From: an uncultured Pseudomonadales bacterium
GTDB lineage: Bacteria; Pseudomonadota; Gammaproteobacteria; Pseudomonadales; Azotimanducaceae
Reading direction: 5' to 3'
NCBI GenBank assembly: GCA_938017975.1
Contig: CALIKQ010000006.1
Span: forward strand, 62,001 to 126,000
Length of the DNA stretch: 64,000 nt
Shown here: positions 1 to 64,000 of the stretch, one piece after another
Layout of the letters: each line of letters begins with the position of its first letter
How positions within the stretch are numbered: the stretch's first letter is position 1
Notes under the pieces: generated by a model
The model's database searches: none
Told to the model about the DNA's origin: nothing
Seen by the model: only the letters and a program-made list of their open reading frames with translations
Position numbers and translations under genes: made by a program

Positions 1-1
1 G

Positions 2-352
2 GGTATTTCGGTAGCCGCCTTTGGATTGTCCAGCACTTTCATCACAGCCTTCTCAATGATCTGCTGTATGGGGTTTGTCTCGGCGATTAACATGTCGATG
101 AATCGAAGCGTGGTTCAGCTCCAAGTAGATCAGCAAATGCGTGGCAGAATTATGAGCATTGATCTGATGTCTCATGGCCTGATGCCCCTTGGCATGCTGC
201 CGATCGGGTACATTGCGGAACATCACGGCGTGCAAGCTGGCTTGATCGTCAGCGGTTGCGTCTTGGTGATTACAACGATCATTCTAACCGGGCCACTCAA
301 AGCGATACGGTCAATAGATACCGGCTATCGGCGCGACGCTCACAACCTTTGA
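2..352 (+). CDS. MFS transporter, C-terminal end (partial)
   Basis: This is the 3' end of a membrane transporter cut by the left window edge; the frame is open from base 2 and stops at 350-352. The visible ~116 residues hold hydrophobic segments around an amphipathic stretch with QQMRGRIMSID, a cytoplasmic-loop signature of MFS exporters of the MFS_3 (enterobactin exporter-like) type, followed by two transmembrane helices. The tail is short and polar. Substrate cannot be read from this fragment. It lies 30 bases before the next gene on the same strand. Confidence 0.7.
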   Translation, partial: GISVAAFGLSSTFITAFSMICCMGFVSAINMSMNRSVVQLQVDQQMRGRIMSIDLMSHGLMPLGMLPIGYIAEHHGVQAGLIVSGCVLVITTIILTGPLKAIRSIDTGYRRDAHNL

Positions 353-382
353 AATCTAATCCCGGTTACCAATTCCGCTGAA

Positions 383-949
383 ATGCTGGCACACTTCAGC
401 GATCAACCATCTGTTTCTGAGCTGAACCCCTTGCAACTGATTTTTCATTATTTCTGGCAATTGTGTCTGTTTAGACGCCACCCCGCAGAGTTGCCTGGGG
501 GGCACTCTAACCTTTTAGTCATTGCCTTGATGTATGGCCTGATTGTGATCTGCGCGAGCGCACTGAGCTATCCCTCTCGTAGCTTGTTAACCACAATATC
601 AATGGTTGTCGTGGGCCTGACAATCCAAGTTTCTCTGATTTTCATTTTGATGTGGTTTAAAGGCTTTATAGACCGCACGATTGCTGTAATCGGCAATCTC
701 TTAGGCGCCAGCGCCCTAATGACCTGCCTGTTACTCCCCATCAATCTTATTTTGCTGCAAGGCACCCCAGGACTTGTGGTTTCAGTTGCAGATGCGTTGA
801 CTTGGCTGTGGCTGGGTTGGTGGCTTTGTATATCAGGTTACATCCTCGCACGATCAATCAATATCAGTATTGTTCAGGGTGCCTTTATTGCTTTTCTGAT
901 CGAACTACTGAGCGTTCTCACCAGCTTTTCGTTATTTCCGGAGCTTTAG
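383..949 (+). CDS. Small integral membrane protein of unknown function
   Basis: A 188-residue protein with about five hydrophobic segments (roughly residues 45-62, 68-92, 100-126, 133-155 and 160-185) and a polar N-terminus. The general look is Yip1-like, but I recognise no diagnostic motif and assign no function. It begins with ATG at 383 and ends two bases before mpl, so the two are probably co-transcribed and perhaps translationally coupled. Confidence 0.65.
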   Translation: MLAHFSDQPSVSELNPLQLIFHYFWQLCLFRRHPAELPGGHSNLLVIALMYGLIVICASALSYPSRSLLTTISMVVVGLTIQVSLIFILMWFKGFIDRTIAVIGNLLGASALMTCLLLPINLILLQGTPGLVVSVADALTWLWLGWWLCISGYILARSINISIVQGAFIAFLIELLSVLTSFSLFPEL

Positions 950-951
950 GG

Positions 952-2322
952 ATGCACGTTCACATTTTGGGAATCTGCGGCACGTTGATGGGAAGCATTG
1001 CCCTGCTTGCACGGGCCCAGGGACACATCGTAACCGGAAGCGATGATCAAGTTTATCCTCCAATGAGTACGCAACTGGCTGAAGAAGGCATCGAACTTCA
1101 AAGTCCCTACACCCGAGATAGCATTCCCAAGAACGTCGATCTGGTTGTCCTGGGCAATGCAGGATTAGGCCGAGGCAATCCAGCCGTCGAAGCACTTTTA
1201 GCCGGCAGAACCGATTTTTGTTCCGGCGCTGAGTTTTTGGGTCGATACATTCTTAAAGATAAATGGGTCATTGCTGTTGCGGGCACTCACGGCAAGACCA
1301 CCACAGCGAGCTTAATCGCCTGGATCCTAGAATGCGCTGGTCTTTACCCTTCTTATCTGATCGGGGGTATCCCGAATAATTTTGATCGTTCAGCGCGATT
1401 AACGGACAGTCCATTTTTTGTTATCGAAGCCGATGAATACGACACCTCATACTTCGACCGCCAATCAAAATTTCTGCACTACCATCCTCAAACCCTGGTC
1501 ATCAACAATCTCGAATTCGACCATGCCGATATTTTTGAAGACCTGCACGCGATCGAAAATCAGTTTCATCAACTGATTAGACAGATTCCAGCGAATGGTC
1601 TCGTCATTCACAACGTTGGCGATCCAAATGTCAAAATGCTGATCCAGCGAGGTTGTTGGTCGGAGACGTTGCCATTTGCCATTACCGACCAAGATCGAGA
1701 AATCGTCATGACCGGTTTTACGGCGAATTCAAAAGATTCGGAGGTTTTACTAAACGGCTCGTCAGTCGGCAATCTAGACTGGGATCTAACCGGCACGCAC
1801 AATGTCTCCAATGCTTTAGCGGCGATCGCGGCGGCGCGCCATGTGGGCGTAGTGCCAAGAGACAGTCTCGCGCACTTAAGCGGGTTCCTTGGGGTTAAAC
1901 GACGCATGGAACTGGTCGCCAAGGCAACAAGTGCGACCTTGTATGATGATTTCGCACACCATCCTACGGCGATCAGGACGACACTGGCGGGTCTTCGAGC
2001 CAAAGTGAAAGACCAACCGATCTACGCGCTGCTCGAGCCTCGTTCACACACCATGCGATTAGGCCATCATCAAGACCAACTCGGGGAGGCTTGCGCAAGC
2101 GCCGATCGAGTCTTTTGGTTAAAGCCTGAAAACCTCGCATTTAATCTTGATTTAGCCGTCGCTGAGCAGGGGCATTTGACCTTTGAATCGACAGAAGCTT
2201 TCGTCGAGAGTATTCGTGAGAACCTAGTCAGAGAATCTCAGCACGTCCACCTCGTCATGATGAGTAATGGCGCCTTCGATACCCTCAAAACCGCTCTGAT
2301 AAAAATGATGCATGATGTCTGA
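952..2322 (+). CDS. mpl: UDP-N-acetylmuramate:L-alanyl-gamma-D-glutamyl-meso-diaminopimelate ligase
   Basis: Murein-recycling ligase that attaches the recovered tripeptide to UDP-MurNAc in the cytoplasm, bypassing MurC, MurD and MurE. The N-terminal Rossmann part reads HILGICGTLMGSIA. The ATP-binding loop GTHGKTTTAS lies at about residues 111-120 with Lys115. EADEYDTSYFD, NNLEFDHADIF and HHPTAIRTTL follow, all typical of Mpl/MurC ligases. The frame stays open upstream to 802, but ATG 952 starts exactly at the family N-terminus and gives 456 residues, the usual length. It overlaps the next gene by 11 bp. Confidence 0.93.
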   Translation: MHVHILGICGTLMGSIALLARAQGHIVTGSDDQVYPPMSTQLAEEGIELQSPYTRDSIPKNVDLVVLGNAGLGRGNPAVEALLAGRTDFCSGAEFLGRYILKDKWVIAVAGTHGKTTTASLIAWILECAGLYPSYLIGGIPNNFDRSARLTDSPFFVIEADEYDTSYFDRQSKFLHYHPQTLVINNLEFDHADIFEDLHAIENQFHQLIRQIPANGLVIHNVGDPNVKMLIQRGCWSETLPFAITDQDREIVMTGFTANSKDSEVLLNGSSVGNLDWDLTGTHNVSNALAAIAAARHVGVVPRDSLAHLSGFLGVKRRMELVAKATSATLYDDFAHHPTAIRTTLAGLRAKVKDQPIYALLEPRSHTMRLGHHQDQLGEACASADRVFWLKPENLAFNLDLAVAEQGHLTFESTEAFVESIRENLVRESQHVHLVMMSNGAFDTLKTALIKMMHDV

Positions 2323-3019
2323 ATCGGACCTTTATGGCCCAATCAAGGATTGGTTTGAAGCCAAAGGGTTTGAAGTTCGCGGCGAAGTGAATCACTGCGA
2401 CCTCGTCGCAAAACGCGATAAAGATGTGATCATCGTTGAACTTAAGGTGAAACCCTCCCTCAAGATCTTATACCAAGCAATTGATCGATTCGCGCTGACC
2501 GAAGCCGTCTACATTGGCTTACCCGGCATTCAAGGTCGTGGCCGAAATTTTCGATCCTTCAAAAAAGTACTCCGCCGACTGGGTGTTGGACTTTTACTGG
2601 TTCATACCTCGACTCTGGGACATCGAGTTGAACAGGCTTTTGGCCCAACACCGGTTAGACCACGATCATCAAAGCGACGGACCGCAGCTTTGATTAAGGA
2701 GTTCGACGGACGAGGGGGCCTGGATAACGTTGGCGGTAGCGCTGCGTCGCCCTTGGTCACCGTCTATCGAGAGGACGCATTACTGATTTTTGCTTTTTTG
2801 GAGGCGCTTGGCAGCGCCTCCCCGAGAACACTCAGAAGCTCGGGGTGTTCGCTACGCGCAGGTCAAATATTGCGAGACAATCACTACCACTGGTTTGAAA
2901 AAGTCCAACGCGGGGTCTATCGCCTGGACGCCGCAGCAAGCATCGAGGTACCCAAAGCCTATCCCGAGCTAATGACGCGCTGCCGAGCACATTGCAACGC
3001 CTTACTTGCAGCAGACTGA
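2312..3019 (+). CDS. DUF2161 family protein with PD-(D/E)XK-like nuclease fold
   Basis: A 235-residue protein. The N-terminal ~75 residues contain D-L-V-A...VIIVELK followed by VKPSLKILYQAIDR, which fits the Asp...(Glu)-X-Lys core of PD-(D/E)XK enzymes and the DUF2161 family (putative phosphodiesterases). The C-terminal half is a winged-helix-like region. The start at 2312 overlaps the mpl stop. No methylase or recognition subunit is nearby, so it does not look like restriction-modification. Cellular role unknown. Confidence 0.65.
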   Translation: MMSESDLYGPIKDWFEAKGFEVRGEVNHCDLVAKRDKDVIIVELKVKPSLKILYQAIDRFALTEAVYIGLPGIQGRGRNFRSFKKVLRRLGVGLLLVHTSTLGHRVEQAFGPTPVRPRSSKRRTAALIKEFDGRGGLDNVGGSAASPLVTVYREDALLIFAFLEALGSASPRTLRSSGCSLRAGQILRDNHYHWFEKVQRGVYRLDAAASIEVPKAYPELMTRCRAHCNALLAAD

Positions 3020-3052
3020 ATCCTGATAAATACTCGGTCAAAAGAACTGACC

Positions 3053-5671
3053 ATGACCACTTACCATCAATCCGGACCCGCTACCCAGAGAATTTCCCAC
3101 TTCATCCAGTTTTTTCGAGAACGTCGCTTGGGCCTGAGCCTCTTGACTCGAAATTCATCGCTGGCGCACAACGCATCGCAGACCCATGAAGCACTCACTT
3201 GGCGCGACTTCCAACAAATAATTACCAACGCACGCCAAGTCTTACCCGCCCACGAATTTGATCAAGCAGCCGCGACCTTTTGGCAACAACCAATGAACCG
3301 CTATTGGATTGATCTTGCTCAGATTCAACGCAGACCGTTTGGACTCTTAATCGATTTAGTGGGGGAGTACGGATTTTTATTTGAAGATATGCCACTTAGG
3401 ATTGTGGTCAAGCAACACGACCCCCAAAGGCTCTGGATTCATGCAGAGTCTCTCAACGAATCAACGACCAACATCGCCCTGTCCTATTTGATTTCAGCAG
3501 AGGTCAAATCGTTTGCAGAGCTTTGCGGCCTCTCTCAGTTTAGTCTCGATGTAACCCCTAGACCTCGCGGTTTCGATCTACATTGCGTCACAGGCGTTGC
3601 CAGCGTCCCTCTTGTCCAGAGAATCATCCGAGCCATGCAGCGCCCACCGATTAGTCGCTTGATGATCAATCTGGATAGCCTAAGACTGAGCGCCTCACAA
3701 TTGCGGGCCACTGTATTTCAGCAACATGCTCAACTGAATGAAACCCAGCGGTGGCTGATGGACGAACAAGAAAAAACCGCCGAACTCTTGAGCACCCTGA
3801 ACATTGCGCATTTCTTGGTTCATCAGGATAACAGCATTACTTTTGCGGAGGATCGAACCCCCATCGACCTATTCCCGCTAGAACGCTTCTCGACACTCGC
3901 TGGATTTTGTCGTCAGCTTGATGACCCCAGTCATCAGGATTGCTTGCGACTCATCGATGAGGCTAGACATACTGCGTTCAAACCATTGAAAACCACACTG
4001 GTTATCAAAACAGACACTATCACCGAGATTACGCTTCTCCTTTACCCCAACAATCAGAACAACAACATCACGGTTTGTCTTATCTCAGACAGCACATCGA
4101 TTCAAAAGCCTGCTATGCGCAGAGCTCCACGCTCTGCCGAGCCTGCGATTGAGGCGATCACCCAAGAGGCCATGTGCATTACAGGACCTCGAGGTACCAT
4201 CGAATGGTTTAATCAGAAGTTCATCTCAGTTTTGGAAAGAAGCGAAGCTGAGGTCCTTGGGGCACCGATTAACGACTTCATTCCACAGACCTTGACGGAT
4301 GATCGACTTCGAAGTTTTTACCAGGACCGTTCTGGCAACGAGCGCCTTACCGCACTACCCGCAGGCGCATTGATCAGAGACGACGCTCAAGTCGCTATCT
4401 GCCTCTCTGCCCAAAGCTTTCTGGATCAAGGGCGCCAGAAAAAGTTATATGCTTTTACGGACCGAACCTCTGCCGTGGCGCTCAGCCTAAAAGCTCAAGA
4501 TGCAGAGGCGCATTTTACGGCTCAGGCAGAAGCCATCATCGCAGGTCAAATGGCACGTGGCGCAGCCCACGATCTCGGCAATCTACTGACCATCATCCAA
4601 GCGCAAACCGATCAGCTAAAAGCCAGCACCACCGCCCAAAATCAGAACACTTTTGAGTCTTTAAAGAGTGCAAGCGCCGACGCGGCTTTAATTGTGAAAA
4701 GTTTGCTGCCAGGCAAAGGCTCGTCAGCGGCACCTTCCACGTGTGATCTGGTCAGTTTGGTTAGAGATATTGAGCCGGCAATGGCGCTCACATTAGGTCC
4801 TTCGATCAGGCATCAGATCGAAATCCAAGGCCAACCGTCTGAACTTTTTTGCGCCATGGCGCCAATCACTCTGAAAAGCATTTTAATCAATCTCATTGCA
4901 AATGCGCGGGATGCGATCGCTAACGCTGGTGAGGTGACCCTGCGCTTACTGCCCAATACCCGCGAACTTCAGCAGGAGACGATCCAAGGCAGCTATTACA
5001 TCATCGAAATTGAGGACAACGGCTCAGGGATACCCGCGGCAATGCGCGATCGCGTCTTCGAGCCCGGCTTCACGACCAAAATCTATCGCGGTGGTCACGG
5101 CATTGGCCTTAGCATGCTGAAGCAGCTATTGGTTGAAGCAGGCGCAGAAATTACGATGGAGCAAAGTCCCTCAGGCGGGACCTTAGTTCGCCTGCTTATT
5201 CCTCAAGCAAAGAGATCCTCTGTCTCTTTACCTTCGCCCAAAAACCAATATCCTATGCATCAACCCTGTGCTCTGGTGGTAGAGCCAGCTCCGGAGCTGC
5301 AAGATTTCATCGCACTCACACTCCAATCCTTGGGTTATCGGGTTTTCAGAGCCAGCGACGGTCTCAGCGCGAAAACAATTTTTGAGCGTCACGGGCAAAA
5401 GCTCGACCTCATTGTTTGTGCGCTTGTCCTGCCGCGCTTGGGTAGCCGAGACTTTGTTCAATTCGTTTTAACGACAAAACCCCATCAGTCGGGGCTGATG
5501 ATCTCTTCAAATAACCCGTCAGCTCTTCATCAACAGCTTCTGAGAGACCTCCCCTGGGAAAACCTCAATAAACCTTTCTCACATGCTGCTCTGAAAACTG
5601 CAATCACTCGGGCGACAACCGAGAGGGTGCACTGGGAACAAGCCGATCAGATGCTTCCCAGGCCATGGTGA
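3053..5671 (+). CDS. Orphan PAS-containing hybrid histidine kinase with degenerate receiver
   Basis: An 872-residue cytoplasmic-looking kinase with no clear membrane segments. The first ~380 residues are an unassigned sensor region; a PAS-like domain follows (about 380-470). The dimerisation/phosphoacceptor helix has GAAHDLGN with His506, and the ATPase domain has NARDA (Asn617), DNGSGIP (from Asp655) and GGHGIGLS. A C-terminal receiver-like domain (about 740-860) keeps the Lys of NKPF, but its phosphoacceptor Asp is Ala790 and the usual acidic pair reads VVEPAPE. It has no adjacent response regulator, so its partner must be elsewhere. ATG 3053 is the first good start. Confidence 0.8.
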   Translation: MTTYHQSGPATQRISHFIQFFRERRLGLSLLTRNSSLAHNASQTHEALTWRDFQQIITNARQVLPAHEFDQAAATFWQQPMNRYWIDLAQIQRRPFGLLIDLVGEYGFLFEDMPLRIVVKQHDPQRLWIHAESLNESTTNIALSYLISAEVKSFAELCGLSQFSLDVTPRPRGFDLHCVTGVASVPLVQRIIRAMQRPPISRLMINLDSLRLSASQLRATVFQQHAQLNETQRWLMDEQEKTAELLSTLNIAHFLVHQDNSITFAEDRTPIDLFPLERFSTLAGFCRQLDDPSHQDCLRLIDEARHTAFKPLKTTLVIKTDTITEITLLLYPNNQNNNITVCLISDSTSIQKPAMRRAPRSAEPAIEAITQEAMCITGPRGTIEWFNQKFISVLERSEAEVLGAPINDFIPQTLTDDRLRSFYQDRSGNERLTALPAGALIRDDAQVAICLSAQSFLDQGRQKKLYAFTDRTSAVALSLKAQDAEAHFTAQAEAIIAGQMARGAAHDLGNLLTIIQAQTDQLKASTTAQNQNTFESLKSASADAALIVKSLLPGKGSSAAPSTCDLVSLVRDIEPAMALTLGPSIRHQIEIQGQPSELFCAMAPITLKSILINLIANARDAIANAGEVTLRLLPNTRELQQETIQGSYYIIEIEDNGSGIPAAMRDRVFEPGFTTKIYRGGHGIGLSMLKQLLVEAGAEITMEQSPSGGTLVRLLIPQAKRSSVSLPSPKNQYPMHQPCALVVEPAPELQDFIALTLQSLGYRVFRASDGLSAKTIFERHGQKLDLIVCALVLPRLGSRDFVQFVLTTKPHQSGLMISSNNPSALHQQLLRDLPWENLNKPFSHAALKTAITRATTERVHWEQADQMLPRPW

Positions 5672-5726
5672 TCTCAGAATACACGCAATCGTACAGCGAT
5701 TGATCGCCCGAAAGAGCTAATCAAAC

Positions 5727-5735
5727 TGTTATACT
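5727..5735 (+). promoter_or_regulatory. Extended -10 promoter upstream of argS
   Basis: TGTTATACT at 5727-5735 is a TGn extended -10 with TATACT, 25 bases before the argS ATG. No good -35 sits at 16-18 bp; TTGATC at 5700-5705 is too far. Extended -10 promoters can work without a -35. Confidence 0.5.
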
Positions 5736-5760
5736 CCGCACATTTAACCGTGGGCCCATC

Positions 5761-7473
5761 ATGAACATTCGGCAGTCTCTAGAACAGCAATTGGCGCTTG
5801 CCATGACAAAGGCGGGAATCGATCAACCTAGCCCAATGATTCGTCAATCCCAACGTGCCGCTTTTGGTCATTATCAAGCCAATGGCGTCATGAGCGCTGC
5901 GAAACGATTGCAAATGGATCCTAGGACACTGGCCCAAAACGTTGTCGCGGCGCTGGCCGAGCAGCCCGACTTCACTGCAGAAATTGCTGGCCCGGGTTTT
6001 ATTAACATTACGCTCACTGACCACTATCTTGCCGACGCCTTATCCAAACAGAGTTCATCGGCAAAACCCGTCATTGAGAAGTCCGAACGTGTTGTTGTCG
6101 ATTACAGCTCTCCCAACCTAGCCAAAGAAATGCATATCGGTCACCTGCGTTCAACAGTCATCGGCGATACGGTGGTCCGTGTACTCGAGCATGTTGGCCA
6201 CACACCAATTCGCGCCAACCATGTCGGCGATTGGGGCGCGCAGTTTGGGAGCTTGCTGGCGTATCTTGATGAGTCTAATGCCGCAACAGAGTCGGCGGAG
6301 TTGAGTGATCTAGAAGCCTTCTACCAGGTCGCCAGCAAACGATTTAAAGAAGACACAGCCTTCGCTGAGAAGGCTCGAGAATATGTTGTTCGGTTACAAG
6401 CGGGCGACCCAGAACTCAAAACGCTCTGGCAGACTTTTATTAACACCTCGATGGAACATGGCCAACGTGTCTATGATCTGCTCAACATCACCCTGACGCG
6501 CGATCATGCAATGCCAGAGAGCCAATACAACGACGATTTACAACCCTTGGTTGCAGACCTGACTCGCCTGGGACTGATCGAAAAATCCGACGGTGCGCTC
6601 TGCGTCTTTTTAGACGAGTTTAAAGGTAAAAATGATCAGCCGTTGCCCGCCATGGTCCAAAAAACAGACGGTGGCTTTCCCTATCTTGCAACAGACCTTG
6701 CCGCGTTGCGCTACCGTCATAATACCTTGAAAGCGAATCGTATCCTTTACGTGGTCGGTGCTTCCCAGCAACTCCATCTCAAACAAGTGATTGCGGTTGC
6801 ACGGGCAGCGGCATTTATCCCAGACGAGGTGATCACCGAACACTTGCCCTTTGGGCTGGTCCTTAAGGACGACGGCAAACCCTTTAAAACGCGAGACGGC
6901 GCCGACGTTAAGCTTATTGATGTTGCGCTGGAGGCCGTTGACCGAGCGAAAAGACTGCTCACAGCACGTAGCGAGGACCTGTCTGAACAAGACAGCCAAC
7001 GCATAGCAGAGGTAGTCGGCATTGGCGCCATCAAATATGCTGAACTCCAAAAGAATCGCACCACTGACTATATTTTCGATTGGGAGACGATGTTAGCTTT
7101 TGAGGGCAACACGGCACCCTATCTTTTATACGCCTACACACGCATCCAAAGTCTGATCCGAAAATCATCGATCACCATGACGAACGAAGGCGCGAGCTTT
7201 AATCTCAGCGCCCCTCAGGAGCTCGCCTTGGCCCTCAAAAATTTGCAAATGAGTGAAGCACTCGACTCCTACCTTGATGACTACCAGGCCAACATTCTGT
7301 GCAATTATCTCTATGAACTCGCCGGCTTGTTCATGAGTTTTTATGAACATTGTCCAGTTCTGTCCGCGCCTGAAGCCATTCAAAAGAGTCGTCTTAGGCT
7401 TGCTCGCATGACCGCGAACACGCTAAAAACCGGTCTCAATCTACTCGGTATCGAAACTGTGGAGCGGATGTGA
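5761..7473 (+). CDS. argS: Arginyl-tRNA synthetase
   Basis: Class I synthetase that charges tRNA-Arg; 570 residues, normal for the bacterial enzyme. The N-terminal additional domain is followed by KEMHIGHLRSTVIGD, with the HIGH motif at 125-128. HVGDWGAQFG, the catalytic-core LATDLAALRYR, and FKTRDG near 375-380 (which replaces KMSKS in many ArgRS) are all present, then the helical anticodon-binding domain ending in VERM. ATG 5761 is the first in-frame start after an extended -10 promoter. The stop overlaps the folA GTG start by 4 bp, indicating an argS-folA operon. Confidence 0.96.
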   Translation: MNIRQSLEQQLALAMTKAGIDQPSPMIRQSQRAAFGHYQANGVMSAAKRLQMDPRTLAQNVVAALAEQPDFTAEIAGPGFINITLTDHYLADALSKQSSSAKPVIEKSERVVVDYSSPNLAKEMHIGHLRSTVIGDTVVRVLEHVGHTPIRANHVGDWGAQFGSLLAYLDESNAATESAELSDLEAFYQVASKRFKEDTAFAEKAREYVVRLQAGDPELKTLWQTFINTSMEHGQRVYDLLNITLTRDHAMPESQYNDDLQPLVADLTRLGLIEKSDGALCVFLDEFKGKNDQPLPAMVQKTDGGFPYLATDLAALRYRHNTLKANRILYVVGASQQLHLKQVIAVARAAAFIPDEVITEHLPFGLVLKDDGKPFKTRDGADVKLIDVALEAVDRAKRLLTARSEDLSEQDSQRIAEVVGIGAIKYAELQKNRTTDYIFDWETMLAFEGNTAPYLLYAYTRIQSLIRKSSITMTNEGASFNLSAPQELALALKNLQMSEALDSYLDDYQANILCNYLYELAGLFMSFYEHCPVLSAPEAIQKSRLRLARMTANTLKTGLNLLGIETVERM

Positions 7474-7985
7474 ACCCGAGCTACGCCATTGTTGCAGCCC
7501 AGAGCCGCAATCACGTCATTGGCCGCGGCTCAGACATCCCTTGGCAGGTGAAGGGGGAACAGGCGCTGTTCAAAAAGATCACTCAGGGCGGCTGCTTGGT
7601 AATGGGGCGTAAGACGTTCGAATCAATCGGCCGACCATTGCCTGGTCGCCTCACCCTAATTGTCACAAGACAACAAGGCTATCGCCACGATGGCTGTGAA
7701 GTATTCAACTCGATCAGCGCCGCCATGACTTTTGCGGCAAGCACCGACCGCCCTATATTTGTTGTGGGCGGCGGCGAACTCTATGGAGCAATGATCAACG
7801 ATGCACAGTGTGTTCACTTAACGACAGTGGAGATCGAAGTCTCTGGCGATGTTTACTTCCCTGAATTCCCTCGTCGCCAGTTCGATTTAATCGAAACCGA
7901 GCACTTTGAATCAAATATCAATTACACCTACCAACGCTACGTTAACCGTGATCAGGAGCTGCTATGCCATACGAAAACCGTGTGA
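7470..7985 (+). CDS. folA: Dihydrofolate reductase
   Basis: Reduces dihydrofolate to tetrahydrofolate with NADPH. The 171-residue sequence shows AIVAAQSRNHVIGRGSDIPW at the N-terminus (IGxxxxIPW), MGRKTFESIGRPLPGR for NADPH binding, and VVGGGELY. The catalytic acid position is in the W-x-x-K...LFK helix region as in chromosomal FolA. The GTG start at 7470 overlaps the argS stop as GTGA, so translation is probably coupled. The 3' end overlaps the next gene by 22 bp. It sets a folate theme continued by genes at 24-25 kb and purN. Confidence 0.93.
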   Translation: MNPSYAIVAAQSRNHVIGRGSDIPWQVKGEQALFKKITQGGCLVMGRKTFESIGRPLPGRLTLIVTRQQGYRHDGCEVFNSISAAMTFAASTDRPIFVVGGGELYGAMINDAQCVHLTTVEIEVSGDVYFPEFPRRQFDLIETEHFESNINYTYQRYVNRDQELLCHTKTV

Positions 7986-8899
7986 CCCAAATGCTGGGTG
8001 TAGAAATACCCATCGTTCAAGCGCCCATGGGCTGGATCGCTCGCTCAGCTTTGGCATCGGCCGTCTCCAACGCCGGCGGTCTGGGAATCATTGAGACCAG
8101 CTCCGGAGAACTGGATGCCGTCAAAGAAGAAATCAAAAAAATGCGGACGCTCACCGATAAACCTTTCGGCGTCAATATCGCCCAAGCTTTTGTCCGCGAC
8201 CCATCGATTGCTCAATTCGTCATCGATCAAGGTGTTCAATTTGTAACGACGTCTGCTGGAAGCCCGACACGGTATACCGAACAGCTCAAAGGCGCTGGTC
8301 TTACGGTGTTTCATGTTGTTCCTACCTTGAGTGCAGCACTCAAGGCTGTTTCCGCGGGGGTTGATGGACTGATTGTCGAAGGCGGAGAAGGCGGGGGCTT
8401 TAAAAACCCAACTGAGGTAGCCTCAATGGTGTTGTTGCCCCTCGTCCGCTCGAAAGTCGATGTGCCTATTATTGCAGCGGGTGGAATGGTGGATGGCGCC
8501 ACTATGGCCGCCGCGTTTGCTTTGGGAGCCGAGGGCATCCAGATGGGAACCCGAATGGTATCGGCGTTGGAATCCCCGGTTCATCAGAATTGGAAGAATG
8601 CCATTATCGAAGCACCCGAGACAGGCACCGTATTTTTGAACAAATTTCATTCCCCCGCGCTTCGCGCGCTTCGGACAGATCGAACCGCACGCCTAGAAGC
8701 GCTTGCCGATGACAATATCATGCCCGAATTTGGCGATGCTCAGGCCCTTTACTTCGGCGGAGATATGGAAGCGGCGATTCCGCTTTCAGGACAAGTGGCT
8801 GGCCGAATCGAAGCCGTCCGACCGGTGGCAGATATCATCAACGAGACCCGTGATGAATTCTTTAGAATCCTTGATACCTTGCATCATCAGTACCTCTAA
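7964..8899 (+). CDS. NAD(P)H-dependent flavin oxidoreductase (nitronate monooxygenase family)
   Basis: A TIM-barrel FMN protein of 311 residues related to nitronate monooxygenase / enoyl-reductase FabK-like enzymes. It shows IVQAPMGWIA at the N-terminus, VTTSAGSP, VEGGEGGGF, and AAGGMVDGATMAAAFALGAE (phosphate-binding region) followed by QMGTRM. A strong Shine-Dalgarno AGGAG lies 6 bases before ATG 7964, inside the end of folA, so the overlap is genuine. The physiological substrate cannot be told from sequence; many family members detoxify nitronates or act as unknown oxidoreductases. Confidence 0.85.
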   Translation: MPYENRVTQMLGVEIPIVQAPMGWIARSALASAVSNAGGLGIIETSSGELDAVKEEIKKMRTLTDKPFGVNIAQAFVRDPSIAQFVIDQGVQFVTTSAGSPTRYTEQLKGAGLTVFHVVPTLSAALKAVSAGVDGLIVEGGEGGGFKNPTEVASMVLLPLVRSKVDVPIIAAGGMVDGATMAAAFALGAEGIQMGTRMVSALESPVHQNWKNAIIEAPETGTVFLNKFHSPALRALRTDRTARLEALADDNIMPEFGDAQALYFGGDMEAAIPLSGQVAGRIEAVRPVADIINETRDEFFRILDTLHHQYL

Positions 8900-9704
8900 T
8901 GCCGATCGTCAGTGGCGATCGACATGCTCGATCGTCCTCCTGGCCATCTGTCTCGCAGGTACTGCTTTAGCCAGCCAAAGCGAGAACACCCTACCAACGT
9001 TCGAACAGGCAGCTGAACTCTACCGCGCCAATGACTATGTCGCAGCGCACCAAGCCTTCTTAAAAATTGCCAACCAAGGCAATCCTAGAGCACAGACAAT
9101 CATTGGCATGATGCACCGGTTTGGGGAGGGCGTTCCGGTCAATCTAAAAGCGGCTTACCGCGCCTATTTCAGTGCTGCTCAGCAAGGCCACGGACCTGCT
9201 CAGTACCAAATCAGCTTAATGCTTGAGGCGGGCTCAGGCGTCGCGCAGGATCTAGATGCTGCCAAATATTGGTTGGCCAAGGCCGCTGATCAAGGTTACG
9301 AGAAAGCCATCGATCGCTCTTTTTTAGTTCTTCAAGAGGCCACGCCAACAGAATCGAGTGTGGCGGTTGATCGGGTCTGGAATTTTCAACTGCCCGAGGA
9401 TTTCAAAGCCCAACTCCAACCTGCCTCCGAGGAACTTCAAATTCCTTTTATTCGCACCCAGCTGGGCGCCATGCGTTCTAAAAATGCGGCCATTGATCTC
9501 TGGCGGCTCATTCAAGATGAGCTACCAGAGCTCACACGTGATCTGCCATTTACCATCAGTCATCACTTCGAGCCTGGTAAAACACCGGTTTACAGACTTC
9601 GGGTCGGCGATTTTCAGTCAACCAGTGATGCAGAGCGTTTTTGTTTACAAGTTCAAAAGCTGAGCCGGCGGCCTTGTTGGGTCTTGGCCAATGCCGCACA
9701 ATAG
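8853..9704 (+). CDS. Sel1-repeat and SPOR-domain periplasmic protein
   Basis: The mature part begins after a hydrophobic signal (SIVLLAICLAGTALA) and holds two to three Sel1-type repeats (ALFKIANQG-like, GEGVPVNLKAAYRAYFSAAQ, GSGVAQDLDAAKYWLAKAADQG). It ends in a SPOR-like domain (VYRLRVGDFQSTSDAERFC...RRPCWV) that in other proteins binds denuded septal glycan. Start choice is awkward: the frame is open far upstream, the signal has no ATG close by, and ATG 8853 lies inside the preceding gene (overlap 47 bp); TTG 8871 is an alternative. Probably a cell-envelope protein; function unknown. Confidence 0.7.
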   Translation: MNSLESLIPCIISTSNADRQWRSTCSIVLLAICLAGTALASQSENTLPTFEQAAELYRANDYVAAHQAFLKIANQGNPRAQTIIGMMHRFGEGVPVNLKAAYRAYFSAAQQGHGPAQYQISLMLEAGSGVAQDLDAAKYWLAKAADQGYEKAIDRSFLVLQEATPTESSVAVDRVWNFQLPEDFKAQLQPASEELQIPFIRTQLGAMRSKNAAIDLWRLIQDELPELTRDLPFTISHHFEPGKTPVYRLRVGDFQSTSDAERFCLQVQKLSRRPCWVLANAAQ

Positions 9705-9756
9705 CATTCCTTTTAGGCCCTATAGCGGACACAACGCATCAGGACAGGAGATCATT

Positions 9757-10911
9757 ATGGACACATCTTTCAGTAGCGAGGACCTCGCCTTTCAGAAACG
9801 GGTACGGGCCTTCATCGATGAAAATGTTCCATCAGGAATGGCGATGTGGACGGAGCGTTCAAAGTGGTTTGAAGCACTTCGGGAGCAAGGGGGCTGGGAT
9901 GTTCCAAAGTGGCCTGAGCACTTTGGAGGACCTGGTTTCACCGCCACCCAACGCTACATTTTTGACTCAGAAATGGGCAAGCAGCCGACACCACCCCAGC
10001 TTCCATTTGGTGTTGGCATGTTGGCACCGATTCTCATGAATTATGGCAGTGAAGAACAGCAGCAGCGTTTCTTGCCTGGCATCAGGGATGGCAGCGTTAA
10101 TTGGTGTCAAGGCTACTCCGAGCCGGGCGCCGGTTCAGACCTCGCAAACCTAAAAACCAAGGCCGTTCTGAGCGATGATGGTTCACATTACTTGGTTAAT
10201 GGCCAAAAAATCTGGACCACGCTTGCCCATATCGCGCATTGGATCTTTTGCCTGACGCGGACAAGCAGTGATGGCGCTAAGCAGGAAGGTATCACCTTTT
10301 TGTTGATTCCGATGGATGATCCCGGGGTCGAAGTTCGACCCATCATCACATTGGGCGGCAGCCATTCCGTAAATGAGGTTTACTTAACGGACGTCAAAGT
10401 TCCGGTCGAGAACCGGGTCGGCGAGGAAGGCAAAGGTTGGACTTATGCTAAAGGCCTGCTCGCCCATGAGCGTTCGGGTCTTGCTGGTATTCAAAGTTCA
10501 GTACTTGGACTCGAGAAGGCCAAAGTCAATGCTGAGAAAATCCGAATCGGCGGCGGAACGTTGCTAGATCTTCCAAGTTTTAAAAATAAAGTCGGTGTGC
10601 TTGAAGCAGAGTTACTTGCGCTTGAGTTTACCGAGATGCGCACCCTCGCTCGGGTTGCTGCCGGCGGTGATCCTGGACCTGAATCATCGATTTTAAAACT
10701 CAAAGGCACTGAAATTCAGCAGAGAATCACGGAACTGAACCTTGAGGCCGCGGGCATGTTCGCAGCGCCCTGGGGTCACGAGGCATTCGGCCCCGATTTT
10801 GCCCACGGCGCTACCCAATCGTATTTGGGAGGAAGAGCAACCACAATTTATGGTGGGGCCAGTGAAGTACAGAAAGATGTTATTGCCAAAAATGTCTTAG
10901 GTCTGGGCTGA
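9757..10911 (+). CDS. Acyl-CoA dehydrogenase, subunit of a probable heteromeric pair
   Basis: FAD flavoprotein of 384 residues with typical motifs WCQGYSEPGAGSDLA, GQKIWTT and the C-terminal IYGGASEVQKDVIAKNVLG. The usual catalytic Glu of the YEG(T/G) motif is Gly366 here, as in the FadE28/FadE29-type subunits that work as alpha2beta2 complexes and in enzymes with a relocated base. ATG 9757 follows the Shine-Dalgarno AGGACAGGAG. A second dehydrogenase gene follows after 9 bp. Substrate unknown. Confidence 0.88.
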   Translation: MDTSFSSEDLAFQKRVRAFIDENVPSGMAMWTERSKWFEALREQGGWDVPKWPEHFGGPGFTATQRYIFDSEMGKQPTPPQLPFGVGMLAPILMNYGSEEQQQRFLPGIRDGSVNWCQGYSEPGAGSDLANLKTKAVLSDDGSHYLVNGQKIWTTLAHIAHWIFCLTRTSSDGAKQEGITFLLIPMDDPGVEVRPIITLGGSHSVNEVYLTDVKVPVENRVGEEGKGWTYAKGLLAHERSGLAGIQSSVLGLEKAKVNAEKIRIGGGTLLDLPSFKNKVGVLEAELLALEFTEMRTLARVAAGGDPGPESSILKLKGTEIQQRITELNLEAAGMFAAPWGHEAFGPDFAHGATQSYLGGRATTIYGGASEVQKDVIAKNVLGLG

Positions 10912-10920
10912 GGAAGAATC

Positions 10921-12045
10921 ATGGATTTAGCATATACCGACGAACAGAACATGCTTCGCGAGAGCATCGAGAAATTTCTAGCGAGCGAATACGATCTTAC
11001 CGCGCGCCAAAAACTTGTTAGTTCCGAAACAGGTTTTAGCGGCCAGCATTGGCAAACTTATGCAGACTTGGGGTGGCTTGGGCTGCCCATTGCGGAGGAT
11101 TTTGGTGGCCTAGGCGGTGATCTCGTGGATACCATGATCATGTTCGAGGCGTTTGGCAAAGGTCTTGTTGTCGAACCTGTTTTATCAACCTTGGTGCTGT
11201 TTGCCGGTGCACTGGACATCGGGGGCTCTGAAGACCAGAAACAAGCCTATCTGCCGTCGATCGCATCAGGCGAAGTTCAAGGCGCCCTTGCTTACCTCGA
11301 AGCCGCTGCGCCAACAGACCTGCATGTTGTTGAGACAACCGCGGTCAGCGTCGATACGAACTACACCATTACTGGAACCAAGTCCGTCGTGCTGCATGCA
11401 GCGAGCGCTGATCACTTTCTGGTCTCTGCGAGAACGTCTGGCAGCGCCGACGACCCCGCAGGAATTTCTCTATTTTTAGTGCCTGCCGATAGCGACGGTG
11501 TTTCGCGCAAAGACTATCCAACGGTTGATGGCCTCAGAGCTTCTGAGCTCGTTTTTGATCAGGTCAAAGTCCCTCAAACTGCCTGTGTTGGCAATCTCGG
11601 AGAAGGTCTCACGTTACTGCAGCGAGTCATCAATCGCGGAATCCTTGCCATTTCTGCCGAGGCAGTTGGCGCAATGCAGGTCCTCTATGAGAGCACCATC
11701 GAGTACACCAAGCAGCGCGAGCAATTTGACCATCCCTTAGCAGATTTTCAGGTCGTTAAACACCGGCTGACGGAAATGTTCATTGAGTATAATCTCGCTA
11801 AGTCGCTGTGCATGAAAGCCACCATGCTCGAAAATCAGAGGACAGACGATGCGCAAAGACACATCCATGCACTCAAGTTTTTGGTTGGAAAGAGTTCTCG
11901 GTTCGTCGGTCAAAATGCGGTTCAACTGCATGGCGGCATGGGCATGACTGAGGATTTAGCTGTCGCGCACTATTTCAAGCGATTGATGATGATTGATGCA
12001 ACCTTCGGACATACAGATATTCATCTGCAAGCATTCGTGGGCTGA
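10921..12045 (+). CDS. Acyl-CoA dehydrogenase, partner subunit
   Basis: A 374-residue acyl-CoA dehydrogenase. It has GLPIAEDFGGLGGD near the N-terminus, ALAYLEAAA in place of the normal flavin-contact motif, and a C-terminal VQLHGGMGMTEDLAVAHYFKRL. The last motif is typical of the partner chain in two-gene dehydrogenases. A GAGGAAG ribosome site precedes ATG 10921 and the gene sits 9 bp after its homologue, so the two are surely co-expressed and likely form one enzyme. Confidence 0.88.
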   Translation: MDLAYTDEQNMLRESIEKFLASEYDLTARQKLVSSETGFSGQHWQTYADLGWLGLPIAEDFGGLGGDLVDTMIMFEAFGKGLVVEPVLSTLVLFAGALDIGGSEDQKQAYLPSIASGEVQGALAYLEAAAPTDLHVVETTAVSVDTNYTITGTKSVVLHAASADHFLVSARTSGSADDPAGISLFLVPADSDGVSRKDYPTVDGLRASELVFDQVKVPQTACVGNLGEGLTLLQRVINRGILAISAEAVGAMQVLYESTIEYTKQREQFDHPLADFQVVKHRLTEMFIEYNLAKSLCMKATMLENQRTDDAQRHIHALKFLVGKSSRFVGQNAVQLHGGMGMTEDLAVAHYFKRLMMIDATFGHTDIHLQAFVG

Positions 12046-12218
12046 TGTACCGGAGTAACCGACGGCTAGCATTGAGCACAACCGTCGTCGTACCCCGCAA
12101 CGCATCCATCGGTAAGCGGTTCAGAAAATCTCGAGGGCCGTAAGGTGCAGGAACTCACGACCCTTATGGAAGACCAGCAACAAACAAAAAAAGATGCGCG
12201 CCCATGAGGGCCGAAACA
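12046..12218. other. 173-bp intergenic gap
   Basis: The gap between the dehydrogenase pair and the peptidase gene contains a 6-bp inverted repeat (CGACGG at about 12060 and CCGTCG about 17 bases later) without a T-tract. I see no convincing promoter or terminator. Confidence 0.3.
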
Positions 12219-12758
12219 ATGTCCAACATTCCAATCGACCCCGCACACCACGATCTATATCGGTCCCTTGGCATCGGCGTTGAAATTCTGAAGAACTACT
12301 CCGCACCGGCTCAACGGCAAGCGAGCCCGGCAGAACTCAAGATGTTTTCAACAGCCCCAGATGGCCGATCACTGAAAGCGACGCATGCAACCGTCAAGAG
12401 TTGGCTCGACCTTCAACGGTCAGCCTCCAACGCCGGTATCGTCATCGAGGTTACCTCTGCATTTCGCTCCATTGAGTATCAAGCCCAGCTGATCAAACGT
12501 AAGCTCGAGGCAGGGACTCCCCTAGACACAATCTTAACGGTCAGTGCGATACCTGGATTCAGCGAACATCACACCGGAGAAGCACTCGACTTATTCAGCC
12601 CACCCCAAGCACCGCTGATCACTGAATTTGAGGAAACAGCTGCGTTTGAGTGGCTGAACCAGCACGCAGCCAATTTTGGCTTTTCACTGAGTTATCCCCG
12701 CGGTAACACAACTGGATTCAGCTATGAGCCATGGCACTGGAAGTTCAATCCTCAGTGA
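12219..12758 (+). CDS. D-alanyl-D-alanine carboxypeptidase family protein (VanY/M15B)
   Basis: A zinc peptidase of the M15B (VanY/DacB) type that trims D-Ala from peptidoglycan peptides. Visible are VTSAFRSIEYQ, SEHHTGEALDL (zinc ligands His and Asp) and EPWHWKF (third ligand His). About 179 residues, with no signal peptide, so either cytoplasmic or exported by another route. ATG 12219 is preferred because GAGGG lies 8 bases upstream; ATG 12204 in the same frame is possible. Its 3' end overlaps the convergent ferredoxin reductase gene by 14 bp. Confidence 0.83.
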   Translation: MSNIPIDPAHHDLYRSLGIGVEILKNYSAPAQRQASPAELKMFSTAPDGRSLKATHATVKSWLDLQRSASNAGIVIEVTSAFRSIEYQAQLIKRKLEAGTPLDTILTVSAIPGFSEHHTGEALDLFSPPQAPLITEFEETAAFEWLNQHAANFGFSLSYPRGNTTGFSYEPWHWKFNPQ

Positions 12759-13572
12759 TGATTTGCTGTGTGTATTGCGCCATTTTTCGCTGAAGGAGCG
12801 CTTGATCCTTAGATGAGAGTTCCCCTTTTACTGCTGTCTTCTCTTGGACCGCGAATACATATTTTTCGCGAATCACCCGCCTTGGTCCAAACTTAAGCGC
12901 TCTCAGCTCCCGATATACATCGTCGATCATATGAGGATTTCCGCAGACCAGGAAGAAGTCCTCGTTGGGCTCTAGGTCGAAGGTTGTTAATGCGCTCGTA
13001 ACGTAGCCAAGAGATGTCCAGGGGCCATGAACCTGTTTCTCGCGAGAGTAACAAACCGTTAAATCGAACCAATCCGCACGTGACCTCAGCTGGAGTAATT
13101 CGTCTTTAAATATAAATTCTGATTCGTCTCGAACACCCAATAATAGGTGTACCGATTCAAAGGCGTCGTGCCGATGGGTTTCAAGCTCAGACAATATCGG
13201 CAAAAAGGGCGCGAGACCAACGCTGGTCGCAACCAAGAAAAGTTGTCTATGCTCACCCTCTGGAAGCACCAACCGCCCAAAGGGTCCCCTTAGCCGGACG
13301 AGCAGTCCTGGCTCGGCATTGAACAACAACGCTGTCGCGCGCCCGCCAGAGACTTCAGAAATCACCAAGTCAAAATAGCGCTGAGAAGAATCTAAGTTCA
13401 ACTGGCCGAAGCTATAACTACGCTCAAAGTCGCCGTCACCATCACGGAAGGTCAACCGATAGAATTGTCCAGGCGTAAACACGAGTTCCTCTCCGACTTC
13501 AAAGCGGAACAACCGGGTTGAGCGCGAGAGCTGCTCGATCTTAACTAAACTGGCGGAATGCATCGTGTCCAA
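12745..13572 (-). CDS. fpr: Ferredoxin--NADP reductase
   Basis: FAD enzyme moving electrons between NADPH and ferredoxin or flavodoxin. The 275-residue chain has PGQFYRL and RSYSFGQ (FAD binding), RLRGPFGRLVLP, VATSVGLAPFLP (NADP binding) and CGNPHMIDDVY. The C-terminus runs beyond the usual Fpr end (QEKTAVKGELSSKDQALLQ...). TTG at 13572 has the Shine-Dalgarno AAGGAG 5 bases upstream; ATG 13563 would put it 14 bases away, so TTG is preferred. The 3' end overlaps the VanY-type gene. Confidence 0.85.
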   Translation of the reverse strand: MDTMHSASLVKIEQLSRSTRLFRFEVGEELVFTPGQFYRLTFRDGDGDFERSYSFGQLNLDSSQRYFDLVISEVSGGRATALLFNAEPGLLVRLRGPFGRLVLPEGEHRQLFLVATSVGLAPFLPILSELETHRHDAFESVHLLLGVRDESEFIFKDELLQLRSRADWFDLTVCYSREKQVHGPWTSLGYVTSALTTFDLEPNEDFFLVCGNPHMIDDVYRELRALKFGPRRVIREKYVFAVQEKTAVKGELSSKDQALLQRKMAQYTQQIITED

Positions 13573-13589
13573 AGGAACTCCTTGACCCT

Positions 13590-13598
13590 ATTATGACA
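13590..13598 (-). promoter_or_regulatory. Possible extended -10 promoter for fpr
   Basis: On the minus strand TGTCATAAT (13598 to 13590) is a TGn extended -10, about 18 bases upstream of the fpr start. No good -35 is visible. Confidence 0.35.
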
Positions 13599-13698
13599 CG
13601 GTTTAAGGGCAACCCCTCAAACCCGGCACTCCCTCACACCCCATTGAGAGACAAGGTTTGGTAGGCTTAGCCTCACCGGTCAAAGGTTTTCACAATTT

Positions 13699-14931
13699 AT
13701 GGACATTGCAATCATCGGTGCAGGAGCGGCTGGCTTGGCCGCAGCCTCTGTTCTGCAAAGGGATCACAAGATTACGCTCTATGAGCAATCTGCCCAAATT
13801 GGTGGGCTATGGAACGCCGATGCAAAGTACGAGAAAACACCGATCTATCCCAGCCTACGCACCAATTTGCCAATGCAACTGATGCAATACCCCAACTTCG
13901 ACTATGCACGACTTTTCGATCCTTCCGAACCCGAGGAACTTTACAATTATCCATCCTATACGCGCGTACTCTCCTACCTTGAAGCATTTACCAAAGAGCA
14001 TGCCCTATCGCAGAAAATTCATTTGAATAAGAAAATCTCAAGATTAGCGCCAGTAGAGGAGGGTTGGGACCTTCATTTTGCTGATGGACAGCTCGGTTCG
14101 GCCGATGCGGTCGTGGTTTGCAATGGCCATTACTCTGAGCCCAATCTTCCAGTGCTTGAGGGGATCGAAACGTTTCAGGGTAGGATCATGCACGCCAAGG
14201 ACTATCAAAAGCCTGACGATTTTAAGGGAAAACAGGTCCTGATTTGGGGAGGCAACGCCTCCGCGCTGGATCTCGTTCGGGAAATCAACACCACTGCCTC
14301 GCAGATTTTTTGGTGCGGACACGCAACCTCGATGTCAGAAATTGCAGCCGAATTGCCACAAGTGCGCATTAAGTCCGACCCAATCGGATTTGAGGGTGCC
14401 ACGGTTGTGCTGAAGTCTGGCGAACACCTCAACGACATCGACACAGTGCTCTTTTGCACCGGTTATCGCTATAGTTTTCCGTTTTTGGACCCTGACTTGG
14501 TCGAAGTCGACGACAACCTCGTTGCGCCCCTTTATCGCCAAATCCTATCCGTCAAGCACCCGACCCTCGCCTTCATCGGACTGCCTTTCTTGGTCATTCC
14601 ATTTCCGATGTTTCTAATCCAGAGCCAATGGCTTCGAGCGATCCTCAATGCACCCGGGAGGTTACCCGCGCCAAGCACTATGCACCTCGAGAGTCAGCGC
14701 GAGATTAAAGCGCACCTAAGATTGGGCAAGCTCAAACGACATTTTCACCGCCTTGGCCCAGGACAAGTCCAATATTTAAAACAACTGATCGACGACGCAG
14801 AACTTGATCCTATGCCGGACGATTTCTTTACGCTCCTTCAGAGAATCCAGCAGTTGCGGCAAGACTACCCATCCGATTATCGGCGAATGGCTATTTACCC
14901 TCCCTATCCATCTCATCAACCGCCCGCATAA
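13699..14931 (+). CDS. Flavin-containing monooxygenase-like FAD protein
   Basis: A 410-residue two-dinucleotide-domain oxygenase. The FAD motif GAGAAGL is at residues 7-13. LYEQSAQIGGLWN, the FMO identifying motif F-x-G-x-x-x-H-x-x-x-Y at 159-169 (FQGRIMHAKDY), a second nucleotide site IWGGNASALDL and the CTGY motif follow. FMO enzymes oxygenate soft nucleophiles such as N or S using NADPH. Similarity to trimethylamine monooxygenase is not specific enough to assign that substrate. The fpr gene diverges just upstream. The 3' end overlaps the next, convergent gene by 41 bp. Confidence 0.8.
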   Translation: MDIAIIGAGAAGLAAASVLQRDHKITLYEQSAQIGGLWNADAKYEKTPIYPSLRTNLPMQLMQYPNFDYARLFDPSEPEELYNYPSYTRVLSYLEAFTKEHALSQKIHLNKKISRLAPVEEGWDLHFADGQLGSADAVVVCNGHYSEPNLPVLEGIETFQGRIMHAKDYQKPDDFKGKQVLIWGGNASALDLVREINTTASQIFWCGHATSMSEIAAELPQVRIKSDPIGFEGATVVLKSGEHLNDIDTVLFCTGYRYSFPFLDPDLVEVDDNLVAPLYRQILSVKHPTLAFIGLPFLVIPFPMFLIQSQWLRAILNAPGRLPAPSTMHLESQREIKAHLRLGKLKRHFHRLGPGQVQYLKQLIDDAELDPMPDDFFTLLQRIQQLRQDYPSDYRRMAIYPPYPSHQPPA

Positions 14932-15550
14932 AATCAATATTGCGCGCCTCGCCCTCGGGCAGTGGCACTTCCACCAATCGCTCATCAACATCGTCGTACT
15001 CAAGGCGCAGCGCGCGGCACATCGTTGCATGCATTTCATAGGTGCAAGTGATGTATGTCAGTTCCAATATCGCCTCGTCACTCAACTCTGCTTTCAACGC
15101 AGCAAACGTTGCATCGGGCACTCGACCGCCAGCGAGCACCAGATCGTCGGTGTAAGCAAGCACTGCCCGCTCTAAGTTTGAGAAACATGTACTCGATCCC
15201 CAGGAAGGAATAGCCTCAATCTGTGCTTCTGAGAAACCAGCCCCCCGAAGGGCTTTGCAGTGTTGCGAAAAAACAAAGAGACTTCCTCGCGCATAACCCG
15301 CTCTTGCCTGACCTAGCTCTCGAAGTTTGGGGCTAATTTTTCGACTACGCCCGCGATAAAACTGGAACCCTGCGACAGCATGCCGAAAGCAATCCGGAAC
15401 CAAAGCAAACACAGTCCACCAATTACCAGGGGTTCCTGTTGCGGTGCCCGGTTGTTCGATGGGGTCTACTCCATCACCAAATACCGCATCATAGACTTGG
15501 CAAACATCCTCAGGCGCAGCTTCTCGACCCACTTGACTCAGTCTGGGCAT
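14891..15550 (-). CDS. Carboxymuconolactone decarboxylase / AhpD-fold protein
   Basis: A 219-residue helical protein with the CMD (PF02627) fold: FRHAVAGFQFYRG, ISPKLRELGQARAGYARGSLFVFSQHC and LERAVLAYTDDLVL. The AhpD CxxC pair is absent; only one Cys follows SQH. An excellent AAGGAGG ribosome site lies upstream of ATG 15550. Some family members are decarboxylases, others peroxidase-linked; the function here is unknown. The 41-bp 3' overlap with the monooxygenase suggests antisense pairing of the two mRNAs. Confidence 0.75.
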   Translation of the reverse strand: MPRLSQVGREAAPEDVCQVYDAVFGDGVDPIEQPGTATGTPGNWWTVFALVPDCFRHAVAGFQFYRGRSRKISPKLRELGQARAGYARGSLFVFSQHCKALRGAGFSEAQIEAIPSWGSSTCFSNLERAVLAYTDDLVLAGGRVPDATFAALKAELSDEAILELTYITCTYEMHATMCRALRLEYDDVDERLVEVPLPEGEARNIDFMRAVDEMDREGK

Positions 15551-15615
15551 AAATCCTCCTTTTTTGTTCCGATTAAATTACACTCATGCCAGATCATAAC
15601 GGGAATTAAAATCTT

Positions 15616-16788
15616 TTGATTCACTTCGTTCAGGGCTCTGTTACCCCCCAATTTGAACCCGTGCGCGCGGCCTTTCTCAAGCTTTGGCAACACCATGAAG
15701 TGGGTGCAAGCTTGTGCGTCTATTTTAGAGGCGAAAAAGTAGTTGATCTGTGGGGAGGCTGGCAGGACATCAACCGCTCAAAAACTTGGCACGCCGATAC
15801 TCTGGTAAACATCTACTCAACCACTAAAGGCGTTGCAGCCCTCGCTTTAGGCCATCTCCACGCAACCGGTGCCTTTGCCTACTCCGACCCTGTCAATCTG
15901 TACTGGCCTGAGTTTGCCCAAAACGCTAAGGGTGAAATCAGCATTGGGATGCTACTGTCGCATCAGGCAGGGCTCTCTGGTTTCTCTCAAAACTTGCTCG
16001 TCTCAGACCTTTATCAAACTCAGAAATTAACGAACCTGTTGGCCGGCGCTGAACCCAGCTGGATACCCGGAACACAATCGGGTTATCACGTTGTGACATG
16101 GGGGTTTCTTGCCGGTGAAATTCTACGGCGTATCACCGGAAAAACCCTAGGTTGCTATCTTCGAGAGCACATTACACAGCCGCTTGGTGCAGATTGTCAT
16201 CTGGGTCTCTTATCCCGCGATCTAGACCGCTGCGCTGATTTGATTGGCCCGAATCGAGCCAGTCGCGGCAACCAGCCATTCACCGGCGATGAACCAAGCG
16301 CATTAACGACACCGGTTTCCGAGTCTCGGAAGGCATTAAGACGGCAAGCCCAGCAAAATCCAATCATTCGGCCATTTAAAGACGCCTGTTCTACCGCATG
16401 GCGACAAGCCGAAATTCCAGCTTCAAATGGCCATGCCACAGCTGAGGGGTTGGCTCGGTTATACGCGTATGCCCTCGAGAAGAGGACCGCTAAGGTTGGC
16501 GGTTTTGGCCTTGACCAAGCCTGCAGACGCGCGGTGACAGATCAAACAGACCTTATCCTTGGGCAAACCATTGAGCGAAGTCAGGGTGGTTTCATACTTA
16601 ATCCCGGTGCCGGGTTTGGCCCCTCACGATCAGCATTCGGCCATAACGGCGCCGGCGGATCATCGGCCTTTGCAGATCCCGAACAAGAAATTGCGTTCGC
16701 TTATGTGATGAACCAAATGCAGCCCAATGGATCAGCCCCTCGCGCCCCTCGATTAGCCGATTGCTTTTATGAGTGCCTACATGATTAA
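15616..16788 (+). CDS. Beta-lactamase-fold serine hydrolase (EstB/LACTB-like)
   Basis: A class C-like serine hydrolase of 390 residues. The nucleophile motif SxxK appears as STTK with Ser68 and Lys71, GYHVVTWG takes the place of YxN, and GHNGAGG stands for the KTG/HxG box. There is no signal peptide. Close relatives are esterases rather than true lactamases. An in-frame stop at 15607 forces the start to TTG 15616, which fits the family N-terminus GSVTPQFEPVR; the next candidate, GTG 15661, would cut that. It diverges from the CMD-fold gene. Confidence 0.8.
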   Translation: MIHFVQGSVTPQFEPVRAAFLKLWQHHEVGASLCVYFRGEKVVDLWGGWQDINRSKTWHADTLVNIYSTTKGVAALALGHLHATGAFAYSDPVNLYWPEFAQNAKGEISIGMLLSHQAGLSGFSQNLLVSDLYQTQKLTNLLAGAEPSWIPGTQSGYHVVTWGFLAGEILRRITGKTLGCYLREHITQPLGADCHLGLLSRDLDRCADLIGPNRASRGNQPFTGDEPSALTTPVSESRKALRRQAQQNPIIRPFKDACSTAWRQAEIPASNGHATAEGLARLYAYALEKRTAKVGGFGLDQACRRAVTDQTDLILGQTIERSQGGFILNPGAGFGPSRSAFGHNGAGGSSAFADPEQEIAFAYVMNQMQPNGSAPRAPRLADCFYECLHD

Positions 16789-16956
16789 CCGACTGCTCCA
16801 TGCGCCGCTTGATCACGTCGCCAAACGATCTCTCGGATGAACCGGTCAACACCGAGCCTTCAGGGATAGAATGGACCGCAAATTTACTTGCACAACATCC
16901 CAAGGGCCGTCAACATACGCAGCGACAAACTCTCCAAACCATTATTTTGCCTCGTC

Positions 16957-17979
16957 ATGCGCGACTATTTTTTAAAACGGCTTCTTTTAATCCCTCCGAC
17001 CCTGATCGGTGTGACCATTATTGTCTTTGCGGTCACTCGAATTGTTCCTGGTGGACCGCTTGAGCGCGCGATCATGGAAGCGCAAGTCATGGACGCCACC
17101 GGCAGCAGTCTCTCACAGAGTGCGGGCCAGGGCATGGCCATTTCGGAGGCTCAACTCGAAAGCTTAAAAGCGTATTACGGCTTCGACAAACCCATCCTAG
17201 AGAGTTATTTGATTTGGACCGGCAAAGTGCTTCGAGGCGACCTTGGCTCCTCCTATCGCTATAACGAGCCCGTTTGGGATGTCATCCAGTCGCGATTCCC
17301 TATATCGATTTACTATGGGCTCATAACGCTAGTTTTGACCTATGCGGTCTGCATTCCACTCGGGGTGATCAAAGCGGTACGTCACCGTACGCCGGTTGAC
17401 ACCGTCTCATCAATCTTAATTTTCATTGGCTATGCGATTCCCGGCTACGCCCTAGGATCGCTACTCATGCTCTATTTTTCGGTGCGACTCGAATGGCTCC
17501 CCATGGGCGGCTTTGTCAGTTTTAGCTTCGATGATAAATCAACCTATGGAAAATTTATCGACCTCCTCGAACACTCGGCCATGCCGCTGATTTGCTACAT
17601 GGTTGGGAGCTTCGCGCTGGTCACTCTGCTTTTAAAGAACCACCTGATGGATAATTTAGCCGCTGATTATGTTAGAACGGCTGTGGCAAAAGGCGTTCCT
17701 TTTCGGCAATCGGTCCTCAAGCACGCGCTCCGAAATTCCCTCATACCGATCGCGACAACATTTGGGCAAAACATTACGCTTTTGGTCAGCGGCTCTTTTC
17801 TCATCGAACGGGTTTTTGATATCGACGGTTTTGGTCTCCTAGGACTAACCTCAATTTTGGACCGAGACTATCCTGTTGTGATGGGTATCGTCCTACTGGC
17901 CAGCCTTCTGTTGCTCATTGGCAATATTCTCTCAGACATTCTGGTTGCTCTGGTCGACCCTCGAATCCGGTTTCAGTAG
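16957..17979 (+). CDS. yejB: Peptide ABC transporter permease (YejB-type)
   Basis: Inner-membrane permease of 340 residues. The N-terminus MRDYFLKRLLLIPPTLIGV and VPGGPLER match YejB/OppB permeases. LRGDLGSSYRYNEPV, SIPLGVIKAVRH-like CIPLGVIKAVRH and the EAA loop YVRTAVAKGVPFRQSVLKHALRN follow. The frame runs upstream to 16888, but ATG 16957 begins at the conserved N-terminus; no clear ribosome site is visible. It is the first gene of a five-gene importer. A 168-bp gap upstream shows no convincing promoter. Confidence 0.88.
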   Translation: MRDYFLKRLLLIPPTLIGVTIIVFAVTRIVPGGPLERAIMEAQVMDATGSSLSQSAGQGMAISEAQLESLKAYYGFDKPILESYLIWTGKVLRGDLGSSYRYNEPVWDVIQSRFPISIYYGLITLVLTYAVCIPLGVIKAVRHRTPVDTVSSILIFIGYAIPGYALGSLLMLYFSVRLEWLPMGGFVSFSFDDKSTYGKFIDLLEHSAMPLICYMVGSFALVTLLLKNHLMDNLAADYVRTAVAKGVPFRQSVLKHALRNSLIPIATTFGQNITLLVSGSFLIERVFDIDGFGLLGLTSILDRDYPVVMGIVLLASLLLLIGNILSDILVALVDPRIRFQ

Positions 17980-17981
17980 CG

Positions 17982-19049
17982 ATGTTGGCCCTTAATCCGC
18001 AGACCCGTAAAAAGCTGGCGCGTTTCAGAAAAATACGCCTCGGTTATTACAGCTTCTTGTGTCTCAGCGCCTTGATCGCACTGCTCAGCGTAGCAGAGCT
18101 CTTTGTCAATAGTCGCGCCTTGATCGTTCATTATAATGACACGCTCTATTTCCCCACCTACGGTAGCTTCTACCCTGGCACGACCTTTGGTCAGGATTAC
18201 AGTTATGAGACCAACTACCGAGAGCTCGCTACAACCTTCGACAACAGCGATTCCGATCATTGGGTTTTGATGCCTTTCGTACCCTACAACCCCTATGAAA
18301 ACGACGCCAAAGGCGGGATCATGCGGCCTGAAGCGCCTGACTTCAGCGCAGGCCATTTTCTGGGCACTGATACGACCAGCCGAGACATTCTCGCTCGATT
18401 GGTCTATGGAACCCGGACAGCCCTGCTCTTCGCTTTTGCGTTTATGTGCAGCGTTTACTTGATTGGCATTGTCATCGGATGCGCGATGGGATATCTAGGC
18501 GGATTGTTCGATCTGTTTTTTCAACGTCTCATCGAAATTTGGTCGAACATTCCCTTTCTGTATATGGTCATCATCGTCTTTTCGGTGATCCCATCGGCCG
18601 CCTCAATCCCAGTGCGAATTGGCATTCTCTTGTCAGTGATGGTGCTCTTCAGCTGGACCTCCATGACCTACTACATGCGCACCGAGACCTACAAAGAAAA
18701 ATCCCGGGATTATGTGGCCGCCGCGCGAGTGATGGGCGCGGGCGCGCCCAGAATCATATTCCGCCATATCTTACCTAATGTCTTATCGACACTGGTCACT
18801 TTCATGCCCTTTACCGTCGTTTCTGCGATTTCAGCCATCACGGCGCTTGATTTTCTCGGCTTTGGTCTTCCGGTGCCGACACCCAGCTTGGGAGAGCTGC
18901 TACAGCAGGGCACTGCTAATCTGCGCACGGCACCCTGGATCGTAACAGCAGCCTTTGGCACTCTGGTCATCATTCTGAGTCTGGTCACGTTTATCGGCGA
19001 GGCCATTCGAGAATCCTTCGACCCTAAACAATTTACCCTTTATCGGTGA
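17982..19049 (+). CDS. yejE: Peptide ABC transporter permease (YejE-type)
   Basis: The second permease, 355 residues, starting 2 bp after yejB. The N-terminal extension RARFRKIRLGYYS-like, followed by VNSRALIVHYNDTLYFPTYG, is a YejE trademark. The core has LGTDTTSRDILARLVYGTRTALLF and an EAA loop near DYVAAARVMGAGAPRI, ending with GEAIRESFDPKQF. Together with YejB it forms the pore for the imported peptide. Confidence 0.88.
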   Translation: MLALNPQTRKKLARFRKIRLGYYSFLCLSALIALLSVAELFVNSRALIVHYNDTLYFPTYGSFYPGTTFGQDYSYETNYRELATTFDNSDSDHWVLMPFVPYNPYENDAKGGIMRPEAPDFSAGHFLGTDTTSRDILARLVYGTRTALLFAFAFMCSVYLIGIVIGCAMGYLGGLFDLFFQRLIEIWSNIPFLYMVIIVFSVIPSAASIPVRIGILLSVMVLFSWTSMTYYMRTETYKEKSRDYVAAARVMGAGAPRIIFRHILPNVLSTLVTFMPFTVVSAISAITALDFLGFGLPVPTPSLGELLQQGTANLRTAPWIVTAAFGTLVIILSLVTFIGEAIRESFDPKQFTLYR

Positions 19050-19056
19050 GCCCGTT

Positions 19057-21006
19057 ATGAAACTCAAACTCTACCTTGCACTTGCTTTGCTGATCCTTGC
19101 GGCGTGCGGCGATAGTCCGCCCCAGGAGCAATCGCGAATAATCGACAATACCGAAGAAGTTCAACAGTATTATAAAGATCACCCCGACTTCTTCTCTTTT
19201 AAAACCCTCAACGATGTGCCGAGTAATCTCGATTGGGAGGACGGTGCCGATCTGCCCGAGGTGGGCAGTTCAAACGCTGTAAAGGGCGGCATGGAAACAG
19301 TGCGTTTGGCAGATTTCCCCAGAACCCTTAGAACGGTTGGACCTGACTCAAACGGTGGTTTCAGGCCCTGGATCCTCGATTATACCTCGATGGCTTTGGC
19401 CCACCGCCATCCTAACCAGCTCGATTATTTCCCAGGTTTAGCGAACCGCTGGGCTGTCGATCAAGACGCTAAAACCGTCTATGTCGAACTCGATCCGAAC
19501 GCGACCTGGTCCGATGGCGTCCCAATTACAGCGGACGATTATTTATTTATCTTTTGGTTTTTCAGAACGCAATACATCACAGCCCCCTGGTACAACAATT
19601 GGTATGAAAGCCAATACACCAATATCACTCGATATAGCGATCATATGATCTCGATTTCGATTCCTGAACTCAAACCCGATACCGATTCCAAGGTATTAGA
19701 GCTCCGCCCCTTGCCCCGACACTTCTACAGCGAGGTTGGCGATGACTTTATTGAGCGGTATCAATGGCGATTCGCCCCGACCACTGCGGCCTATCTCCTA
19801 AAAGAGGGCGACCTTAAAAAGGGTCGCTCCATCAAACTCACCCGCAACGCCGATTGGTGGGCCAAGGACAAAAAGCATTGGCGCTATCGATTTAATATCG
19901 ACAGGGTCAATCTCATTGTAATTCGAGACACACCAAAGGTTTTTGAGGCATTTAAGCGCGGCGACATTGACCAGTTCGGATTAAACCTCTCCGAATACTG
20001 GTATGAAAAACTCCCCAACACCGACGCGGACGTCGAAAATGGCTATATCCACAAGAAATGGTTTTTTAACGAGCGACCCCGGCCGCCCTACGGACTCTGG
20101 ATCAATACCGACAGACCCCTGCTCAACGAAAAAAGCGTACGCCTTGGCATACAGCATGCCACACACTGGCAACTCGTCATTGACCAGTTCTTCAGAGGCG
20201 ATTATGACCGCCTCAATACTGCCAATGATGGTTACGGCCCTTTCAGTCACCCAACCCTGAGCGCCAGACCTTTTAATGTTGAGGCAGCGATGAAACACTT
20301 CGCGGACGCTGGATTTGTTGAACGCGGCGATGACGGCATTCTGATGCGCGAAGACGGAACGCGTCTTGCCTTTACGGTGTCTTCGGGCTATGAATCTATG
20401 AAAGACATCTTAACGATTTTAAAAGAGGAGGCGTTGAAGGCCGGTATCGAATTTCGCGTGGAGGTGCTCGATGGCACTGCGGGCTGGAAAAAGGTTCAAG
20501 AAAAGCAGCACGATATTCACTTCTCCGCTTTTGGCTACAGTCTCGAGCTCTATCCGCGGTTTTGGGAAACCTACCACTCGAGTAATGCCTATGATAAAGC
20601 CTTCTTGGAGGACGGCAGCGTCAATCCCGAGCGAAAATCAAAAACCCAAACCAACAACCTTGAAAGCTTTGCAGTCTTTGAGATGGATAGACTGATTGAT
20701 CAATATCGTCAAGCATCAGACAGCGAAACCATGATAAAACTCGCCCACACCATGAGCGAGTTGCATCATGATGAAGCCTCCTTTGTGCCCGGCTTCTATT
20801 CGGGCTTCTTCAGACTCGGGCATTGGCGATGGATTCAGTACCCAGCTGATTTCAGCTTCAAGCATGCTTCTGGTCCATCTCAGTACTTCGTTCACTGGAT
20901 TGATCAAGACATCAAGGCGGAGACGCTCAATGCTCGAGCCGACAATCTACCTTTAACCAAAACCATCGAAATCTACGATCAATACAGGACTGCTCCATCA
21001 CCATGA
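19057..21006 (+). CDS. yejA: Peptide ABC transporter substrate-binding lipoprotein (YejA-type)
   Basis: A 649-residue family-5 solute-binding protein, anchored as a lipoprotein: the lipobox LAAC lies near residues 14-17 after a short hydrophobic signal. Motifs NRWAVDQDAKTVYVELD and WSDGVPITADDYLF are typical of YejA/OppA. YejA proteins bind oligopeptides; in E. coli the system also admits microcin C. Here the gene sits after the two permeases, unlike E. coli, where yejA comes first. Confidence 0.88.
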   Translation: MKLKLYLALALLILAACGDSPPQEQSRIIDNTEEVQQYYKDHPDFFSFKTLNDVPSNLDWEDGADLPEVGSSNAVKGGMETVRLADFPRTLRTVGPDSNGGFRPWILDYTSMALAHRHPNQLDYFPGLANRWAVDQDAKTVYVELDPNATWSDGVPITADDYLFIFWFFRTQYITAPWYNNWYESQYTNITRYSDHMISISIPELKPDTDSKVLELRPLPRHFYSEVGDDFIERYQWRFAPTTAAYLLKEGDLKKGRSIKLTRNADWWAKDKKHWRYRFNIDRVNLIVIRDTPKVFEAFKRGDIDQFGLNLSEYWYEKLPNTDADVENGYIHKKWFFNERPRPPYGLWINTDRPLLNEKSVRLGIQHATHWQLVIDQFFRGDYDRLNTANDGYGPFSHPTLSARPFNVEAAMKHFADAGFVERGDDGILMREDGTRLAFTVSSGYESMKDILTILKEEALKAGIEFRVEVLDGTAGWKKVQEKQHDIHFSAFGYSLELYPRFWETYHSSNAYDKAFLEDGSVNPERKSKTQTNNLESFAVFEMDRLIDQYRQASDSETMIKLAHTMSELHHDEASFVPGFYSGFFRLGHWRWIQYPADFSFKHASGPSQYFVHWIDQDIKAETLNARADNLPLTKTIEIYDQYRTAPSP

Positions 21007-21977
21007 GCCCTTTATTGTCTGTTCAAGAATTGGTGACCGAATTCGAAACCGACGAAGGCCGTGTACGCGCTCTTGACGGTGTCAGCTTTGAGGTAACGGC
21101 TGGTGGCACGCTAGGCATTGTTGGGGAATCCGGTTGCGGTAAAAGTGTTAGTGCACTGTCGGTCATGGGCCTGCTTCCAAAACCTAATGGTCAAATCCAA
21201 GCTGGACAGATTCTGTTTAAAGGAGAGGATCTCGTAGCTGCGAGCAACGAACGCTTGAGCCAAATCCGAGGCGCGGAAATTGGTATGGTGTTTCAAGAGC
21301 CGATGACCGCACTGAATCCGGTGCACACCATCGGCAGGCAGCTCACCGAAGCCGTCGCACTGCACACGGACCAAGCCATTCCGGAGCAAATTGCCACGGC
21401 CATCGCTATTTTAAACAGGGTCGGGATCCCTGAGCCCGAAATCCGCATGACAGAATACCCGCATCAACTCTCTGGAGGGATGCGGCAGCGTATCGTGATT
21501 GCCATTGCGCTCATTTGCCAGCCTGAATTGCTGATTGCAGATGAACCCACCACTGCGCTGGATGTCACCATCCAGGCGCAAATTCTAGATCTCATTAGAT
21601 CCCTCCAACGCGATCTTGGTATGGCCATGATCATGATCACTCACGATCTGGGCGTCATTGCTGAAACCTGTGACACGGTGGTCGTGATGTACGCTGGACA
21701 AGTGGTCGAATACGGGAGTGTGTTCGACATCTTTGACGCGCCAAAACACCCCTACACACAGGGTTTACTTCGATCAATCCCAAGACTCGATGGCCCATCT
21801 AAGCAGCCGCTGGATATCATCCCTGGCATGGTGCCTAGCCTGCATGATTTACCACCGGGATGCCGCTTTGCCAACCGTTGTGCGCATCAAATACCCGATT
21901 GCAGCGGGGCGCAACCTGCTGTTGAACCCGTGACCAATGTCCATCAAGTTCGATGTCTCAGGTGGCAAGACCTATGA
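21003..21977 (+). CDS. Peptide ABC transporter ATPase (DppD-like)
   Basis: A 324-residue ATPase with Walker [10 protein letters not shown]-loop [11 protein letters not shown], signature LSGGMRQR and Walker [13 protein letters not shown]. The C-terminus has the oligopeptide-transporter cysteine motif ([12 protein letters not shown]...C) that suggests an iron-sulfur or metal site. It overlaps yejA by 4 bp (ATGA). In E. coli a single fused protein, YejF, does this work; here the N-terminal half is a separate gene. Confidence 0.9.
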
Positions 21978-22951
21978 CAACACCCCTGCTGGAAGTCGAG
22001 AATCTAAAAATGCACTTTCCGGTCAAGGGCGGCTTGTTCAACCGTGCCAAGGCCAAAAATTATGCTGTTGATGGCGTCAACCTAACCATCAACCCGGGTG
22101 AAACACTCGGCTTGGTCGGTGAATCCGGCTGTGGAAAGTCAACTCTAGGGCGGTGCATCACCCGCTTGTATCGTCCAACTGACGGCGTTATTAACTTCAA
22201 AGGCACGAATATTGCGCAACTGAGCAGCCGACAACTTTTGCCTTATCGACAAAATGTTCAAATGATTTTCCAAGATCCCATGGAATCTCTCAATGCTCGC
22301 CATACCGTCGGCGAACTTTTAGAAGAGCCCTTTATCATTCATGGAATCGGCGATCGGCAAAGTCGTCAAAAATCGGTCGCGGGATTGCTCGATACGGTCG
22401 GCCTCCCAGCTCGATCGGCCACAAGGTACCCCTTTGAGTTTTCTGGAGGGCAGCGGCAAAGAATCGGAATTGCGCGAGCACTGGCACTCAAACCGGAGCT
22501 GGTTATTTGCGATGAACCCGTGTCTGCTTTGGATGTTTCTATCCAGAGTCAAATATTGAACCTCCTCATGGACCTTCAGCGGGAATTCAATTTAGCCTAC
22601 CTCTTCATCGCGCACGATCTAGCGGTTGTGAAGCATATTTCAGACCGTGTCGCGATCATGTACCTCGGCAAGATCAGCGAACAAGCCAGCAGTGAAGCGA
22701 TCTATGCTGCCCCGCAACATCCCTACACGCAATCTCTCATCGCAGCCATTCCAAACCCGGACCCACACATCAAAGTCGAGCGAGTCCCCCTACAGGGTGA
22801 TGTACCGTCGCCGATTTCACCGCCCCCGGGATGCTCCTTTCACACTCGCTGTCCTCAGGCAACCGATCGCTGCGCAGTGGCGGCTCCCGAGCTGATTCCA
22901 ACCGATGATCAACATTGGGCAGCCTGTCACCTCGTAGGACCTCGACCGTGA
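21974..22951 (+). CDS. Peptide ABC transporter ATPase (DppF-like)
   Basis: The second ATPase, about 325 residues: [14 protein letters not shown] (Walker A), IFQDPMESLNARHTV, FSGGQRQRIGIARALA (signature), ICDEPVSALDVS (Walker B) and C-terminal PPPGCSFHTRCPQATDRC. ATG 21974 overlaps the previous stop as ATGA and has AGGTGG 8 bases upstream, so I prefer it to ATG 21953. With its neighbour it replaces the two halves of YejF. Confidence 0.9.
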   Translation: MTTPLLEVENLKMHFPVKGGLFNRAKAKNYAVDGVNLTINPGETLGLVGESGCGKSTLGRCITRLYRPTDGVINFKGTNIAQLSSRQLLPYRQNVQMIFQDPMESLNARHTVGELLEEPFIIHGIGDRQSRQKSVAGLLDTVGLPARSATRYPFEFSGGQRQRIGIARALALKPELVICDEPVSALDVSIQSQILNLLMDLQREFNLAYLFIAHDLAVVKHISDRVAIMYLGKISEQASSEAIYAAPQHPYTQSLIAAIPNPDPHIKVERVPLQGDVPSPISPPPGCSFHTRCPQATDRCAVAAPELIPTDDQHWAACHLVGPRP

Positions 22952-23388
22952 CGTCCATTACTCGCCGCCGCACCAGTGTTTTATGCCAACGAGAAAATTC
23001 GCTTCTCATGATCGAGCTTGAAGACCCGACAACCTTTAAGCGGTTTTGGTCCTTGCCTGGCGGCATGATCGAACAAGGGGAAAGCCCTGAGTCCTGTGCC
23101 GTTAGAGAAACCTTTGAGGAGACTGGATACGCAATCCATTTGACCAGTGAAGGTTTAAAAACAAACTATCTCTTTCGTTGGAACAAACACCACTATGCAT
23201 GCGAGTGCCATTGGTTTCTCGGCGCGCTCAACGAAGACCATGAGCCCGCAGTCGTCACCGATGCGGATTATCTGCTCGGGACTCAGTGGATTCCACTGCC
23301 TAGGGTGGCGGCGCTATTAAGCTACCACCCTCATATCCAAGAAGAATCGCTCAAACTTCTTCAAAGCGGCCGCATCAATTCGGTATAA
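22948..23388 (+). CDS. Nudix hydrolase (NudJ-like)
   Basis: A 146-residue Nudix enzyme. The full box GxxxxxExxxxxxxREUxEExGU is present (GMIEQGESPESCAVRETFEETGY). The C-terminus (EESLKLLQSGR) resembles phosphatase NudJ, which handles thiamine and nucleoside phosphates, but substrate is uncertain. GTG 22948 overlaps the ATPase stop as GTGA and has AGGA just upstream, so it is translationally coupled to the transporter operon. Confidence 0.82.
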   Translation: MTSITRRRTSVLCQRENSLLMIELEDPTTFKRFWSLPGGMIEQGESPESCAVRETFEETGYAIHLTSEGLKTNYLFRWNKHHYACECHWFLGALNEDHEPAVVTDADYLLGTQWIPLPRVAALLSYHPHIQEESLKLLQSGRINSV

Positions 23389-23389
23389 T
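23360..23389 (+). promoter_or_regulatory. Probable promoter for the SIS gene
   Basis: TATAAT at 23384-23389 is a perfect -10; TTCAAA at 23360-23365 is a weak -35 at 18 bp. It lies across the Nudix stop codon, so the SIS gene and the folate genes can be expressed separately from the transporter operon. It also argues that the SIS protein starts downstream of this point. Confidence 0.45.
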
Positions 23390-23439
23390 TGCATCGATTC
23401 AGTGCACCCACAGCCCGCGTGGCGAAAAAGGACCCACCT

Positions 23440-24042
23440 TTGGATATTCGAGAAAACATGAAGCGGATCATGGACGCTGAAGCCGCAGCCATCCAGCAAG
23501 TCTCAGTCACGGAAGATTTTGAAGCCAGCGTGCAGCTATTGCTTGATACCCCGGGTCGAGTCATCACCACAGGGATCGGCAAAGCGGGATTTATCGCACG
23601 AAAATTTGCCGCAACCTTAGCATCAACTGGTACACCTGCTTTTTTTATTCACCCGGCGGAAGCGGGTCACGGTGATCTCGGAATGGTGACAACTCGTGAC
23701 ACCATTGTTGCATTTTCAACGAGTGGCAAATCCAACGAAGTCATCCAAATGCTGCAAATCGCTCAACAACTCGGCATCGGTCAAGTGATTGGTGTGACAT
23801 CCCATAAGGATTCTCCCATGAGGGGGTTTTGCAAGCTGATACTTGATATGGGGCCAAATATCATCGAGCCTTGTCCACTCTCTCTCACGCCCAGTGCCTC
23901 TATTGCCGTCATGTTAGCCATCAGCGATGCGATCGCGCTCACGCTGATGTCTCTCAAAGACTTCACCAAAGAAGATTATGGGCGCAGACATCACAGTGGA
24001 TATTTGGGCAGTATTACCCGCACGCCATCAGACGCACAATAA
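23440..24042 (+). CDS. SIS-domain sugar-phosphate isomerase (KpsF/GutQ-like, no CBS domains)
   Basis: A 200-residue SIS protein resembling arabinose-5-phosphate isomerase (KdsD/KpsF/GutQ), which makes the precursor of Kdo. It has TTGIGKAGFIARKFAATLASTGTPAFF, HPAEAGHGDLGM, EPCPLSLTPSAS and a C-terminal HH.GYLG in place of SHPGGxLG. The CBS pair of KdsD is absent, so it is about 120 residues shorter. TTG 23440 has AAGGA 7 bases upstream; ATG 23458 and GTG 23419 are alternatives. TTG 23389 lies inside the -10 and is unlikely. Confidence 0.72.
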   Translation: MDIRENMKRIMDAEAAAIQQVSVTEDFEASVQLLLDTPGRVITTGIGKAGFIARKFAATLASTGTPAFFIHPAEAGHGDLGMVTTRDTIVAFSTSGKSNEVIQMLQIAQQLGIGQVIGVTSHKDSPMRGFCKLILDMGPNIIEPCPLSLTPSASIAVMLAISDAIALTLMSLKDFTKEDYGRRHHSGYLGSITRTPSDAQ

Positions 24043-24056
24043 TCAGGCGATGCGTC

Positions 24057-24962
24057 GTGTCTTCCTTTAATCTATCAAAACTCGCCAATAAGTATTTTTT
24101 AGAGGCCGCACTCAGTGCCAAGGACCTTGCGCATGTCCCCAACGTTTTAGCGTTGATCGCAAGCGACGACGAGCCTTCTCTGGCCTATGCTCGAGCAACG
24201 CGCCAACGATTTGTCCAGGCTGGCTTCAAGTATGAGCTGCGCAAAGTTAATCGGCTCGAGCTTGAACAGGAAATACTTCGGGCCAATGACGATCCTGAGA
24301 TTCATGGCATCTTCATTTATTATCCTATTTTTGCGAATCGACAGGACGATTTTTTAAGAAACCAAGTCCACTACACCAAAGACATCGAAGCCGGCAGTCA
24401 ATATTGGACTCGCAAACTCTACGCCAATGAGCGGCATGCGGCAGATGATCAACCCGGTAAAAAGGCAGTGTTACCCTGCACACCTCTGGCGATTGTGAAG
24501 CTGCTGATCGAACTTGGTGTTTACCAGGATATCTCTGACGATAACTCACAGCCCTTGCTGGGACGTACCGTCACCATATTCAATCGCAGCGAGGTCATCG
24601 GACGCCCCTTAGCCGTCATGCTCTCTAACGATGGCGCCCGCGTTCTGTCCTTTGATGAACATGGCCCCTTGGAATTTATCAATGCCCAACCTCGAGAAAT
24701 CAAGATTGGTCGGTCCGAGGCGCTGATCGCAGCAGATATCGTAATCACAGGTGTTCCGAATACCAGCTTTCCACCCATCACAGCCTCAGAAATCAGACCA
24801 GAAACGGCTTGCATCAACTTTTCAAGCGTCAACAACTTCAGCGACGACATCACCACACAGACCGCACGCTTTTTGCCCCGGGTTGGCCCAATGACGGTTG
24901 CCATGTGTCTGCGTAACACCCTGAGGCTTTATCAAAACTTTCATCAGGAATCGAGCCTATGA
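24057..24962 (+). CDS. FolD-family methylenetetrahydrofolate dehydrogenase, Mtd1-like and probably monofunctional
   Basis: A 301-residue member of the FolD family. FolD normally oxidises 5,10-methylene-THF and then hydrolyses methenyl-THF using a Lys in YxxxK. Here that motif reads Y44-A-R-A-T48, so the Lys is Thr, and the Gln of VQLPLP is Tyr88 (IFIYYPIF). Both changes are those of yeast Mtd1, an NAD-dependent dehydrogenase lacking cyclohydrolase. NRSEVIGRPLAVMLSNDGA, VITGVP, CINFSSVNNFSDD and RVGPMTVAMCLRN also match Mtd1. The Asp after VLSF points to NAD. GTG 24057 fits the family length; the next gene overlaps by 4 bp. Confidence 0.82.
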   Translation: MSSFNLSKLANKYFLEAALSAKDLAHVPNVLALIASDDEPSLAYARATRQRFVQAGFKYELRKVNRLELEQEILRANDDPEIHGIFIYYPIFANRQDDFLRNQVHYTKDIEAGSQYWTRKLYANERHAADDQPGKKAVLPCTPLAIVKLLIELGVYQDISDDNSQPLLGRTVTIFNRSEVIGRPLAVMLSNDGARVLSFDEHGPLEFINAQPREIKIGRSEALIAADIVITGVPNTSFPPITASEIRPETACINFSSVNNFSDDITTQTARFLPRVGPMTVAMCLRNTLRLYQNFHQESSL

Positions 24963-25543
24963 GGGCCAATACGTCGATCGGCGATTGGCTAGATGCCCTG
25001 GCCAGCCGAAACCCCACGCCAGGCGGTGGCGCCGTAGCCGCGCATCTTGGCGCGCAGTCGACGGCCTTGTTTGCGATGGTGTGCCGTTACAGCAAGCATG
25101 GGGATTTTGGTCCGCAATTCATTGCCGCGCTCGATGCCAGCACCCAACGTTTTTTAGAACTTGGCGAAGCCGACGAAGCGGCTTACAAAACGCTGATCAA
25201 ATCCCTCAAGACTGGGCGCCAAAACGGTTTTGAACCTGATCAAATCGATGCTGCCTACCTGCAAGCTGCGGAACCTCCGCTGATGATTTTTGAGTTAGCC
25301 GCCAAGATTGCGCGTCAGTTTCAAACCGTTCAAGCCTCCACCAACCAAAATCTCGCCTCAGACACAGCGATGGTTGGCCTGATGCTCGATTGCACCCTGA
25401 AATGCGCCGAGCTGAACATTCACATTAATCTCGATGCCTGCACAGATCCCGCCTTGGCTGCCCCTTATCTGGACCGGATTCAGAGTCACTCAGAGACCCG
25501 TCAGTCCCTCACTGCCATCATCACCAAGCCTTCTGCCCAGTGA
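24959..25543 (+). CDS. fchA: FTCD_C-family methenyltetrahydrofolate cyclohydrolase (FchA-type)
   Basis: A 194-residue helical protein of the cyclodeaminase/cyclohydrolase (FTCD_C) family. The N-terminus shows the typical NPTPGGGAVAAHLGAQSTAL; later come AAEPPLMIFELA and NLASDTAMVGLMLDCTL. Stand-alone members act either as formimino-THF cyclodeaminase or, like Methylobacterium FchA, as methenyl-THF cyclohydrolase. No histidine-degradation genes are near, and the gene overlaps a dehydrogenase that appears to lack cyclohydrolase (ATGA junction), so the FchA role is favoured. It probably yields 10-formyl-THF for purN and other users. Confidence 0.8.
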   Translation: MRANTSIGDWLDALASRNPTPGGGAVAAHLGAQSTALFAMVCRYSKHGDFGPQFIAALDASTQRFLELGEADEAAYKTLIKSLKTGRQNGFEPDQIDAAYLQAAEPPLMIFELAAKIARQFQTVQASTNQNLASDTAMVGLMLDCTLKCAELNIHINLDACTDPALAAPYLDRIQSHSETRQSLTAIITKPSAQ

Positions 25544-26694
25544 GACCTTTCATTTGCTGTGCGAGCTTCACGGTATGTCTTTTGCTCGTTGCCAGCTGTG
25601 GTTCAAACCGTCCATCAGAAACTTTAGATCCGGTCAGTGCAAACAGCGAGCAGAGAGCACTGAAGACTCGGCTCGAACAGGTCCTTTTTGATCAAATCGT
25701 TAAACCTCCGGTGGCACTCCCCCTTGATGAGGCGCCCTTGCGCGAACTTCGAATGAATTGCCTTGAACGCATTGAATCGAGCGTTGACACCACATTGTTA
25801 AGGGCGGACCAACAGCGCCTTCTCGATGCCCTACGATGGGCGCGAGGGGAGGCAATCAACCAGAACCAGGCCATAACTGGCCAGATCCCGGTTGGCATCG
25901 AACCCTGGCTCTACGCGCGGCTACAGCGCCTGCAGCGCACCCAATTCCCACCTGAGGTAGACACGCAGGAACGATCACATCTAATCGGCGCTGGAGACAG
26001 CGACATTCAGCAGTTTTTTGACCTGATTCAAGAAGCATTATTGACCCAGGCTCAACTCAACCCACTGACCCTTGATTATGACCGTTTGGATGCATTACTG
26101 GTCAAGCCAACCTTGCTATCAACCGACCGCGCCTTTTTCTACCAGGACAACGATTCAAGCATCCGAATCAACCGATCAATATTGCCTGATTTGGCTTGGG
26201 CAGATGCCGAAATCATCGCGCTGACCCAGGGCCTTCCGGGCCACCATTTCCTGAAATCCCAGAGTCGTTCTCCCAATTGGTTTCCTGCCCAATCAATAAT
26301 CAATCGATCGGCGATGAGTCTGTTTCTGCTCGAACGGCTCGCTGAAGAACCTTTCTACCAGACGCGCTACTCGCAAGGTGCGCACCTAAGCCACCTTACC
26401 CTCACCACCCTCGTCTATTTAAAGGCCGTTGACCCCGAACTTACGCTTGATTTTTTTGATCAGTCTTTGGGTGCGCACTCAGTCAGTCAGCCCAGATTAA
26501 AGCATGCCTTTGACCGAGCCCTAAGGAACCGCCAAACACTGATTGCAGAAGCTGAAGCCCTTAGAAGTATCGAGCGAACTGTTTTTATCAAAGGCGTTCC
26601 AATGAAGCCTACAAAACTCAACGACGATGCCCGCGCCCGCCTTGACACCCTCATCGATTCTCTGAATCTGCCGCTCAAGGCACTGAAGTTATAA
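25540..26694 (+). CDS. Lipoprotein, probably a degenerate DUF885-like protein
   Basis: A 384-residue secreted lipoprotein: signal with lipobox VASC near residues 17-20. The middle region reads IIALTQGLPGHHFLKSQ. DUF885 proteins carry HEAIPGHHLQ there, so the HE pair of the zinc site is Thr-Gln here. The later EGWALY motif is also not intact (RSAMSLFLLERLAEE). The protein is shorter than typical DUF885 members. GTG 25540 overlaps fchA by 4 bp. If related, it is probably no longer a metallopeptidase; family membership is inference. Confidence 0.55.
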   Translation: MRPFICCASFTVCLLLVASCGSNRPSETLDPVSANSEQRALKTRLEQVLFDQIVKPPVALPLDEAPLRELRMNCLERIESSVDTTLLRADQQRLLDALRWARGEAINQNQAITGQIPVGIEPWLYARLQRLQRTQFPPEVDTQERSHLIGAGDSDIQQFFDLIQEALLTQAQLNPLTLDYDRLDALLVKPTLLSTDRAFFYQDNDSSIRINRSILPDLAWADAEIIALTQGLPGHHFLKSQSRSPNWFPAQSIINRSAMSLFLLERLAEEPFYQTRYSQGAHLSHLTLTTLVYLKAVDPELTLDFFDQSLGAHSVSQPRLKHAFDRALRNRQTLIAEAEALRSIERTVFIKGVPMKPTKLNDDARARLDTLIDSLNLPLKALKL

Positions 26695-26709
26695 AGGCTG
26701 GTCCGAACC

Positions 26710-27159
26710 TTAGGAATTGACAGGCCACTTACGGCGGTGCGCCCGCCCAAATCGATATTCAATCGCGTGCGCGTCATCAATTTCCAGCTCGAACAACACC
26801 GCTCGAGCGGCAGGTCGGTAACTTGAGATCGATTCAGCAAGCGCTCGATGTTCGGGGTTATCGACCAACTTTACGCCGCCATTTAGAATAAATTCACCAC
26901 TGCTGCCTGAGCTATCATTCATCGCACAGTGAAGACTGAACCAACCGCTGCTCAGGAGGTCTTGGGCCTTTGGTGTGCTCGGCTCGACAAAAACAAAGCA
27001 ATGTCCCAACCCAATAATTGGGGTGACGGGATGTAACCTAGGACGCTGATCTGACCGCACCGTCGCAAGGTAAGCCACTTTACCATCGAGTCGCAAACGA
27101 CCGAATTCAGCAATGTCGGGTGCCGCAGTCTCTAACTGTCCCCAAGAATAACCACTCAT
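26710..27159 (-). CDS. Pyridoxamine 5'-phosphate oxidase-like FMN split-barrel protein
   Basis: A 149-residue protein of the PNPOx-like split-barrel fold. It shows LDGKVAYLATVRSDQRPRLHP and VTPIIGLGHCFVFVE, a typical flavin-binding layout for general stress-type PNPOx-like proteins. Biological substrate unknown; such proteins bind FMN, F420 or heme. ATG 27159 has a GAGAGGGGG ribosome site upstream, better than ATG 27192. It is the last gene of a minus-strand run starting with the PCu(A)C gene and converges on the lipoprotein gene with a 15-bp gap. Confidence 0.72.
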   Translation of the reverse strand: MSGYSWGQLETAAPDIAEFGRLRLDGKVAYLATVRSDQRPRLHPVTPIIGLGHCFVFVEPSTPKAQDLLSSGWFSLHCAMNDSSGSSGEFILNGGVKLVDNPEHRALAESISSYRPAARAVLFELEIDDAHAIEYRFGRAHRRKWPVNS

Positions 27160-27218
27160 AATTGACCCCCTCTCTCGACCAAACTTTAGCATGGTGTTTG
27201 GGGGATTTCAGTGTCGAC

Positions 27219-28625
27219 TTAGAGTTTGCTCTGCCCAACTCTGATCGGTATCTCATCCTCGATGCCAAGCATTCTCGCCAAGGGCCTCAAGTGCTCTGCA
27301 TAATTCAGCCAGCGACGCTTGGATGTGTGGTAGAGAGGTTGACGGACCTGTTTAAAACTTGCGGTCGCTACCGGGCGCTCCGTTTCATAAAACTTAAGAC
27401 ACGCCGGTTCAAAAGGTAGTTCACAATAACGCAGCAGTGCGGAAATCGTCGCCTCTGGAGCACTCAGCAGTTCTTCATACTCCAATGTGTAAAAATCGGT
27501 TTCTGGCTCGTTGGCCCAATGGGTCATTAGTTTTCGATAATCCCGATAAAAATGGCCTAACGTCACCAAATCAAAACTATAGTCTTGGCCCTGGGTAAAA
27601 TTCTGAAAAAAACAACTCAAACAGGTGTCGAGCGGATGTCGCCGAACGTGAACAATTTTCGCGCGCGGCAACATCGCTTTGATCATGCCAATAAATCTGA
27701 AGTTCAAGGGATGCTTGTCGACAATCCAAGTTATCTCGTCGTCTGAGTTCAACGACTGAATACGCTGAAGATACTGCTTGCCCGCTGCTTCAGCTTTCCT
27801 TCTTAAAAAACTTTCCGGATCCTCGGCTTGACGGCCGGACATTGACTGACTAGATCGAAGCATCGCTGTTAAGAGTGGCTGGGCCACTTGAGCAAGCTCG
27901 TTTAGTTCTCCGGCGCCAAAGACCGATGTGTGGCTCGCCAATATTTGTTCGACTAGGGTGGTACCTGACCTTGGCATGCCGACAACAAAAATCGGTGCTG
28001 GACCCTCCCAAGGATCGCCTATTAGCGATAGCGGTGCAGCACTGAGCTCCTGAGTGTAATACATTAAATTTTGAAACAGCGCCCGATTTTTGCCGGTGTT
28101 ATAGTCTCTTGCAGCGAACTGATTGCCCTTCATGTAATGGTTAAACGCCGCATCAAAAGACCCGCAGTCATCTAAAAATTTTCCTGCAGCAAAATGCAAA
28201 TAGCACCGCGTCCGATCGTCAAGGGTCTTCGACGCAAGCTGCTCAGAGATCCGATCCAGAAAATTGTCTCCTGCTTTGAAGGACACAACCTCTGCAAACC
28301 CCTGATAAGCCTCACCATAATCGGGCTTAAGCATAAATGCTTGCTCAAAAGCCGCGCGCGCCAACTCCAGCTGGCCCACGCGGCGGTACAGCCCAGCAAT
28401 GTTATGATGATAAGCAGCTGCTAATGGCCGCTGACTGATCGCGCTTTCGATGAGACGAATGGCCTCATTCTCAAGTCCTTGTTCACCCCGAATCAGCCCC
28501 AGCAAATGCATCGCATCGGAGTGATTCGGCTGAGCTTTGAGGAGCTTCAGATAGAGCGCCTCAGCCTCCCCAAAATGGCCAGCACGGTGAGCTTTCAGCC
28601 CCTCAGTTAGCTCGGGTGCTTGCAC
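27219..28625 (-). CDS. TPR-repeat sulfotransferase
   Basis: A 468-residue protein with N-terminal tetratricopeptide repeats (about residues 5-150, e.g. YHHNIAGLYRRVGQLELARAA) and a C-terminal Sulfotransfer_3-type domain. The 5'-phosphosulfate loop is GMPRSGTTLVEQIL, and the 3'-phosphate region holds VHVRRHPLDTCLSCFF. It would move a sulfate group from PAPS to an unknown acceptor. The GTG start at 28625 is 3 bases after the previous stop, so it is coupled with the copper-chaperone gene. Confidence 0.85.
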   Translation of the reverse strand: MQAPELTEGLKAHRAGHFGEAEALYLKLLKAQPNHSDAMHLLGLIRGEQGLENEAIRLIESAISQRPLAAAYHHNIAGLYRRVGQLELARAAFEQAFMLKPDYGEAYQGFAEVVSFKAGDNFLDRISEQLASKTLDDRTRCYLHFAAGKFLDDCGSFDAAFNHYMKGNQFAARDYNTGKNRALFQNLMYYTQELSAAPLSLIGDPWEGPAPIFVVGMPRSGTTLVEQILASHTSVFGAGELNELAQVAQPLLTAMLRSSQSMSGRQAEDPESFLRRKAEAAGKQYLQRIQSLNSDDEITWIVDKHPLNFRFIGMIKAMLPRAKIVHVRRHPLDTCLSCFFQNFTQGQDYSFDLVTLGHFYRDYRKLMTHWANEPETDFYTLEYEELLSAPEATISALLRYCELPFEPACLKFYETERPVATASFKQVRQPLYHTSKRRWLNYAEHLRPLARMLGIEDEIPIRVGQSKL

Positions 28626-28628
28626 AGG

Positions 28629-29111
28629 CTAGTTATCCTCAAATTCCAGACTGTCTAATGACTGCACGGTAAACACCAACTCATGAATATTGCCGCCGGC
28701 GTCCTCCGCCAATATGCTCAAACGGTCGCCGACATCTGGCGCTTGATCAAGGCCCATCACCATCAAGTGCAATCCAAGCGGCTCGAGCTGAGTTCGGCCT
28801 TGGGGGGGGACGACGAATCCATCGATATGACGCATTCGCATCCGACCATTTTCCAGCACCGATTCATGCAGCATGACATGAGCAGCACCGGGCATCGCGA
28901 AATCGACGATTTCCACAGGTCGCTCGGTATCATTCGTCACGATGCCGTAAACGGCAATTCGATCTGATCCAACCGCAACCCCCCTGGTCCAACCGGCTTC
29001 CAAACCAACCCCGCCCATTAGCAATGAGGGGTTGAGGCCCATCATCCAAACCAGAACAAACGCGCCAATTTTTAGACCGTTTCGCAAGTTCAACCCCCTT
29101 GTTTTACTCAC
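28629..29111 (-). CDS. PCu(A)C-type periplasmic copper chaperone
   Basis: About 160 residues with an N-terminal hydrophobic signal and the DUF461/PCu(A)C metal motif H(x)nM...M...H-x-M: MLHESVLENGRMRMRH then LHLMVMGL. These proteins deliver Cu(I) to cytochrome oxidase. The frame extends to 29171, but GTG 29111 has AAGGAG 6 bases upstream and gives a short n-region before the membrane segment, so it is preferred. No Sco or cox gene is visible nearby. Confidence 0.78.
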   Translation of the reverse strand: MSKTRGLNLRNGLKIGAFVLVWMMGLNPSLLMGGVGLEAGWTRGVAVGSDRIAVYGIVTNDTERPVEIVDFAMPGAAHVMLHESVLENGRMRMRHIDGFVVPPQGRTQLEPLGLHLMVMGLDQAPDVGDRLSILAEDAGGNIHELVFTVQSLDSLEFEDN

Positions 29112-29177
29112 CAACAACTCCTTGATCATTAGACTGACTTCCATCTTGGCGGGGCAGAAATCTAACCCCACTCGCGC

Positions 29178-29183
29178 TATAAT
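29178..29183 (+). promoter_or_regulatory. Possible -10 for the malonyl-CoA ligase gene
   Basis: A perfect TATAAT at 29178-29183 lies in the divergent gap between the copper-chaperone gene (minus strand) and the ligase gene (plus strand). I find no good -35 at 16-18 bp, so the call is weak. Confidence 0.35.
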
Positions 29184-29260
29184 TAGAACAGATTAACCGG
29201 CAGGGTAAAAACAACCCATCCCTTGATCCAATCGGCCCCTCATTATCGTTCACCCAATTG

Positions 29261-30787
29261 ATGAGCACCCGCATGAGCAATCTCTATCACGTTTTTTCGG
29301 AACACTTACAGCCGAAACGGCCGCTGTTGATCAACTCAAATCAAGAGTGCGAGGCGACCTACGGCGACCTTGAAACGCGCAGTGCGCAATACGCGTCAGC
29401 GCTGCTCAGCCTTGGACTTAACCCCGGCGACAGGGTGGCTGTTCAAATCGCGAAATCAATTGAGAATATCTACCTCTATTGCGGCTGTTTGCGAGCTGGG
29501 CTGATTTACTTGCCCCTCAATGCTGCCTATCAGGCCAGTGAGCTTAGCCACTTTATTACTGATGCCAAACCCAAACTCTTTGTTATCGATCCAGCCGCAT
29601 CCATTGGCCATCTTGATCAACTCGATCACCGGCCTCAAACACGAACTCTGGATCAAGACGGCCGGGGCAGTCTTCGCGATCTGGCCGATAGCAGCCCAAC
29701 TCATCCAGAGATTCATCCATCACAAGACCAAGATATCGCCGTGATTGTCTATACCTCAGGCACAACCGGCCTCCCAAAGGGCGCGATGATCAGCCATGGC
29801 AATTTGATCAGCAATGCTCGTGCCTTGCGGACGGCGTGGGGCTGGACCGATCACGACGTCATGCTGCATGCCTTACCCATCTTTCATGTCCACGGTCTTT
29901 TCGTGGGGCTGCACTTACCGCTTTTATCAAATTCTCCAATCATCTTAATGCCGAATTTTAACGCTGATGCAGTGATTGCAACCTTGCCGCTTGCCACCGT
30001 CTTTATGGGCGTGCCAACGTATTACACCCGACTGCTGAGCAGCGGAATCAAAGCGCAGGACTGCGCCAACATGCGCCTGTTTACCTCTGGCTCGGCACCA
30101 CTTCTATCCCAGACTTTTACAGACTGGGAGCAGGCAACAGGGACGACCATTTTGGAGCGTTATGGTATGACCGAGACTGGGATGAACACATCCAACCCGC
30201 TTTCGGGCGAGCGTAAAAAAGGCACGGTTGGGCCTGCGCTCCCCGGAGTAAAATGCAGAGTCGTTGATTCCTCCGGCATCGACGTAGCGGTCGGTGACAC
30301 TGGAGACCTATGGGTTAAAGGCGAGAACGTCTTTAGCGGGTATTGGCAAAACCCTGAGAAAACTGCGGAGTCTTTCACAAGCGAGGGCCCAGGTGATGGT
30401 TTTTTCAAAACTGGCGATCTTGCCAGCATCGACCCTGAGGGATACATCACGATTGTGGGGCGCAACAAAGATCTGATCATCACTGGCGGTCTGAATGTCT
30501 ACCCCAAAGAAATCGAGCTTCTGATCGATCGAATGGATGGCGTTCTTGAAAGTGCCGTGATCGGACTGCCCCATCCTGACTTTGGTGAAGCGGTCTGCGC
30601 GGTTATCGTCCCGCTTGACGGGGCTGATTGTTCACAAGAGGCCATCATTGCAACGCTCAAGGCCGATATTGCAAACTTCAAGATCCCAAAGCACGTTTTC
30701 TTCATTCCTGAATTACCGCGAAATACCATGGGCAAGGTTCAAAAAAACGAACTCCGCACACGCTTTTCGCCGCCATCGTCATCTTGA
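29261..30787 (+). CDS. matB: Malonyl-CoA synthetase (MatB-like acyl-CoA ligase)
   Basis: An AMP-forming acyl-CoA ligase of about 508 residues. A3 motif YTSGTTGLPKGA, A5 ERYGMTETGM and A10 PRNTMGKVQK are intact. The LPIFHVHGLFVGLHLPLLS and ATVFMGVPTYYTRLL stretches match malonyl-CoA synthetases. MatB activates free malonate. No other malonate genes are adjacent, so the substrate is inferred from motifs only. ATG 29261 is used; ATG 29273 is equally possible because neither has a clear ribosome site. The stop overlaps the purN TTG start. Confidence 0.78.
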   Translation: MSTRMSNLYHVFSEHLQPKRPLLINSNQECEATYGDLETRSAQYASALLSLGLNPGDRVAVQIAKSIENIYLYCGCLRAGLIYLPLNAAYQASELSHFITDAKPKLFVIDPAASIGHLDQLDHRPQTRTLDQDGRGSLRDLADSSPTHPEIHPSQDQDIAVIVYTSGTTGLPKGAMISHGNLISNARALRTAWGWTDHDVMLHALPIFHVHGLFVGLHLPLLSNSPIILMPNFNADAVIATLPLATVFMGVPTYYTRLLSSGIKAQDCANMRLFTSGSAPLLSQTFTDWEQATGTTILERYGMTETGMNTSNPLSGERKKGTVGPALPGVKCRVVDSSGIDVAVGDTGDLWVKGENVFSGYWQNPEKTAESFTSEGPGDGFFKTGDLASIDPEGYITIVGRNKDLIITGGLNVYPKEIELLIDRMDGVLESAVIGLPHPDFGEAVCAVIVPLDGADCSQEAIIATLKADIANFKIPKHVFFIPELPRNTMGKVQKNELRTRFSPPSSS

Positions 30788-31398
30788 ATTCCCCAGTGGT
30801 TCAGCGCGCGAAAGCTAGACTTGCGGTGCTTGTCTCAGGTCGGGGCTCGCATCTGCTAAATCTTCACCGAGCCTGCGAGTCAGAATCATTAAACGCCAAG
30901 GTGGTTCTGGTTGTCACCAACCAGCCTAATTGCGGCGCCATGCAAATTGCCCTTGACCAAGGCCTAGAGCGAAGCGCGCTACCATCGGCGAAGCGTTCTA
31001 GCGAGGAAAGCATCGATCTTGCACTGAGAGCGCTATTACAACGCCACGACATTGATTGGGTCATCACCGCCGGTTACCTCAAAAAAATTGGCCCGCTGAC
31101 ATTGGCCGCTTTTGATAACCGAGTGATTAATATTCATCCCTCTTTACTTCCAAAATATGGCGGGCAAGGCATGTATGGCAGGCACGTTCACGAAGCCGTA
31201 ATTGCTGCCGGCGAGCGAGAATCGGGGGCGAGCGTCCACTACGTGAATGCATGCTTCGATTCAGGCGCGGTCATTGCGCAAAGTTCGATCGCAATTAATG
31301 AAGGTATGACGGCAGAAGCGCTCGCAGAGCGCGTTCTTAAGGTTGAGCATGCACTTCTACTTTCAACGCTAAAAGGACTCCTTAATGTCAATGAATAA
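30784..31398 (+). CDS. purN: Phosphoribosylglycinamide formyltransferase
   Basis: Transfers a formyl group from 10-formyl-THF to GAR in purine synthesis. About 204 residues with VLVSGRGSHL (phosphate loop), the catalytic NIHPSLLPKYGG (Asn and His) and YVNACFDSGAVIAQ containing the catalytic Asp. The usual partner purM is absent. TTG 30784 overlaps the previous stop as TTGA; GTG 30796 is an alternative. It overlaps the PRPP-synthetase-like gene by 14 bp, and both feed purine synthesis. Confidence 0.88.
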   Translation: MNSPVVQRAKARLAVLVSGRGSHLLNLHRACESESLNAKVVLVVTNQPNCGAMQIALDQGLERSALPSAKRSSEESIDLALRALLQRHDIDWVITAGYLKKIGPLTLAAFDNRVINIHPSLLPKYGGQGMYGRHVHEAVIAAGERESGASVHYVNACFDSGAVIAQSSIAINEGMTAEALAERVLKVEHALLLSTLKGLLNVNE

Positions 31399-32422
31399 GC
31401 AAACTTCACCTGAAGGCCGCAATCCGCGAGCGCCCATTGCCCTCATGACCTGCGAATCGGGCCGTCCCTTTGCCAGTCGAGTTGCCGAGTATCTCGGCAG
31501 TCCACTTCTGCCCACCAAAGAAATTTGGTTCGCCTGCGGGGAGGGAAAGCTCGAAATTGAAGCCAACGTTCGGGGGCATGATCTCTACATTTTTCAAAAT
31601 GTGGCCGGCCGACAGGATGAAAGGTCAATTTATGAGCGTTTTATCATGCTCCTTCATGCCGTAGAGGCTGCAGCACATGCGGACGCTCAATACATTACCG
31701 CGGTCTTGCCCTACTACCCAGGCGCTCGGCAAGACAAACGCAAGGGCCGAACGCGAGAAGGAATCAGCGCGAGCTTGTTTGCACGAATGCTGCAGAGCGC
31801 TGGTGCCGACCGAGTTGTCACCGTTGAAATTCACAACGACGCCATCGCAGGCATGTTTAACCCAAGACAGACCCACCTAGAGAATATTTTTCTGACCAAA
31901 CAATTCGTGCCCTGGTTAAAAGCCAGTGGTCTCACCGGGGGCGTGGTGGTGTCACCGGACGTGGGTTATCTTGAAAATGCCCGCATTTATGCAGAAGAAC
32001 TCTCTGCAGAACTTGCCGCACTCTCCAAAGAGCGTGACTACTCGCAACCAAATACTGTCTTTCGATCAAACTTGATTGGTGAGGTCGCAGGTAAAGATAT
32101 TTTGCTCGTGGACGACATTATTGATACCGCAGGCTCGGTGGTCGCCGCCATCGAGACCCTCAAAGATGAAGGTGCTCAGAACATCACCGCAGCCTGTGTT
32201 CACCCGGTACTCAGCGATCCAGCTTGGGATCGTCTTAATTCGCTCCATGCCCGTGCCGAACGCGAGGGCTGGGCGTTCAAATTGATTGGTACAACTTCCA
32301 TTGCCCATGTGGATGCACCATCCTGGTATTTTGAATTTCAAATAGAGAAGTTGGTCGCCGCCGTTTTGGAAAAAATTAATTTGCGCGGTAGCGTAACCGG
32401 TGTTCAAAACCATCCGGGTTGA
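31385..32422 (+). CDS. Ribose-phosphate pyrophosphokinase-like protein (divergent PRPP synthetase)
   Basis: A 345-residue PRPP synthetase homologue. VLPYYPGARQDKR, the PRPP/ribose-5-phosphate loop VVVSPDVGYLENAR and DDIIDTAGSVV (PRPP loop) are present. The sequence differs from the standard prs product: the SPDVGG loop reads SPDVGY, and the C-terminus has an unusual insertion around SIAHVDAPSWYFEF. ATG 31385 is supported by AAGGA 7 bases upstream. Its position after purN suggests a purine link. The main prs is usually next to ispE, so this may be a second copy. Confidence 0.78.
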   Translation: MSMNKQTSPEGRNPRAPIALMTCESGRPFASRVAEYLGSPLLPTKEIWFACGEGKLEIEANVRGHDLYIFQNVAGRQDERSIYERFIMLLHAVEAAAHADAQYITAVLPYYPGARQDKRKGRTREGISASLFARMLQSAGADRVVTVEIHNDAIAGMFNPRQTHLENIFLTKQFVPWLKASGLTGGVVVSPDVGYLENARIYAEELSAELAALSKERDYSQPNTVFRSNLIGEVAGKDILLVDDIIDTAGSVVAAIETLKDEGAQNITAACVHPVLSDPAWDRLNSLHARAEREGWAFKLIGTTSIAHVDAPSWYFEFQIEKLVAAVLEKINLRGSVTGVQNHPG

Positions 32423-32429
32423 ACAGATA

Positions 32430-32457
32430 TTGACAGGAAGCCGAGAGTCGCTAGGAT
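32430..32457 (+). promoter_or_regulatory. Promoter of ileS
   Basis: A perfect -35 TTGACA at 32430-32435 and TAGGAT at 32452-32457 with a 16-bp spacer, about 84 bases before the ileS ATG. It is the best-looking sigma-70 promoter in the window. Confidence 0.65.
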
Positions 32458-32507
32458 AGCCGATCAAAACAACCTCCCTGATACCTTCGGCTTAAAGCAC
32501 GACCTTG

Positions 32508-32520
32508 CTGCGCCGCGCAG
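32508..32520 (+). other. Small hairpin in the ileS leader
   Basis: CTGCG (32508-32512) and CGCAG (32516-32520) form a 5-bp stem with a 3-base loop about 9 bases before the GGAG ribosome site. It has no T-tract, so it is not a terminator; it could affect ribosome access or be chance. Confidence 0.3.
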
Positions 32521-32540
32521 TGCCACTTTGGAGACCCACA

Positions 32541-35500
32541 ATGTCTAGTCAACGGCCTATCGATCCTGATGCGGATGGCTTCTCCTTTGTTGATGCCGAG
32601 CACCACATTTTAGAGTTTTGGCAATCCCAAGACATTTTTCAAAAAAGTCTTCAAGCGACAAAGGACAACGATCCCTACATTTTCTACGATGGCCCTCCCT
32701 TCGCGACAGGACTACCGCACCACGGACACTTGGTCGGATCGATTCTCAAGGATGCCGTTCCCCGATATTTCACAATGCAAGGACGTTACGTCCAACGCCG
32801 TTTTGGTTGGGACTGCCATGGACTGCCCATCGAGCACGAAATTGATAAATCATTGGGGTTGTCTTCGGCCGAAGCGGTCGAGCAGCTCGGTATCAAAGGC
32901 TACAACGATGCCTGCCGCGGTATTATTCAGCGGTATACGCAGGAGTGGCGAAAGACCATCAGCCGCATTGGACGCTGGGTTGATTTTGACAATGACTACA
33001 AGACGATGGAACCGTGGTACATGGAGTCGGTGTGGTGGGTTGTTCAACAACTGTGGAACAAAGACCTCATCTATCGGGGTGAAAAAGTAGTCCCTTTTTC
33101 TACCGCCCTGGGTACCGTGCTTTCCAATTTTGAAGCAGGCAGTAACTATCAGGAAACCCAAGATCCAGCAGTGACGGTTCTGTTTAAGCTTTGCGATGAA
33201 CAAGACACATACATGGCCGCATGGACAACCACGCCATGGACACTGCCCTCCAACCTTGCGCTTTGCGTTGGGGATGAGATCACCTACACCAAGGTGCGCG
33301 ACGAGGACCTCGGCGTTCATATTATTATTGCCTCAGACCGGCTGCCGCATTACCAAGAACAAAAATCGCTGACAGAGGTTGAGACCCTGCTGGGCGCAGC
33401 GCTGGTCGGCAAAACCTATGAACCGCCTTTTTCTTATTTTCTCGATGAACGCGCCAATGGCGCCTTTCAGATTGTTTCGGATGAATACGTCTCAACCGAC
33501 AGTGGGACGGGCATTGTGCATCAAGCCCCTGCTTTTGGAGAGGATGATTTGCGCGTGCTCAAACAGGCTGGGATTGAAGCCCTCGTGTGTCCGATCGACA
33601 TGCAAGGTTGTTTCACCAGTGCTGTGACTGACTTTGCCGGTCAGCATGTCAAAGATGCAGACAAGGCAATCATCCGAGCGTTGAAGGCATCGGGTGCGCT
33701 CTATGTGCAAGAGGTCATTCAGCACAGTTATCCATTTTGCCCACGATCAGATACGCCGATCATTTACAGGACCATCGACTCTTGGTACGTCAAAGTCGCC
33801 CAAATTAAAGATGCGTTGGTCGCCGAAAATCAGAATATCCGCTGGGTCCCCGATCACATCCAAAACGGTCGAATGGGTAACTGGCTAGAAGGTGCCATGG
33901 ATTGGGCGATTTCAAGAAATCGATACTGGGGAACGCCCCTACCAATTTGGATCAATGATGAAACCGGTAACACCCGCTGCATCGGATCAATCGAAGAGCT
34001 CAAAAATCTAACAGGCGTACAGGTTGAAGACCTCCATCGAGAAGTGGTTGATTCACTGACTTTCACACAACCTGGTGAGGCCGGAGTCTACCGCCGAATT
34101 GACGAGGTCTTAGACTGTTGGTTCGAATCAGGCTCCATGCCCTACGCGCAACTGCACTATCCGTTTGAAAATCAAACTTTATTTGAACAGGGGTTTCCTG
34201 CTGAATTTATTGCAGAGGGGCTGGACCAAACCCGAGGCTGGTTTTACACCCTGATCGTCCTTGGCTATGCGCTGTTTGAGACCAATCCCTTTAAAAACGT
34301 CATTGTTAACGGGATTGTCATGGCCGAGGACGGTAAAAAAATGTCCAAGCGGCTTCGTAACTACACGCCCCCGGATGAACTCATGGAGGCCTACGGTGCA
34401 GACGCTCTCAGGCTTTATTTAATCAATTCGGGTCTGGTCAAAGGTGAGGAACAACGCTTTACAGATGCCGGCGTCAAGGAAATGACTCGGCGCGCACTCC
34501 TGCCCTGGCTGAACGCCTACCGATTTTTAAAAACATATACCCAGATTGACGCTTGGTCGCCCATCCAGAATCCCGAGACCAGCCCTAACATTATGGATCA
34601 GTGGATCTTGTCACGACTGGAATCACTAAAGACGAACATTACTCGAGAGATGGAGGCCTATCGTCTTTATAATGTGGTACCCGCTTTATTTGATTTTATC
34701 GAGGATCTCACCAACTGGTACATCCGACTCAATCGCGGTCGTTTTTGGGATGAAGCATTGACCGATGACAAACGCCACGCCTTTCAAACACTCTATACAG
34801 CAGTTCATGAGTTCACGGTTTGTATGGCGCCATTTGCACCATTCTTGTCAGAAACGTTGTTTCAGGCCTTACCCAAACAGAACAAAAGCCCTGAGTCAGT
34901 TCATCTTTGTCGCTACCCTCAACCAGAATCTTCCCGTATTGCACCCGGACTCGAGGAAGCTGTCAGTAGAATGCAAAACATCATCTTGCTGGGTCGCCAG
35001 AAACGTAATCAGGACCGGGTAAAAACCAAATACCCGCTCCAAAATTTGATTATTCTTCATCAAGATCCAGCCCTGCTGACAGAAATCAGCCGTCTTGAGC
35101 CTTATATTCAAAGTGAGTTGAACGTCAAAACAGTTCAGTACGAAACCAACGAGTCCGATTATATCAGTCTGTTTGCGAGACCGAATTCACCCGTTCTCGG
35201 GAAACGCCTTGGTGGACGCTTTAAAGCCTTTAAGCAAGCGATCGACCAATTAGACAGTGCACAGTTGATCGCCCTTCAAGACCAAGGCAGCGTCACGATC
35301 GATGACGAAACTTTCTCGATCGATGACATCCTCATTTTCCGAGAAGCCAAACCGGGCACCAATGCAGTCTCGAATCGCTTTATCTCTATTGATCTTGCGA
35401 CAGATCTTGACGACAACCTAATCGCAGAGGGGCTCGCCCGGGAGGTCGTTAGCCGCATTCAGAAGACCCGAAAAGAGCTGGGACTTGAGGTTACCGACCG

Positions 35501-35681
35501 AATTCTGATCGACGTCCATGGCGATCCAGCCATTCTGCAAGCCATTGAAGCACACAGTGCCTACATCAAACGAGAGACCCTTTGCGAGGTACTGGTAATT
35601 TGCGATGCGCCTTCACCGTCCATGGCAGAACTGACGATCGATGATCAGGCTTTCAGCCTCTCAATCAATCCAGCAGGATAA
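32541..35681 (+). CDS. ileS: Isoleucyl-tRNA synthetase, type 2 (eukaryote-like)
   Basis: Class I synthetase of 1046 residues. The signature is PPFATGLPHHGHLVGS with the HxGH motif at 60-63, a hallmark of the type-2 (eukaryote-like, generally mupirocin-insensitive) IleRS; KMSKR lies at about 600-604. The CP1 editing domain contains AAWTTTPWTLPSNLAL and TGIVHQAPAFGEDD. ATG 32541 has GGAG 7 bases upstream and is preferred over 32505. It has its own promoter. The ribF-lspA neighbourhood typical of the type-1 ileS is absent. Confidence 0.92.
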   Translation: MSSQRPIDPDADGFSFVDAEHHILEFWQSQDIFQKSLQATKDNDPYIFYDGPPFATGLPHHGHLVGSILKDAVPRYFTMQGRYVQRRFGWDCHGLPIEHEIDKSLGLSSAEAVEQLGIKGYNDACRGIIQRYTQEWRKTISRIGRWVDFDNDYKTMEPWYMESVWWVVQQLWNKDLIYRGEKVVPFSTALGTVLSNFEAGSNYQETQDPAVTVLFKLCDEQDTYMAAWTTTPWTLPSNLALCVGDEITYTKVRDEDLGVHIIIASDRLPHYQEQKSLTEVETLLGAALVGKTYEPPFSYFLDERANGAFQIVSDEYVSTDSGTGIVHQAPAFGEDDLRVLKQAGIEALVCPIDMQGCFTSAVTDFAGQHVKDADKAIIRALKASGALYVQEVIQHSYPFCPRSDTPIIYRTIDSWYVKVAQIKDALVAENQNIRWVPDHIQNGRMGNWLEGAMDWAISRNRYWGTPLPIWINDETGNTRCIGSIEELKNLTGVQVEDLHREVVDSLTFTQPGEAGVYRRIDEVLDCWFESGSMPYAQLHYPFENQTLFEQGFPAEFIAEGLDQTRGWFYTLIVLGYALFETNPFKNVIVNGIVMAEDGKKMSKRLRNYTPPDELMEAYGADALRLYLINSGLVKGEEQRFTDAGVKEMTRRALLPWLNAYRFLKTYTQIDAWSPIQNPETSPNIMDQWILSRLESLKTNITREMEAYRLYNVVPALFDFIEDLTNWYIRLNRGRFWDEALTDDKRHAFQTLYTAVHEFTVCMAPFAPFLSETLFQALPKQNKSPESVHLCRYPQPESSRIAPGLEEAVSRMQNIILLGRQKRNQDRVKTKYPLQNLIILHQDPALLTEISRLEPYIQSELNVKTVQYETNESDYISLFARPNSPVLGKRLGGRFKAFKQAIDQLDSAQLIALQDQGSVTIDDETFSIDDILIFREAKPGTNAVSNRFISIDLATDLDDNLIAEGLAREVVSRIQKTRKELGLEVTDRILIDVHGDPAILQAIEAHSAYIKRETLCEVLVICDAPSPSMAELTIDDQAFSLSINPAG

Positions 35682-35726
35682 AGGTTACGGCGCAGTTACA
35701 GGCGATGACTCTGGCATCAATGAAGC

Positions 35727-35755
35727 TTGTGACCCACAGAGAATCTGCTTAGAGT
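35727..35755 (+). promoter_or_regulatory. Possible promoter for the amidase gene
   Basis: TTGTGA at 35727-35732 and TAGAGT at 35750-35755 are 17 bp apart, about 30 bases before the amidase ATG. Each box matches the consensus at four of six positions. Confidence 0.35.
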
Positions 35756-35785
35756 GAGTCCAACCCTTCATTTGAGGCATTCATT

Positions 35786-37189
35786 ATGACAGCGCTACTT
35801 GATCAACCGATCACCGCCATTGCCAAAGCAGTAAAGGATGGAGAGACAACCGCAGTGGCGCTCGCGGAAGCGGCACTCGCTAGAATCGAAGCGGTCAACC
35901 CTGTTCTCAATGCCGTTGTTGCCTTAAACCCAGAACTTTCCCTAAAGTATGCCGCCAAAGCCGATACTGCCCGCGCATCGGGAGAGTCGCTTGGTCCTCT
36001 GCACGGTGTCCCAATGACCATCAAGGACAGCCTCGATACCTTTGATTTCATCTCCACCTGGGGTAGCGAAGGTCGAGCCAACTTTCGTCCAGCTCGCGAT
36101 GCCAGTTGTGTCGCGCGACTGCGCAGCGCTGGCGCAATTTTAATGGGTAAGACCAATACGCCAGAATTCACCCTGGCCTTCCAAACCGACAACAATCTCT
36201 TTGGCCGAACCAACAATCCTTTCAACCCCACGCGAACACCAGGGGGAAGTTCTGGCGGCGCTGCAGCATTGATTGCAGCTCGGGCAATTCCCTTTGATAT
36301 TGGCACGGACACCGGCGGCAGCATCCGACTGCCTGCACACTACTGCGGCATAGCCGGAATCAAGCCGACATCTGGCCGGGTTCCTAGCACAGGCAATGCC
36401 CTGCCCAGTGAGGGTTTGTGGGCACCGCTTACCCAACCCGGTCCAATGGCTCGATACGTTCAGGATCTCAGGCTACTGCTCGATGTCATAGAAGGTCCCG
36501 ATTTCGTCGATCCGCATGCACGGCGCGCGCCTAGGGTAACTGCAGAGCAAACAGACCCCCAGACGCTGCGTGTCGGCTTCCATCTCAATAACGGACTAGC
36601 AGAACCTGAAACTGATATTTGCAGTGCAATCCAATCGGTCATTGATCGCCTCGCAAATTCTGGCCTCTCGATCGCCGAGCATCGTCCAGATGGTATCGAA
36701 ATGACGCCCCTTATCTTCTCCCGTGTCCTTGGGGCGGATGATCACGAGACGGTCAAAGACCTCCTTGAAAGGTCTAATACGAAGACACCCTCACAAGCCA
36801 TTGCTCAAAACTTATCCCAAGCAGCGCCGGGTCTGTCGGCCTCGGAATTAACACACATTCTCTCGATATGGGACGGTTTTAAAAGCGCGATGCTCAAAAC
36901 GTTTAATGCTGTGGACGTCTTAATTTGCCCCGTTAATGCGACGACTGCGATCGAGCACGGCATGACGGAGAATATGCTGAATTACTCCTACACCATGACC
37001 TACAACCTGACCGGCTGGCCTGGCGTGGTCATTCCCTGCGGCCTCGATCACCGAGGACTACCGATCGGACTGCAAATCGTGGCCGCGCCCTTTTGCGAGC
37101 ATCATTGCTTGGCCATCGCGGAACTGATCCAATCAAATCTCGATTTTTTCCCACTACCGGAAATCAACGCCAAATCCTCAAGTTCTTAG
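35786..37189 (+). CDS. Amidase signature family protein
   Basis: A 467-residue amidase. The Ser-cisSer-Lys triad is intact: TIKDSLDT (Lys), PGGSSGGAAALIA (first Ser) and GTDTGGSIRLPAHYCG (nucleophile Ser). It resembles GatA but has no GatB or GatC neighbours and lacks a matching operon, so a stand-alone amide hydrolase is more likely; the substrate is unknown. ATG 35786 is preceded by TTGAGGC, a weak ribosome site. Confidence 0.85.
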   Translation: MTALLDQPITAIAKAVKDGETTAVALAEAALARIEAVNPVLNAVVALNPELSLKYAAKADTARASGESLGPLHGVPMTIKDSLDTFDFISTWGSEGRANFRPARDASCVARLRSAGAILMGKTNTPEFTLAFQTDNNLFGRTNNPFNPTRTPGGSSGGAAALIAARAIPFDIGTDTGGSIRLPAHYCGIAGIKPTSGRVPSTGNALPSEGLWAPLTQPGPMARYVQDLRLLLDVIEGPDFVDPHARRAPRVTAEQTDPQTLRVGFHLNNGLAEPETDICSAIQSVIDRLANSGLSIAEHRPDGIEMTPLIFSRVLGADDHETVKDLLERSNTKTPSQAIAQNLSQAAPGLSASELTHILSIWDGFKSAMLKTFNAVDVLICPVNATTAIEHGMTENMLNYSYTMTYNLTGWPGVVIPCGLDHRGLPIGLQIVAAPFCEHHCLAIAELIQSNLDFFPLPEINAKSSSS

Positions 37190-37325
37190 GGTTACAACCT
37201 CTGCCTAGGGAGCGGTCGCTACTTTTGCTGCCAAATCAAAGGGCTTCGCACCACTCGCAAAATGTGCCTGAGACGCGTATTATTTCCCACCCGGCGCTGA
37301 CACAAGCGACCACTGAGATTGCGTT

Positions 37326-38705
37326 ATGATGAATCTACGAGTACTGATTGGCCTTCTTTGCACGAGCTTTTGCACGGCAGCTTTCGCCCAAACCATTGAT
37401 TTGGCAGGTGTATACCGGCTTGCCGTAAAAAATGACCCGCAAATCAGTGCTGCCCAAGCGTCCTTCAACGCTCAGAGAGAGGTCGTTCCACAAGCACGAG
37501 CAGGACTGTTGCCGGGTTTTTCTGTCTCTGCCAATTATCAAGACGTCACCAGTCCTTCATTGCGCCAGTTCGATCCTTTGAGCGGCGTGACCCTCTTCGA
37601 AGATACAACCACGATCAACGAATCTTGGCAGGCAAGTATTGTTCAACCCCTCTTTCGAATGGATCGCTGGTATCAATACCAACAATCCAAAAGCATCAGG
37701 GCCCAAGCGCAAGCAGGTTATACCGCTGAGGAACTTGCTCTGATTGTTCGCGTTGCTGAATCCTACCTGGCCATTTTGGAAGCCCACGATGGGCTTGGTT
37801 CAGCAAACGCAGAGCGCAACGCGGTAAAAAGACAGCTCGAGCAGGTTCAGCAACGCTTTGATGTCGGCCTCGTCGCCATCACTGATGTGCTTGAATCAAC
37901 TGCCAGCTTCGACGCCTCGACTGTCAATGTGATTGAAGCAGAAGGCGCCCAGGCACGCAGTTTTGAACCTCTCATGCGACTAACCGGTCAGACCTTCACC
38001 GCTGTTCAGGCCTTGACCGCAGACTTTCCTGTTCGGCATCCAGAACCACAAAATGAAGCAGCTTGGGTTGAGGCTGCGCTTAAGAAAAACACCACCATCA
38101 TTGCCAGTCGCGCCGCCGTCGCTGCTGCTGAAAAACAAGCATCCATCAATAAATCCAGGCATTTACCGACGCTGGACGCCTCGGTTAGTTACAGTTCTCA
38201 AACCAGCAAGAACCCTAGCGCCTTTCAGACTGACCGCTCTGACACCGAAGTCTACGGCCTGCAATTGACCCTACCGCTGTATACAGGCGGCGGTACACGA
38301 TCTGCTGTTCGTCAATCAGAATATCGGCTCATTGAGGCCAGAGAAACACTCGATCTGGCCCAGCGCCAAGTCAGCGAAAATGTTCGCGCACTTTTCACCG
38401 CTATCAACACCGACGTTGCTAGGGTCAAAGCAAGACTCAGAGGAATCGAATCCTCACGCTCAGCACTCGAAGCCACTCAAACCGGTTATGAGGTCGGAAC
38501 GAGAAACATTGTGGATGTTCTGCTTGCCCAGCAACGCCTTTACTTTTCAGAGTTCCAATTCGCCAGCGCCCGATATCGATATATCAACGACACCCTCCGC
38601 CTCAAGCAGCTCATCGGACACCTCACGGCAGACGATCTTTATGAACTCAACCGATTTACTGATGTCAATAATCCTGTAGAGCAAGTCAATCCATTGACCC
38701 GATAA
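37326..38705 (+). CDS. tolC: TolC-family outer-membrane channel
   Basis: A 459-residue outer-membrane efflux protein, with a signal ending FCTAAFAQ and two homologous halves (for example RLAVKNDPQISAAQASFNAQ and AALKKNTTIIASRAAVAAAE). RFDVGLVAITDVLE and GYEVGTRNIVDVLLAQQ are the standard paired TolC motifs. It forms the exit duct for tripartite efflux and type I secretion systems. No partner pump is adjacent. A 136-bp gap lies upstream. Confidence 0.9.
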   Translation: MMNLRVLIGLLCTSFCTAAFAQTIDLAGVYRLAVKNDPQISAAQASFNAQREVVPQARAGLLPGFSVSANYQDVTSPSLRQFDPLSGVTLFEDTTTINESWQASIVQPLFRMDRWYQYQQSKSIRAQAQAGYTAEELALIVRVAESYLAILEAHDGLGSANAERNAVKRQLEQVQQRFDVGLVAITDVLESTASFDASTVNVIEAEGAQARSFEPLMRLTGQTFTAVQALTADFPVRHPEPQNEAAWVEAALKKNTTIIASRAAVAAAEKQASINKSRHLPTLDASVSYSSQTSKNPSAFQTDRSDTEVYGLQLTLPLYTGGGTRSAVRQSEYRLIEARETLDLAQRQVSENVRALFTAINTDVARVKARLRGIESSRSALEATQTGYEVGTRNIVDVLLAQQRLYFSEFQFASARYRYINDTLRLKQLIGHLTADDLYELNRFTDVNNPVEQVNPLTR

Positions 38706-38718
38706 ATCAGCTGAGATT

Positions 38719-39810
38719 ATGAAAAAGTTTTGGTTCGTTTTCCTCATCGGCTTCATCGCAGGTGCGGGCTTACTTTCCTTCCTTAAAGAGGAAGCAACCG
38801 CTGCAACCGACCCAATGACGGTGGTGGCGCCGCAGCTCACCTCCGATGAAGCGAATAATATTGCTGTCTTTGAGGCAGCCAGTCCCTCTGTTGTGTTCGT
38901 CACCAACACCCAATTACGTCGACAGCGCTTTTCGCTGAATGTGCTTGAAATTCCAAAAGGTTCTGGAACAGGCTTTATTTGGGATAACAGCGGCCTAATC
39001 GTCACCAACTTTCACGTTGTTTACGGCGCGAATAAGATCAATATTGCTCTTCAGTCTGGACAACAATTTGAGGCCAAGGTCGTCGGAACCTCGCCTGAGA
39101 AGGATATCGCGCTGCTTAAAATAGATGCGCCGAAAGAAATGCTGACCCCGCTACCCCTTGGCAATTCCGATGCTTTGGCTGTTGGAAGAAAAGTACTCGC
39201 CATTGGCAATCCATTCGCACTCGATACCACGCTGACTGTGGGCGTTGTCAGTGCATTGGGGCGAGAAATCAAATCTATGAACAATCGAACCATCTCCAAT
39301 GTCATTCAGACTGATGCCGCGATTAATCCGGGCAACTCCGGCGGCCCACTCCTTAATTCCCAAGGCGAGCTTATCGGCGTCAATACCGCGATTTATAGTC
39401 CAAGCGGTGCGAGTGCCGGAATCGGATTCGCCATTCCCGTCTCTACCTTAAAATCCTTGGTTCCCCAGCTTAAAAAATATGGGAAGCTGTATCGGCCGGT
39501 TCTTGGAATCGAAACCCTGTCTGACTCTTGGACCAAGCGTCTAAAAATCAAAGGCGTTGTCGTGTTCGCTGTGAAACCCGGCCTTCCCGCTGCCAACGCT
39601 GGGATTGTTGGCGTCCGTGAGGATCGGCGCGGCAACATCCATCTCGGTGATGTCATTATCGCAATCGACTCTGAGCCTGTCACCAACGAAGACACCATGC
39701 TTTCTTTACTCGAACTGTATAGTCCTGGAGATACCGTAGAGGTCACGACGCTCAGAGATGATGAAATCAAAACGTATGCGCTGACTTTGGCGGCACCCCG
39801 AACCGAATAA
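38719..39810 (+). CDS. DegS/AlgW-type periplasmic serine protease
   Basis: A 363-residue HtrA-family protease with an N-terminal membrane anchor and a single PDZ domain, the layout of DegS/AlgW that triggers the sigma-E envelope response. The triad is intact: His99 (TNFHVV), Asp129 (EKDIALLKI) and Ser207 (NPGNSGGP). The PDZ spans about 265-355. It starts 13 bases after tolC; the pairing may link both to envelope stress, although degQ/degS usually lie next to rplM-rpsI. Confidence 0.85.
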   Translation: MKKFWFVFLIGFIAGAGLLSFLKEEATAATDPMTVVAPQLTSDEANNIAVFEAASPSVVFVTNTQLRRQRFSLNVLEIPKGSGTGFIWDNSGLIVTNFHVVYGANKINIALQSGQQFEAKVVGTSPEKDIALLKIDAPKEMLTPLPLGNSDALAVGRKVLAIGNPFALDTTLTVGVVSALGREIKSMNNRTISNVIQTDAAINPGNSGGPLLNSQGELIGVNTAIYSPSGASAGIGFAIPVSTLKSLVPQLKKYGKLYRPVLGIETLSDSWTKRLKIKGVVVFAVKPGLPAANAGIVGVREDRRGNIHLGDVIIAIDSEPVTNEDTMLSLLELYSPGDTVEVTTLRDDEIKTYALTLAAPRTE

Positions 39811-40054
39811 TATCCTCCTCCTGTCTTGATTGTTTTGCGGCTAGACTCTGGCTATGCAAAAACATTCAGAGAAAAGGCGTTCTTTTTCGAAGGTACTGGG
39901 TACTGCGCCAAACACCTGGCAAGCGAAGCGGATCTTGCGCCCTCGACCTTGGACAAGCCCTGCCATGGTCTGTCGTTGTACCGGGCGTCGTCTCAGCGCT
40001 TTCGCTTCCGTCAGAAGGTCAACAAATGTTTTATTACAAACCACGTATCAACGG
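39811..40054. other. 244-bp gap with no recognisable gene
   Basis: Open frames cross this stretch on both strands, including one from ATG 39854 that continues into the downstream lipoprotein, but their peptides are Arg- and Cys-rich with no family resemblance. No convincing promoter or terminator was found. Confidence 0.3.
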
Positions 40055-40678
40055 ATGATCTATCGCCTTGAGCGCCTGCAAGACACAAACCTTGGCACTC
40101 ATCTCAGGAGCAACACTCTGGTTGCAGGCTTGTGCCTGCTCCTCGCCTCCTGCCAGACACAACCTTCAAGCATTCAGACTGAGCGGCTTATCGGGCCGAT
40201 TCCAGAGGCTGCAACACGAACTTTTCAGACCCAATCGGACCGCACTCGGATTGATGAATATCAAATGCCTCAAGCTCAACCTGAACAGCCCCACATCACG
40301 ATTCGACTGGAACACCTTTTAGCGCGTCCCGAGGGATCCATCGATGAACAAATCTGGAACTATGAGCTCAAGCAAGCCAAGGACTGCCAATCCCCTGAAC
40401 TCAAAAGAATCTGGTCGGGCTCAGAGGCGCATCATCCATCGACAGTCGTTCTGCTAACCTGCCCAAAAATGACGCTCAGTGATCACGGATACTTGCGGCT
40501 GACCAAAGCCATCGCAAGCCAGGGCACTTATCTGGTCACTATTTTGTTGAGGGTGCCCGCTTTTGAAAGCACTGAGCAGCTGACTCATCAAGAAGCGGTC
40601 ATTTTCTGGGTGAGGCAACTCAAGCAGTTTAAGGTTTGCAACGCCCCGATTGAGTCACGGACCTGCCCTCAGGATTAA
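40055..40678 (+). CDS. Hypothetical lipoprotein
   Basis: About 207 residues. A signal with lipobox LLLASC lies near residues 26-31 when ATG 40055 is used. The frame is open upstream to 39854, but that would put a 68-residue Arg-rich leader before the signal, which is not credible. The mature part is polar with a conserved-looking core (ITIRLEHLL, VVLLTCPKM, VIFWVRQLKQF) and three cysteines. I do not recognise the family. It sits between the protease and comF. Confidence 0.6.
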   Translation: MIYRLERLQDTNLGTHLRSNTLVAGLCLLLASCQTQPSSIQTERLIGPIPEAATRTFQTQSDRTRIDEYQMPQAQPEQPHITIRLEHLLARPEGSIDEQIWNYELKQAKDCQSPELKRIWSGSEAHHPSTVVLLTCPKMTLSDHGYLRLTKAIASQGTYLVTILLRVPAFESTEQLTHQEAVIFWVRQLKQFKVCNAPIESRTCPQD

Positions 40679-40762
40679 GCCTACCCTGGTCAACGTGAAT
40701 GGCTTGCAGCGGCTTCGCCAAATCCTGAGATCATCTGATGAGGTCACATCCGAACTCGCCAC

Positions 40763-41500
40763 ATGATTGATGCCTTTCTCCGGCACTTTGCTATCCCCTG
40801 TCTGTTGTGCGGCCAATCACAACGGCAAACAGCGAGCATTTGCAGAGACTGCACCCGGGACTTGCCTTGGCTACCCAGGAGCTGTCCAAATTGCGCCATC
40901 CCCTGGCCCCTGCATCCAAGGACATCCTGCAGCGCTGGCAATCTTGCTTTCGACGATTGTAGCGCTGCCTTTGCCTACGAGTTCCCTGTCCAGCCGCTGA
41001 TCATTAGATTTAAAGACTTTGAGCAGCTTCACCTCGGCCGCGCACTATCCTTGCTGCTTACTCAAGGCCCCTTAAAATCAAGGATAAGGCCCGATCGTCT
41101 TATCCCCGTTCCTTCGCATAGGCGCCGCTTGCGAAAGCGTGGATTCAACCCAGCGGAGCTCATCGCCAAGGATGTATCTGAGCAATTGGCAATCCCGATA
41201 TCCCTTCACGCCATCCAAAAAGTCACCGAAACGCCTCCTCAAAAACACCAGAGTCGAGCCGACCGCCTGAGTAGCCCAACCAACCCTTTTGCCCTGCAAC
41301 AATCGGTTCAAGGAGAGCACATCGCGGTCGTTGACGATGTCGTTACATCTATGGCGACCGCCCATCAAGTCAGCGAAGTTCTCAGGTTTGGGGGTGCGCA
41401 ACGCATTTCAATCTGGTCAATCGCAAGAACACTCCCTGTTAAAAGGAGCAGCAGACCACCGACCGGCGACCAACGGATGATTCAATGGCGCGGCCTGTGA
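40763..41500 (+). CDS. comF: ComF family protein
   Basis: A 245-residue phosphoribosyltransferase-fold protein with an N-terminal zinc ribbon pair (CLLCGQ, ICRDC, CPNCAIPW) and the PRPP-like loop VVDDVVTSMAT, plus RLIPVPSHRRRLRKRGFNPAE. In naturally competent bacteria ComF helps DNA uptake; elsewhere its role is unclear. In many gammaproteobacteria comF borders bioB; here the neighbours are a lipoprotein and nudC. The pil genes at the other end of the window would suit a competence role, but this is inference. Confidence 0.85.
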   Translation: MIDAFLRHFAIPCLLCGQSQRQTASICRDCTRDLPWLPRSCPNCAIPWPLHPRTSCSAGNLAFDDCSAAFAYEFPVQPLIIRFKDFEQLHLGRALSLLLTQGPLKSRIRPDRLIPVPSHRRRLRKRGFNPAELIAKDVSEQLAIPISLHAIQKVTETPPQKHQSRADRLSSPTNPFALQQSVQGEHIAVVDDVVTSMATAHQVSEVLRFGGAQRISIWSIARTLPVKRSSRPPTGDQRMIQWRGL

Positions 41501-41533
41501 TAGAGTCTCGCTACAATTGATTGGGGTTTATTC

Positions 41534-42385
41534 ATGAACTGGCAGCAAATCGATTTTAAGACATCGTTTCTTTCGGATACCGTGGCGCCCGAGGATGCCA
41601 AGAACCCTCACTACATCGTTGTCTCTGATGGGGAAATATTAGGGTTGTCCGCACATGAACATTGGCAACCCCTCAACGAGGATGAGCTTCGCTGGTCCAT
41701 GCTCGAAGCGCAATCCTCGCATTTCTTGGGATCCATTGCGGGCGTTCCGCTTTTCGCGGTCGAGGTTAATGGCGAGGCCGAAGAACCGGAGGGTTATTAC
41801 TTTGAGACGTTATGGAGTTTTCTGAGTAGCGTTGACCCTGATCTCTTCTATCTCATCGGCCGTGCTAAACAGATCGTAGAGTGGTTTCAGACCCATCGTT
41901 ATTGCGGCCAATGTGGCGGCGAGACGACCTCCGAGAGCACTGACCGATCACGTAAATGCGTGGACTGTGGTTTGATGTTCTATCCTCGACTGTCACCTTC
42001 GATTATCGTTTGCATAAACAAAGGTCAGGATATTTTACTTGCGAAAAATATTAATGCTCGAGCAAACTTCTACAGCGTCCTCGCCGGCTTTGTTGAGCCT
42101 GGAGAGTCCATTGAAGAGACCGTACGACGGGAAGTGTTTGAAGAGGTTGGCATTAAAGTTAAGAACATTGCCTACTTTGGCAGTCAATCATGGCCTTTTC
42201 CAAATTCATTGATGCTTGGCTTTCATGCTGAATACGACAGCGGCGAGATCAACATCCAAGAAGACGAACTTAGCGACGCGCAGTGGTTTCCATATGATGC
42301 CTTGCCAAATCCTCCAGCGATGATTTCGATTTCAGGCTGGTTAATACAAGATTTCATTCAGCGAGCCGAGGCAGGATTGGTTTGA
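41534..42385 (+). CDS. nudC: NADH pyrophosphatase
   Basis: A 283-residue Nudix enzyme that hydrolyses NADH and removes NAD caps from RNA in E. coli. It has the zinc ribbon CGQCG...CVDCG, the Nudix box GFVEPGESIEETVRREVFEEVG, and SQSWPFPNSLMLGF, the NudC-specific SQPWPFPxS motif with one change. The stop overlaps modA as TTGA. Confidence 0.92.
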   Translation: MNWQQIDFKTSFLSDTVAPEDAKNPHYIVVSDGEILGLSAHEHWQPLNEDELRWSMLEAQSSHFLGSIAGVPLFAVEVNGEAEEPEGYYFETLWSFLSSVDPDLFYLIGRAKQIVEWFQTHRYCGQCGGETTSESTDRSRKCVDCGLMFYPRLSPSIIVCINKGQDILLAKNINARANFYSVLAGFVEPGESIEETVRREVFEEVGIKVKNIAYFGSQSWPFPNSLMLGFHAEYDSGEINIQEDELSDAQWFPYDALPNPPAMISISGWLIQDFIQRAEAGLV

Positions 42386-43152
42386 CCGTGCGAGCCCTCA
42401 CGCTCTTGCTACTTGCTTCACTTACAGCCAGCACCGTGTACTCAAGTCACGTTCAGGCAAAAAAGGAGCAGGCCACCATCGCTGTTGCCGCTAACTTTAA
42501 ACTCACCCTAGAGGGCTTAATTCTCGATTTCCAAGCTGATGCACCCAACTTCTCCTTTCAGCTGGTTAGCGGTTCAACTGGAATGCTATTTGCCCAGATA
42601 CGCAATGGCGCGCCTTATGACCTGTTTTTTGCCGCCGACGCTGAACGGCCGGAACAACTTGAGCGAGATGGCGTGGCCCGGGCCGGCACTGTTGCGACCT
42701 ACGCGGTTGGTCAAATTGCGATCTGGGTCCCCAATCGTACTCAACCCTGGCAAGATTTCTTTAGGGAGCACCGAGGATCCCTGGCGATTGCAAACCCCGC
42801 GCTAGCACCTTATGGCCTCGCTGCAATGCATCTCCTAGAGACAGGACTATTTGACAATGAGCCGAAGCTCATTCAAGGCACCAACGTTCACCAGGCTTTT
42901 CAATTTGTCGACACCGGCAACGCGCAAGCTGCCATCACCTCCCTGGCCCAGTTGATTCAAGCAGGCGCAACTCAGAGTGATTTCTACCTGCCCGCTCTCA
43001 ACGATTATCCTCAGATCATTCAGAAGCGGGTCTTACTTTCAGAGAACACCGCAGCCGAGGCACTCCTGATTTACCTCGGCAGCGCTCGCGCCCAGCGCCT
43101 CATCGAATCTGCCGGTTACAAAACAGCATCATCCCTCGAGCAGCCATCCTGA
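42382..43152 (+). CDS. modA: Molybdate ABC transporter substrate-binding protein
   Basis: Periplasmic molybdate (and tungstate)-binding protein of 256 residues with a Sec-type signal (residues ~1-27). The N-terminal IAVAANFK and SGSTGMLFAQIRNGAPYDLFFAAD are ModA motifs; TYAVGQIAIWV and VDTGNAQAAITSLAQ follow. TTG 42382 has AGGA 5 bases upstream and overlaps the nudC stop as TTGA; GTG 42388 is an alternative. First of a complete modABC set; no ModE is seen. Confidence 0.9.
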   Translation: MTVRALTLLLLASLTASTVYSSHVQAKKEQATIAVAANFKLTLEGLILDFQADAPNFSFQLVSGSTGMLFAQIRNGAPYDLFFAADAERPEQLERDGVARAGTVATYAVGQIAIWVPNRTQPWQDFFREHRGSLAIANPALAPYGLAAMHLLETGLFDNEPKLIQGTNVHQAFQFVDTGNAQAAITSLAQLIQAGATQSDFYLPALNDYPQIIQKRVLLSENTAAEALLIYLGSARAQRLIESAGYKTASSLEQPS

Positions 43153-43838
43153 TGGAATCCGATCTCATCACCCTCGGCACATCGCTGAAACTTGCTTTTT
43201 TCACCACCATGATCTTGACGCTGCTGGGTACGCCAATCGCCTGGTGGTTAGCGCGCAGCCAATCCCTATTCGCAGGACTTTGCATTCCTCTGCTTGCCCT
43301 GCCCTTGGTTCTTCCACCTACTGTCATTGGTTTCTATCTTTTATTGGCATTCTCACCCAATCATTTATTTGGCGCGACCTGGCTTGATTGGTTCGGCTCA
43401 TCACTCGCCTTTAGCTTTGAGGGTTTATTACTCGGGTCAATCATCTATTCGCTACCCTTTTTCATGCAACCCATGATCATTGCCTTTCGAGAACTGCCAG
43501 AAGATCTGTTTAAAGCCGCCGCTTCTTTGGGCGCAAATGCCATCGACCGATTCACCACCCTGGTGTTACCGCTCTCTAAGCACGGTTTTTTGATCGCCTG
43601 CACCCTGACTTTTGCACACACCTTAGGAGAATTTGGGATCGTTTTAATGATAGGCGGTAACCTCGAAGGAGAGACACGCGTACTTTCAATTGCGCTCTTT
43701 GATTACGTTGAGACATTAAATTATGAACGGGCACACCTACTCGCGGCGGGCTTGGTTGGATTTTCACTGATCACCCTAACCCTTGTGCAATGGGCAACCC
43801 ATAGAGGATATCGAGCCTCGAGCTTGAGCACTCGATGA
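43152..43838 (+). CDS. modB: Molybdate ABC transporter permease
   Basis: A 228-residue inner-membrane permease. It has LGTPIAWWLARS, ALPLVLPPTVIGFYLL and FKAAASLGANAIDRFTTLVLPLSKHGF (the EAA loop that contacts the ATPase), then TLGEFGIVLMIGGNLEGETR, all diagnostic for ModB. Start and previous stop share a base (TGATG), and the stop overlaps modC by 4 bp, so the three proteins are produced together. Confidence 0.93.
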   Translation: MESDLITLGTSLKLAFFTTMILTLLGTPIAWWLARSQSLFAGLCIPLLALPLVLPPTVIGFYLLLAFSPNHLFGATWLDWFGSSLAFSFEGLLLGSIIYSLPFFMQPMIIAFRELPEDLFKAAASLGANAIDRFTTLVLPLSKHGFLIACTLTFAHTLGEFGIVLMIGGNLEGETRVLSIALFDYVETLNYERAHLLAAGLVGFSLITLTLVQWATHRGYRASSLSTR

Positions 43839-44929
43839 GCTTAATCCGCGCACAGTTTTTGATTCAAGGTCTTGGGCAGGTTCGACTTGAGACAGAATTT
43901 GAAATGGCCGACCAGGGTGTCACCGCGCTTTTTGGCCCATCCGGGGCAGGCAAATCAACTTTGCTACAAGCCCTAGCGGGACTTATCCCACCCGTGGAAT
44001 CTGCTGGAACTCATATCGCAACGTCCTACGGTGTCTGGCAAGACCCCACACAATTTATAAAACCCGAGCGCCGGGGGATCGGCATGGTCTTTCAGAAACA
44101 GTTGCTGTTTCCTCATCTGACTGTTGCAGAAAATATCCAATACGCCCGAAATCGCCGGCATGATGGCCCAAGGTTTGATGACTCCACCCTGATCGAAATC
44201 TTTGAACTTTCGCATTTGATGGACCGTAGCCCCGATCAGCTGTCAGGCGGGGAGGCACAGCGGGTCGCCCTCGCTCGAACACTGGCTAATGCACCCAAAC
44301 TGCTTTTGCTCGATGAGCCTCTGGCAGCTGTCGACCGAGGCACTCGTGCCAACATCCTCAACGCGCTCACACAAATCAAATCTGAATATGCACTACCCAT
44401 GCTCTATGTCAGCCACCAATGGGATGAAGTCATCCAATTAGCAGATCATATTCAGATCATCGAAAATGGTCGCATCAAACGATCGGAGACATTAACAACC
44501 CTCAGCGCAGACTTCGATTTCGTCGCTCAGCAGGAAGAATCAGCGGGAGCAGTTCTGATGACCCAGGTTGTCAAACACCACCCTGAAGATGCGCTCACAG
44601 AAGTTGAACTGGGTCGCCAAACCGTGCTGATCCCATTACTCGATATGCCGACTGGGGCGACGGTAAGGCTGCTCGTTCACCGTCAGGATGTGAGTCTGGT
44701 GAAGACGCCTGTACTGCACTCAAGCATTCTCAACACCTTGGCCTGTGAAGTCGCTGAACTGCATGTTGAACAAGGTGCCTGTTTGCTATTGCTGCGATGT
44801 GAAAAGCAGTATTTCACCGCCAAAATTACGGCCCGCTCTCAGCGAATACTGGGCTTAAAGCCAGACCAGACTATTTATGCGCAAATCAAGGCCACGGCCC
44901 TGGCGCCACTGGTAAGACACCATGGATGA
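43835..44929 (+). CDS. modC: Molybdate ABC transporter ATPase
   Basis: A 364-residue ATPase: Walker A GPSGAGKST at 34-42, VFQKQLLFPHLTVAENI, signature LSGGEAQRVALARTLA and Walker B LLLLDEPLAAVD, followed by a C-terminal TOBE/Mop domain (about 290-358) that binds molybdate. It powers ModB and completes the uptake system for the molybdenum cofactor. It overlaps srkA by 8 bp. Confidence 0.92.
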   Translation: MSLIRAQFLIQGLGQVRLETEFEMADQGVTALFGPSGAGKSTLLQALAGLIPPVESAGTHIATSYGVWQDPTQFIKPERRGIGMVFQKQLLFPHLTVAENIQYARNRRHDGPRFDDSTLIEIFELSHLMDRSPDQLSGGEAQRVALARTLANAPKLLLLDEPLAAVDRGTRANILNALTQIKSEYALPMLYVSHQWDEVIQLADHIQIIENGRIKRSETLTTLSADFDFVAQQEESAGAVLMTQVVKHHPEDALTEVELGRQTVLIPLLDMPTGATVRLLVHRQDVSLVKTPVLHSSILNTLACEVAELHVEQGACLLLLRCEKQYFTAKITARSQRILGLKPDQTIYAQIKATALAPLVRHHG

Positions 44930-45905
44930 TTTTTCCAACTTGTCTCCCGATCGCATTCTCGATGCCATCGAGCACCTTGGCTTTCGTTGCGATGCCCGGA
45001 TTCTTGAACTCAATAGCTATGAAAACCGTGTCTTTCAAATTGGCATCGAGGATGCATTACCCCTGATCGCAAAGTTCTATCGTCCCAATCGCTGGACAAG
45101 GGACATGATTGAAGAGGAACACCTTTTTTCTGCAGAGCTATTTGATCATGGGGTCTCGGTCGTGCCCCCCGTCCGTCAAGACAACGAGTCACTCTTTGAA
45201 TATGAGGACCTTCGATACGCCATATTCTCTCGACGGGGCGGCAGAGCGCCCGCTGTGGATAGTTTAGAATGCCTCGAATCAATGGGACGCCATATCGCAT
45301 TGATTCACAACGTTGGCGGCATCAAAGGTTTCGATTATCGTCCTGAAATCAGCACTGCTGAATTTGGCGTCACCGCGCGCAATGACATTCTTAATCTTAG
45401 TTTTCTGCCGGAAACACTTAGACCTGCCTATGAGTCCGTCAGTGCGGAGGCCCTCAGGATTAGCGAGATTCAGTTTTCTCAATGCCAATACCAATCGATT
45501 CGGCTTCACGGGGATTGCCATATGGGCAATGTGCTGTGGCGAGACGATACGCCACATTTTGTCGATTTTGATGATTCACGCTCTGGCCCGGCGATACAAG
45601 ATCTGTGGATGCTGCTCTCGGGAGACCGACCCTCCCAGCTGTCACAATTGCGCGCCATTATGGAAGGCTACAATGACTTCCGAACCTTCGATCCGGCAGA
45701 ACTCAGACTCATCGAACCGTTGCGGACATTACGGCTCATGCACCAATCCGCATGGATCGCTCGACGCTGGTTGGAACCGGCTTTTCAAAGGGCATTTCCC
45801 TTCTTTGAATCAGAGCGGTATTGGTCGAACCACATTTTGGCGCTCCGGGAGCAATGTGGTGCGCTGACTGAGGAACCCCTTAATTTATGGGGTTATTCCG
45901 CTTAA
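44922..45905 (+). CDS. srkA: Stress response kinase A
   Basis: Ser/Thr protein kinase of the choline-kinase-like fold (formerly RdoA/YihE), 327 residues. The catalytic loop reads IRLHGDCHMGNVLW with the base Asp, followed by HFVDFDDSRSGPAIQD for Mg binding. ELNSYENRVFQ near residues 30-40 is the family N-terminal motif. In E. coli it protects against stress-induced death. Its 3' end overlaps the opposite-strand acyltransferase by 26 bp. Confidence 0.9.
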   Translation: MDDFSNLSPDRILDAIEHLGFRCDARILELNSYENRVFQIGIEDALPLIAKFYRPNRWTRDMIEEEHLFSAELFDHGVSVVPPVRQDNESLFEYEDLRYAIFSRRGGRAPAVDSLECLESMGRHIALIHNVGGIKGFDYRPEISTAEFGVTARNDILNLSFLPETLRPAYESVSAEALRISEIQFSQCQYQSIRLHGDCHMGNVLWRDDTPHFVDFDDSRSGPAIQDLWMLLSGDRPSQLSQLRAIMEGYNDFRTFDPAELRLIEPLRTLRLMHQSAWIARRWLEPAFQRAFPFFESERYWSNHILALREQCGALTEEPLNLWGYSA

Positions 45906-47016
45906 AAGAGCGCAGTGCGGGATTAGCGTAGATCTCCAGCCAATAAGATTGATCCTCAGCCGGGCACTGGGTGAGACGTTGCTCGAATTTTTTAGCCAGA
46001 TCTGCAGACACTTCCGCAGCCACGCCGGCGCAAAGATCCGGTTGGAGCTTTTGCGCAGCCCAATGATTGATCGGATAGAGCACCGTTTGAGACAAAATTT
46101 GCGCATCGACCGCTTTGGCGATCGATTCTAAATTTTGGAACTCACCCTCAAGCGGCTGCCCTAGCTTTAAAGCGACCCGTCCTTTGTGTCCGCTAAGTCC
46201 GAGCGCAAGACTGCGTAAATCTTCGCCAGCCGTTTTCTCATAGCCACCTGTCTCTTGGATGCAGCGAAGTTCTAGTGCCTTATGAACATCAAGGGGATCG
46301 AATTCATAGGAAAGGCACATTGGGATAATTTTCAATGCTTTAACCTTGTCGGGGAGTGGCATTTTTCGGTCGCTGAGTTGCAACATCTTCAAAACCGATT
46401 CGTCGGTCTGATCTATCGCATTCTTGGCTCGACCCTCGCTTTGGGCCAACCAGACCGAAGCCCCCTCCGTTATTTGGCTTTGAATAAACGACGAGCTGGC
46501 CACCAGGTCTCGATAGACTTCCCGGGGGTTTTCCCCGGTCCGGTTTATAAAAAAACTCTTGTTCAACCGCATCAAATCAGTGGCAAAGCGTTGCTCTACA
46601 AGGTTATCACCCACGGCAATAAAGACGGTGGGAAGGCCCGCACGGTGCAAGGCCAAATTCAGCAGCATAGAGTCCCCCGCGATATCGCGATGGTTGCTCA
46701 AAAACAAATAACCGCAACTCGGGTCTAACTGATCTATTCCTGACACATCAAAATCGTCGATGGTCTTCCTGACCAAATCTTCGACAAACCCTCTGACGAT
46801 CGATTGAAACCCAGCAATGGAGTTCGCAGGTTTCATCTGTCGGCGGAGCTGCCAGCGAATCACCGACGTCACCAGTGCAGGCCAAACCAGCATTAGCCTC
46901 GGCATTGCCCATTGTCCCATTAGTTTCAGCAACGCGGGGTCAGAGACCAAACCCTCCAGGACCTCGGAGACTTGATCATCTCGATATGGCAAATTGGAAT
47001 CCGTTAGTTGCGCCAT
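45880..47016 (-). CDS. PlsC-type 1-acylglycerol-3-phosphate acyltransferase family protein
   Basis: A 378-residue membrane-associated acyltransferase. Motif I is present in the variant form SNHRDIAGDS (HxxxxD). INRTGENPREVYRDL and VWLAQSEGRAKNA correspond to motifs II-III. The C-terminal region is longer than in canonical PlsC and matches a proteobacterial subfamily without assigned substrate. It converges on srkA and diverges from the GNAT gene with a 50-bp gap. Confidence 0.78.
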   Translation of the reverse strand: MAQLTDSNLPYRDDQVSEVLEGLVSDPALLKLMGQWAMPRLMLVWPALVTSVIRWQLRRQMKPANSIAGFQSIVRGFVEDLVRKTIDDFDVSGIDQLDPSCGYLFLSNHRDIAGDSMLLNLALHRAGLPTVFIAVGDNLVEQRFATDLMRLNKSFFINRTGENPREVYRDLVASSSFIQSQITEGASVWLAQSEGRAKNAIDQTDESVLKMLQLSDRKMPLPDKVKALKIIPMCLSYEFDPLDVHKALELRCIQETGGYEKTAGEDLRSLALGLSGHKGRVALKLGQPLEGEFQNLESIAKAVDAQILSQTVLYPINHWAAQKLQPDLCAGVAAEVSADLAKKFEQRLTQCPAEDQSYWLEIYANPALRSFKRNNPIN

Positions 47017-47066
47017 GGATTAGGACTCAGTTATGTTTGACCGCTGGCATCAGCGACCTTTTTAAT

Positions 47067-47567
47067 ATGACCGTGCTTCGACATGCAGAGACAAAGGATC
47101 TCCCTTGGCTGAACGATCTCTACAACCATTATATTCTAAAATCGACAGCGACATTCGACCTCTCCCCGCACACCGTACAGCAACGCTTAAGCTGGCTTGA
47201 GCAATTTGCGCCACACACCCCTCATCAACTTTGGATTTTGGAGGATGATGAAGAAAAAATTGGTTATGCCTCGAGTCAGCCTTTTCGTGCAAAAGCAGGT
47301 TATCAACACACTGTTGAAACGAGTATTTACCTGACGCCCCATCGGTATGGTCAAGGTTTCGGGAAAATCCTTTACGAGCGGTTGTTCTTGGAATTAGATA
47401 AAACGGAGGCCTGCGCAGCGATCGCAATGATTACCCTCCCCAACCCAGCCAGCATTCAACTTCACGCGGGTCAGGGCTTTAGACTCACTGGCAATTTGGT
47501 AGACGTGGGTCGAAAATTTGATCAAACGCTCAGCGTCTGTCTCATGCAGAGATCCAAGGCTCTATAA
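47067..47567 (+). CDS. GNAT family N-acetyltransferase
   Basis: A 166-residue acetyltransferase resembling phosphinothricin-type enzymes: VLRHAETKDLPWLNDLYNHYI at the N-terminus, acetyl-CoA loop HRYGQGFGKILYERL and NPASIQLHAGQGFRLTG. ATG 47067 begins at the family N-terminus; the frame runs further upstream to 46875 only as open sequence antisense to the acyltransferase gene. Substrate unknown. It overlaps the convergent permease gene by 26 bp. Confidence 0.8.
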   Translation: MTVLRHAETKDLPWLNDLYNHYILKSTATFDLSPHTVQQRLSWLEQFAPHTPHQLWILEDDEEKIGYASSQPFRAKAGYQHTVETSIYLTPHRYGQGFGKILYERLFLELDKTEACAAIAMITLPNPASIQLHAGQGFRLTGNLVDVGRKFDQTLSVCLMQRSKAL

Positions 47568-48297
47568 TCAACCAGAGGCCAACTGCCTGAAGGATCAGAA
47601 AAACCAGTCTTCGAACAAAAATATCAGAAATGCGCGCGAGGGTCGGTTGCATCACCACGCTCACGATGATGACCACAGGTAGGGCCAAGGCAGTTTTGAG
47701 CACCACCGCTTCGGTAAAATGATCAAAGTAAGCGCCAATCACCGCACGACTGAAAGTAGAAACAAAAAATACTGCAAGCAATGTCAGCCGAATGACGGCT
47801 ACTGCCACCGGTTGCCGATACAGAAAAAAAGCGATCGGTGCCCCTGCGGCACTATAAATTCCGCCGAAGAAGCCGCCTAGGAATCCCACCGCCAGCGCTG
47901 AGCCATTTGACGAACGCTCAGACCATGGCTCAGGCGAGAGCATCATCACAACGCCAGCGACAATCACCATGACACCAAGCACGATTTTCAGAGCACTTTC
48001 CAAAACGGCAGAGAATGCATCGAGCAGCAAGAACCCCATAATTAGACTGGGAACGAGACCGAGCACGACCCACCCAAAAAGCCTTGGGTCAAAACGCTGG
48101 GGCGTTGATTGGAGCACTAAAACAGTATTGACCATCGATAAAATAGAAATGATCGCCGCCGACTCAAGAATAGGCAGCAATCCCAGCGCCGTTGTGAGGG
48201 CAACAATGATCAATCCCATCGCAAACCCTGTAACCGTTTGAATGACCGCGGCCATTGCAACGATAAAAAGAAAAACGCCTATCCCGCCTAATTCCAT
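47542..48297 (-). CDS. TSUP (TauE/SafE) family permease
   Basis: A 251-residue integral membrane protein with about eight helices. Typical features are VTGFAMGLIIVALTT near residue 25 and LAVGFLGGFFGGIYSAAGAPIAFF in the middle, the two internal repeats of TSUP transporters. Members export sulfite, sulfoacetate or related anions. The substrate here is not determinable; a sulfotransferase is 20 kb away, which proves nothing. Confidence 0.82.
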   Translation of the reverse strand: MELGGIGVFLFIVAMAAVIQTVTGFAMGLIIVALTTALGLLPILESAAIISILSMVNTVLVLQSTPQRFDPRLFGWVVLGLVPSLIMGFLLLDAFSAVLESALKIVLGVMVIVAGVVMMLSPEPWSERSSNGSALAVGFLGGFFGGIYSAAGAPIAFFLYRQPVAVAVIRLTLLAVFFVSTFSRAVIGAYFDHFTEAVVLKTALALPVVIIVSVVMQPTLARISDIFVRRLVFLILQAVGLWLIIEPWISA

Positions 48298-48345
48298 CCT
48301 GAATTTTCCGTTAAACTACGACTACTTTTGTTATCAGTCATCAAA

Positions 48346-49128
48346 ATGGACCTAGCACTTTCCCAACGCACCGTTTTTATCAGCGGCAGTCATCGCGGGA
48401 CCGGACTCGTGATTGCCGAGCGCTTTTTACAGGAGGGCGCTCGCGTGATTGTACACGCCCCAGAACCTGCGATGTTAGCGGACCTCGACCCGCGATTTGA
48501 CCTTCGAGTGACTGGGCCCTTATGGAATGATGAGGGCGCTCACTCAGTGATCGAGGCCGTCAAAGCACTCACCCCTGAGCTAGATGTACTCGTGAACAAT
48601 TATGGGACAGCAGCGAAGGGCGAATGGCTTGATACAACCAGCGATCAGTGGCGAGACATGTACGAGCATAACGTCCTGAGCGTCAGTCGTCTTACCCAAG
48701 GCCTGCTTCCAAAGCTTAAAGCTTCGAATCAAGCCAGGGTCATTAATCTTGGAACGATTGGCTCAACCCGACCAAATGCGACCATGCCGCATTACTACGC
48801 ATCAAAGGGTGCCCTGGCAAATTTAACAGCTGGCCTTGCCAAAGCGCTCGCGGGGGATGGCGTGACCGTTAACCTCGTCTCCCCTGGACTTATCAGGACA
48901 CCCGAGGTCGAGGCCGCCTATCTTAAGATCGCGCAGAAACGCGGCTGGGGAGATACTTTTGAAGCCGCAGAAGCATCAATTGCGGAGCACTATTTTGAAA
49001 ACCCCTTGGGCCGAATTGCTACTCGAGAGGAGGTTGCCGACCTTGTTGTCTTTTTAGCCTCGGCGCGTGCCAGCTTTATTAACGGACAAAACATTGCCGT
49101 CGATGGTGGTGCTCTTGGCATTGTCTAA
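48346..49128 (+). CDS. SDR family oxidoreductase
   Basis: A 260-residue short-chain dehydrogenase/reductase. The nucleotide site is SGSHRGTG, followed by VNNYG (NNAG variant), the catalytic LGTIGS (Ser) and YYASKGA (YxxxK), and SPGLIRTPEVEA. The frame opens at 48328, but ATG 48346 starts at the family N-terminus. Substrate unknown; it sits before hemJ by 14 bp and may be co-transcribed with it. Confidence 0.83.
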   Translation: MDLALSQRTVFISGSHRGTGLVIAERFLQEGARVIVHAPEPAMLADLDPRFDLRVTGPLWNDEGAHSVIEAVKALTPELDVLVNNYGTAAKGEWLDTTSDQWRDMYEHNVLSVSRLTQGLLPKLKASNQARVINLGTIGSTRPNATMPHYYASKGALANLTAGLAKALAGDGVTVNLVSPGLIRTPEVEAAYLKIAQKRGWGDTFEAAEASIAEHYFENPLGRIATREEVADLVVFLASARASFINGQNIAVDGGALGIV

Positions 49129-49142
49129 GGATTAGATCGATT

Positions 49143-49556
49143 ATGTTATGGACTAAGGTTTTTCATTTGTTATTCGTGATCGCTTGGATGGCCGGCGCTT
49201 TCTATCTTCCCAGAATACTCGTGCACTACGTCGAGGGCCAAGCCAATGGAGAGGACACTCGGCGGCTCGTTATCATGGCTCAGAAACTTTCAAAGTTTTC
49301 CTCGGTGATGATGATTCTTGCGATCGCACCTGGCCTAATGCTTTGGCTTTACTATGGCTTTCGCGGATCTTGGTTGGTCTGGAAGCTCGGACTCGTAGCG
49401 GGCCTCATCGTGTATCAACTCCAGTCTTTAAGGTACGTTCAACAAATGACCCGCGGAGAGGTCATTCGAACATCACTCTTTTTCAGGGTCTACAATGAAG
49501 CGGCGCTCCTGCTGTTAGTTCCTATTCTGATTTTGGTGGTGGTTAAGCCATTTTGA
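49143..49556 (+). CDS. hemJ: HemJ-family protoporphyrinogen oxidase
   Basis: A 137-residue membrane protein with four helices. The N-terminal LWTKVFHLLFVIAWMAGAFYLPR and the later WLVWKLGLVAGLIVYQLQ carry the conserved His and Lys of HemJ, which oxidises protoporphyrinogen IX in heme synthesis. Gammaproteobacteria otherwise often use HemG. The family was formerly called UPF0093/CopD-like. Confidence 0.8.
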   Translation: MLWTKVFHLLFVIAWMAGAFYLPRILVHYVEGQANGEDTRRLVIMAQKLSKFSSVMMILAIAPGLMLWLYYGFRGSWLVWKLGLVAGLIVYQLQSLRYVQQMTRGEVIRTSLFFRVYNEAALLLLVPILILVVVKPF

Positions 49557-49749
49557 GCGGATTGTGCTGCAAACCCCTTGTGTTTTTTGGAGTTTGTTTG
49601 AAGGCTCCAGCGTTCAAGCCCGTCGAAGAGTAACGCCGCCATTTCTGATATCCTTTAACCACTGTTTCTGACAACCGTAAGCGCGATGCCACTCAAAAAT
49701 ACACCCGCTTACAACCTGTTTATGACTTGCTTGCGAAATAGGCTGTCCC
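49557..49749. other. 193-bp intergenic gap before syd
   Basis: An imperfect inverted repeat (CAAACCCC from 49570, GGAGTTTG ending 49596) surrounds a T-rich loop; it is too weak to be called a terminator. No convincing promoter was identified for syd-aroA. Confidence 0.3.
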
Positions 49750-50313
49750 GTGATTGATCGACAACTTTTCAACATTACCGAATCAGCGCTTTCTGGCAGT
49801 GGCAATCGCGTTTTCAAAACGTCTCTGGATGACTGGGAATCACCCTGTGAATATTTACGCGATACCCGCAGCAGTTTTTGGAGGCCCATTCCTCAAGCAC
49901 CCAAAATGTCCTTCGAGGGTTTCGAGCGCGCCATAGAAATGCCTATACATGAAGCCATTAAAGAATTTTACTGTAGCTTTTGGTCGGGCACTCTGCCTGG
50001 CATCTACGCCGGTAGACCGATTTCGCTGATTCAAATTTGGAATCAAGACGACTTTGACCGACTCATCTCAAATCTCGTCGGCCATTATCTCGCACAGAAA
50101 CGCGCCAATATTCCATTTTCTGTTTTTATCGGCACGCCAGATGACGATGATGAACTCAGCTTAAGTCTTGATAATCAAAGCGGCAAAATATTTTTAGAAC
50201 GCCCGGGCCAGGGGCTTGTTGAACAGATTGCGCCGTCCTTAACAAACTTTTTAGAGCAATTTTCACTACAAGCGCATCGGCTCGACCCAATGGAGCTTCC
50301 CGCAAATGTCTGA
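49750..50313 (+). CDS. syd: SecY-interacting protein Syd
   Basis: A 187-residue protein matching Syd, which binds SecY and helps monitor the translocon. Matching stretches are EMPIHEAIKEFYCSFWSG, ISLIQIWNQDDFDRLISNLVGH and LSLDNQSGKIFLERPG. It starts with GTG 49750 and overlaps aroA by 8 bp. Syd is known mainly from gammaproteobacteria, which supports the taxonomic guess. Confidence 0.82.
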   Translation: MIDRQLFNITESALSGSGNRVFKTSLDDWESPCEYLRDTRSSFWRPIPQAPKMSFEGFERAIEMPIHEAIKEFYCSFWSGTLPGIYAGRPISLIQIWNQDDFDRLISNLVGHYLAQKRANIPFSVFIGTPDDDDELSLSLDNQSGKIFLERPGQGLVEQIAPSLTNFLEQFSLQAHRLDPMELPANV

Positions 50314-51595
50314 GACTTTAACCCTAACACCCATTAAGCACGCGACGGGTCAGATCGTATTGCCAGGATCGAAGAGCTTAACCAACCGCATATTGCTCTT
50401 GGCCGCCATCGCAGAGGGCAATACTGATATCAGCAATCTACTGATCAGCGAAGACACCCAACATATGGTTCAGGCGCTGCGGCAATTGGGCGTATCAATA
50501 AACCTCGATGAGCGCGCCGCGCACGCCCGAGTACAAGGCTTGGGCCATTTGTTCCCACCGTCGACGGAGGTGCGATCGCTATCGCTCGGCAATGCGGGCA
50601 CCGCCATTCGACCGCTCACCGCCATGCTTTCAATGGCTCAAGGCACTTTTCTCGTTGATGGGGACGCCTACATGCGAGAAAGGCCGATTGCGCATCTGAT
50701 CGAAGCCCTGCAGCAAATCGGCGCTGACATTCACTATCTTGATCAACCAGGCTATCCACCGTTCAAAATTAACAATGCTGATATTCTGGGTGGCAAGGTC
50801 CAACTTGATGGTCGATTATCCAGTCAGTATTTGACCGCCTTGTTAATGAGCCTGCCACTGGCTCCGCAAGACAGTCAGATCGACATCATCGGCGACCTTG
50901 TTTCAAAACCCTATATCGACATCACCAGAGCGGTGATGCAACGTTTCGGCGTTGAGACCCATCATGATCAGTATCGATCTTTTCACATACCCGGCGACCA
51001 AACTTACAAAAGCCCAGGAAAAATGCTGGTCGAGGGTGACGCAAGCACAGCCAGTTACTTTCTCGCAGCCGGCGCAATTCGAGGAGAGGTCACGGTGCAC
51101 GGCATCGGTCAAAATTCACTGCAAGGGGACGTAGATTTCGTTAACGTCCTCGCACAAATGGGCGCAAGGATTGAAATTCTCGATAGTTCGGTCCACGTTG
51201 CCTCAACCGGTCACCTCAAAGGCATTGATATCGATCTCAACCATATTCCGGATGCTGCAATGACGGTCGCGGTTGTCGCCCTTTTTGCAAAGGGCCGGAC
51301 AACGATCCGAAATATCTATAATTGGCGCATCAAAGAAACCGATCGGATGTCTGCCATGGCAGCTGAACTCCAGAAAGTCGGCGCCGACGTCACCGTCGGA
51401 GAAGACAGCATCTCCATCCTACCCCCCGATAAATTACAGCCGGCTGAGATCGAGACCTATGGAGATCACCGTATGGCCATGTGCTTTTCGCTCATTGCGA
51501 TGAGTAACAGTTCAGTGACGATTAAGGCACCTGAAGTAACCGCTAAAACTTTTCCCGATTATTTCACTGTTTTCGATTCGATCTGCCATCGTTAA
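50306..51595 (+). CDS. aroA: 3-phosphoshikimate 1-carboxyvinyltransferase (EPSP synthase)
   Basis: Sixth step of the shikimate pathway; 429 residues. LPGSKSLTNRILLLAAIAEG, GNAGTAIRPLTAML (the glyphosate-sensitive class I context), RMRERPIAHLI-like and YGDHRMAMCFSL are present. The E. coli-like class I pattern (QYLTALLMSLPLA) is clear. ATG 50306 lies inside syd. aroB and aroK are found 9 kb away on the other strand, so three shikimate genes share the window without forming one operon. Confidence 0.95.
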   Translation: MSETLTLTPIKHATGQIVLPGSKSLTNRILLLAAIAEGNTDISNLLISEDTQHMVQALRQLGVSINLDERAAHARVQGLGHLFPPSTEVRSLSLGNAGTAIRPLTAMLSMAQGTFLVDGDAYMRERPIAHLIEALQQIGADIHYLDQPGYPPFKINNADILGGKVQLDGRLSSQYLTALLMSLPLAPQDSQIDIIGDLVSKPYIDITRAVMQRFGVETHHDQYRSFHIPGDQTYKSPGKMLVEGDASTASYFLAAGAIRGEVTVHGIGQNSLQGDVDFVNVLAQMGARIEILDSSVHVASTGHLKGIDIDLNHIPDAAMTVAVVALFAKGRTTIRNIYNWRIKETDRMSAMAAELQKVGADVTVGEDSISILPPDKLQPAEIETYGDHRMAMCFSLIAMSNSSVTIKAPEVTAKTFPDYFTVFDSICHR

Positions 51596-51658
51596 GCATC
51601 ATCAGATCGCCGATCAACAGCGCTGTCTGGAGATGGCGAGCGTCTAAACTACAAGCGA

Positions 51659-52636
51659 TCATCCCAACAAATGAGAGACCGCATCACGTTCCTCTTGAAG
51701 CTCCTGCTCGGTTAGCGTCATACGAGATCGTGAAAACTCATTGATTTCGAGTCCCTGAACAATCCGCCAGGCGCCTTCCTCACACTGGCACGGGAAACTA
51801 TAAATTAAGCCCGGCTCGATTTCGTAACTTCCGTCTGAATAGACACCCATCGAGACGATCTCCCCTTGACTCCCTAGAGACCAATCGCGCATGTGCTCGA
51901 TCGCCGCATTGGCCGCACTGGCAGCACTGGATAACCCTCTCGCTTCGATGATTGCAGCGCCTCTCTGCTGAACCGTAGGAATAAAGGCGTCAGCGATCCA
52001 CGCCGAATCAACTAAATCAGGGGCCGCTTTGCCGGCGACCGTTGCATGGAAAATATCTGGGTACTGGGTCGCAGAGTGGTTGCCCCAAATCGCCAAACCC
52101 TTTACATCATTGACATGAAAACCCGTTTTTTGAGCCAATTGGGTTGAGGCCCGATTGTGATCAAGGCGCGTCATCGCAGTAAATTGCGTCGGGTCTAGCC
52201 CCGGTGCGTTACGCTGGGCGATCAGACAATTGGTGTTGGCCGGATTACCCACGACCAAAACCTTTACATCGCGGTCTGCTTTCGCATCAAGCGCTTTGCC
52301 TTGAACGGAAAAAATTTGCGCATTGGCTTCGAGCAAGTCTTTCCGCTCCATACCAGGACCACGAGGCCTTGAGCCCACCAACAAAGCGTAAGCGACGCCA
52401 TTGAAGGCTTCCTCTGGATCGTCTGTGGCCAAAATACTTTCAAGCAAAGGGAACGCGCAATCTTCGAGCTCCATAACCACGCCCCCCAAGGCACCCATCG
52501 CTGGTGGTATCTCCAACAACTGCAGTATCACTGGTTGATCAGCGCCCAACATCTGGCCCGAAGCAATGCGGAACAATAGCGAATAACTGATCTGTCCAGC
52601 TGCACCAGTAACGGCGACTTTAACGGCGGGTTTCAT
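51659..52636 (-). CDS. mdh: Malate dehydrogenase
   Basis: NAD-dependent TCA-cycle enzyme of 325 residues of the cytosolic (type with [16 protein letters not shown]) lineage. [14 protein letters not shown] gives the substrate Arg, [13 protein letters not shown] binds the cofactor, and [11 protein letters not shown] carries the catalytic His. It converges with aroA across a 63-bp gap without a hairpin-T terminator. Confidence 0.95.
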
Positions 52637-52691
52637 TTTAGAGCGACTCCTCAGACATTAATTGATAGTGGCGGCCTGCGCCTGGGCGGGC

Positions 52692-52700
52692 AGTATAACA
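52692..52700 (-). promoter_or_regulatory. Extended -10 promoter of mdh
   Basis: On the minus strand TGTTATACT (52700 to 52692) is identical to the extended -10 of argS, 55 bases before the mdh ATG. Confidence 0.5.
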
Positions 52701-52830
52701 CCCTTTTTTTGACCAAAAGCGGGTCGAATGTTCATCTGGACCCAAGCATTGGGAATCAGGTTCTATCCGACAGGGCCAAAATTCCGACTGCGGCGAACAT
52801 TCAGGAAATCTCCATTCTTCCGGTCCGGCA

Positions 52831-52861
52831 ATAAATTCTAATTAAAACAATTATTTATAGA
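52831..52861. other. AT-rich inverted repeat between mdh and gltB
   Basis: A 30-base AT-rich block with ATAAAT and ATTTAT as arms lies upstream of the gltB promoter. It could be a binding site for a nucleoid protein or regulator such as Lrp or IHF; no direct evidence. Confidence 0.35.
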
Positions 52862-52892
52862 CTTTTTAACACGCTCAAAGGCCCCAAGAAGG

Positions 52893-52920
52893 TTGACTTT
52901 GCACACCGCTTTGCTATTGT
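52893..52920 (+). promoter_or_regulatory. Promoter of gltBD
   Basis: TTGACT at 52893-52898, a 16-bp spacer and TATTGT at 52915-52920 preceded by TGC (extended -10). It would start transcription near 52927, leaving a leader of over 300 bases before gltB. Confidence 0.55.
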
Positions 52921-52926
52921 TTGCGG

Positions 52927-53243
52927 TCCTCTGGGACTGGCCACCAAAATCATTAAGTTCGGTGACCATCCCTCGGAAAAGCGCGGGGCATTACACTCAG
53001 CACCGCACTCAGGTTTCGTGTGTGTTAGGTTCAAAAGACCCAAGGCACAACGATCGGTTGCTGATTCAAATACGATCCGGCTTTTCGCCCAATGCGGTTG
53101 CGAACCTGCTGAGTATCTCATGAAGCCCGTGTCTTCTGTCACAGCTTTCGCTTCGGCTATGTCCGAGAGCCAATCAGTGACTCAACGCGTAACAGATTTT
53201 AAAAAGACCTACCGCCCCAGCGGGTGAGATTTTGGATATTAAA
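52927..53243 (+). promoter_or_regulatory. Long 5' leader of gltB (putative)
   Basis: About 317 bases between the inferred start and the gltB ATG. It contains a short hairpin (GTCC 52926-52929 with GGAC 52934-52937) and a longer one with one mismatch (GGCCACC 52939-52945, GGTGACC 52961-52967). No known riboswitch core was recognised. A 22-codon frame (53160-53227) lies just before gltB but lacks a good ribosome site. Confidence 0.35.
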
Positions 53244-56200
53244 ATGAGTAACAGACTCGACGGAAGAATAGGGTTACCCGCCCAAAGCGGTCTTTACGAC
53301 CCCAATCAAGAGCACGACGCTTGCGGCGTTGGTTTCGTGGCACACATTAAAGGGGTCGCCAGTCATGGCATCATGACTGATGCCTATCAGGTCAACAGCC
53401 GCATGGATCATAGAGGTGGCTGCGGCTTTGAGGAAAACACCGGGGACGGCGCAGGCATCTTAACGGCGATTCCAGATGCTTTTTTTCGCAAAATTGCTGC
53501 AGAGCACGGATTTGAGCTCCCTGCGCTCGGTCTATACTCAGTCGGCAACCTCTTTTTGCCCACTGACGGTGATTTGAGGGAAGCTTGTCAATCTCAAATA
53601 GAGTCTATTATCGCAGAGGAAGGCCTCGCCTTTTTGGCTTGGCGAGACGTCCCCATCGCCCCAGAAGACGCCGATATTGGCCCTGCGGCGCAAGCGGCCA
53701 TGCCCCACATCGTCCAGCTTTTTGTTGGGCAGTCTGGCGCCTCTGCTCATCCAGATTCGGAAGCTGCCTTCTCCAGATCACTGTACATTGTGCGCAAGCG
53801 ATTCTCTGCGGCACTACAACCGACCCTCGCACCTGGCCAGCTGGTTTATGCTTGCAGCCTATCGCCTCGGGTCATCGTCTACAAAGGCATGTTAACGCCC
53901 GCGCAGCTCTTTCCCTTCTATCCGGACTTGCTGAACCCAAGTTATGAGACGCACCTGGCAATGGTGCACTCTAGATTCAGCACCAACACCTTCCCTTCTT
54001 GGGATCGCGCGCAACCAAACCGCTATATGAGTCACAACGGTGAAATTAACACGTTGCGGGGCAACAAAAACTGGATGACTGCTCGCCAAGGCACAGTATC
54101 CTCAGCCCTTTTTGGCGATGACATCAAAAAGTTGTTTCCGCTGGTCGAGCCTGATTGCTCAGATTCCGGTACTTTCGACAACGCCCTCGAATTCCTGCTC
54201 ATGACCGGAAGATCCTTACAAGAATCCGTCATGATGATGATTCCAGAAGCTTGGCAAGCCGATGTCAACATGGATCCAAAAAAACGCGCTTTTTACGAGT
54301 ATCACTCGGCGCTCATGGAACCTTGGGACGGGCCAGCCTCCATTGTTTTCACCGATGGTCATGCCATTGGCGCTGTTTTAGACCGAAATGGATTACGCCC
54401 ATCCCGTTACTACGTGACCACTGATGATCGCGTCATCATGGCCTCAGAGGTGGGCGTGCTTCCGGTTGATTCTAAAGATGTCGTGCTCAAGGGTAGGCTA
54501 CAACCAGGAAAAATGTTCCTTCTTGACTTCGATGCTGGGCAACTCGTAGCGGATGACGCCGTGAAGTCAGAATATTCGGCGATGAGACCCTATCAAGATT
54601 GGCTGTCCGAGCAAAAGCTGACGCTTTCTGACTTTAACGATGCGCCTTCAGACGCGCCTTTTGCTGGGGATTCGCTTCTGCAGCGGATGCGCGCTTTTGG
54701 GTACACGACAGAAACGATGCAGTTCATGCTCAGGCCAATGATCACCGATTTAAGAGATCCTTTGGGTTCGATGGGCAACGATTCTGCGCTCGCTTGCCTT
54801 TCTGATAAATCGCGAATGGTTTACGACTACTTTAAGCAGCTTTTTGCACAGGTCACGAACCCTGCGATCGACTCGATACGAGAAGAAGTGGTGATGTCCT
54901 TGGGCTGCTTTGTTGGACCCGAGGGCAATCTGGTCGACAGCACCGAAGCTCAAGCCAAACGTCTACACTTAGCACATCCGATTCTCTCAACCGCGGAAAT
55001 GGCCAAACTTAAAAACTTGGATCAGCATGGTTGGCGGGCTCGCATGATCGATATAACTTTTGATCATAGCGCAGGCGCGTCCGGGATGACGACGACGCTT
55101 GATCGGATATGTGAAGAGGCTAGCACTGCCATCAAAGACGGTTTCTCACTGATTATCCTCTCTGATCGCGCCGTATCGAGTCAGCGTATGGCGGTCAGTG
55201 CTCTGGCAGCCTGTGGCGCCGTTCATCACCACTTAATCTCGACCCACGAGAGAACACGCATCGGACTTCTGCTTGAAACCGCCGAAGCTCGAGAGGTCCA
55301 TCATTTTTGCCTGCTGACGGGCTATGGTGCCGATGGCATTAATCCCTATCTTGCCCTCGACGCGCTCTGGCAGGCACGGGAGGACCAACTGCTCAATCAG
55401 GATGATATACCGGACCCAGCCGTTTTAACCGATAAGTACCGAAAAGCCGTCGGCAAAGGCATGCTGAAGGTCATGGGCAAAATGGGCATCTCAACACTGC
55501 AGTCGTACAAAGGAGCACAGATTTTTGAAGCCATTGGTCTCGCCGATGACATCATCGAGCGATGCTTTAGAGGAACCACCAGTCGTGTTAGCGGCATCAA
55601 TTTCGAGACGTTTTTCACCGAGTCCCTGCAAAGGCACCGCTTGGGTTATCCCGAGCGCACGGCGGACAACGTAAGACAGCTACCCAACCCAGGGGATATT
55701 CACTGGCGCAGCGGTGGTGATGCGCACATGTGGGACCCGATTAGTATTTCCAACCTTCAAGTTGCAGCAAAGACCAATAGTCGCGATGCCTACGAAGCCT
55801 TTGCGCAACACGCCAACAACGTGGCGACTCGCCAAGCAACTCTTCGAGGTCTGCTCGCGCTTAAAACAGGCGTTTTTACGCCTGTTCCGCTTGAGGAGGT
55901 CGAGCCGGCGGCTGAGATTGTTAAACGCTTTTGCACCGGCGCGATGAGCTTGGGCTCGATTTCGACTGAGAGTCACGAAGCCTTGGCCATCGCGATGAAC
56001 CGCATCGGCGGAAAATCGAACACTGGGGAAGGCGGCGAAGATCCAATCCGTTTTGAACCAATGGTTGACGGAGACTCTAAACGATCAGCGATCAAGCAAG
56101 TCGCCTCGGGTCGATTTGGTGTCACGACCTGGTACTTGGCCAATGCCGACGAAATTCAGATTAAGATCGTTCAAGGCGCGAAACCCGGCGAAGGCGGCGA

Positions 56201-57815
56201 GTTACCCGGCGGTAAAGTCGACGATTACATCGCAAAGATCCGGCATTCAACACCCGGGGTAGGCCTCATCAGTCCACCACCTCATCACGACATCTATTCG
56301 ATTGAGGATATGGCGCAACTCATCCACGATCTGAAAAACGCCAACCCCAGTGCTCGTATCAGCGTCAAGTTAGGCTCGGAGATTGGCGTTGGCACCATTG
56401 CAGCCGGTGTTACTAAGGCAAAGGCTGATCATTTGGTGATTGCCGGTCATGATGGCGGTACCGGCGCATCTCCGCTGACCTCGATCAAGCATGCCGGCAT
56501 GCCCTGGGAGCTCGGTCTCGCAGAGACCCACCAAACCCTTGTCATGAATAACTTAAGATCACGCGTTGTGCTTCAGACCGATGGTCAGATCAAAACAGGT
56601 AGAGATGTTGTGATCGCAGCATTGCTGGGTGCAGAGGAATTCGGTTTTGCGACCGCACCTCTGGTCACAATGGGCTGTATCATGATGCGCAAATGTCATC
56701 TCAATACCTGTCCAGTGGGTATCGCGACCCAAGATCCCGTACTCAGAGAAAAATTTTCCGGCAAGCCAGAAAGCGTCGTTAACTACTTTTTTATGTTGGC
56801 TGAAGAGGTCCGCCAGTTGATGAGCGAACTGGGTTTCAGGACGCTTCACGAGATGGTTGGGCAAACACAGTGCCTCGATACCGCAACGGCAGTTGCGCAT
56901 TGGAAGTCGAAGGGACTGGACCTGTCAGGAATTTTGCAAAAAGCGCCCATCATCTACGAGGGCACTGAAATCTATTGCACACAGACTCAAGACCACGGTC
57001 TGGACAAGGCCCTTGATCGTGAGTTGATTGCTTTGGCCCGACCCGCTTTAGAATCTGGCGAGAAAGTGCGGATCGAGCGCGAGGTTTTAAATATCAATCG
57101 GGTCGTTGGCACGATGCTGTCTCACGAGGTCGCTAAAGCCACTCGAGGAGAAATGCTGGCTGACGATTCTATTCACCTGAAATTGAAAGGTTCGGCCGGC
57201 CAAAGCGTTGGCGCCTGGCTTGCCCAAGGCATCACACTTGAAATTGAAGGTGATGCCAATGACTTCGTTGGAAAAGGTCTTTCCGGGGGGAAACTTATCC
57301 TTTACCCACCTAGAGATAGCACCTTCGCCGCAGAGGCCAATATATTGCTAGGCAACGTTGTTCTCTACGGCGCGACTTCTGGTGAAGCTTATTTTAGGGG
57401 CATTGCAGCAGAACGGTTTTGTGTCCGAAACAGTGGCGCACAGGCCGTTGTTGAAGGCGTTGGAGACCATGGCTGCGAATACATGACTGGAGGCGTAGTG
57501 GTGATTCTAGGGCCGACAGGCCGCAATTTTGGTGCTGGAATGAGCGGCGGCGTCGCCTACGTTTTAGATCGCAAGGGCGACTTTCACAAGCAGTGCAATA
57601 TGGAGACCTTCGAACTTGAAACGCTCTCCGATGCCAACGAGGCTGAGCTCAAATCACTGATTGAAAAACACCATCACTACACAGGATCGGCTGTTGCTGA
57701 GGGCTTACTCAAGGACTGGGAACAGGAAAAAGCCGCTTTCATTAAAGTGATGCCCAGCGATTACAAGCGCGTACTCGAAGCACAGCAGCGCCAGCAAAAA
57801 ACCGGAACAGCGTAG
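53244..57815 (+). CDS. gltB: Glutamate synthase large subunit
   Basis: Uses glutamine amide nitrogen to turn 2-oxoglutarate into glutamate; about 1523 residues. The class-II amidotransferase starts at Cys27 (DACGVGFVAHIK) after a propeptide. The synthase barrel has GGKSNTGEGGEDP, ISVKLGSEIGVGTIAAGVTKAKAD and the 3Fe-4S-type cysteines CIMMRKCHLNTCPVG. The GXGXG repeat domain ends the protein. ATG 53244 is preferred over TTG 53232. gltD follows 12 bp later; the pair is an operon for ammonia assimilation. Confidence 0.95.
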   Translation: MSNRLDGRIGLPAQSGLYDPNQEHDACGVGFVAHIKGVASHGIMTDAYQVNSRMDHRGGCGFEENTGDGAGILTAIPDAFFRKIAAEHGFELPALGLYSVGNLFLPTDGDLREACQSQIESIIAEEGLAFLAWRDVPIAPEDADIGPAAQAAMPHIVQLFVGQSGASAHPDSEAAFSRSLYIVRKRFSAALQPTLAPGQLVYACSLSPRVIVYKGMLTPAQLFPFYPDLLNPSYETHLAMVHSRFSTNTFPSWDRAQPNRYMSHNGEINTLRGNKNWMTARQGTVSSALFGDDIKKLFPLVEPDCSDSGTFDNALEFLLMTGRSLQESVMMMIPEAWQADVNMDPKKRAFYEYHSALMEPWDGPASIVFTDGHAIGAVLDRNGLRPSRYYVTTDDRVIMASEVGVLPVDSKDVVLKGRLQPGKMFLLDFDAGQLVADDAVKSEYSAMRPYQDWLSEQKLTLSDFNDAPSDAPFAGDSLLQRMRAFGYTTETMQFMLRPMITDLRDPLGSMGNDSALACLSDKSRMVYDYFKQLFAQVTNPAIDSIREEVVMSLGCFVGPEGNLVDSTEAQAKRLHLAHPILSTAEMAKLKNLDQHGWRARMIDITFDHSAGASGMTTTLDRICEEASTAIKDGFSLIILSDRAVSSQRMAVSALAACGAVHHHLISTHERTRIGLLLETAEAREVHHFCLLTGYGADGINPYLALDALWQAREDQLLNQDDIPDPAVLTDKYRKAVGKGMLKVMGKMGISTLQSYKGAQIFEAIGLADDIIERCFRGTTSRVSGINFETFFTESLQRHRLGYPERTADNVRQLPNPGDIHWRSGGDAHMWDPISISNLQVAAKTNSRDAYEAFAQHANNVATRQATLRGLLALKTGVFTPVPLEEVEPAAEIVKRFCTGAMSLGSISTESHEALAIAMNRIGGKSNTGEGGEDPIRFEPMVDGDSKRSAIKQVASGRFGVTTWYLANADEIQIKIVQGAKPGEGGELPGGKVDDYIAKIRHSTPGVGLISPPPHHDIYSIEDMAQLIHDLKNANPSARISVKLGSEIGVGTIAAGVTKAKADHLVIAGHDGGTGASPLTSIKHAGMPWELGLAETHQTLVMNNLRSRVVLQTDGQIKTGRDVVIAALLGAEEFGFATAPLVTMGCIMMRKCHLNTCPVGIATQDPVLREKFSGKPESVVNYFFMLAEEVRQLMSELGFRTLHEMVGQTQCLDTATAVAHWKSKGLDLSGILQKAPIIYEGTEIYCTQTQDHGLDKALDRELIALARPALESGEKVRIEREVLNINRVVGTMLSHEVAKATRGEMLADDSIHLKLKGSAGQSVGAWLAQGITLEIEGDANDFVGKGLSGGKLILYPPRDSTFAAEANILLGNVVLYGATSGEAYFRGIAAERFCVRNSGAQAVVEGVGDHGCEYMTGGVVVILGPTGRNFGAGMSGGVAYVLDRKGDFHKQCNMETFELETLSDANEAELKSLIEKHHHYTGSAVAEGLLKDWEQEKAAFIKVMPSDYKRVLEAQQRQQKTGTA

Positions 57816-57827
57816 AGGTTTACGATT

Positions 57828-59267
57828 ATGGGAAAAGCCACAGGATTTAAAGAATTTGAGCGTCAAACAGTGCCTTACCGTGATGCCAGTGAGCGCATGC
57901 TGGACTTCAAAGAAATCTACACAGCGCCAGATGAGGCTCACCTTGCCACTCAAGGTGCCCGCTGTATGGACTGCGGCGTGCCTTTTTGCCAAAGCAACAA
58001 CGGCTGCCCAATCTCTAATCTAATACCCGAATGGAATGACCTTGTTTACAAGCATCAGTGGCGCGACGCGCTAGATCGACTTCACAAGACCAATAATTTT
58101 CCAGAATTTACGGGGCGAGTCTGTCCTGCACCTTGTGAAGGTGCGTGCGTTCTAGGAATCACCAATCCAGCCGTTACCATCAAAAATATCGAAGCGGCCA
58201 TCATAGACCGAGGCTTCGAGGAGGGCTGGGTTGTACCGGAACCGCCAAACCAAAGAACGGGTAAAACCATTGCTGTCGTAGGTTCTGGGCCTTGCGGTTT
58301 ATCGGCGGCGGCCCAACTGAACAAAGCGGGCCACTCCGTGACGGTGTTTGAGCGCGAAGATCGCATTGGCGGCCTGCTCATGTACGGCATCCCCAACATG
58401 AAGCTAGAGAAAAACCTCATTGAGCGCAGGGTAGATTTACTTCGAAAAGAGGGGATCGAGTTTTTAGTGAATCAAGATGTTGGAAAAACCGTTGACCCAA
58501 CACGATTAATTCAAGACTTTGATGCTGTTCTTCTGGCCACAGGCGCAACCGTCGCTCGCGATCTCCCAATCCCTGGACGAGAGGGGCCAGGGGTTCACCT
58601 CGCCATGGAATTCTTAACTGCCAATACAAAAAGTTTACTCGATTCCAATCTAGAAAACGGGCACTTCATTTCTGCGAAGGATAAGAAGGTGATCGTCATT
58701 GGCGGTGGCGATACCGGGACCGATTGCATCGGAACATCGCTCAGGCACGGCTGCAAAAGCTTGGTCAACTTCGAATTATTACCACAACCACCCGAGTCAC
58801 GATCAGATGACAATCCCTGGCCGCTGTGGCCGAGAATTTTCCGTGTGGATTATGGTCACGCTGAAAGCACCGACCGCTTTGGCAAAGACCCGAGAGAGTA
58901 CTCCGTTCTTAGTAAATCCTTTCTGCGAGACGATGATGGCACCCTTAAAGGTGTGGTAACCATCGACGTTGATCACAACCTGAACGAGATTCCGGGTACA
59001 GAACGCACTTTTGAAGCGGACCTCGTCCTACTTTCGATGGGCTTTCTTCAACCCGAGCATTACATCAACGAATCGCTCAATCTCGATATCGATGCCAGAG
59101 GCAACTTTACGGCAGATAACGTGAATTTCAGAACCAGCGTTGCCAAGGTCTATGCGGCTGCAGACTGTCGGCGGGGACAAGACCTTGTCGTTCGCGCCAT
59201 TAACGAGGGAAGAGAGGCTGCCCGGGAAATTGACAGAGATCTCATGGGGTTCTCAGAACTGCCCTAG
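57828..59267 (+). CDS. gltD: Glutamate synthase small subunit
   Basis: The FAD/NADPH partner of GltB, 479 residues. Two N-terminal 4Fe-4S cysteine clusters ([25 protein letters not shown]), [18 protein letters not shown] for FAD and [11 protein letters not shown] for NADPH are visible. It converges on aroB with a 40-bp gap. Confidence 0.95.
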
Positions 59268-59307
59268 GCTGTTGAAACACGCTGGTTCGAGCTGGTGCCG
59301 TCATTGA

Positions 59308-60399
59308 TCAGGTCAAGTAAGCCGCTAATGTATCCCTGAGGTTGTCTTCGCCATAATCCGCTGTGATGACGGCATTCCCAAGCGACTCAAGGACGATCAA
59401 GCGCAGCCCCTCGCTCGTCGCCTTCTTGTCTCGACCCATCGCTGATCTGAATGCCACTGAGTCAAAACCTTTCTCTGGTGCTACGGGCAATCCAAAGGCC
59501 GTCAGCAACCGAGCAATACGGTCTCGAACCTGCTGGTCAATCATTCCTAATCGGCACGACAAATCAGCCGCCATAACCATACCAATGGCCACGGCCTCCC
59601 CATGAAGCACCCGCTCATAACCAGAGAGCGTCTCTATCGCATGGCCAAAGGTATGCCCGAAATTCAGCAGAGCCCTGCGGCCGCGCTCGGTTTCATCTTC
59701 GGCAACAATTTCGGCTTTAATTCGACAGCTCCATGCGATCATGACACTCAGCGCTGAGGTTTCGCGCTCCACTATTTCAGCGACGTGGTTTTCAAGCCAG
59801 ACAAGGTAATCTTGATCAGCCAGCGCTGCATGCTTGACGATTTCTGCAAGCCCTGCTGCATATTCACGTGCGCTCAATGTGCGAAGCGTCGTGACATCGA
59901 TCAGGACCGCATTGGGTTGATGGAAGGCACCCATCATATTCTTGCCCAAGGGATGATTGACGGCTGTTTTTCCGCCCACGGACGAATCAACCTGAGCAAG
60001 CAACGTTGTAGGTATTTGGACGACAGAAATTCCTCTCTGATAGATCGCCGCGGCAAAACCCGCGACATCACCCACAACGCCCCCGCCAACCGCCACAACG
60101 GTCGTATCACGGGTATATCCGCCTTCTAGCAAACAACCAACAATGGCCAGCACCTGATCCATCGTTTTGTGCGATTCTCCATCGGGCATCACGTAAGTAC
60201 TCAACCCCCGCCCGCCGAACAAGGCCTGAATATTGACTGAGTAGAGACCGCTCACTGTTTCATTTGTGACGACAAATACCGAATCACCGATAGCGGCATC
60301 AAGCTCTGCGAAACCTCTGGCAGTCCCCTCGGAGACTAGACCCTCAACAAAATGAATCGGGTACGCTCTAGCACCCAAACCAACACGGATTGTTTTCAT
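59308..60399 (-). CDS. aroB: 3-dehydroquinate synthase
   Basis: Second step of the shikimate pathway; about 363 residues. It has PDGESHKTMDQV, GGGVVGDVAGFAAAIYQRG, QVDSSVGGKTAVNHP and LNFGHTFGHAIE (metal ligands). ATG 60399 follows the aroK stop as TGATG; GTG 60402, overlapping as GTGA, is an alternative. Co-directional with aroK and pilQ. Confidence 0.95.
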   Translation of the reverse strand: MKTIRVGLGARAYPIHFVEGLVSEGTARGFAELDAAIGDSVFVVTNETVSGLYSVNIQALFGGRGLSTYVMPDGESHKTMDQVLAIVGCLLEGGYTRDTTVVAVGGGVVGDVAGFAAAIYQRGISVVQIPTTLLAQVDSSVGGKTAVNHPLGKNMMGAFHQPNAVLIDVTTLRTLSAREYAAGLAEIVKHAALADQDYLVWLENHVAEIVERETSALSVMIAWSCRIKAEIVAEDETERGRRALLNFGHTFGHAIETLSGYERVLHGEAVAIGMVMAADLSCRLGMIDQQVRDRIARLLTAFGLPVAPEKGFDSVAFRSAMGRDKKATSEGLRLIVLESLGNAVITADYGEDNLRDTLAAYLT

Positions 60400-60938
60400 C
60401 ACTCACTCACCCACTGCTGCTCGACCAAAGTCCGCATCAGGACTTCTAACATTTTTTTACCCGGACGATTGTCAACAGAAATCAGAACATTTGCGACTTC
60501 TCTATAAAGGGGATCTCTTTCTTGTTTCATCTGTTTCAAAAAAGTGCGGCGATCGACATTCTGCAGCAGCGGACGCTTTCGGTCGCCCTCGGTTCGCTTA
60601 AGCTGGGTTTCCAGGTCTGGATCCAAAAAGACAACCAACCCGCTCTGCTTTAAAAGCCTCCGGTTTTCAGGACGCAAGACGCAGCCGCCTCCTGTTGCCA
60701 CGACAAGGCCTGCCTGGGAAGAGAGATTCTGAAGCACTGCAGTTTCTCTATCCCGAAATGCAGCCTCACCCTCAACGTCGAAAATAATTCGAACACTGAC
60801 GCCACTGCGCTGCTCGATGGTTTGATCTGTATCAACAAACGAGAGACCAAGCCGCTTCGCAAGCAGCTTGCCCAGGGTTGTTTTCCCAGAGGCCATCGGC
60901 CCGACGAGGAACATACTTGAAGAACCATTGAGTTTCAT
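60399..60938 (-). CDS. aroK: Shikimate kinase
   Basis: Phosphorylates shikimate with ATP; 179 residues. The P-loop GPMASGKTTLGK has Lys19; FVDTDQTIEQRSGVSV, FRDRE and TGGGCVLRPENR are the substrate-binding motifs. Directly downstream of pilQ (19 bp), the classic gammaproteobacterial order. Confidence 0.95.
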   Translation of the reverse strand: MKLNGSSSMFLVGPMASGKTTLGKLLAKRLGLSFVDTDQTIEQRSGVSVRIIFDVEGEAAFRDRETAVLQNLSSQAGLVVATGGGCVLRPENRRLLKQSGLVVFLDPDLETQLKRTEGDRKRPLLQNVDRRTFLKQMKQERDPLYREVANVLISVDNRPGKKMLEVLMRTLVEQQWVSE

Positions 60939-60957
60939 TCGAGCTCACCAGAGTTAT

Positions 60958-63042
60958 CTATCGCACACTCTGCCCTGAATCTCTGATGATTTTAGGCGTG
61001 ATAAAGATGAGCAGTTCATCTTTATCATTAGTCCGAGCTGAATTGCGGAACAGACGGCCCACCAAAGGGAGGTCACCCAAAACCGGTGTCTTCAGCTGAA
61101 TTAAATCAGTCCGAGTCTGATAGAGCCCGCCCAGCACCAAGGTCTCACCATCATTCACGATGACCTGGGTCTGAATGCTCTCGGTGTCGATGGCAGGGGG
61201 CCCACCAGGGGTTGGGTCGCCTCGAGAGTTATTGGTCACATCAAGCTCCAAAATAATTCGGTCATCCGGAGTGATTTGCGGTGTAACCGTCAGCCCCACC
61301 GTCGCATTGATGAACGCTGTCGCCGTTGCACCGCCACCCGTATCGGATTGATACGGAATCTGACTTCCTGAATTCACACTGGCGGTGCTCTTGTCTGAAG
61401 TGATGATCGTAGGTCTCGACACTGTTTCGCCAATTCCTTCGCTCTCAAAAAGTTGCAGCTCGAGGTCGAGCAAAAGATCGTTATTCACGAGCCCAAACGC
61501 AATCCCCCCCGTCTTTCCAGATCCGGTTCCGAGATCGACAATAAGATTCTCTGCAGGGGTAGCGCCGAGGGTTTCGATCGAGCTGCCGTACTGGATACCG
61601 TTGGGGCTGTCCCCCCAGGTAATTTCACCCGCTGTTCCCCAACGAATCCCGGCTTCTCGCTTGAAGCTATCACTCGCTTTCACGATCCTTGCTTCGATCA
61701 TGACTTGCCTAACCGGTATATCGAGCTGATCCAGCAAGCTGCGCAGCTGATTAATCCGGCTTTGAGTCTCCGTCAAGATAATGGAGTTGGTCCTATCATC
61801 GACAATCACCGAACCGCGCTCTGACACAATACCGCTGGGACTGTCTTCAGAGCCCGCGCCTCCCGCACTTGAAAATAAGCCCACGATTTCTGCCGCATTG
61901 GCATATTTCACTTTAATCAATTCTGTTCTCAAGGGAGCGAGCTCGGCGATTTCCTGTTTGTTTTCTAGCGCCGCCCTCTCTTGATCAGCGAGATCAGCGG
62001 CAGGCGCGACCAAAAGCACATTCCCCTGAACACGTTTATCGAGTCCGTTCGTCCGCAAAACAATATCTAGCGCTTGATCCCAGGGCACATCCTTGAGCCT
62101 CAAAGTGATCGTGCCCGATACAGCATCGCTGGCAACTAGGTTTAGATCAGCAAAATCAGCAACAATCTGTAACACAGCCCTGATTTCAATATTTTGGAAA
62201 TTCAGCGATAACTTATCCCCTTCATACAGCAAGGTTCCATCGCCAGCGGTTGCAGGGCCTCTCCCTGCCACAATTGGTTTAACCTCGAGAATAAACCGAT
62301 CATCAGCTTGATACGCCAAGTAGTCAAAAGCGCCTGTTGGCTGCACCTCAATCACCGTTGAAGCGCCTAGCTCGAAGACATCGATGAGCGAAACCGGCGT
62401 CGCAAAATCTGTTACATCAAGCTGCTGGACCAACTCTCTGGCGACTGACGCATCCGGCATCGTCAAAACAATGTTCCCTCCACGCTGATCAATATCAACC
62501 GCCATGTTGGCGTCGCTTAAAGAGACAATCACCCTACCCGCACCGTCATTACCGCGCCGAAAGTCGACGCCAGTCACGGCCTGAGTTGCGTCCACTCCTT
62601 CCTCAAAACGGGCAAGGCTATTGCCTTGTTGCGCCCCTAAATCTCGACCCACAGAAATCACAAGCGTCCGGCCGTTCACTCGAGTGGTGTAGCCCACCAG
62701 CTCTGCGAGGGCCACAATGATTCGCGTCCTATCACCCGCCTCTAAGATCGTGACGTTTTGTGCGGTCCCGGAACCTAAATTATGATATTTCGAAGCGAGT
62801 CCACTTCGCACCCCCACCAGATCTAGTGCAATCCGAGCTGGTTGAGCAATCGCATATCCAGAGGGAAGCGGCGGGACTTCGTCAAAGGTGAGTACAATAT
62901 TGGTCTGATCTCCCTCGGCCATCGAGAAATCGACCTGCTGCAATTCAACTCCATAGGCCCCTGAAAGCACCAGCAGCCCCGAGCAGAGAACCCAACAACG
63001 CATCAGATATCGAACTGACTGAGACAACATCCTATTTTTCAT
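60958..63042 (-). CDS. pilQ: Type IV pilus secretin PilQ
   Basis: Outer-membrane secretin through which the type IV pilus passes; about 694 residues. A signal peptide is followed by AMIN domains (LQQVDFSMAEGDQTNIVLTFD; VDFRRGNDGAGRVIVSL), an STN domain (LSLNFQNIEIRAVLQIVADFA), and the secretin domain with VMIEARIVKAS and LLIFITPKIIRD. ATG 63042 has GAGG 6 bases upstream; ATG 63048 would leave no spacing. Its operon mates pilP and pilO precede it. Confidence 0.93.
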   Translation of the reverse strand: MKNRMLSQSVRYLMRCWVLCSGLLVLSGAYGVELQQVDFSMAEGDQTNIVLTFDEVPPLPSGYAIAQPARIALDLVGVRSGLASKYHNLGSGTAQNVTILEAGDRTRIIVALAELVGYTTRVNGRTLVISVGRDLGAQQGNSLARFEEGVDATQAVTGVDFRRGNDGAGRVIVSLSDANMAVDIDQRGGNIVLTMPDASVARELVQQLDVTDFATPVSLIDVFELGASTVIEVQPTGAFDYLAYQADDRFILEVKPIVAGRGPATAGDGTLLYEGDKLSLNFQNIEIRAVLQIVADFADLNLVASDAVSGTITLRLKDVPWDQALDIVLRTNGLDKRVQGNVLLVAPAADLADQERAALENKQEIAELAPLRTELIKVKYANAAEIVGLFSSAGGAGSEDSPSGIVSERGSVIVDDRTNSIILTETQSRINQLRSLLDQLDIPVRQVMIEARIVKASDSFKREAGIRWGTAGEITWGDSPNGIQYGSSIETLGATPAENLIVDLGTGSGKTGGIAFGLVNNDLLLDLELQLFESEGIGETVSRPTIITSDKSTASVNSGSQIPYQSDTGGGATATAFINATVGLTVTPQITPDDRIILELDVTNNSRGDPTPGGPPAIDTESIQTQVIVNDGETLVLGGLYQTRTDLIQLKTPVLGDLPLVGRLFRNSARTNDKDELLIFITPKIIRDSGQSVR

Positions 63043-63058
63043 AACCATCCTCGGTGCG

Positions 63059-63622
63059 TTATTCTTTCGCAGAACCTACTAATTCAACTGTTCTGGGCCG
63101 TAGCAACCATCCTCCGCCCCCATTGCTGACGATCTCGACAATTTCTAGACGATCTTCTTCAATTTTTTCGATTTTCCCCCACTGGGTACCGATATATTGA
63201 TCCACTCCGACCTGATGGATTGTGCCTTCTTCATCGCGAATGAGCCCATAATATTGACCTCTTAGCTTGAGCGATCCGACAAGCTGAAGGGACGCAAGAT
63301 TGAACCCCTCAAGGTAACTCTTCACATGATTTGAAGGCGGCTGAATAGAGCCAGGGGCCGGCTCGTCAGCCCGCTCCGGCACCACTACCGGGGCCTGAAA
63401 TGGGCTTCGCAGGTTGGCGGCACCGTATTTAAAGGGCTCATAAGGCTTAAATTCAGGTAGCGGCGCAATGCTGCCATGAGGCGCCGCCGCGACCTCATCC
63501 ATAAAGGCTCGCAAGTCTTGCATGTCAGCGCCACCAGAGCATCCTGCAAGCAACATCATCCAACACGCCATCAAAGCGGTCGCCCAAACATGAAAAGTGC
63601 GCCGAGCGCTAACGGCTTTCAC
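63059..63622 (-). CDS. pilP: Type IV pilus assembly lipoprotein PilP
   Basis: A 187-residue lipoprotein (lipobox LLAGC near residue 27) that links the inner-membrane PilNO complex to the PilQ secretin. FKYGAANLRSPFQAP and the C-terminal VSNGGGGWLLRPRTVEL are PilP motifs. GTG 63622 overlaps the pilO stop as GTGA. Confidence 0.9.
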   Translation of the reverse strand: MKAVSARRTFHVWATALMACWMMLLAGCSGGADMQDLRAFMDEVAAAPHGSIAPLPEFKPYEPFKYGAANLRSPFQAPVVVPERADEPAPGSIQPPSNHVKSYLEGFNLASLQLVGSLKLRGQYYGLIRDEEGTIHQVGVDQYIGTQWGKIEKIEEDRLEIVEIVSNGGGGWLLRPRTVELVGSAKE

Positions 63623-64000
63623 GAGCCAGCTCCATCTTTATAGCGATAAGTCTTGGCTGTAATACCCATTTTTAGCAGGGTTCCGCCCTCTGTTCGGCCA
63701 CCCCCTTGAGGTTGGATCTGAAAATCGTGGAGGGTGACGATCCGAGACAAATCTGCGACATCACTAACAAAAGCACCAAGGTTATGATAACCCCCGACCA
63801 CTTCTATTCTGATGGGCTTCTCGATGTAATATTCTAGAATTCGTTCGGGTAACAGATCGATTTTATTGAAAACCAAACCATTGGATACACCGACTTTCGA
63901 AATGTCCTCGATCAAACCGGGGATTTCCGTATCTGATGGTAGCTGACTCAAGATTTGCTTAAAGCTTTCTTCCATCTCCAGCGCTTGTATCCGGTAGGAC
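63619..64000 (-). CDS. pilO: Type IV pilus protein PilO (partial)
   Basis: The C-terminal part of PilO, cut by the right window edge; the frame runs in as YRIQALEMEESFKQILSQLP and is open to the last base. EIPGLIEDISKVG and IRIEVVGGYHNLGAFVSDVA are characteristic of PilO, the inner-membrane alignment-complex protein. Stop at 63619-63621, overlapping pilP. Confidence 0.88.
   Translation of the reverse strand, partial: SYRIQALEMEESFKQILSQLPSDTEIPGLIEDISKVGVSNGLVFNKIDLLPERILEYYIEKPIRIEVVGGYHNLGAFVSDVADLSRIVTLHDFQIQPQGGGRTEGGTLLKMGITAKTYRYKDGAGS

Follow-up and report, generated by a model that had tools for sequence, protein, structure and literature searches.

Two overlapping genes in the window (the whole 64,000-nucleotide stretch of DNA that was analysed, G000:C6:62001-126000) encode a FolD-family protein of the yeast Mtd1 type and a protein of the FTCD_C family. 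Judging from sequence and genome comparison, we give a probability of about 0.85 to the reading that the pair is a split methylene-THF dehydrogenase (probably NAD-dependent) and methenyl-THF cyclohydrolase that replaces FolD. We infer both enzyme activities and the NAD preference: the Mtd1-type protein, having lost the Lys/Gln pair thought to open the ring in FolD, would convert 5,10-methylene-THF to 5,10-methenyl-THF, most likely with NAD, like yeast Mtd1, and the FTCD_C protein would hydrolyze methenyl-THF to 10-formyl-THF, like FchA. The pair would replace the bifunctional FolD in one lineage of Gammaproteobacteria and would feed 10-formyl-THF to purine synthesis and initiator-tRNA formylation.

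Both proteins have clear homologs, the ring-opening residues of FolD are missing, the dehydrogenase carries an insert, the two genes keep a fixed adjacency, and neither FolD nor a formiminotransferase was found in the 16 genomes searched that carry the pair. The observations of an earlier first-pass annotation, made from the letters of the window, are confirmed by this comparison. Its interpretation, an NAD-linked oxidation of methylene-THF to formyl-THF with a separate cyclohydrolase, is supported by comparative evidence.

The gene pair and its distribution

The window belongs to an assembly of 3.19 Mb in 79 contigs (96.5% complete). The dehydrogenase gene (24057-24962, forward strand, GTG start) encodes 301 amino acids with matches to PF00763 and PF02882; it was assigned to the Mtd1 type by its match to the yeast Mtd1 structure 1edz, by its place in a phylogenetic tree and by its structural model. 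Its frame is joined by an ATGA overlap to that of the FTCD_C gene (24959-25543, forward strand), which encodes a 194-amino-acid protein (PF04961, E 8e-32) that we propose to be an FchA-like methenyl-THF cyclohydrolase. Both the overlap and the family of the second protein had been called in the first-pass annotation, and both calls hold.

Directly 5' of the dehydrogenase gene is a SIS-domain gene (23389-24042, forward strand; PF01380), found 5' of the pair in 15 of 17 loci, and before it a NUDIX gene (22915-23388, forward strand; PF00293), found there in 8 of 17 loci, the flanks being short. These two genes (22915-24042) have no evident link to folate. Directly 3' of the FTCD_C gene, with a 4-base overlap, is a frame (25540-26694) whose product resembles a lipoprotein by eye; it is without a Pfam match, and relatives of it lie 3' of the pair in 11 of 17 loci.

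We searched 58 genomes, the window's own and 57 relatives. Sixteen genomes carry an Mtd1-type gene (E <= 5e-99), 35 a canonical FolD, seven neither and none both (PF02882 search). The Mtd1-type gene is the only FolD-superfamily match over the PF02882 cut-off in each of the 16. FTCD_C is present in exactly the same 16 genomes and in none of the remaining 42. The pair also occurs in at least one further locus, L033, from an uncultured gammaproteobacterial metagenome assembly, whose dehydrogenase branches within this group in the tree. In each of these 17 loci, the distance from the Mtd1 stop to the nearest candidate FTCD_C start is between -11 and +10 bases; the FTCD_C frame of G012 is short (model positions 1-120 of 182), and in G036 the Mtd1-type and FTCD_C search matches fall on two contigs. 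The two-gene arrangement, which the first-pass annotation had proposed looking for in other genomes, thus recurs in all 16 Mtd1-type genomes among the 58, and in L033. The 16 genomes are not independent, and one inherited event may explain the pattern.

A scan of the window's own assembly for a canonical FolD, also proposed in the first-pass annotation, found none at the assembly's 96.5% completeness. A second PF02882 match there, on contig C11, was considered as a hidden canonical FolD and rejected: it scores 19.5 bits, below the cut-off of 27, and reads by eye as an SDR-type dehydrogenase. The genomes with neither a FolD nor an Mtd1-type gene are G004, G006, G009, G011, G030 and G034 (62-91% complete) and G049 (98%). 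G049 comes from the order-level sample, and FolD over the cut-off, an Mtd1-type gene, FTCD_C and Fhs were all not found in it.

At E <= 1e-15, no Mtd1-type protein was found beyond the window's own genome among 369 class-level and 398 phylum-level genomes (own included). These samples overlap, were evenly drawn and contain none of the other 15 Mtd1-type genomes; being thin as well as overlapping, they can miss small groups. L035, L036 and L037, the only other matches at this threshold, were considered as more Mtd1-type enzymes and rejected, their Lys and Gln being present. Among the plasmid and phage matches listed (20 of 100 and 18 of 18, respectively), identity was only 21-27%.

Supply of and need for 10-formyl-THF

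Candidate users of 10-formyl-THF are widespread among the Mtd1-type genomes. Formyl_trans_N is present in all 16, and AICAR formyltransferase, which uses 10-formyl-THF, in 15, the one miss being G012 (72% complete). The window itself contains a purN-like formyltransferase gene about 5 kb 3' of the pair (30784-31398, forward strand; PF00551, E 2e-41), named from its length and family and presumed to be a user of 10-formyl-THF. In nine of the 16 genomes, the contig with the Mtd1-type match also carries a short purN-like Formyl_trans_N frame, 3.3-9.1 kb away from that match. Directly after the purN-like gene of the window, and likewise about 5 kb 3' of the pair, is a ribose-phosphate pyrophosphokinase-like gene (30784-32419 for the two genes). 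The AICAR formyltransferase matches of G028 (G028:C33:78326-79069) and G016 (G016:C101:53733-54506) begin only at model positions 76 and 68, respectively; G028 has a separate N-terminal AICAR formyltransferase match on another contig, possibly a different PurH arrangement.

Fhs scored over its cut-off in eight of the 16 genomes, the window's own included, and was not found in the other eight, among them G015 (97% complete), G016 (96%), G022 (99%) and G028 (99%). In these four genomes, searches that covered FolD, Fhs and FTCD_N turned up no way to 10-formyl-THF besides the pair, so that an oxidative split FolD would be the economical reading there. We infer the oxidative direction of the pair on this basis, strongly only for relatives without Fhs.

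The presence of Fhs in half of the genomes also raises a different use of the same two enzymes, compatible with the split-FolD reading. In genomes like the window's, Fhs would activate formate, and NADH would then be spent in reducing methenyl-THF to methylene-THF, so that the pair would run mainly in the reductive direction. Fhs gives the window's own genome an alternative source of 10-formyl-THF, so the pair could run in either direction there, and both reactions are stated to be reversible for MTHFD2/MTHFD2L (PMC11064299). We nevertheless consider a mainly reductive role rather unlikely: the eight genomes in which Fhs was not found, four of them at least 96% complete, do have users of 10-formyl-THF, and the pair should run oxidatively in those eight.

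The dehydrogenase and its FTCD_C partner

The first-pass annotation had noted long Mtd1-like stretches in the FolD-family protein, and the searches bear this out. Among PDB sequences, phmmer ranks yeast Mtd1 (1edz) first at E 2.2e-52, about 40 orders of magnitude ahead of the best solved FolD (E 6.1e-11). The window's protein is 37.6% identical to yeast Mtd1 over 266 columns. Against the NCBIfam models its best FolD score is 67.4 bits vs a cut-off of 411, and it reached the cut-off of none of the 25 families listed out of 30.

We aligned 49 sequences, of which 45 remained after the repeat copies L001, L034, L047 and L063 were left out; none was dropped by score. The 45 rows comprise 17 bacterial Mtd1-type proteins (the window's own, those of 15 relatives and L033), yeast Mtd1, and 27 other FolD-family proteins that include the FolD of 14 of the 35 canonical-FolD genomes. 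At the position of the FolD Lys (YxxxK), all 17 bacterial Mtd1-type proteins and yeast Mtd1 have Thr (Thr48, codon 24198-24200, forward strand), vs Lys in 26 of the 27 others. At the position of the FolD Gln (VQLP), the same 17 and yeast have Tyr (Tyr88, codon 24318-24320, forward strand), vs Gln in 26 of 27. Both replacements had been read by eye in the first-pass annotation as those of Mtd1, and the alignment places no Lys at the catalytic position. The lone exception among the 27 is the FolD of G715, which is itself encoded beside an FTCD_C gene. The position of the pterin-binding Asp (KDVDG) is Glu in all 17 and in yeast Mtd1 (Glu111, codon 24387-24389, forward strand), vs Asp in all 27 others.

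In FolD, the Lys is described as the general acid/base in ring opening, the Gln as positioning the Lys, and the Asp as positioning the pterin (PMC3338484). The combination that marks a bifunctional FolD, the Lys of YxxxK with its Gln partner, is absent from the window's protein. A computational study of MTHFD2 finds no clear catalytic role for the Lys, without excluding one (PMC9173628). The role of the Lys being disputed in that study, loss of the Lys alone is no proof that cyclohydrolase activity was lost; loss of Lys and Gln together makes it likely, not certain.

The Mtd1 type also differs from FolD in the nucleotide-binding region. All 17 bacterial proteins, and none of the 27 others, have an insert of about 13 residues after the second Rossmann strand (24657-24698, forward strand): the spacing between fixed motifs is 52 residues in the Mtd1-type proteins vs 39 in the others, and 64 in yeast Mtd1, which has 25 extra. 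The 2000 paper on the structure of yeast Mtd1 reportedly describes extra strands in the nucleotide-binding domain. The corresponding feature is present here, as the 13-residue insert and two extra short strands, 203-208 and 211-214, in an AlphaFold2 model of the window's protein (mean pLDDT 78.4, pTM 0.81; residues 90-104 and 125-127 below 50). The closest fold to this model is again 1edz (Z 26.4, rmsd 3.6 over 274), with the next match at Z 22.5. In a maximum-likelihood tree of the 45 rows, a branch supported at 100/100 separates the 17 bacterial sequences and yeast Mtd1 from the others; the tree was midpoint-rooted, contains a single fungal row and carries long-branch and unusual-composition warnings, yeast Mtd1 being among the flagged sequences.

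The second Rossmann strand of the model (195-200) ends at Asp200 (codon 24654-24656, forward strand), which is shared by all 17 and yeast Mtd1 and by one of the 27 others. From the sequence, this Asp would be expected to favor NAD. Since the one exception, L036, is a canonical FolD-type protein, the Asp is not exclusive to the Mtd1 type, and a protein that uses NADP, or both cofactors, would make the pair a split FolD with no change of cofactor. We regard this as improbable given that Asp200 and the insert are held in common with yeast Mtd1, which is NAD-dependent according to its PDB title.

FTCD_C (PF04961; 110.8 bits vs a cut-off of 24.5) is the sole Pfam match of the partner protein at E <= 0.001. 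Its nearest solved relatives by sequence are TM1560 (1o5h, annotated as a cyclodeaminase), 7vg4, which is FchA of Methylobacterium extorquens, and 1tt9, an FTCD. In fold, 1o5h (Z 22.5) and 7vg4 are about equally close to its model (pLDDT 88.2), the latter at Z 21.7 with an rmsd of 2.7 over 190; the next match is at 11.1. Of the seven FTCD_C proteins that are encoded beside MtdA in other genomes of the phylum, six share 27-29% identity with the window's protein; no match at E 1e-3 was obtained with the seventh (L044) or with the FTCD_C protein of G715. All seven are closer to the partner protein of the deepest-branching relative, G016, with 37-42% identity.

The first-pass annotation had called the partner FchA-type. 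The family and fold of FchA stand, as the match to 7vg4 indicates, and membership by the curated FchA model (NF045657) does not: the window's protein scores 67.7 bits vs a cut-off of 275. The partners in L015 (139) and L018 (167) and the G715 protein (190) also score below the cut-off, and the MtdA-paired protein of L038 (333) scores above it. With this cut-off missed, we describe the window's protein as FchA-like in function and stop short of assigning it to FchA.

The same result bears on the role for which FTCD_C is named, and which the first-pass annotation had set out as the alternative to a cyclohydrolase, formimino-THF cyclodeaminase. The formiminotransferase partner domain (FTCD_N) was found in none of the 16 Mtd1-type genomes, in a search that also covered 14 control genomes and was positive for Thermotoga maritima, and so these 16 genomes have no known source of formimino-THF. 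A cyclodeaminase beside an Mtd1-type protein that works alone or still opens the ring is very improbable. It is favored by the family name, by the annotation of 1o5h, the nearest solved protein in both sequence and fold, and by the missed FchA cut-off. It is opposed by the missing formiminotransferase, by the finding of no canonical FolD in any of the 16 genomes with FTCD_C, and by the FTCD_C genes that elsewhere adjoin MtdA or a Lys-less FolD.

Parallel arrangements and known systems

FTCD_C scores over its cut-off in 16 of the 398 phylum-level genomes, the window's included. In seven of these (G445, G504, G549, G557, G572, G592 and G675) it adjoins MtdA, an assignment made by homology for all seven and by PF09176 for the two on which that model was tested. 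No canonical FolD was found in the seven with PF02882; matches just over the cut-off (28 bits) in G445 and G557 fall on the MtdA gene next to FTCD_C. In G715 (L045 541-2058), FTCD_C adjoins a FolD in which Ala replaces the Lys and Phe the Gln, followed by a 5-formyl-THF cyclo-ligase; no other FolD passes the cut-off in this genome, whose stated completeness is 100%, and the arrangement is apparently an independent split. By analogy, the occurrence of FTCD_C beside MtdA in seven genomes and beside a FolD lacking both Lys and Gln in one points the same way as the pair described here.

A canonical FolD and an FTCD_C-family protein are both present in G328, G669, G701, G711, G717, G757 and G759, so that membership in FTCD_C is not in itself a sign that FolD has been lost. 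The FTCD_C proteins of these FolD-keeping genomes have an altered PGGG motif in all six loci where it is readable: PGCG in L046, L048, L050 and L051, PGSG in L052 and LGGG in L049; the motif is not readable in L053, the seventh. It is intact in the window's FTCD_C protein and in L038, L044 and L045. As far as the motif was read, FTCD_C proteins of the PGGG type thus occur, in three settings, where a normal FolD is lacking.

The MtdA-Fch pairs, the fchA-folD pairs of acetogens, yeast Mtd1 and the principle of the split are already known. NCBI conserved-domain text on the NAD-binding domain of Mtd1 is said to mention some bacteria, so that databases may already include Mtd1-type proteins of bacterial origin. 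In the titles and abstract openings of the literature matches listed, we found no description of a bacterial lineage where a yeast-type Mtd1 paired with FTCD_C stands in for FolD, which does not prove absence. As far as its accessible text goes, a 2024 survey treats MTD1 as fungal, calls its placement difficult and does not name a bacterial MTD1 (PMC11064299).

We tentatively suggest, with more doubt than confidence, that a gammaproteobacterial lineage swapped FolD for a yeast-type Mtd1 and an FchA-like module, from a source shared with fungal Mtd1 through inter-domain transfer. If this is true, gaining an FTCD_C partner where FolD-type ring opening is lost would be a rule that has arisen at least three times in the phylum, with MtdA, with the Lys-less FolD and with the Mtd1 type. 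The lineage seems to manage without the widespread two-in-one FolD and would offer natural experiments on three questions: why one protein usually combines the dehydrogenase with the cyclohydrolase, what the FolD Lys does, a matter disputed in the MTHFD2 study (PMC9173628), and where fungal Mtd1 came from, its placement being given as difficult in the 2024 survey (PMC11064299). Routine annotation would probably label the pair 'bifunctional FolD' and 'cyclodeaminase'.

The pair resembles each of the known systems in part. Yeast Mtd1 (1edz/1ee9) is the closest solved relative of the dehydrogenase and shares with it the Thr/Tyr/Glu/Asp set and the extra residues after the second Rossmann strand, but the protein described here is bacterial, is encoded directly 5' of an FTCD_C gene and is the only FolD-superfamily protein over the cut-off in its genome. 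Yeast also has C1-THF synthases. The seven MtdA-FTCD_C pairs, which we take to be the MtdA-Fch pairs of Methylobacterium-type methylotrophs, likewise combine a separate dehydrogenase next to FTCD_C with no canonical FolD found; their MtdA, however, is of another family (PF09176, tested on two of the seven), outside the FolD superfamily. Acetobacterium-type acetogens are described as having fchA, for methenyl-THF cyclohydrolase, beside folD (PMC6925170). To judge from that description, they too place a methenyl-THF cyclohydrolase gene next to the gene for a FolD-family dehydrogenase, but within an acetogen cluster with fhs1 and metV (PMC6925170). The G715 locus (L045) is alike in pairing FTCD_C with a FolD-family protein devoid of the ring-opening residues; unlike the Mtd1 type, its dehydrogenase is placed with FolD in the tree, on a long branch, has no insert and keeps the Asp of KDVD.
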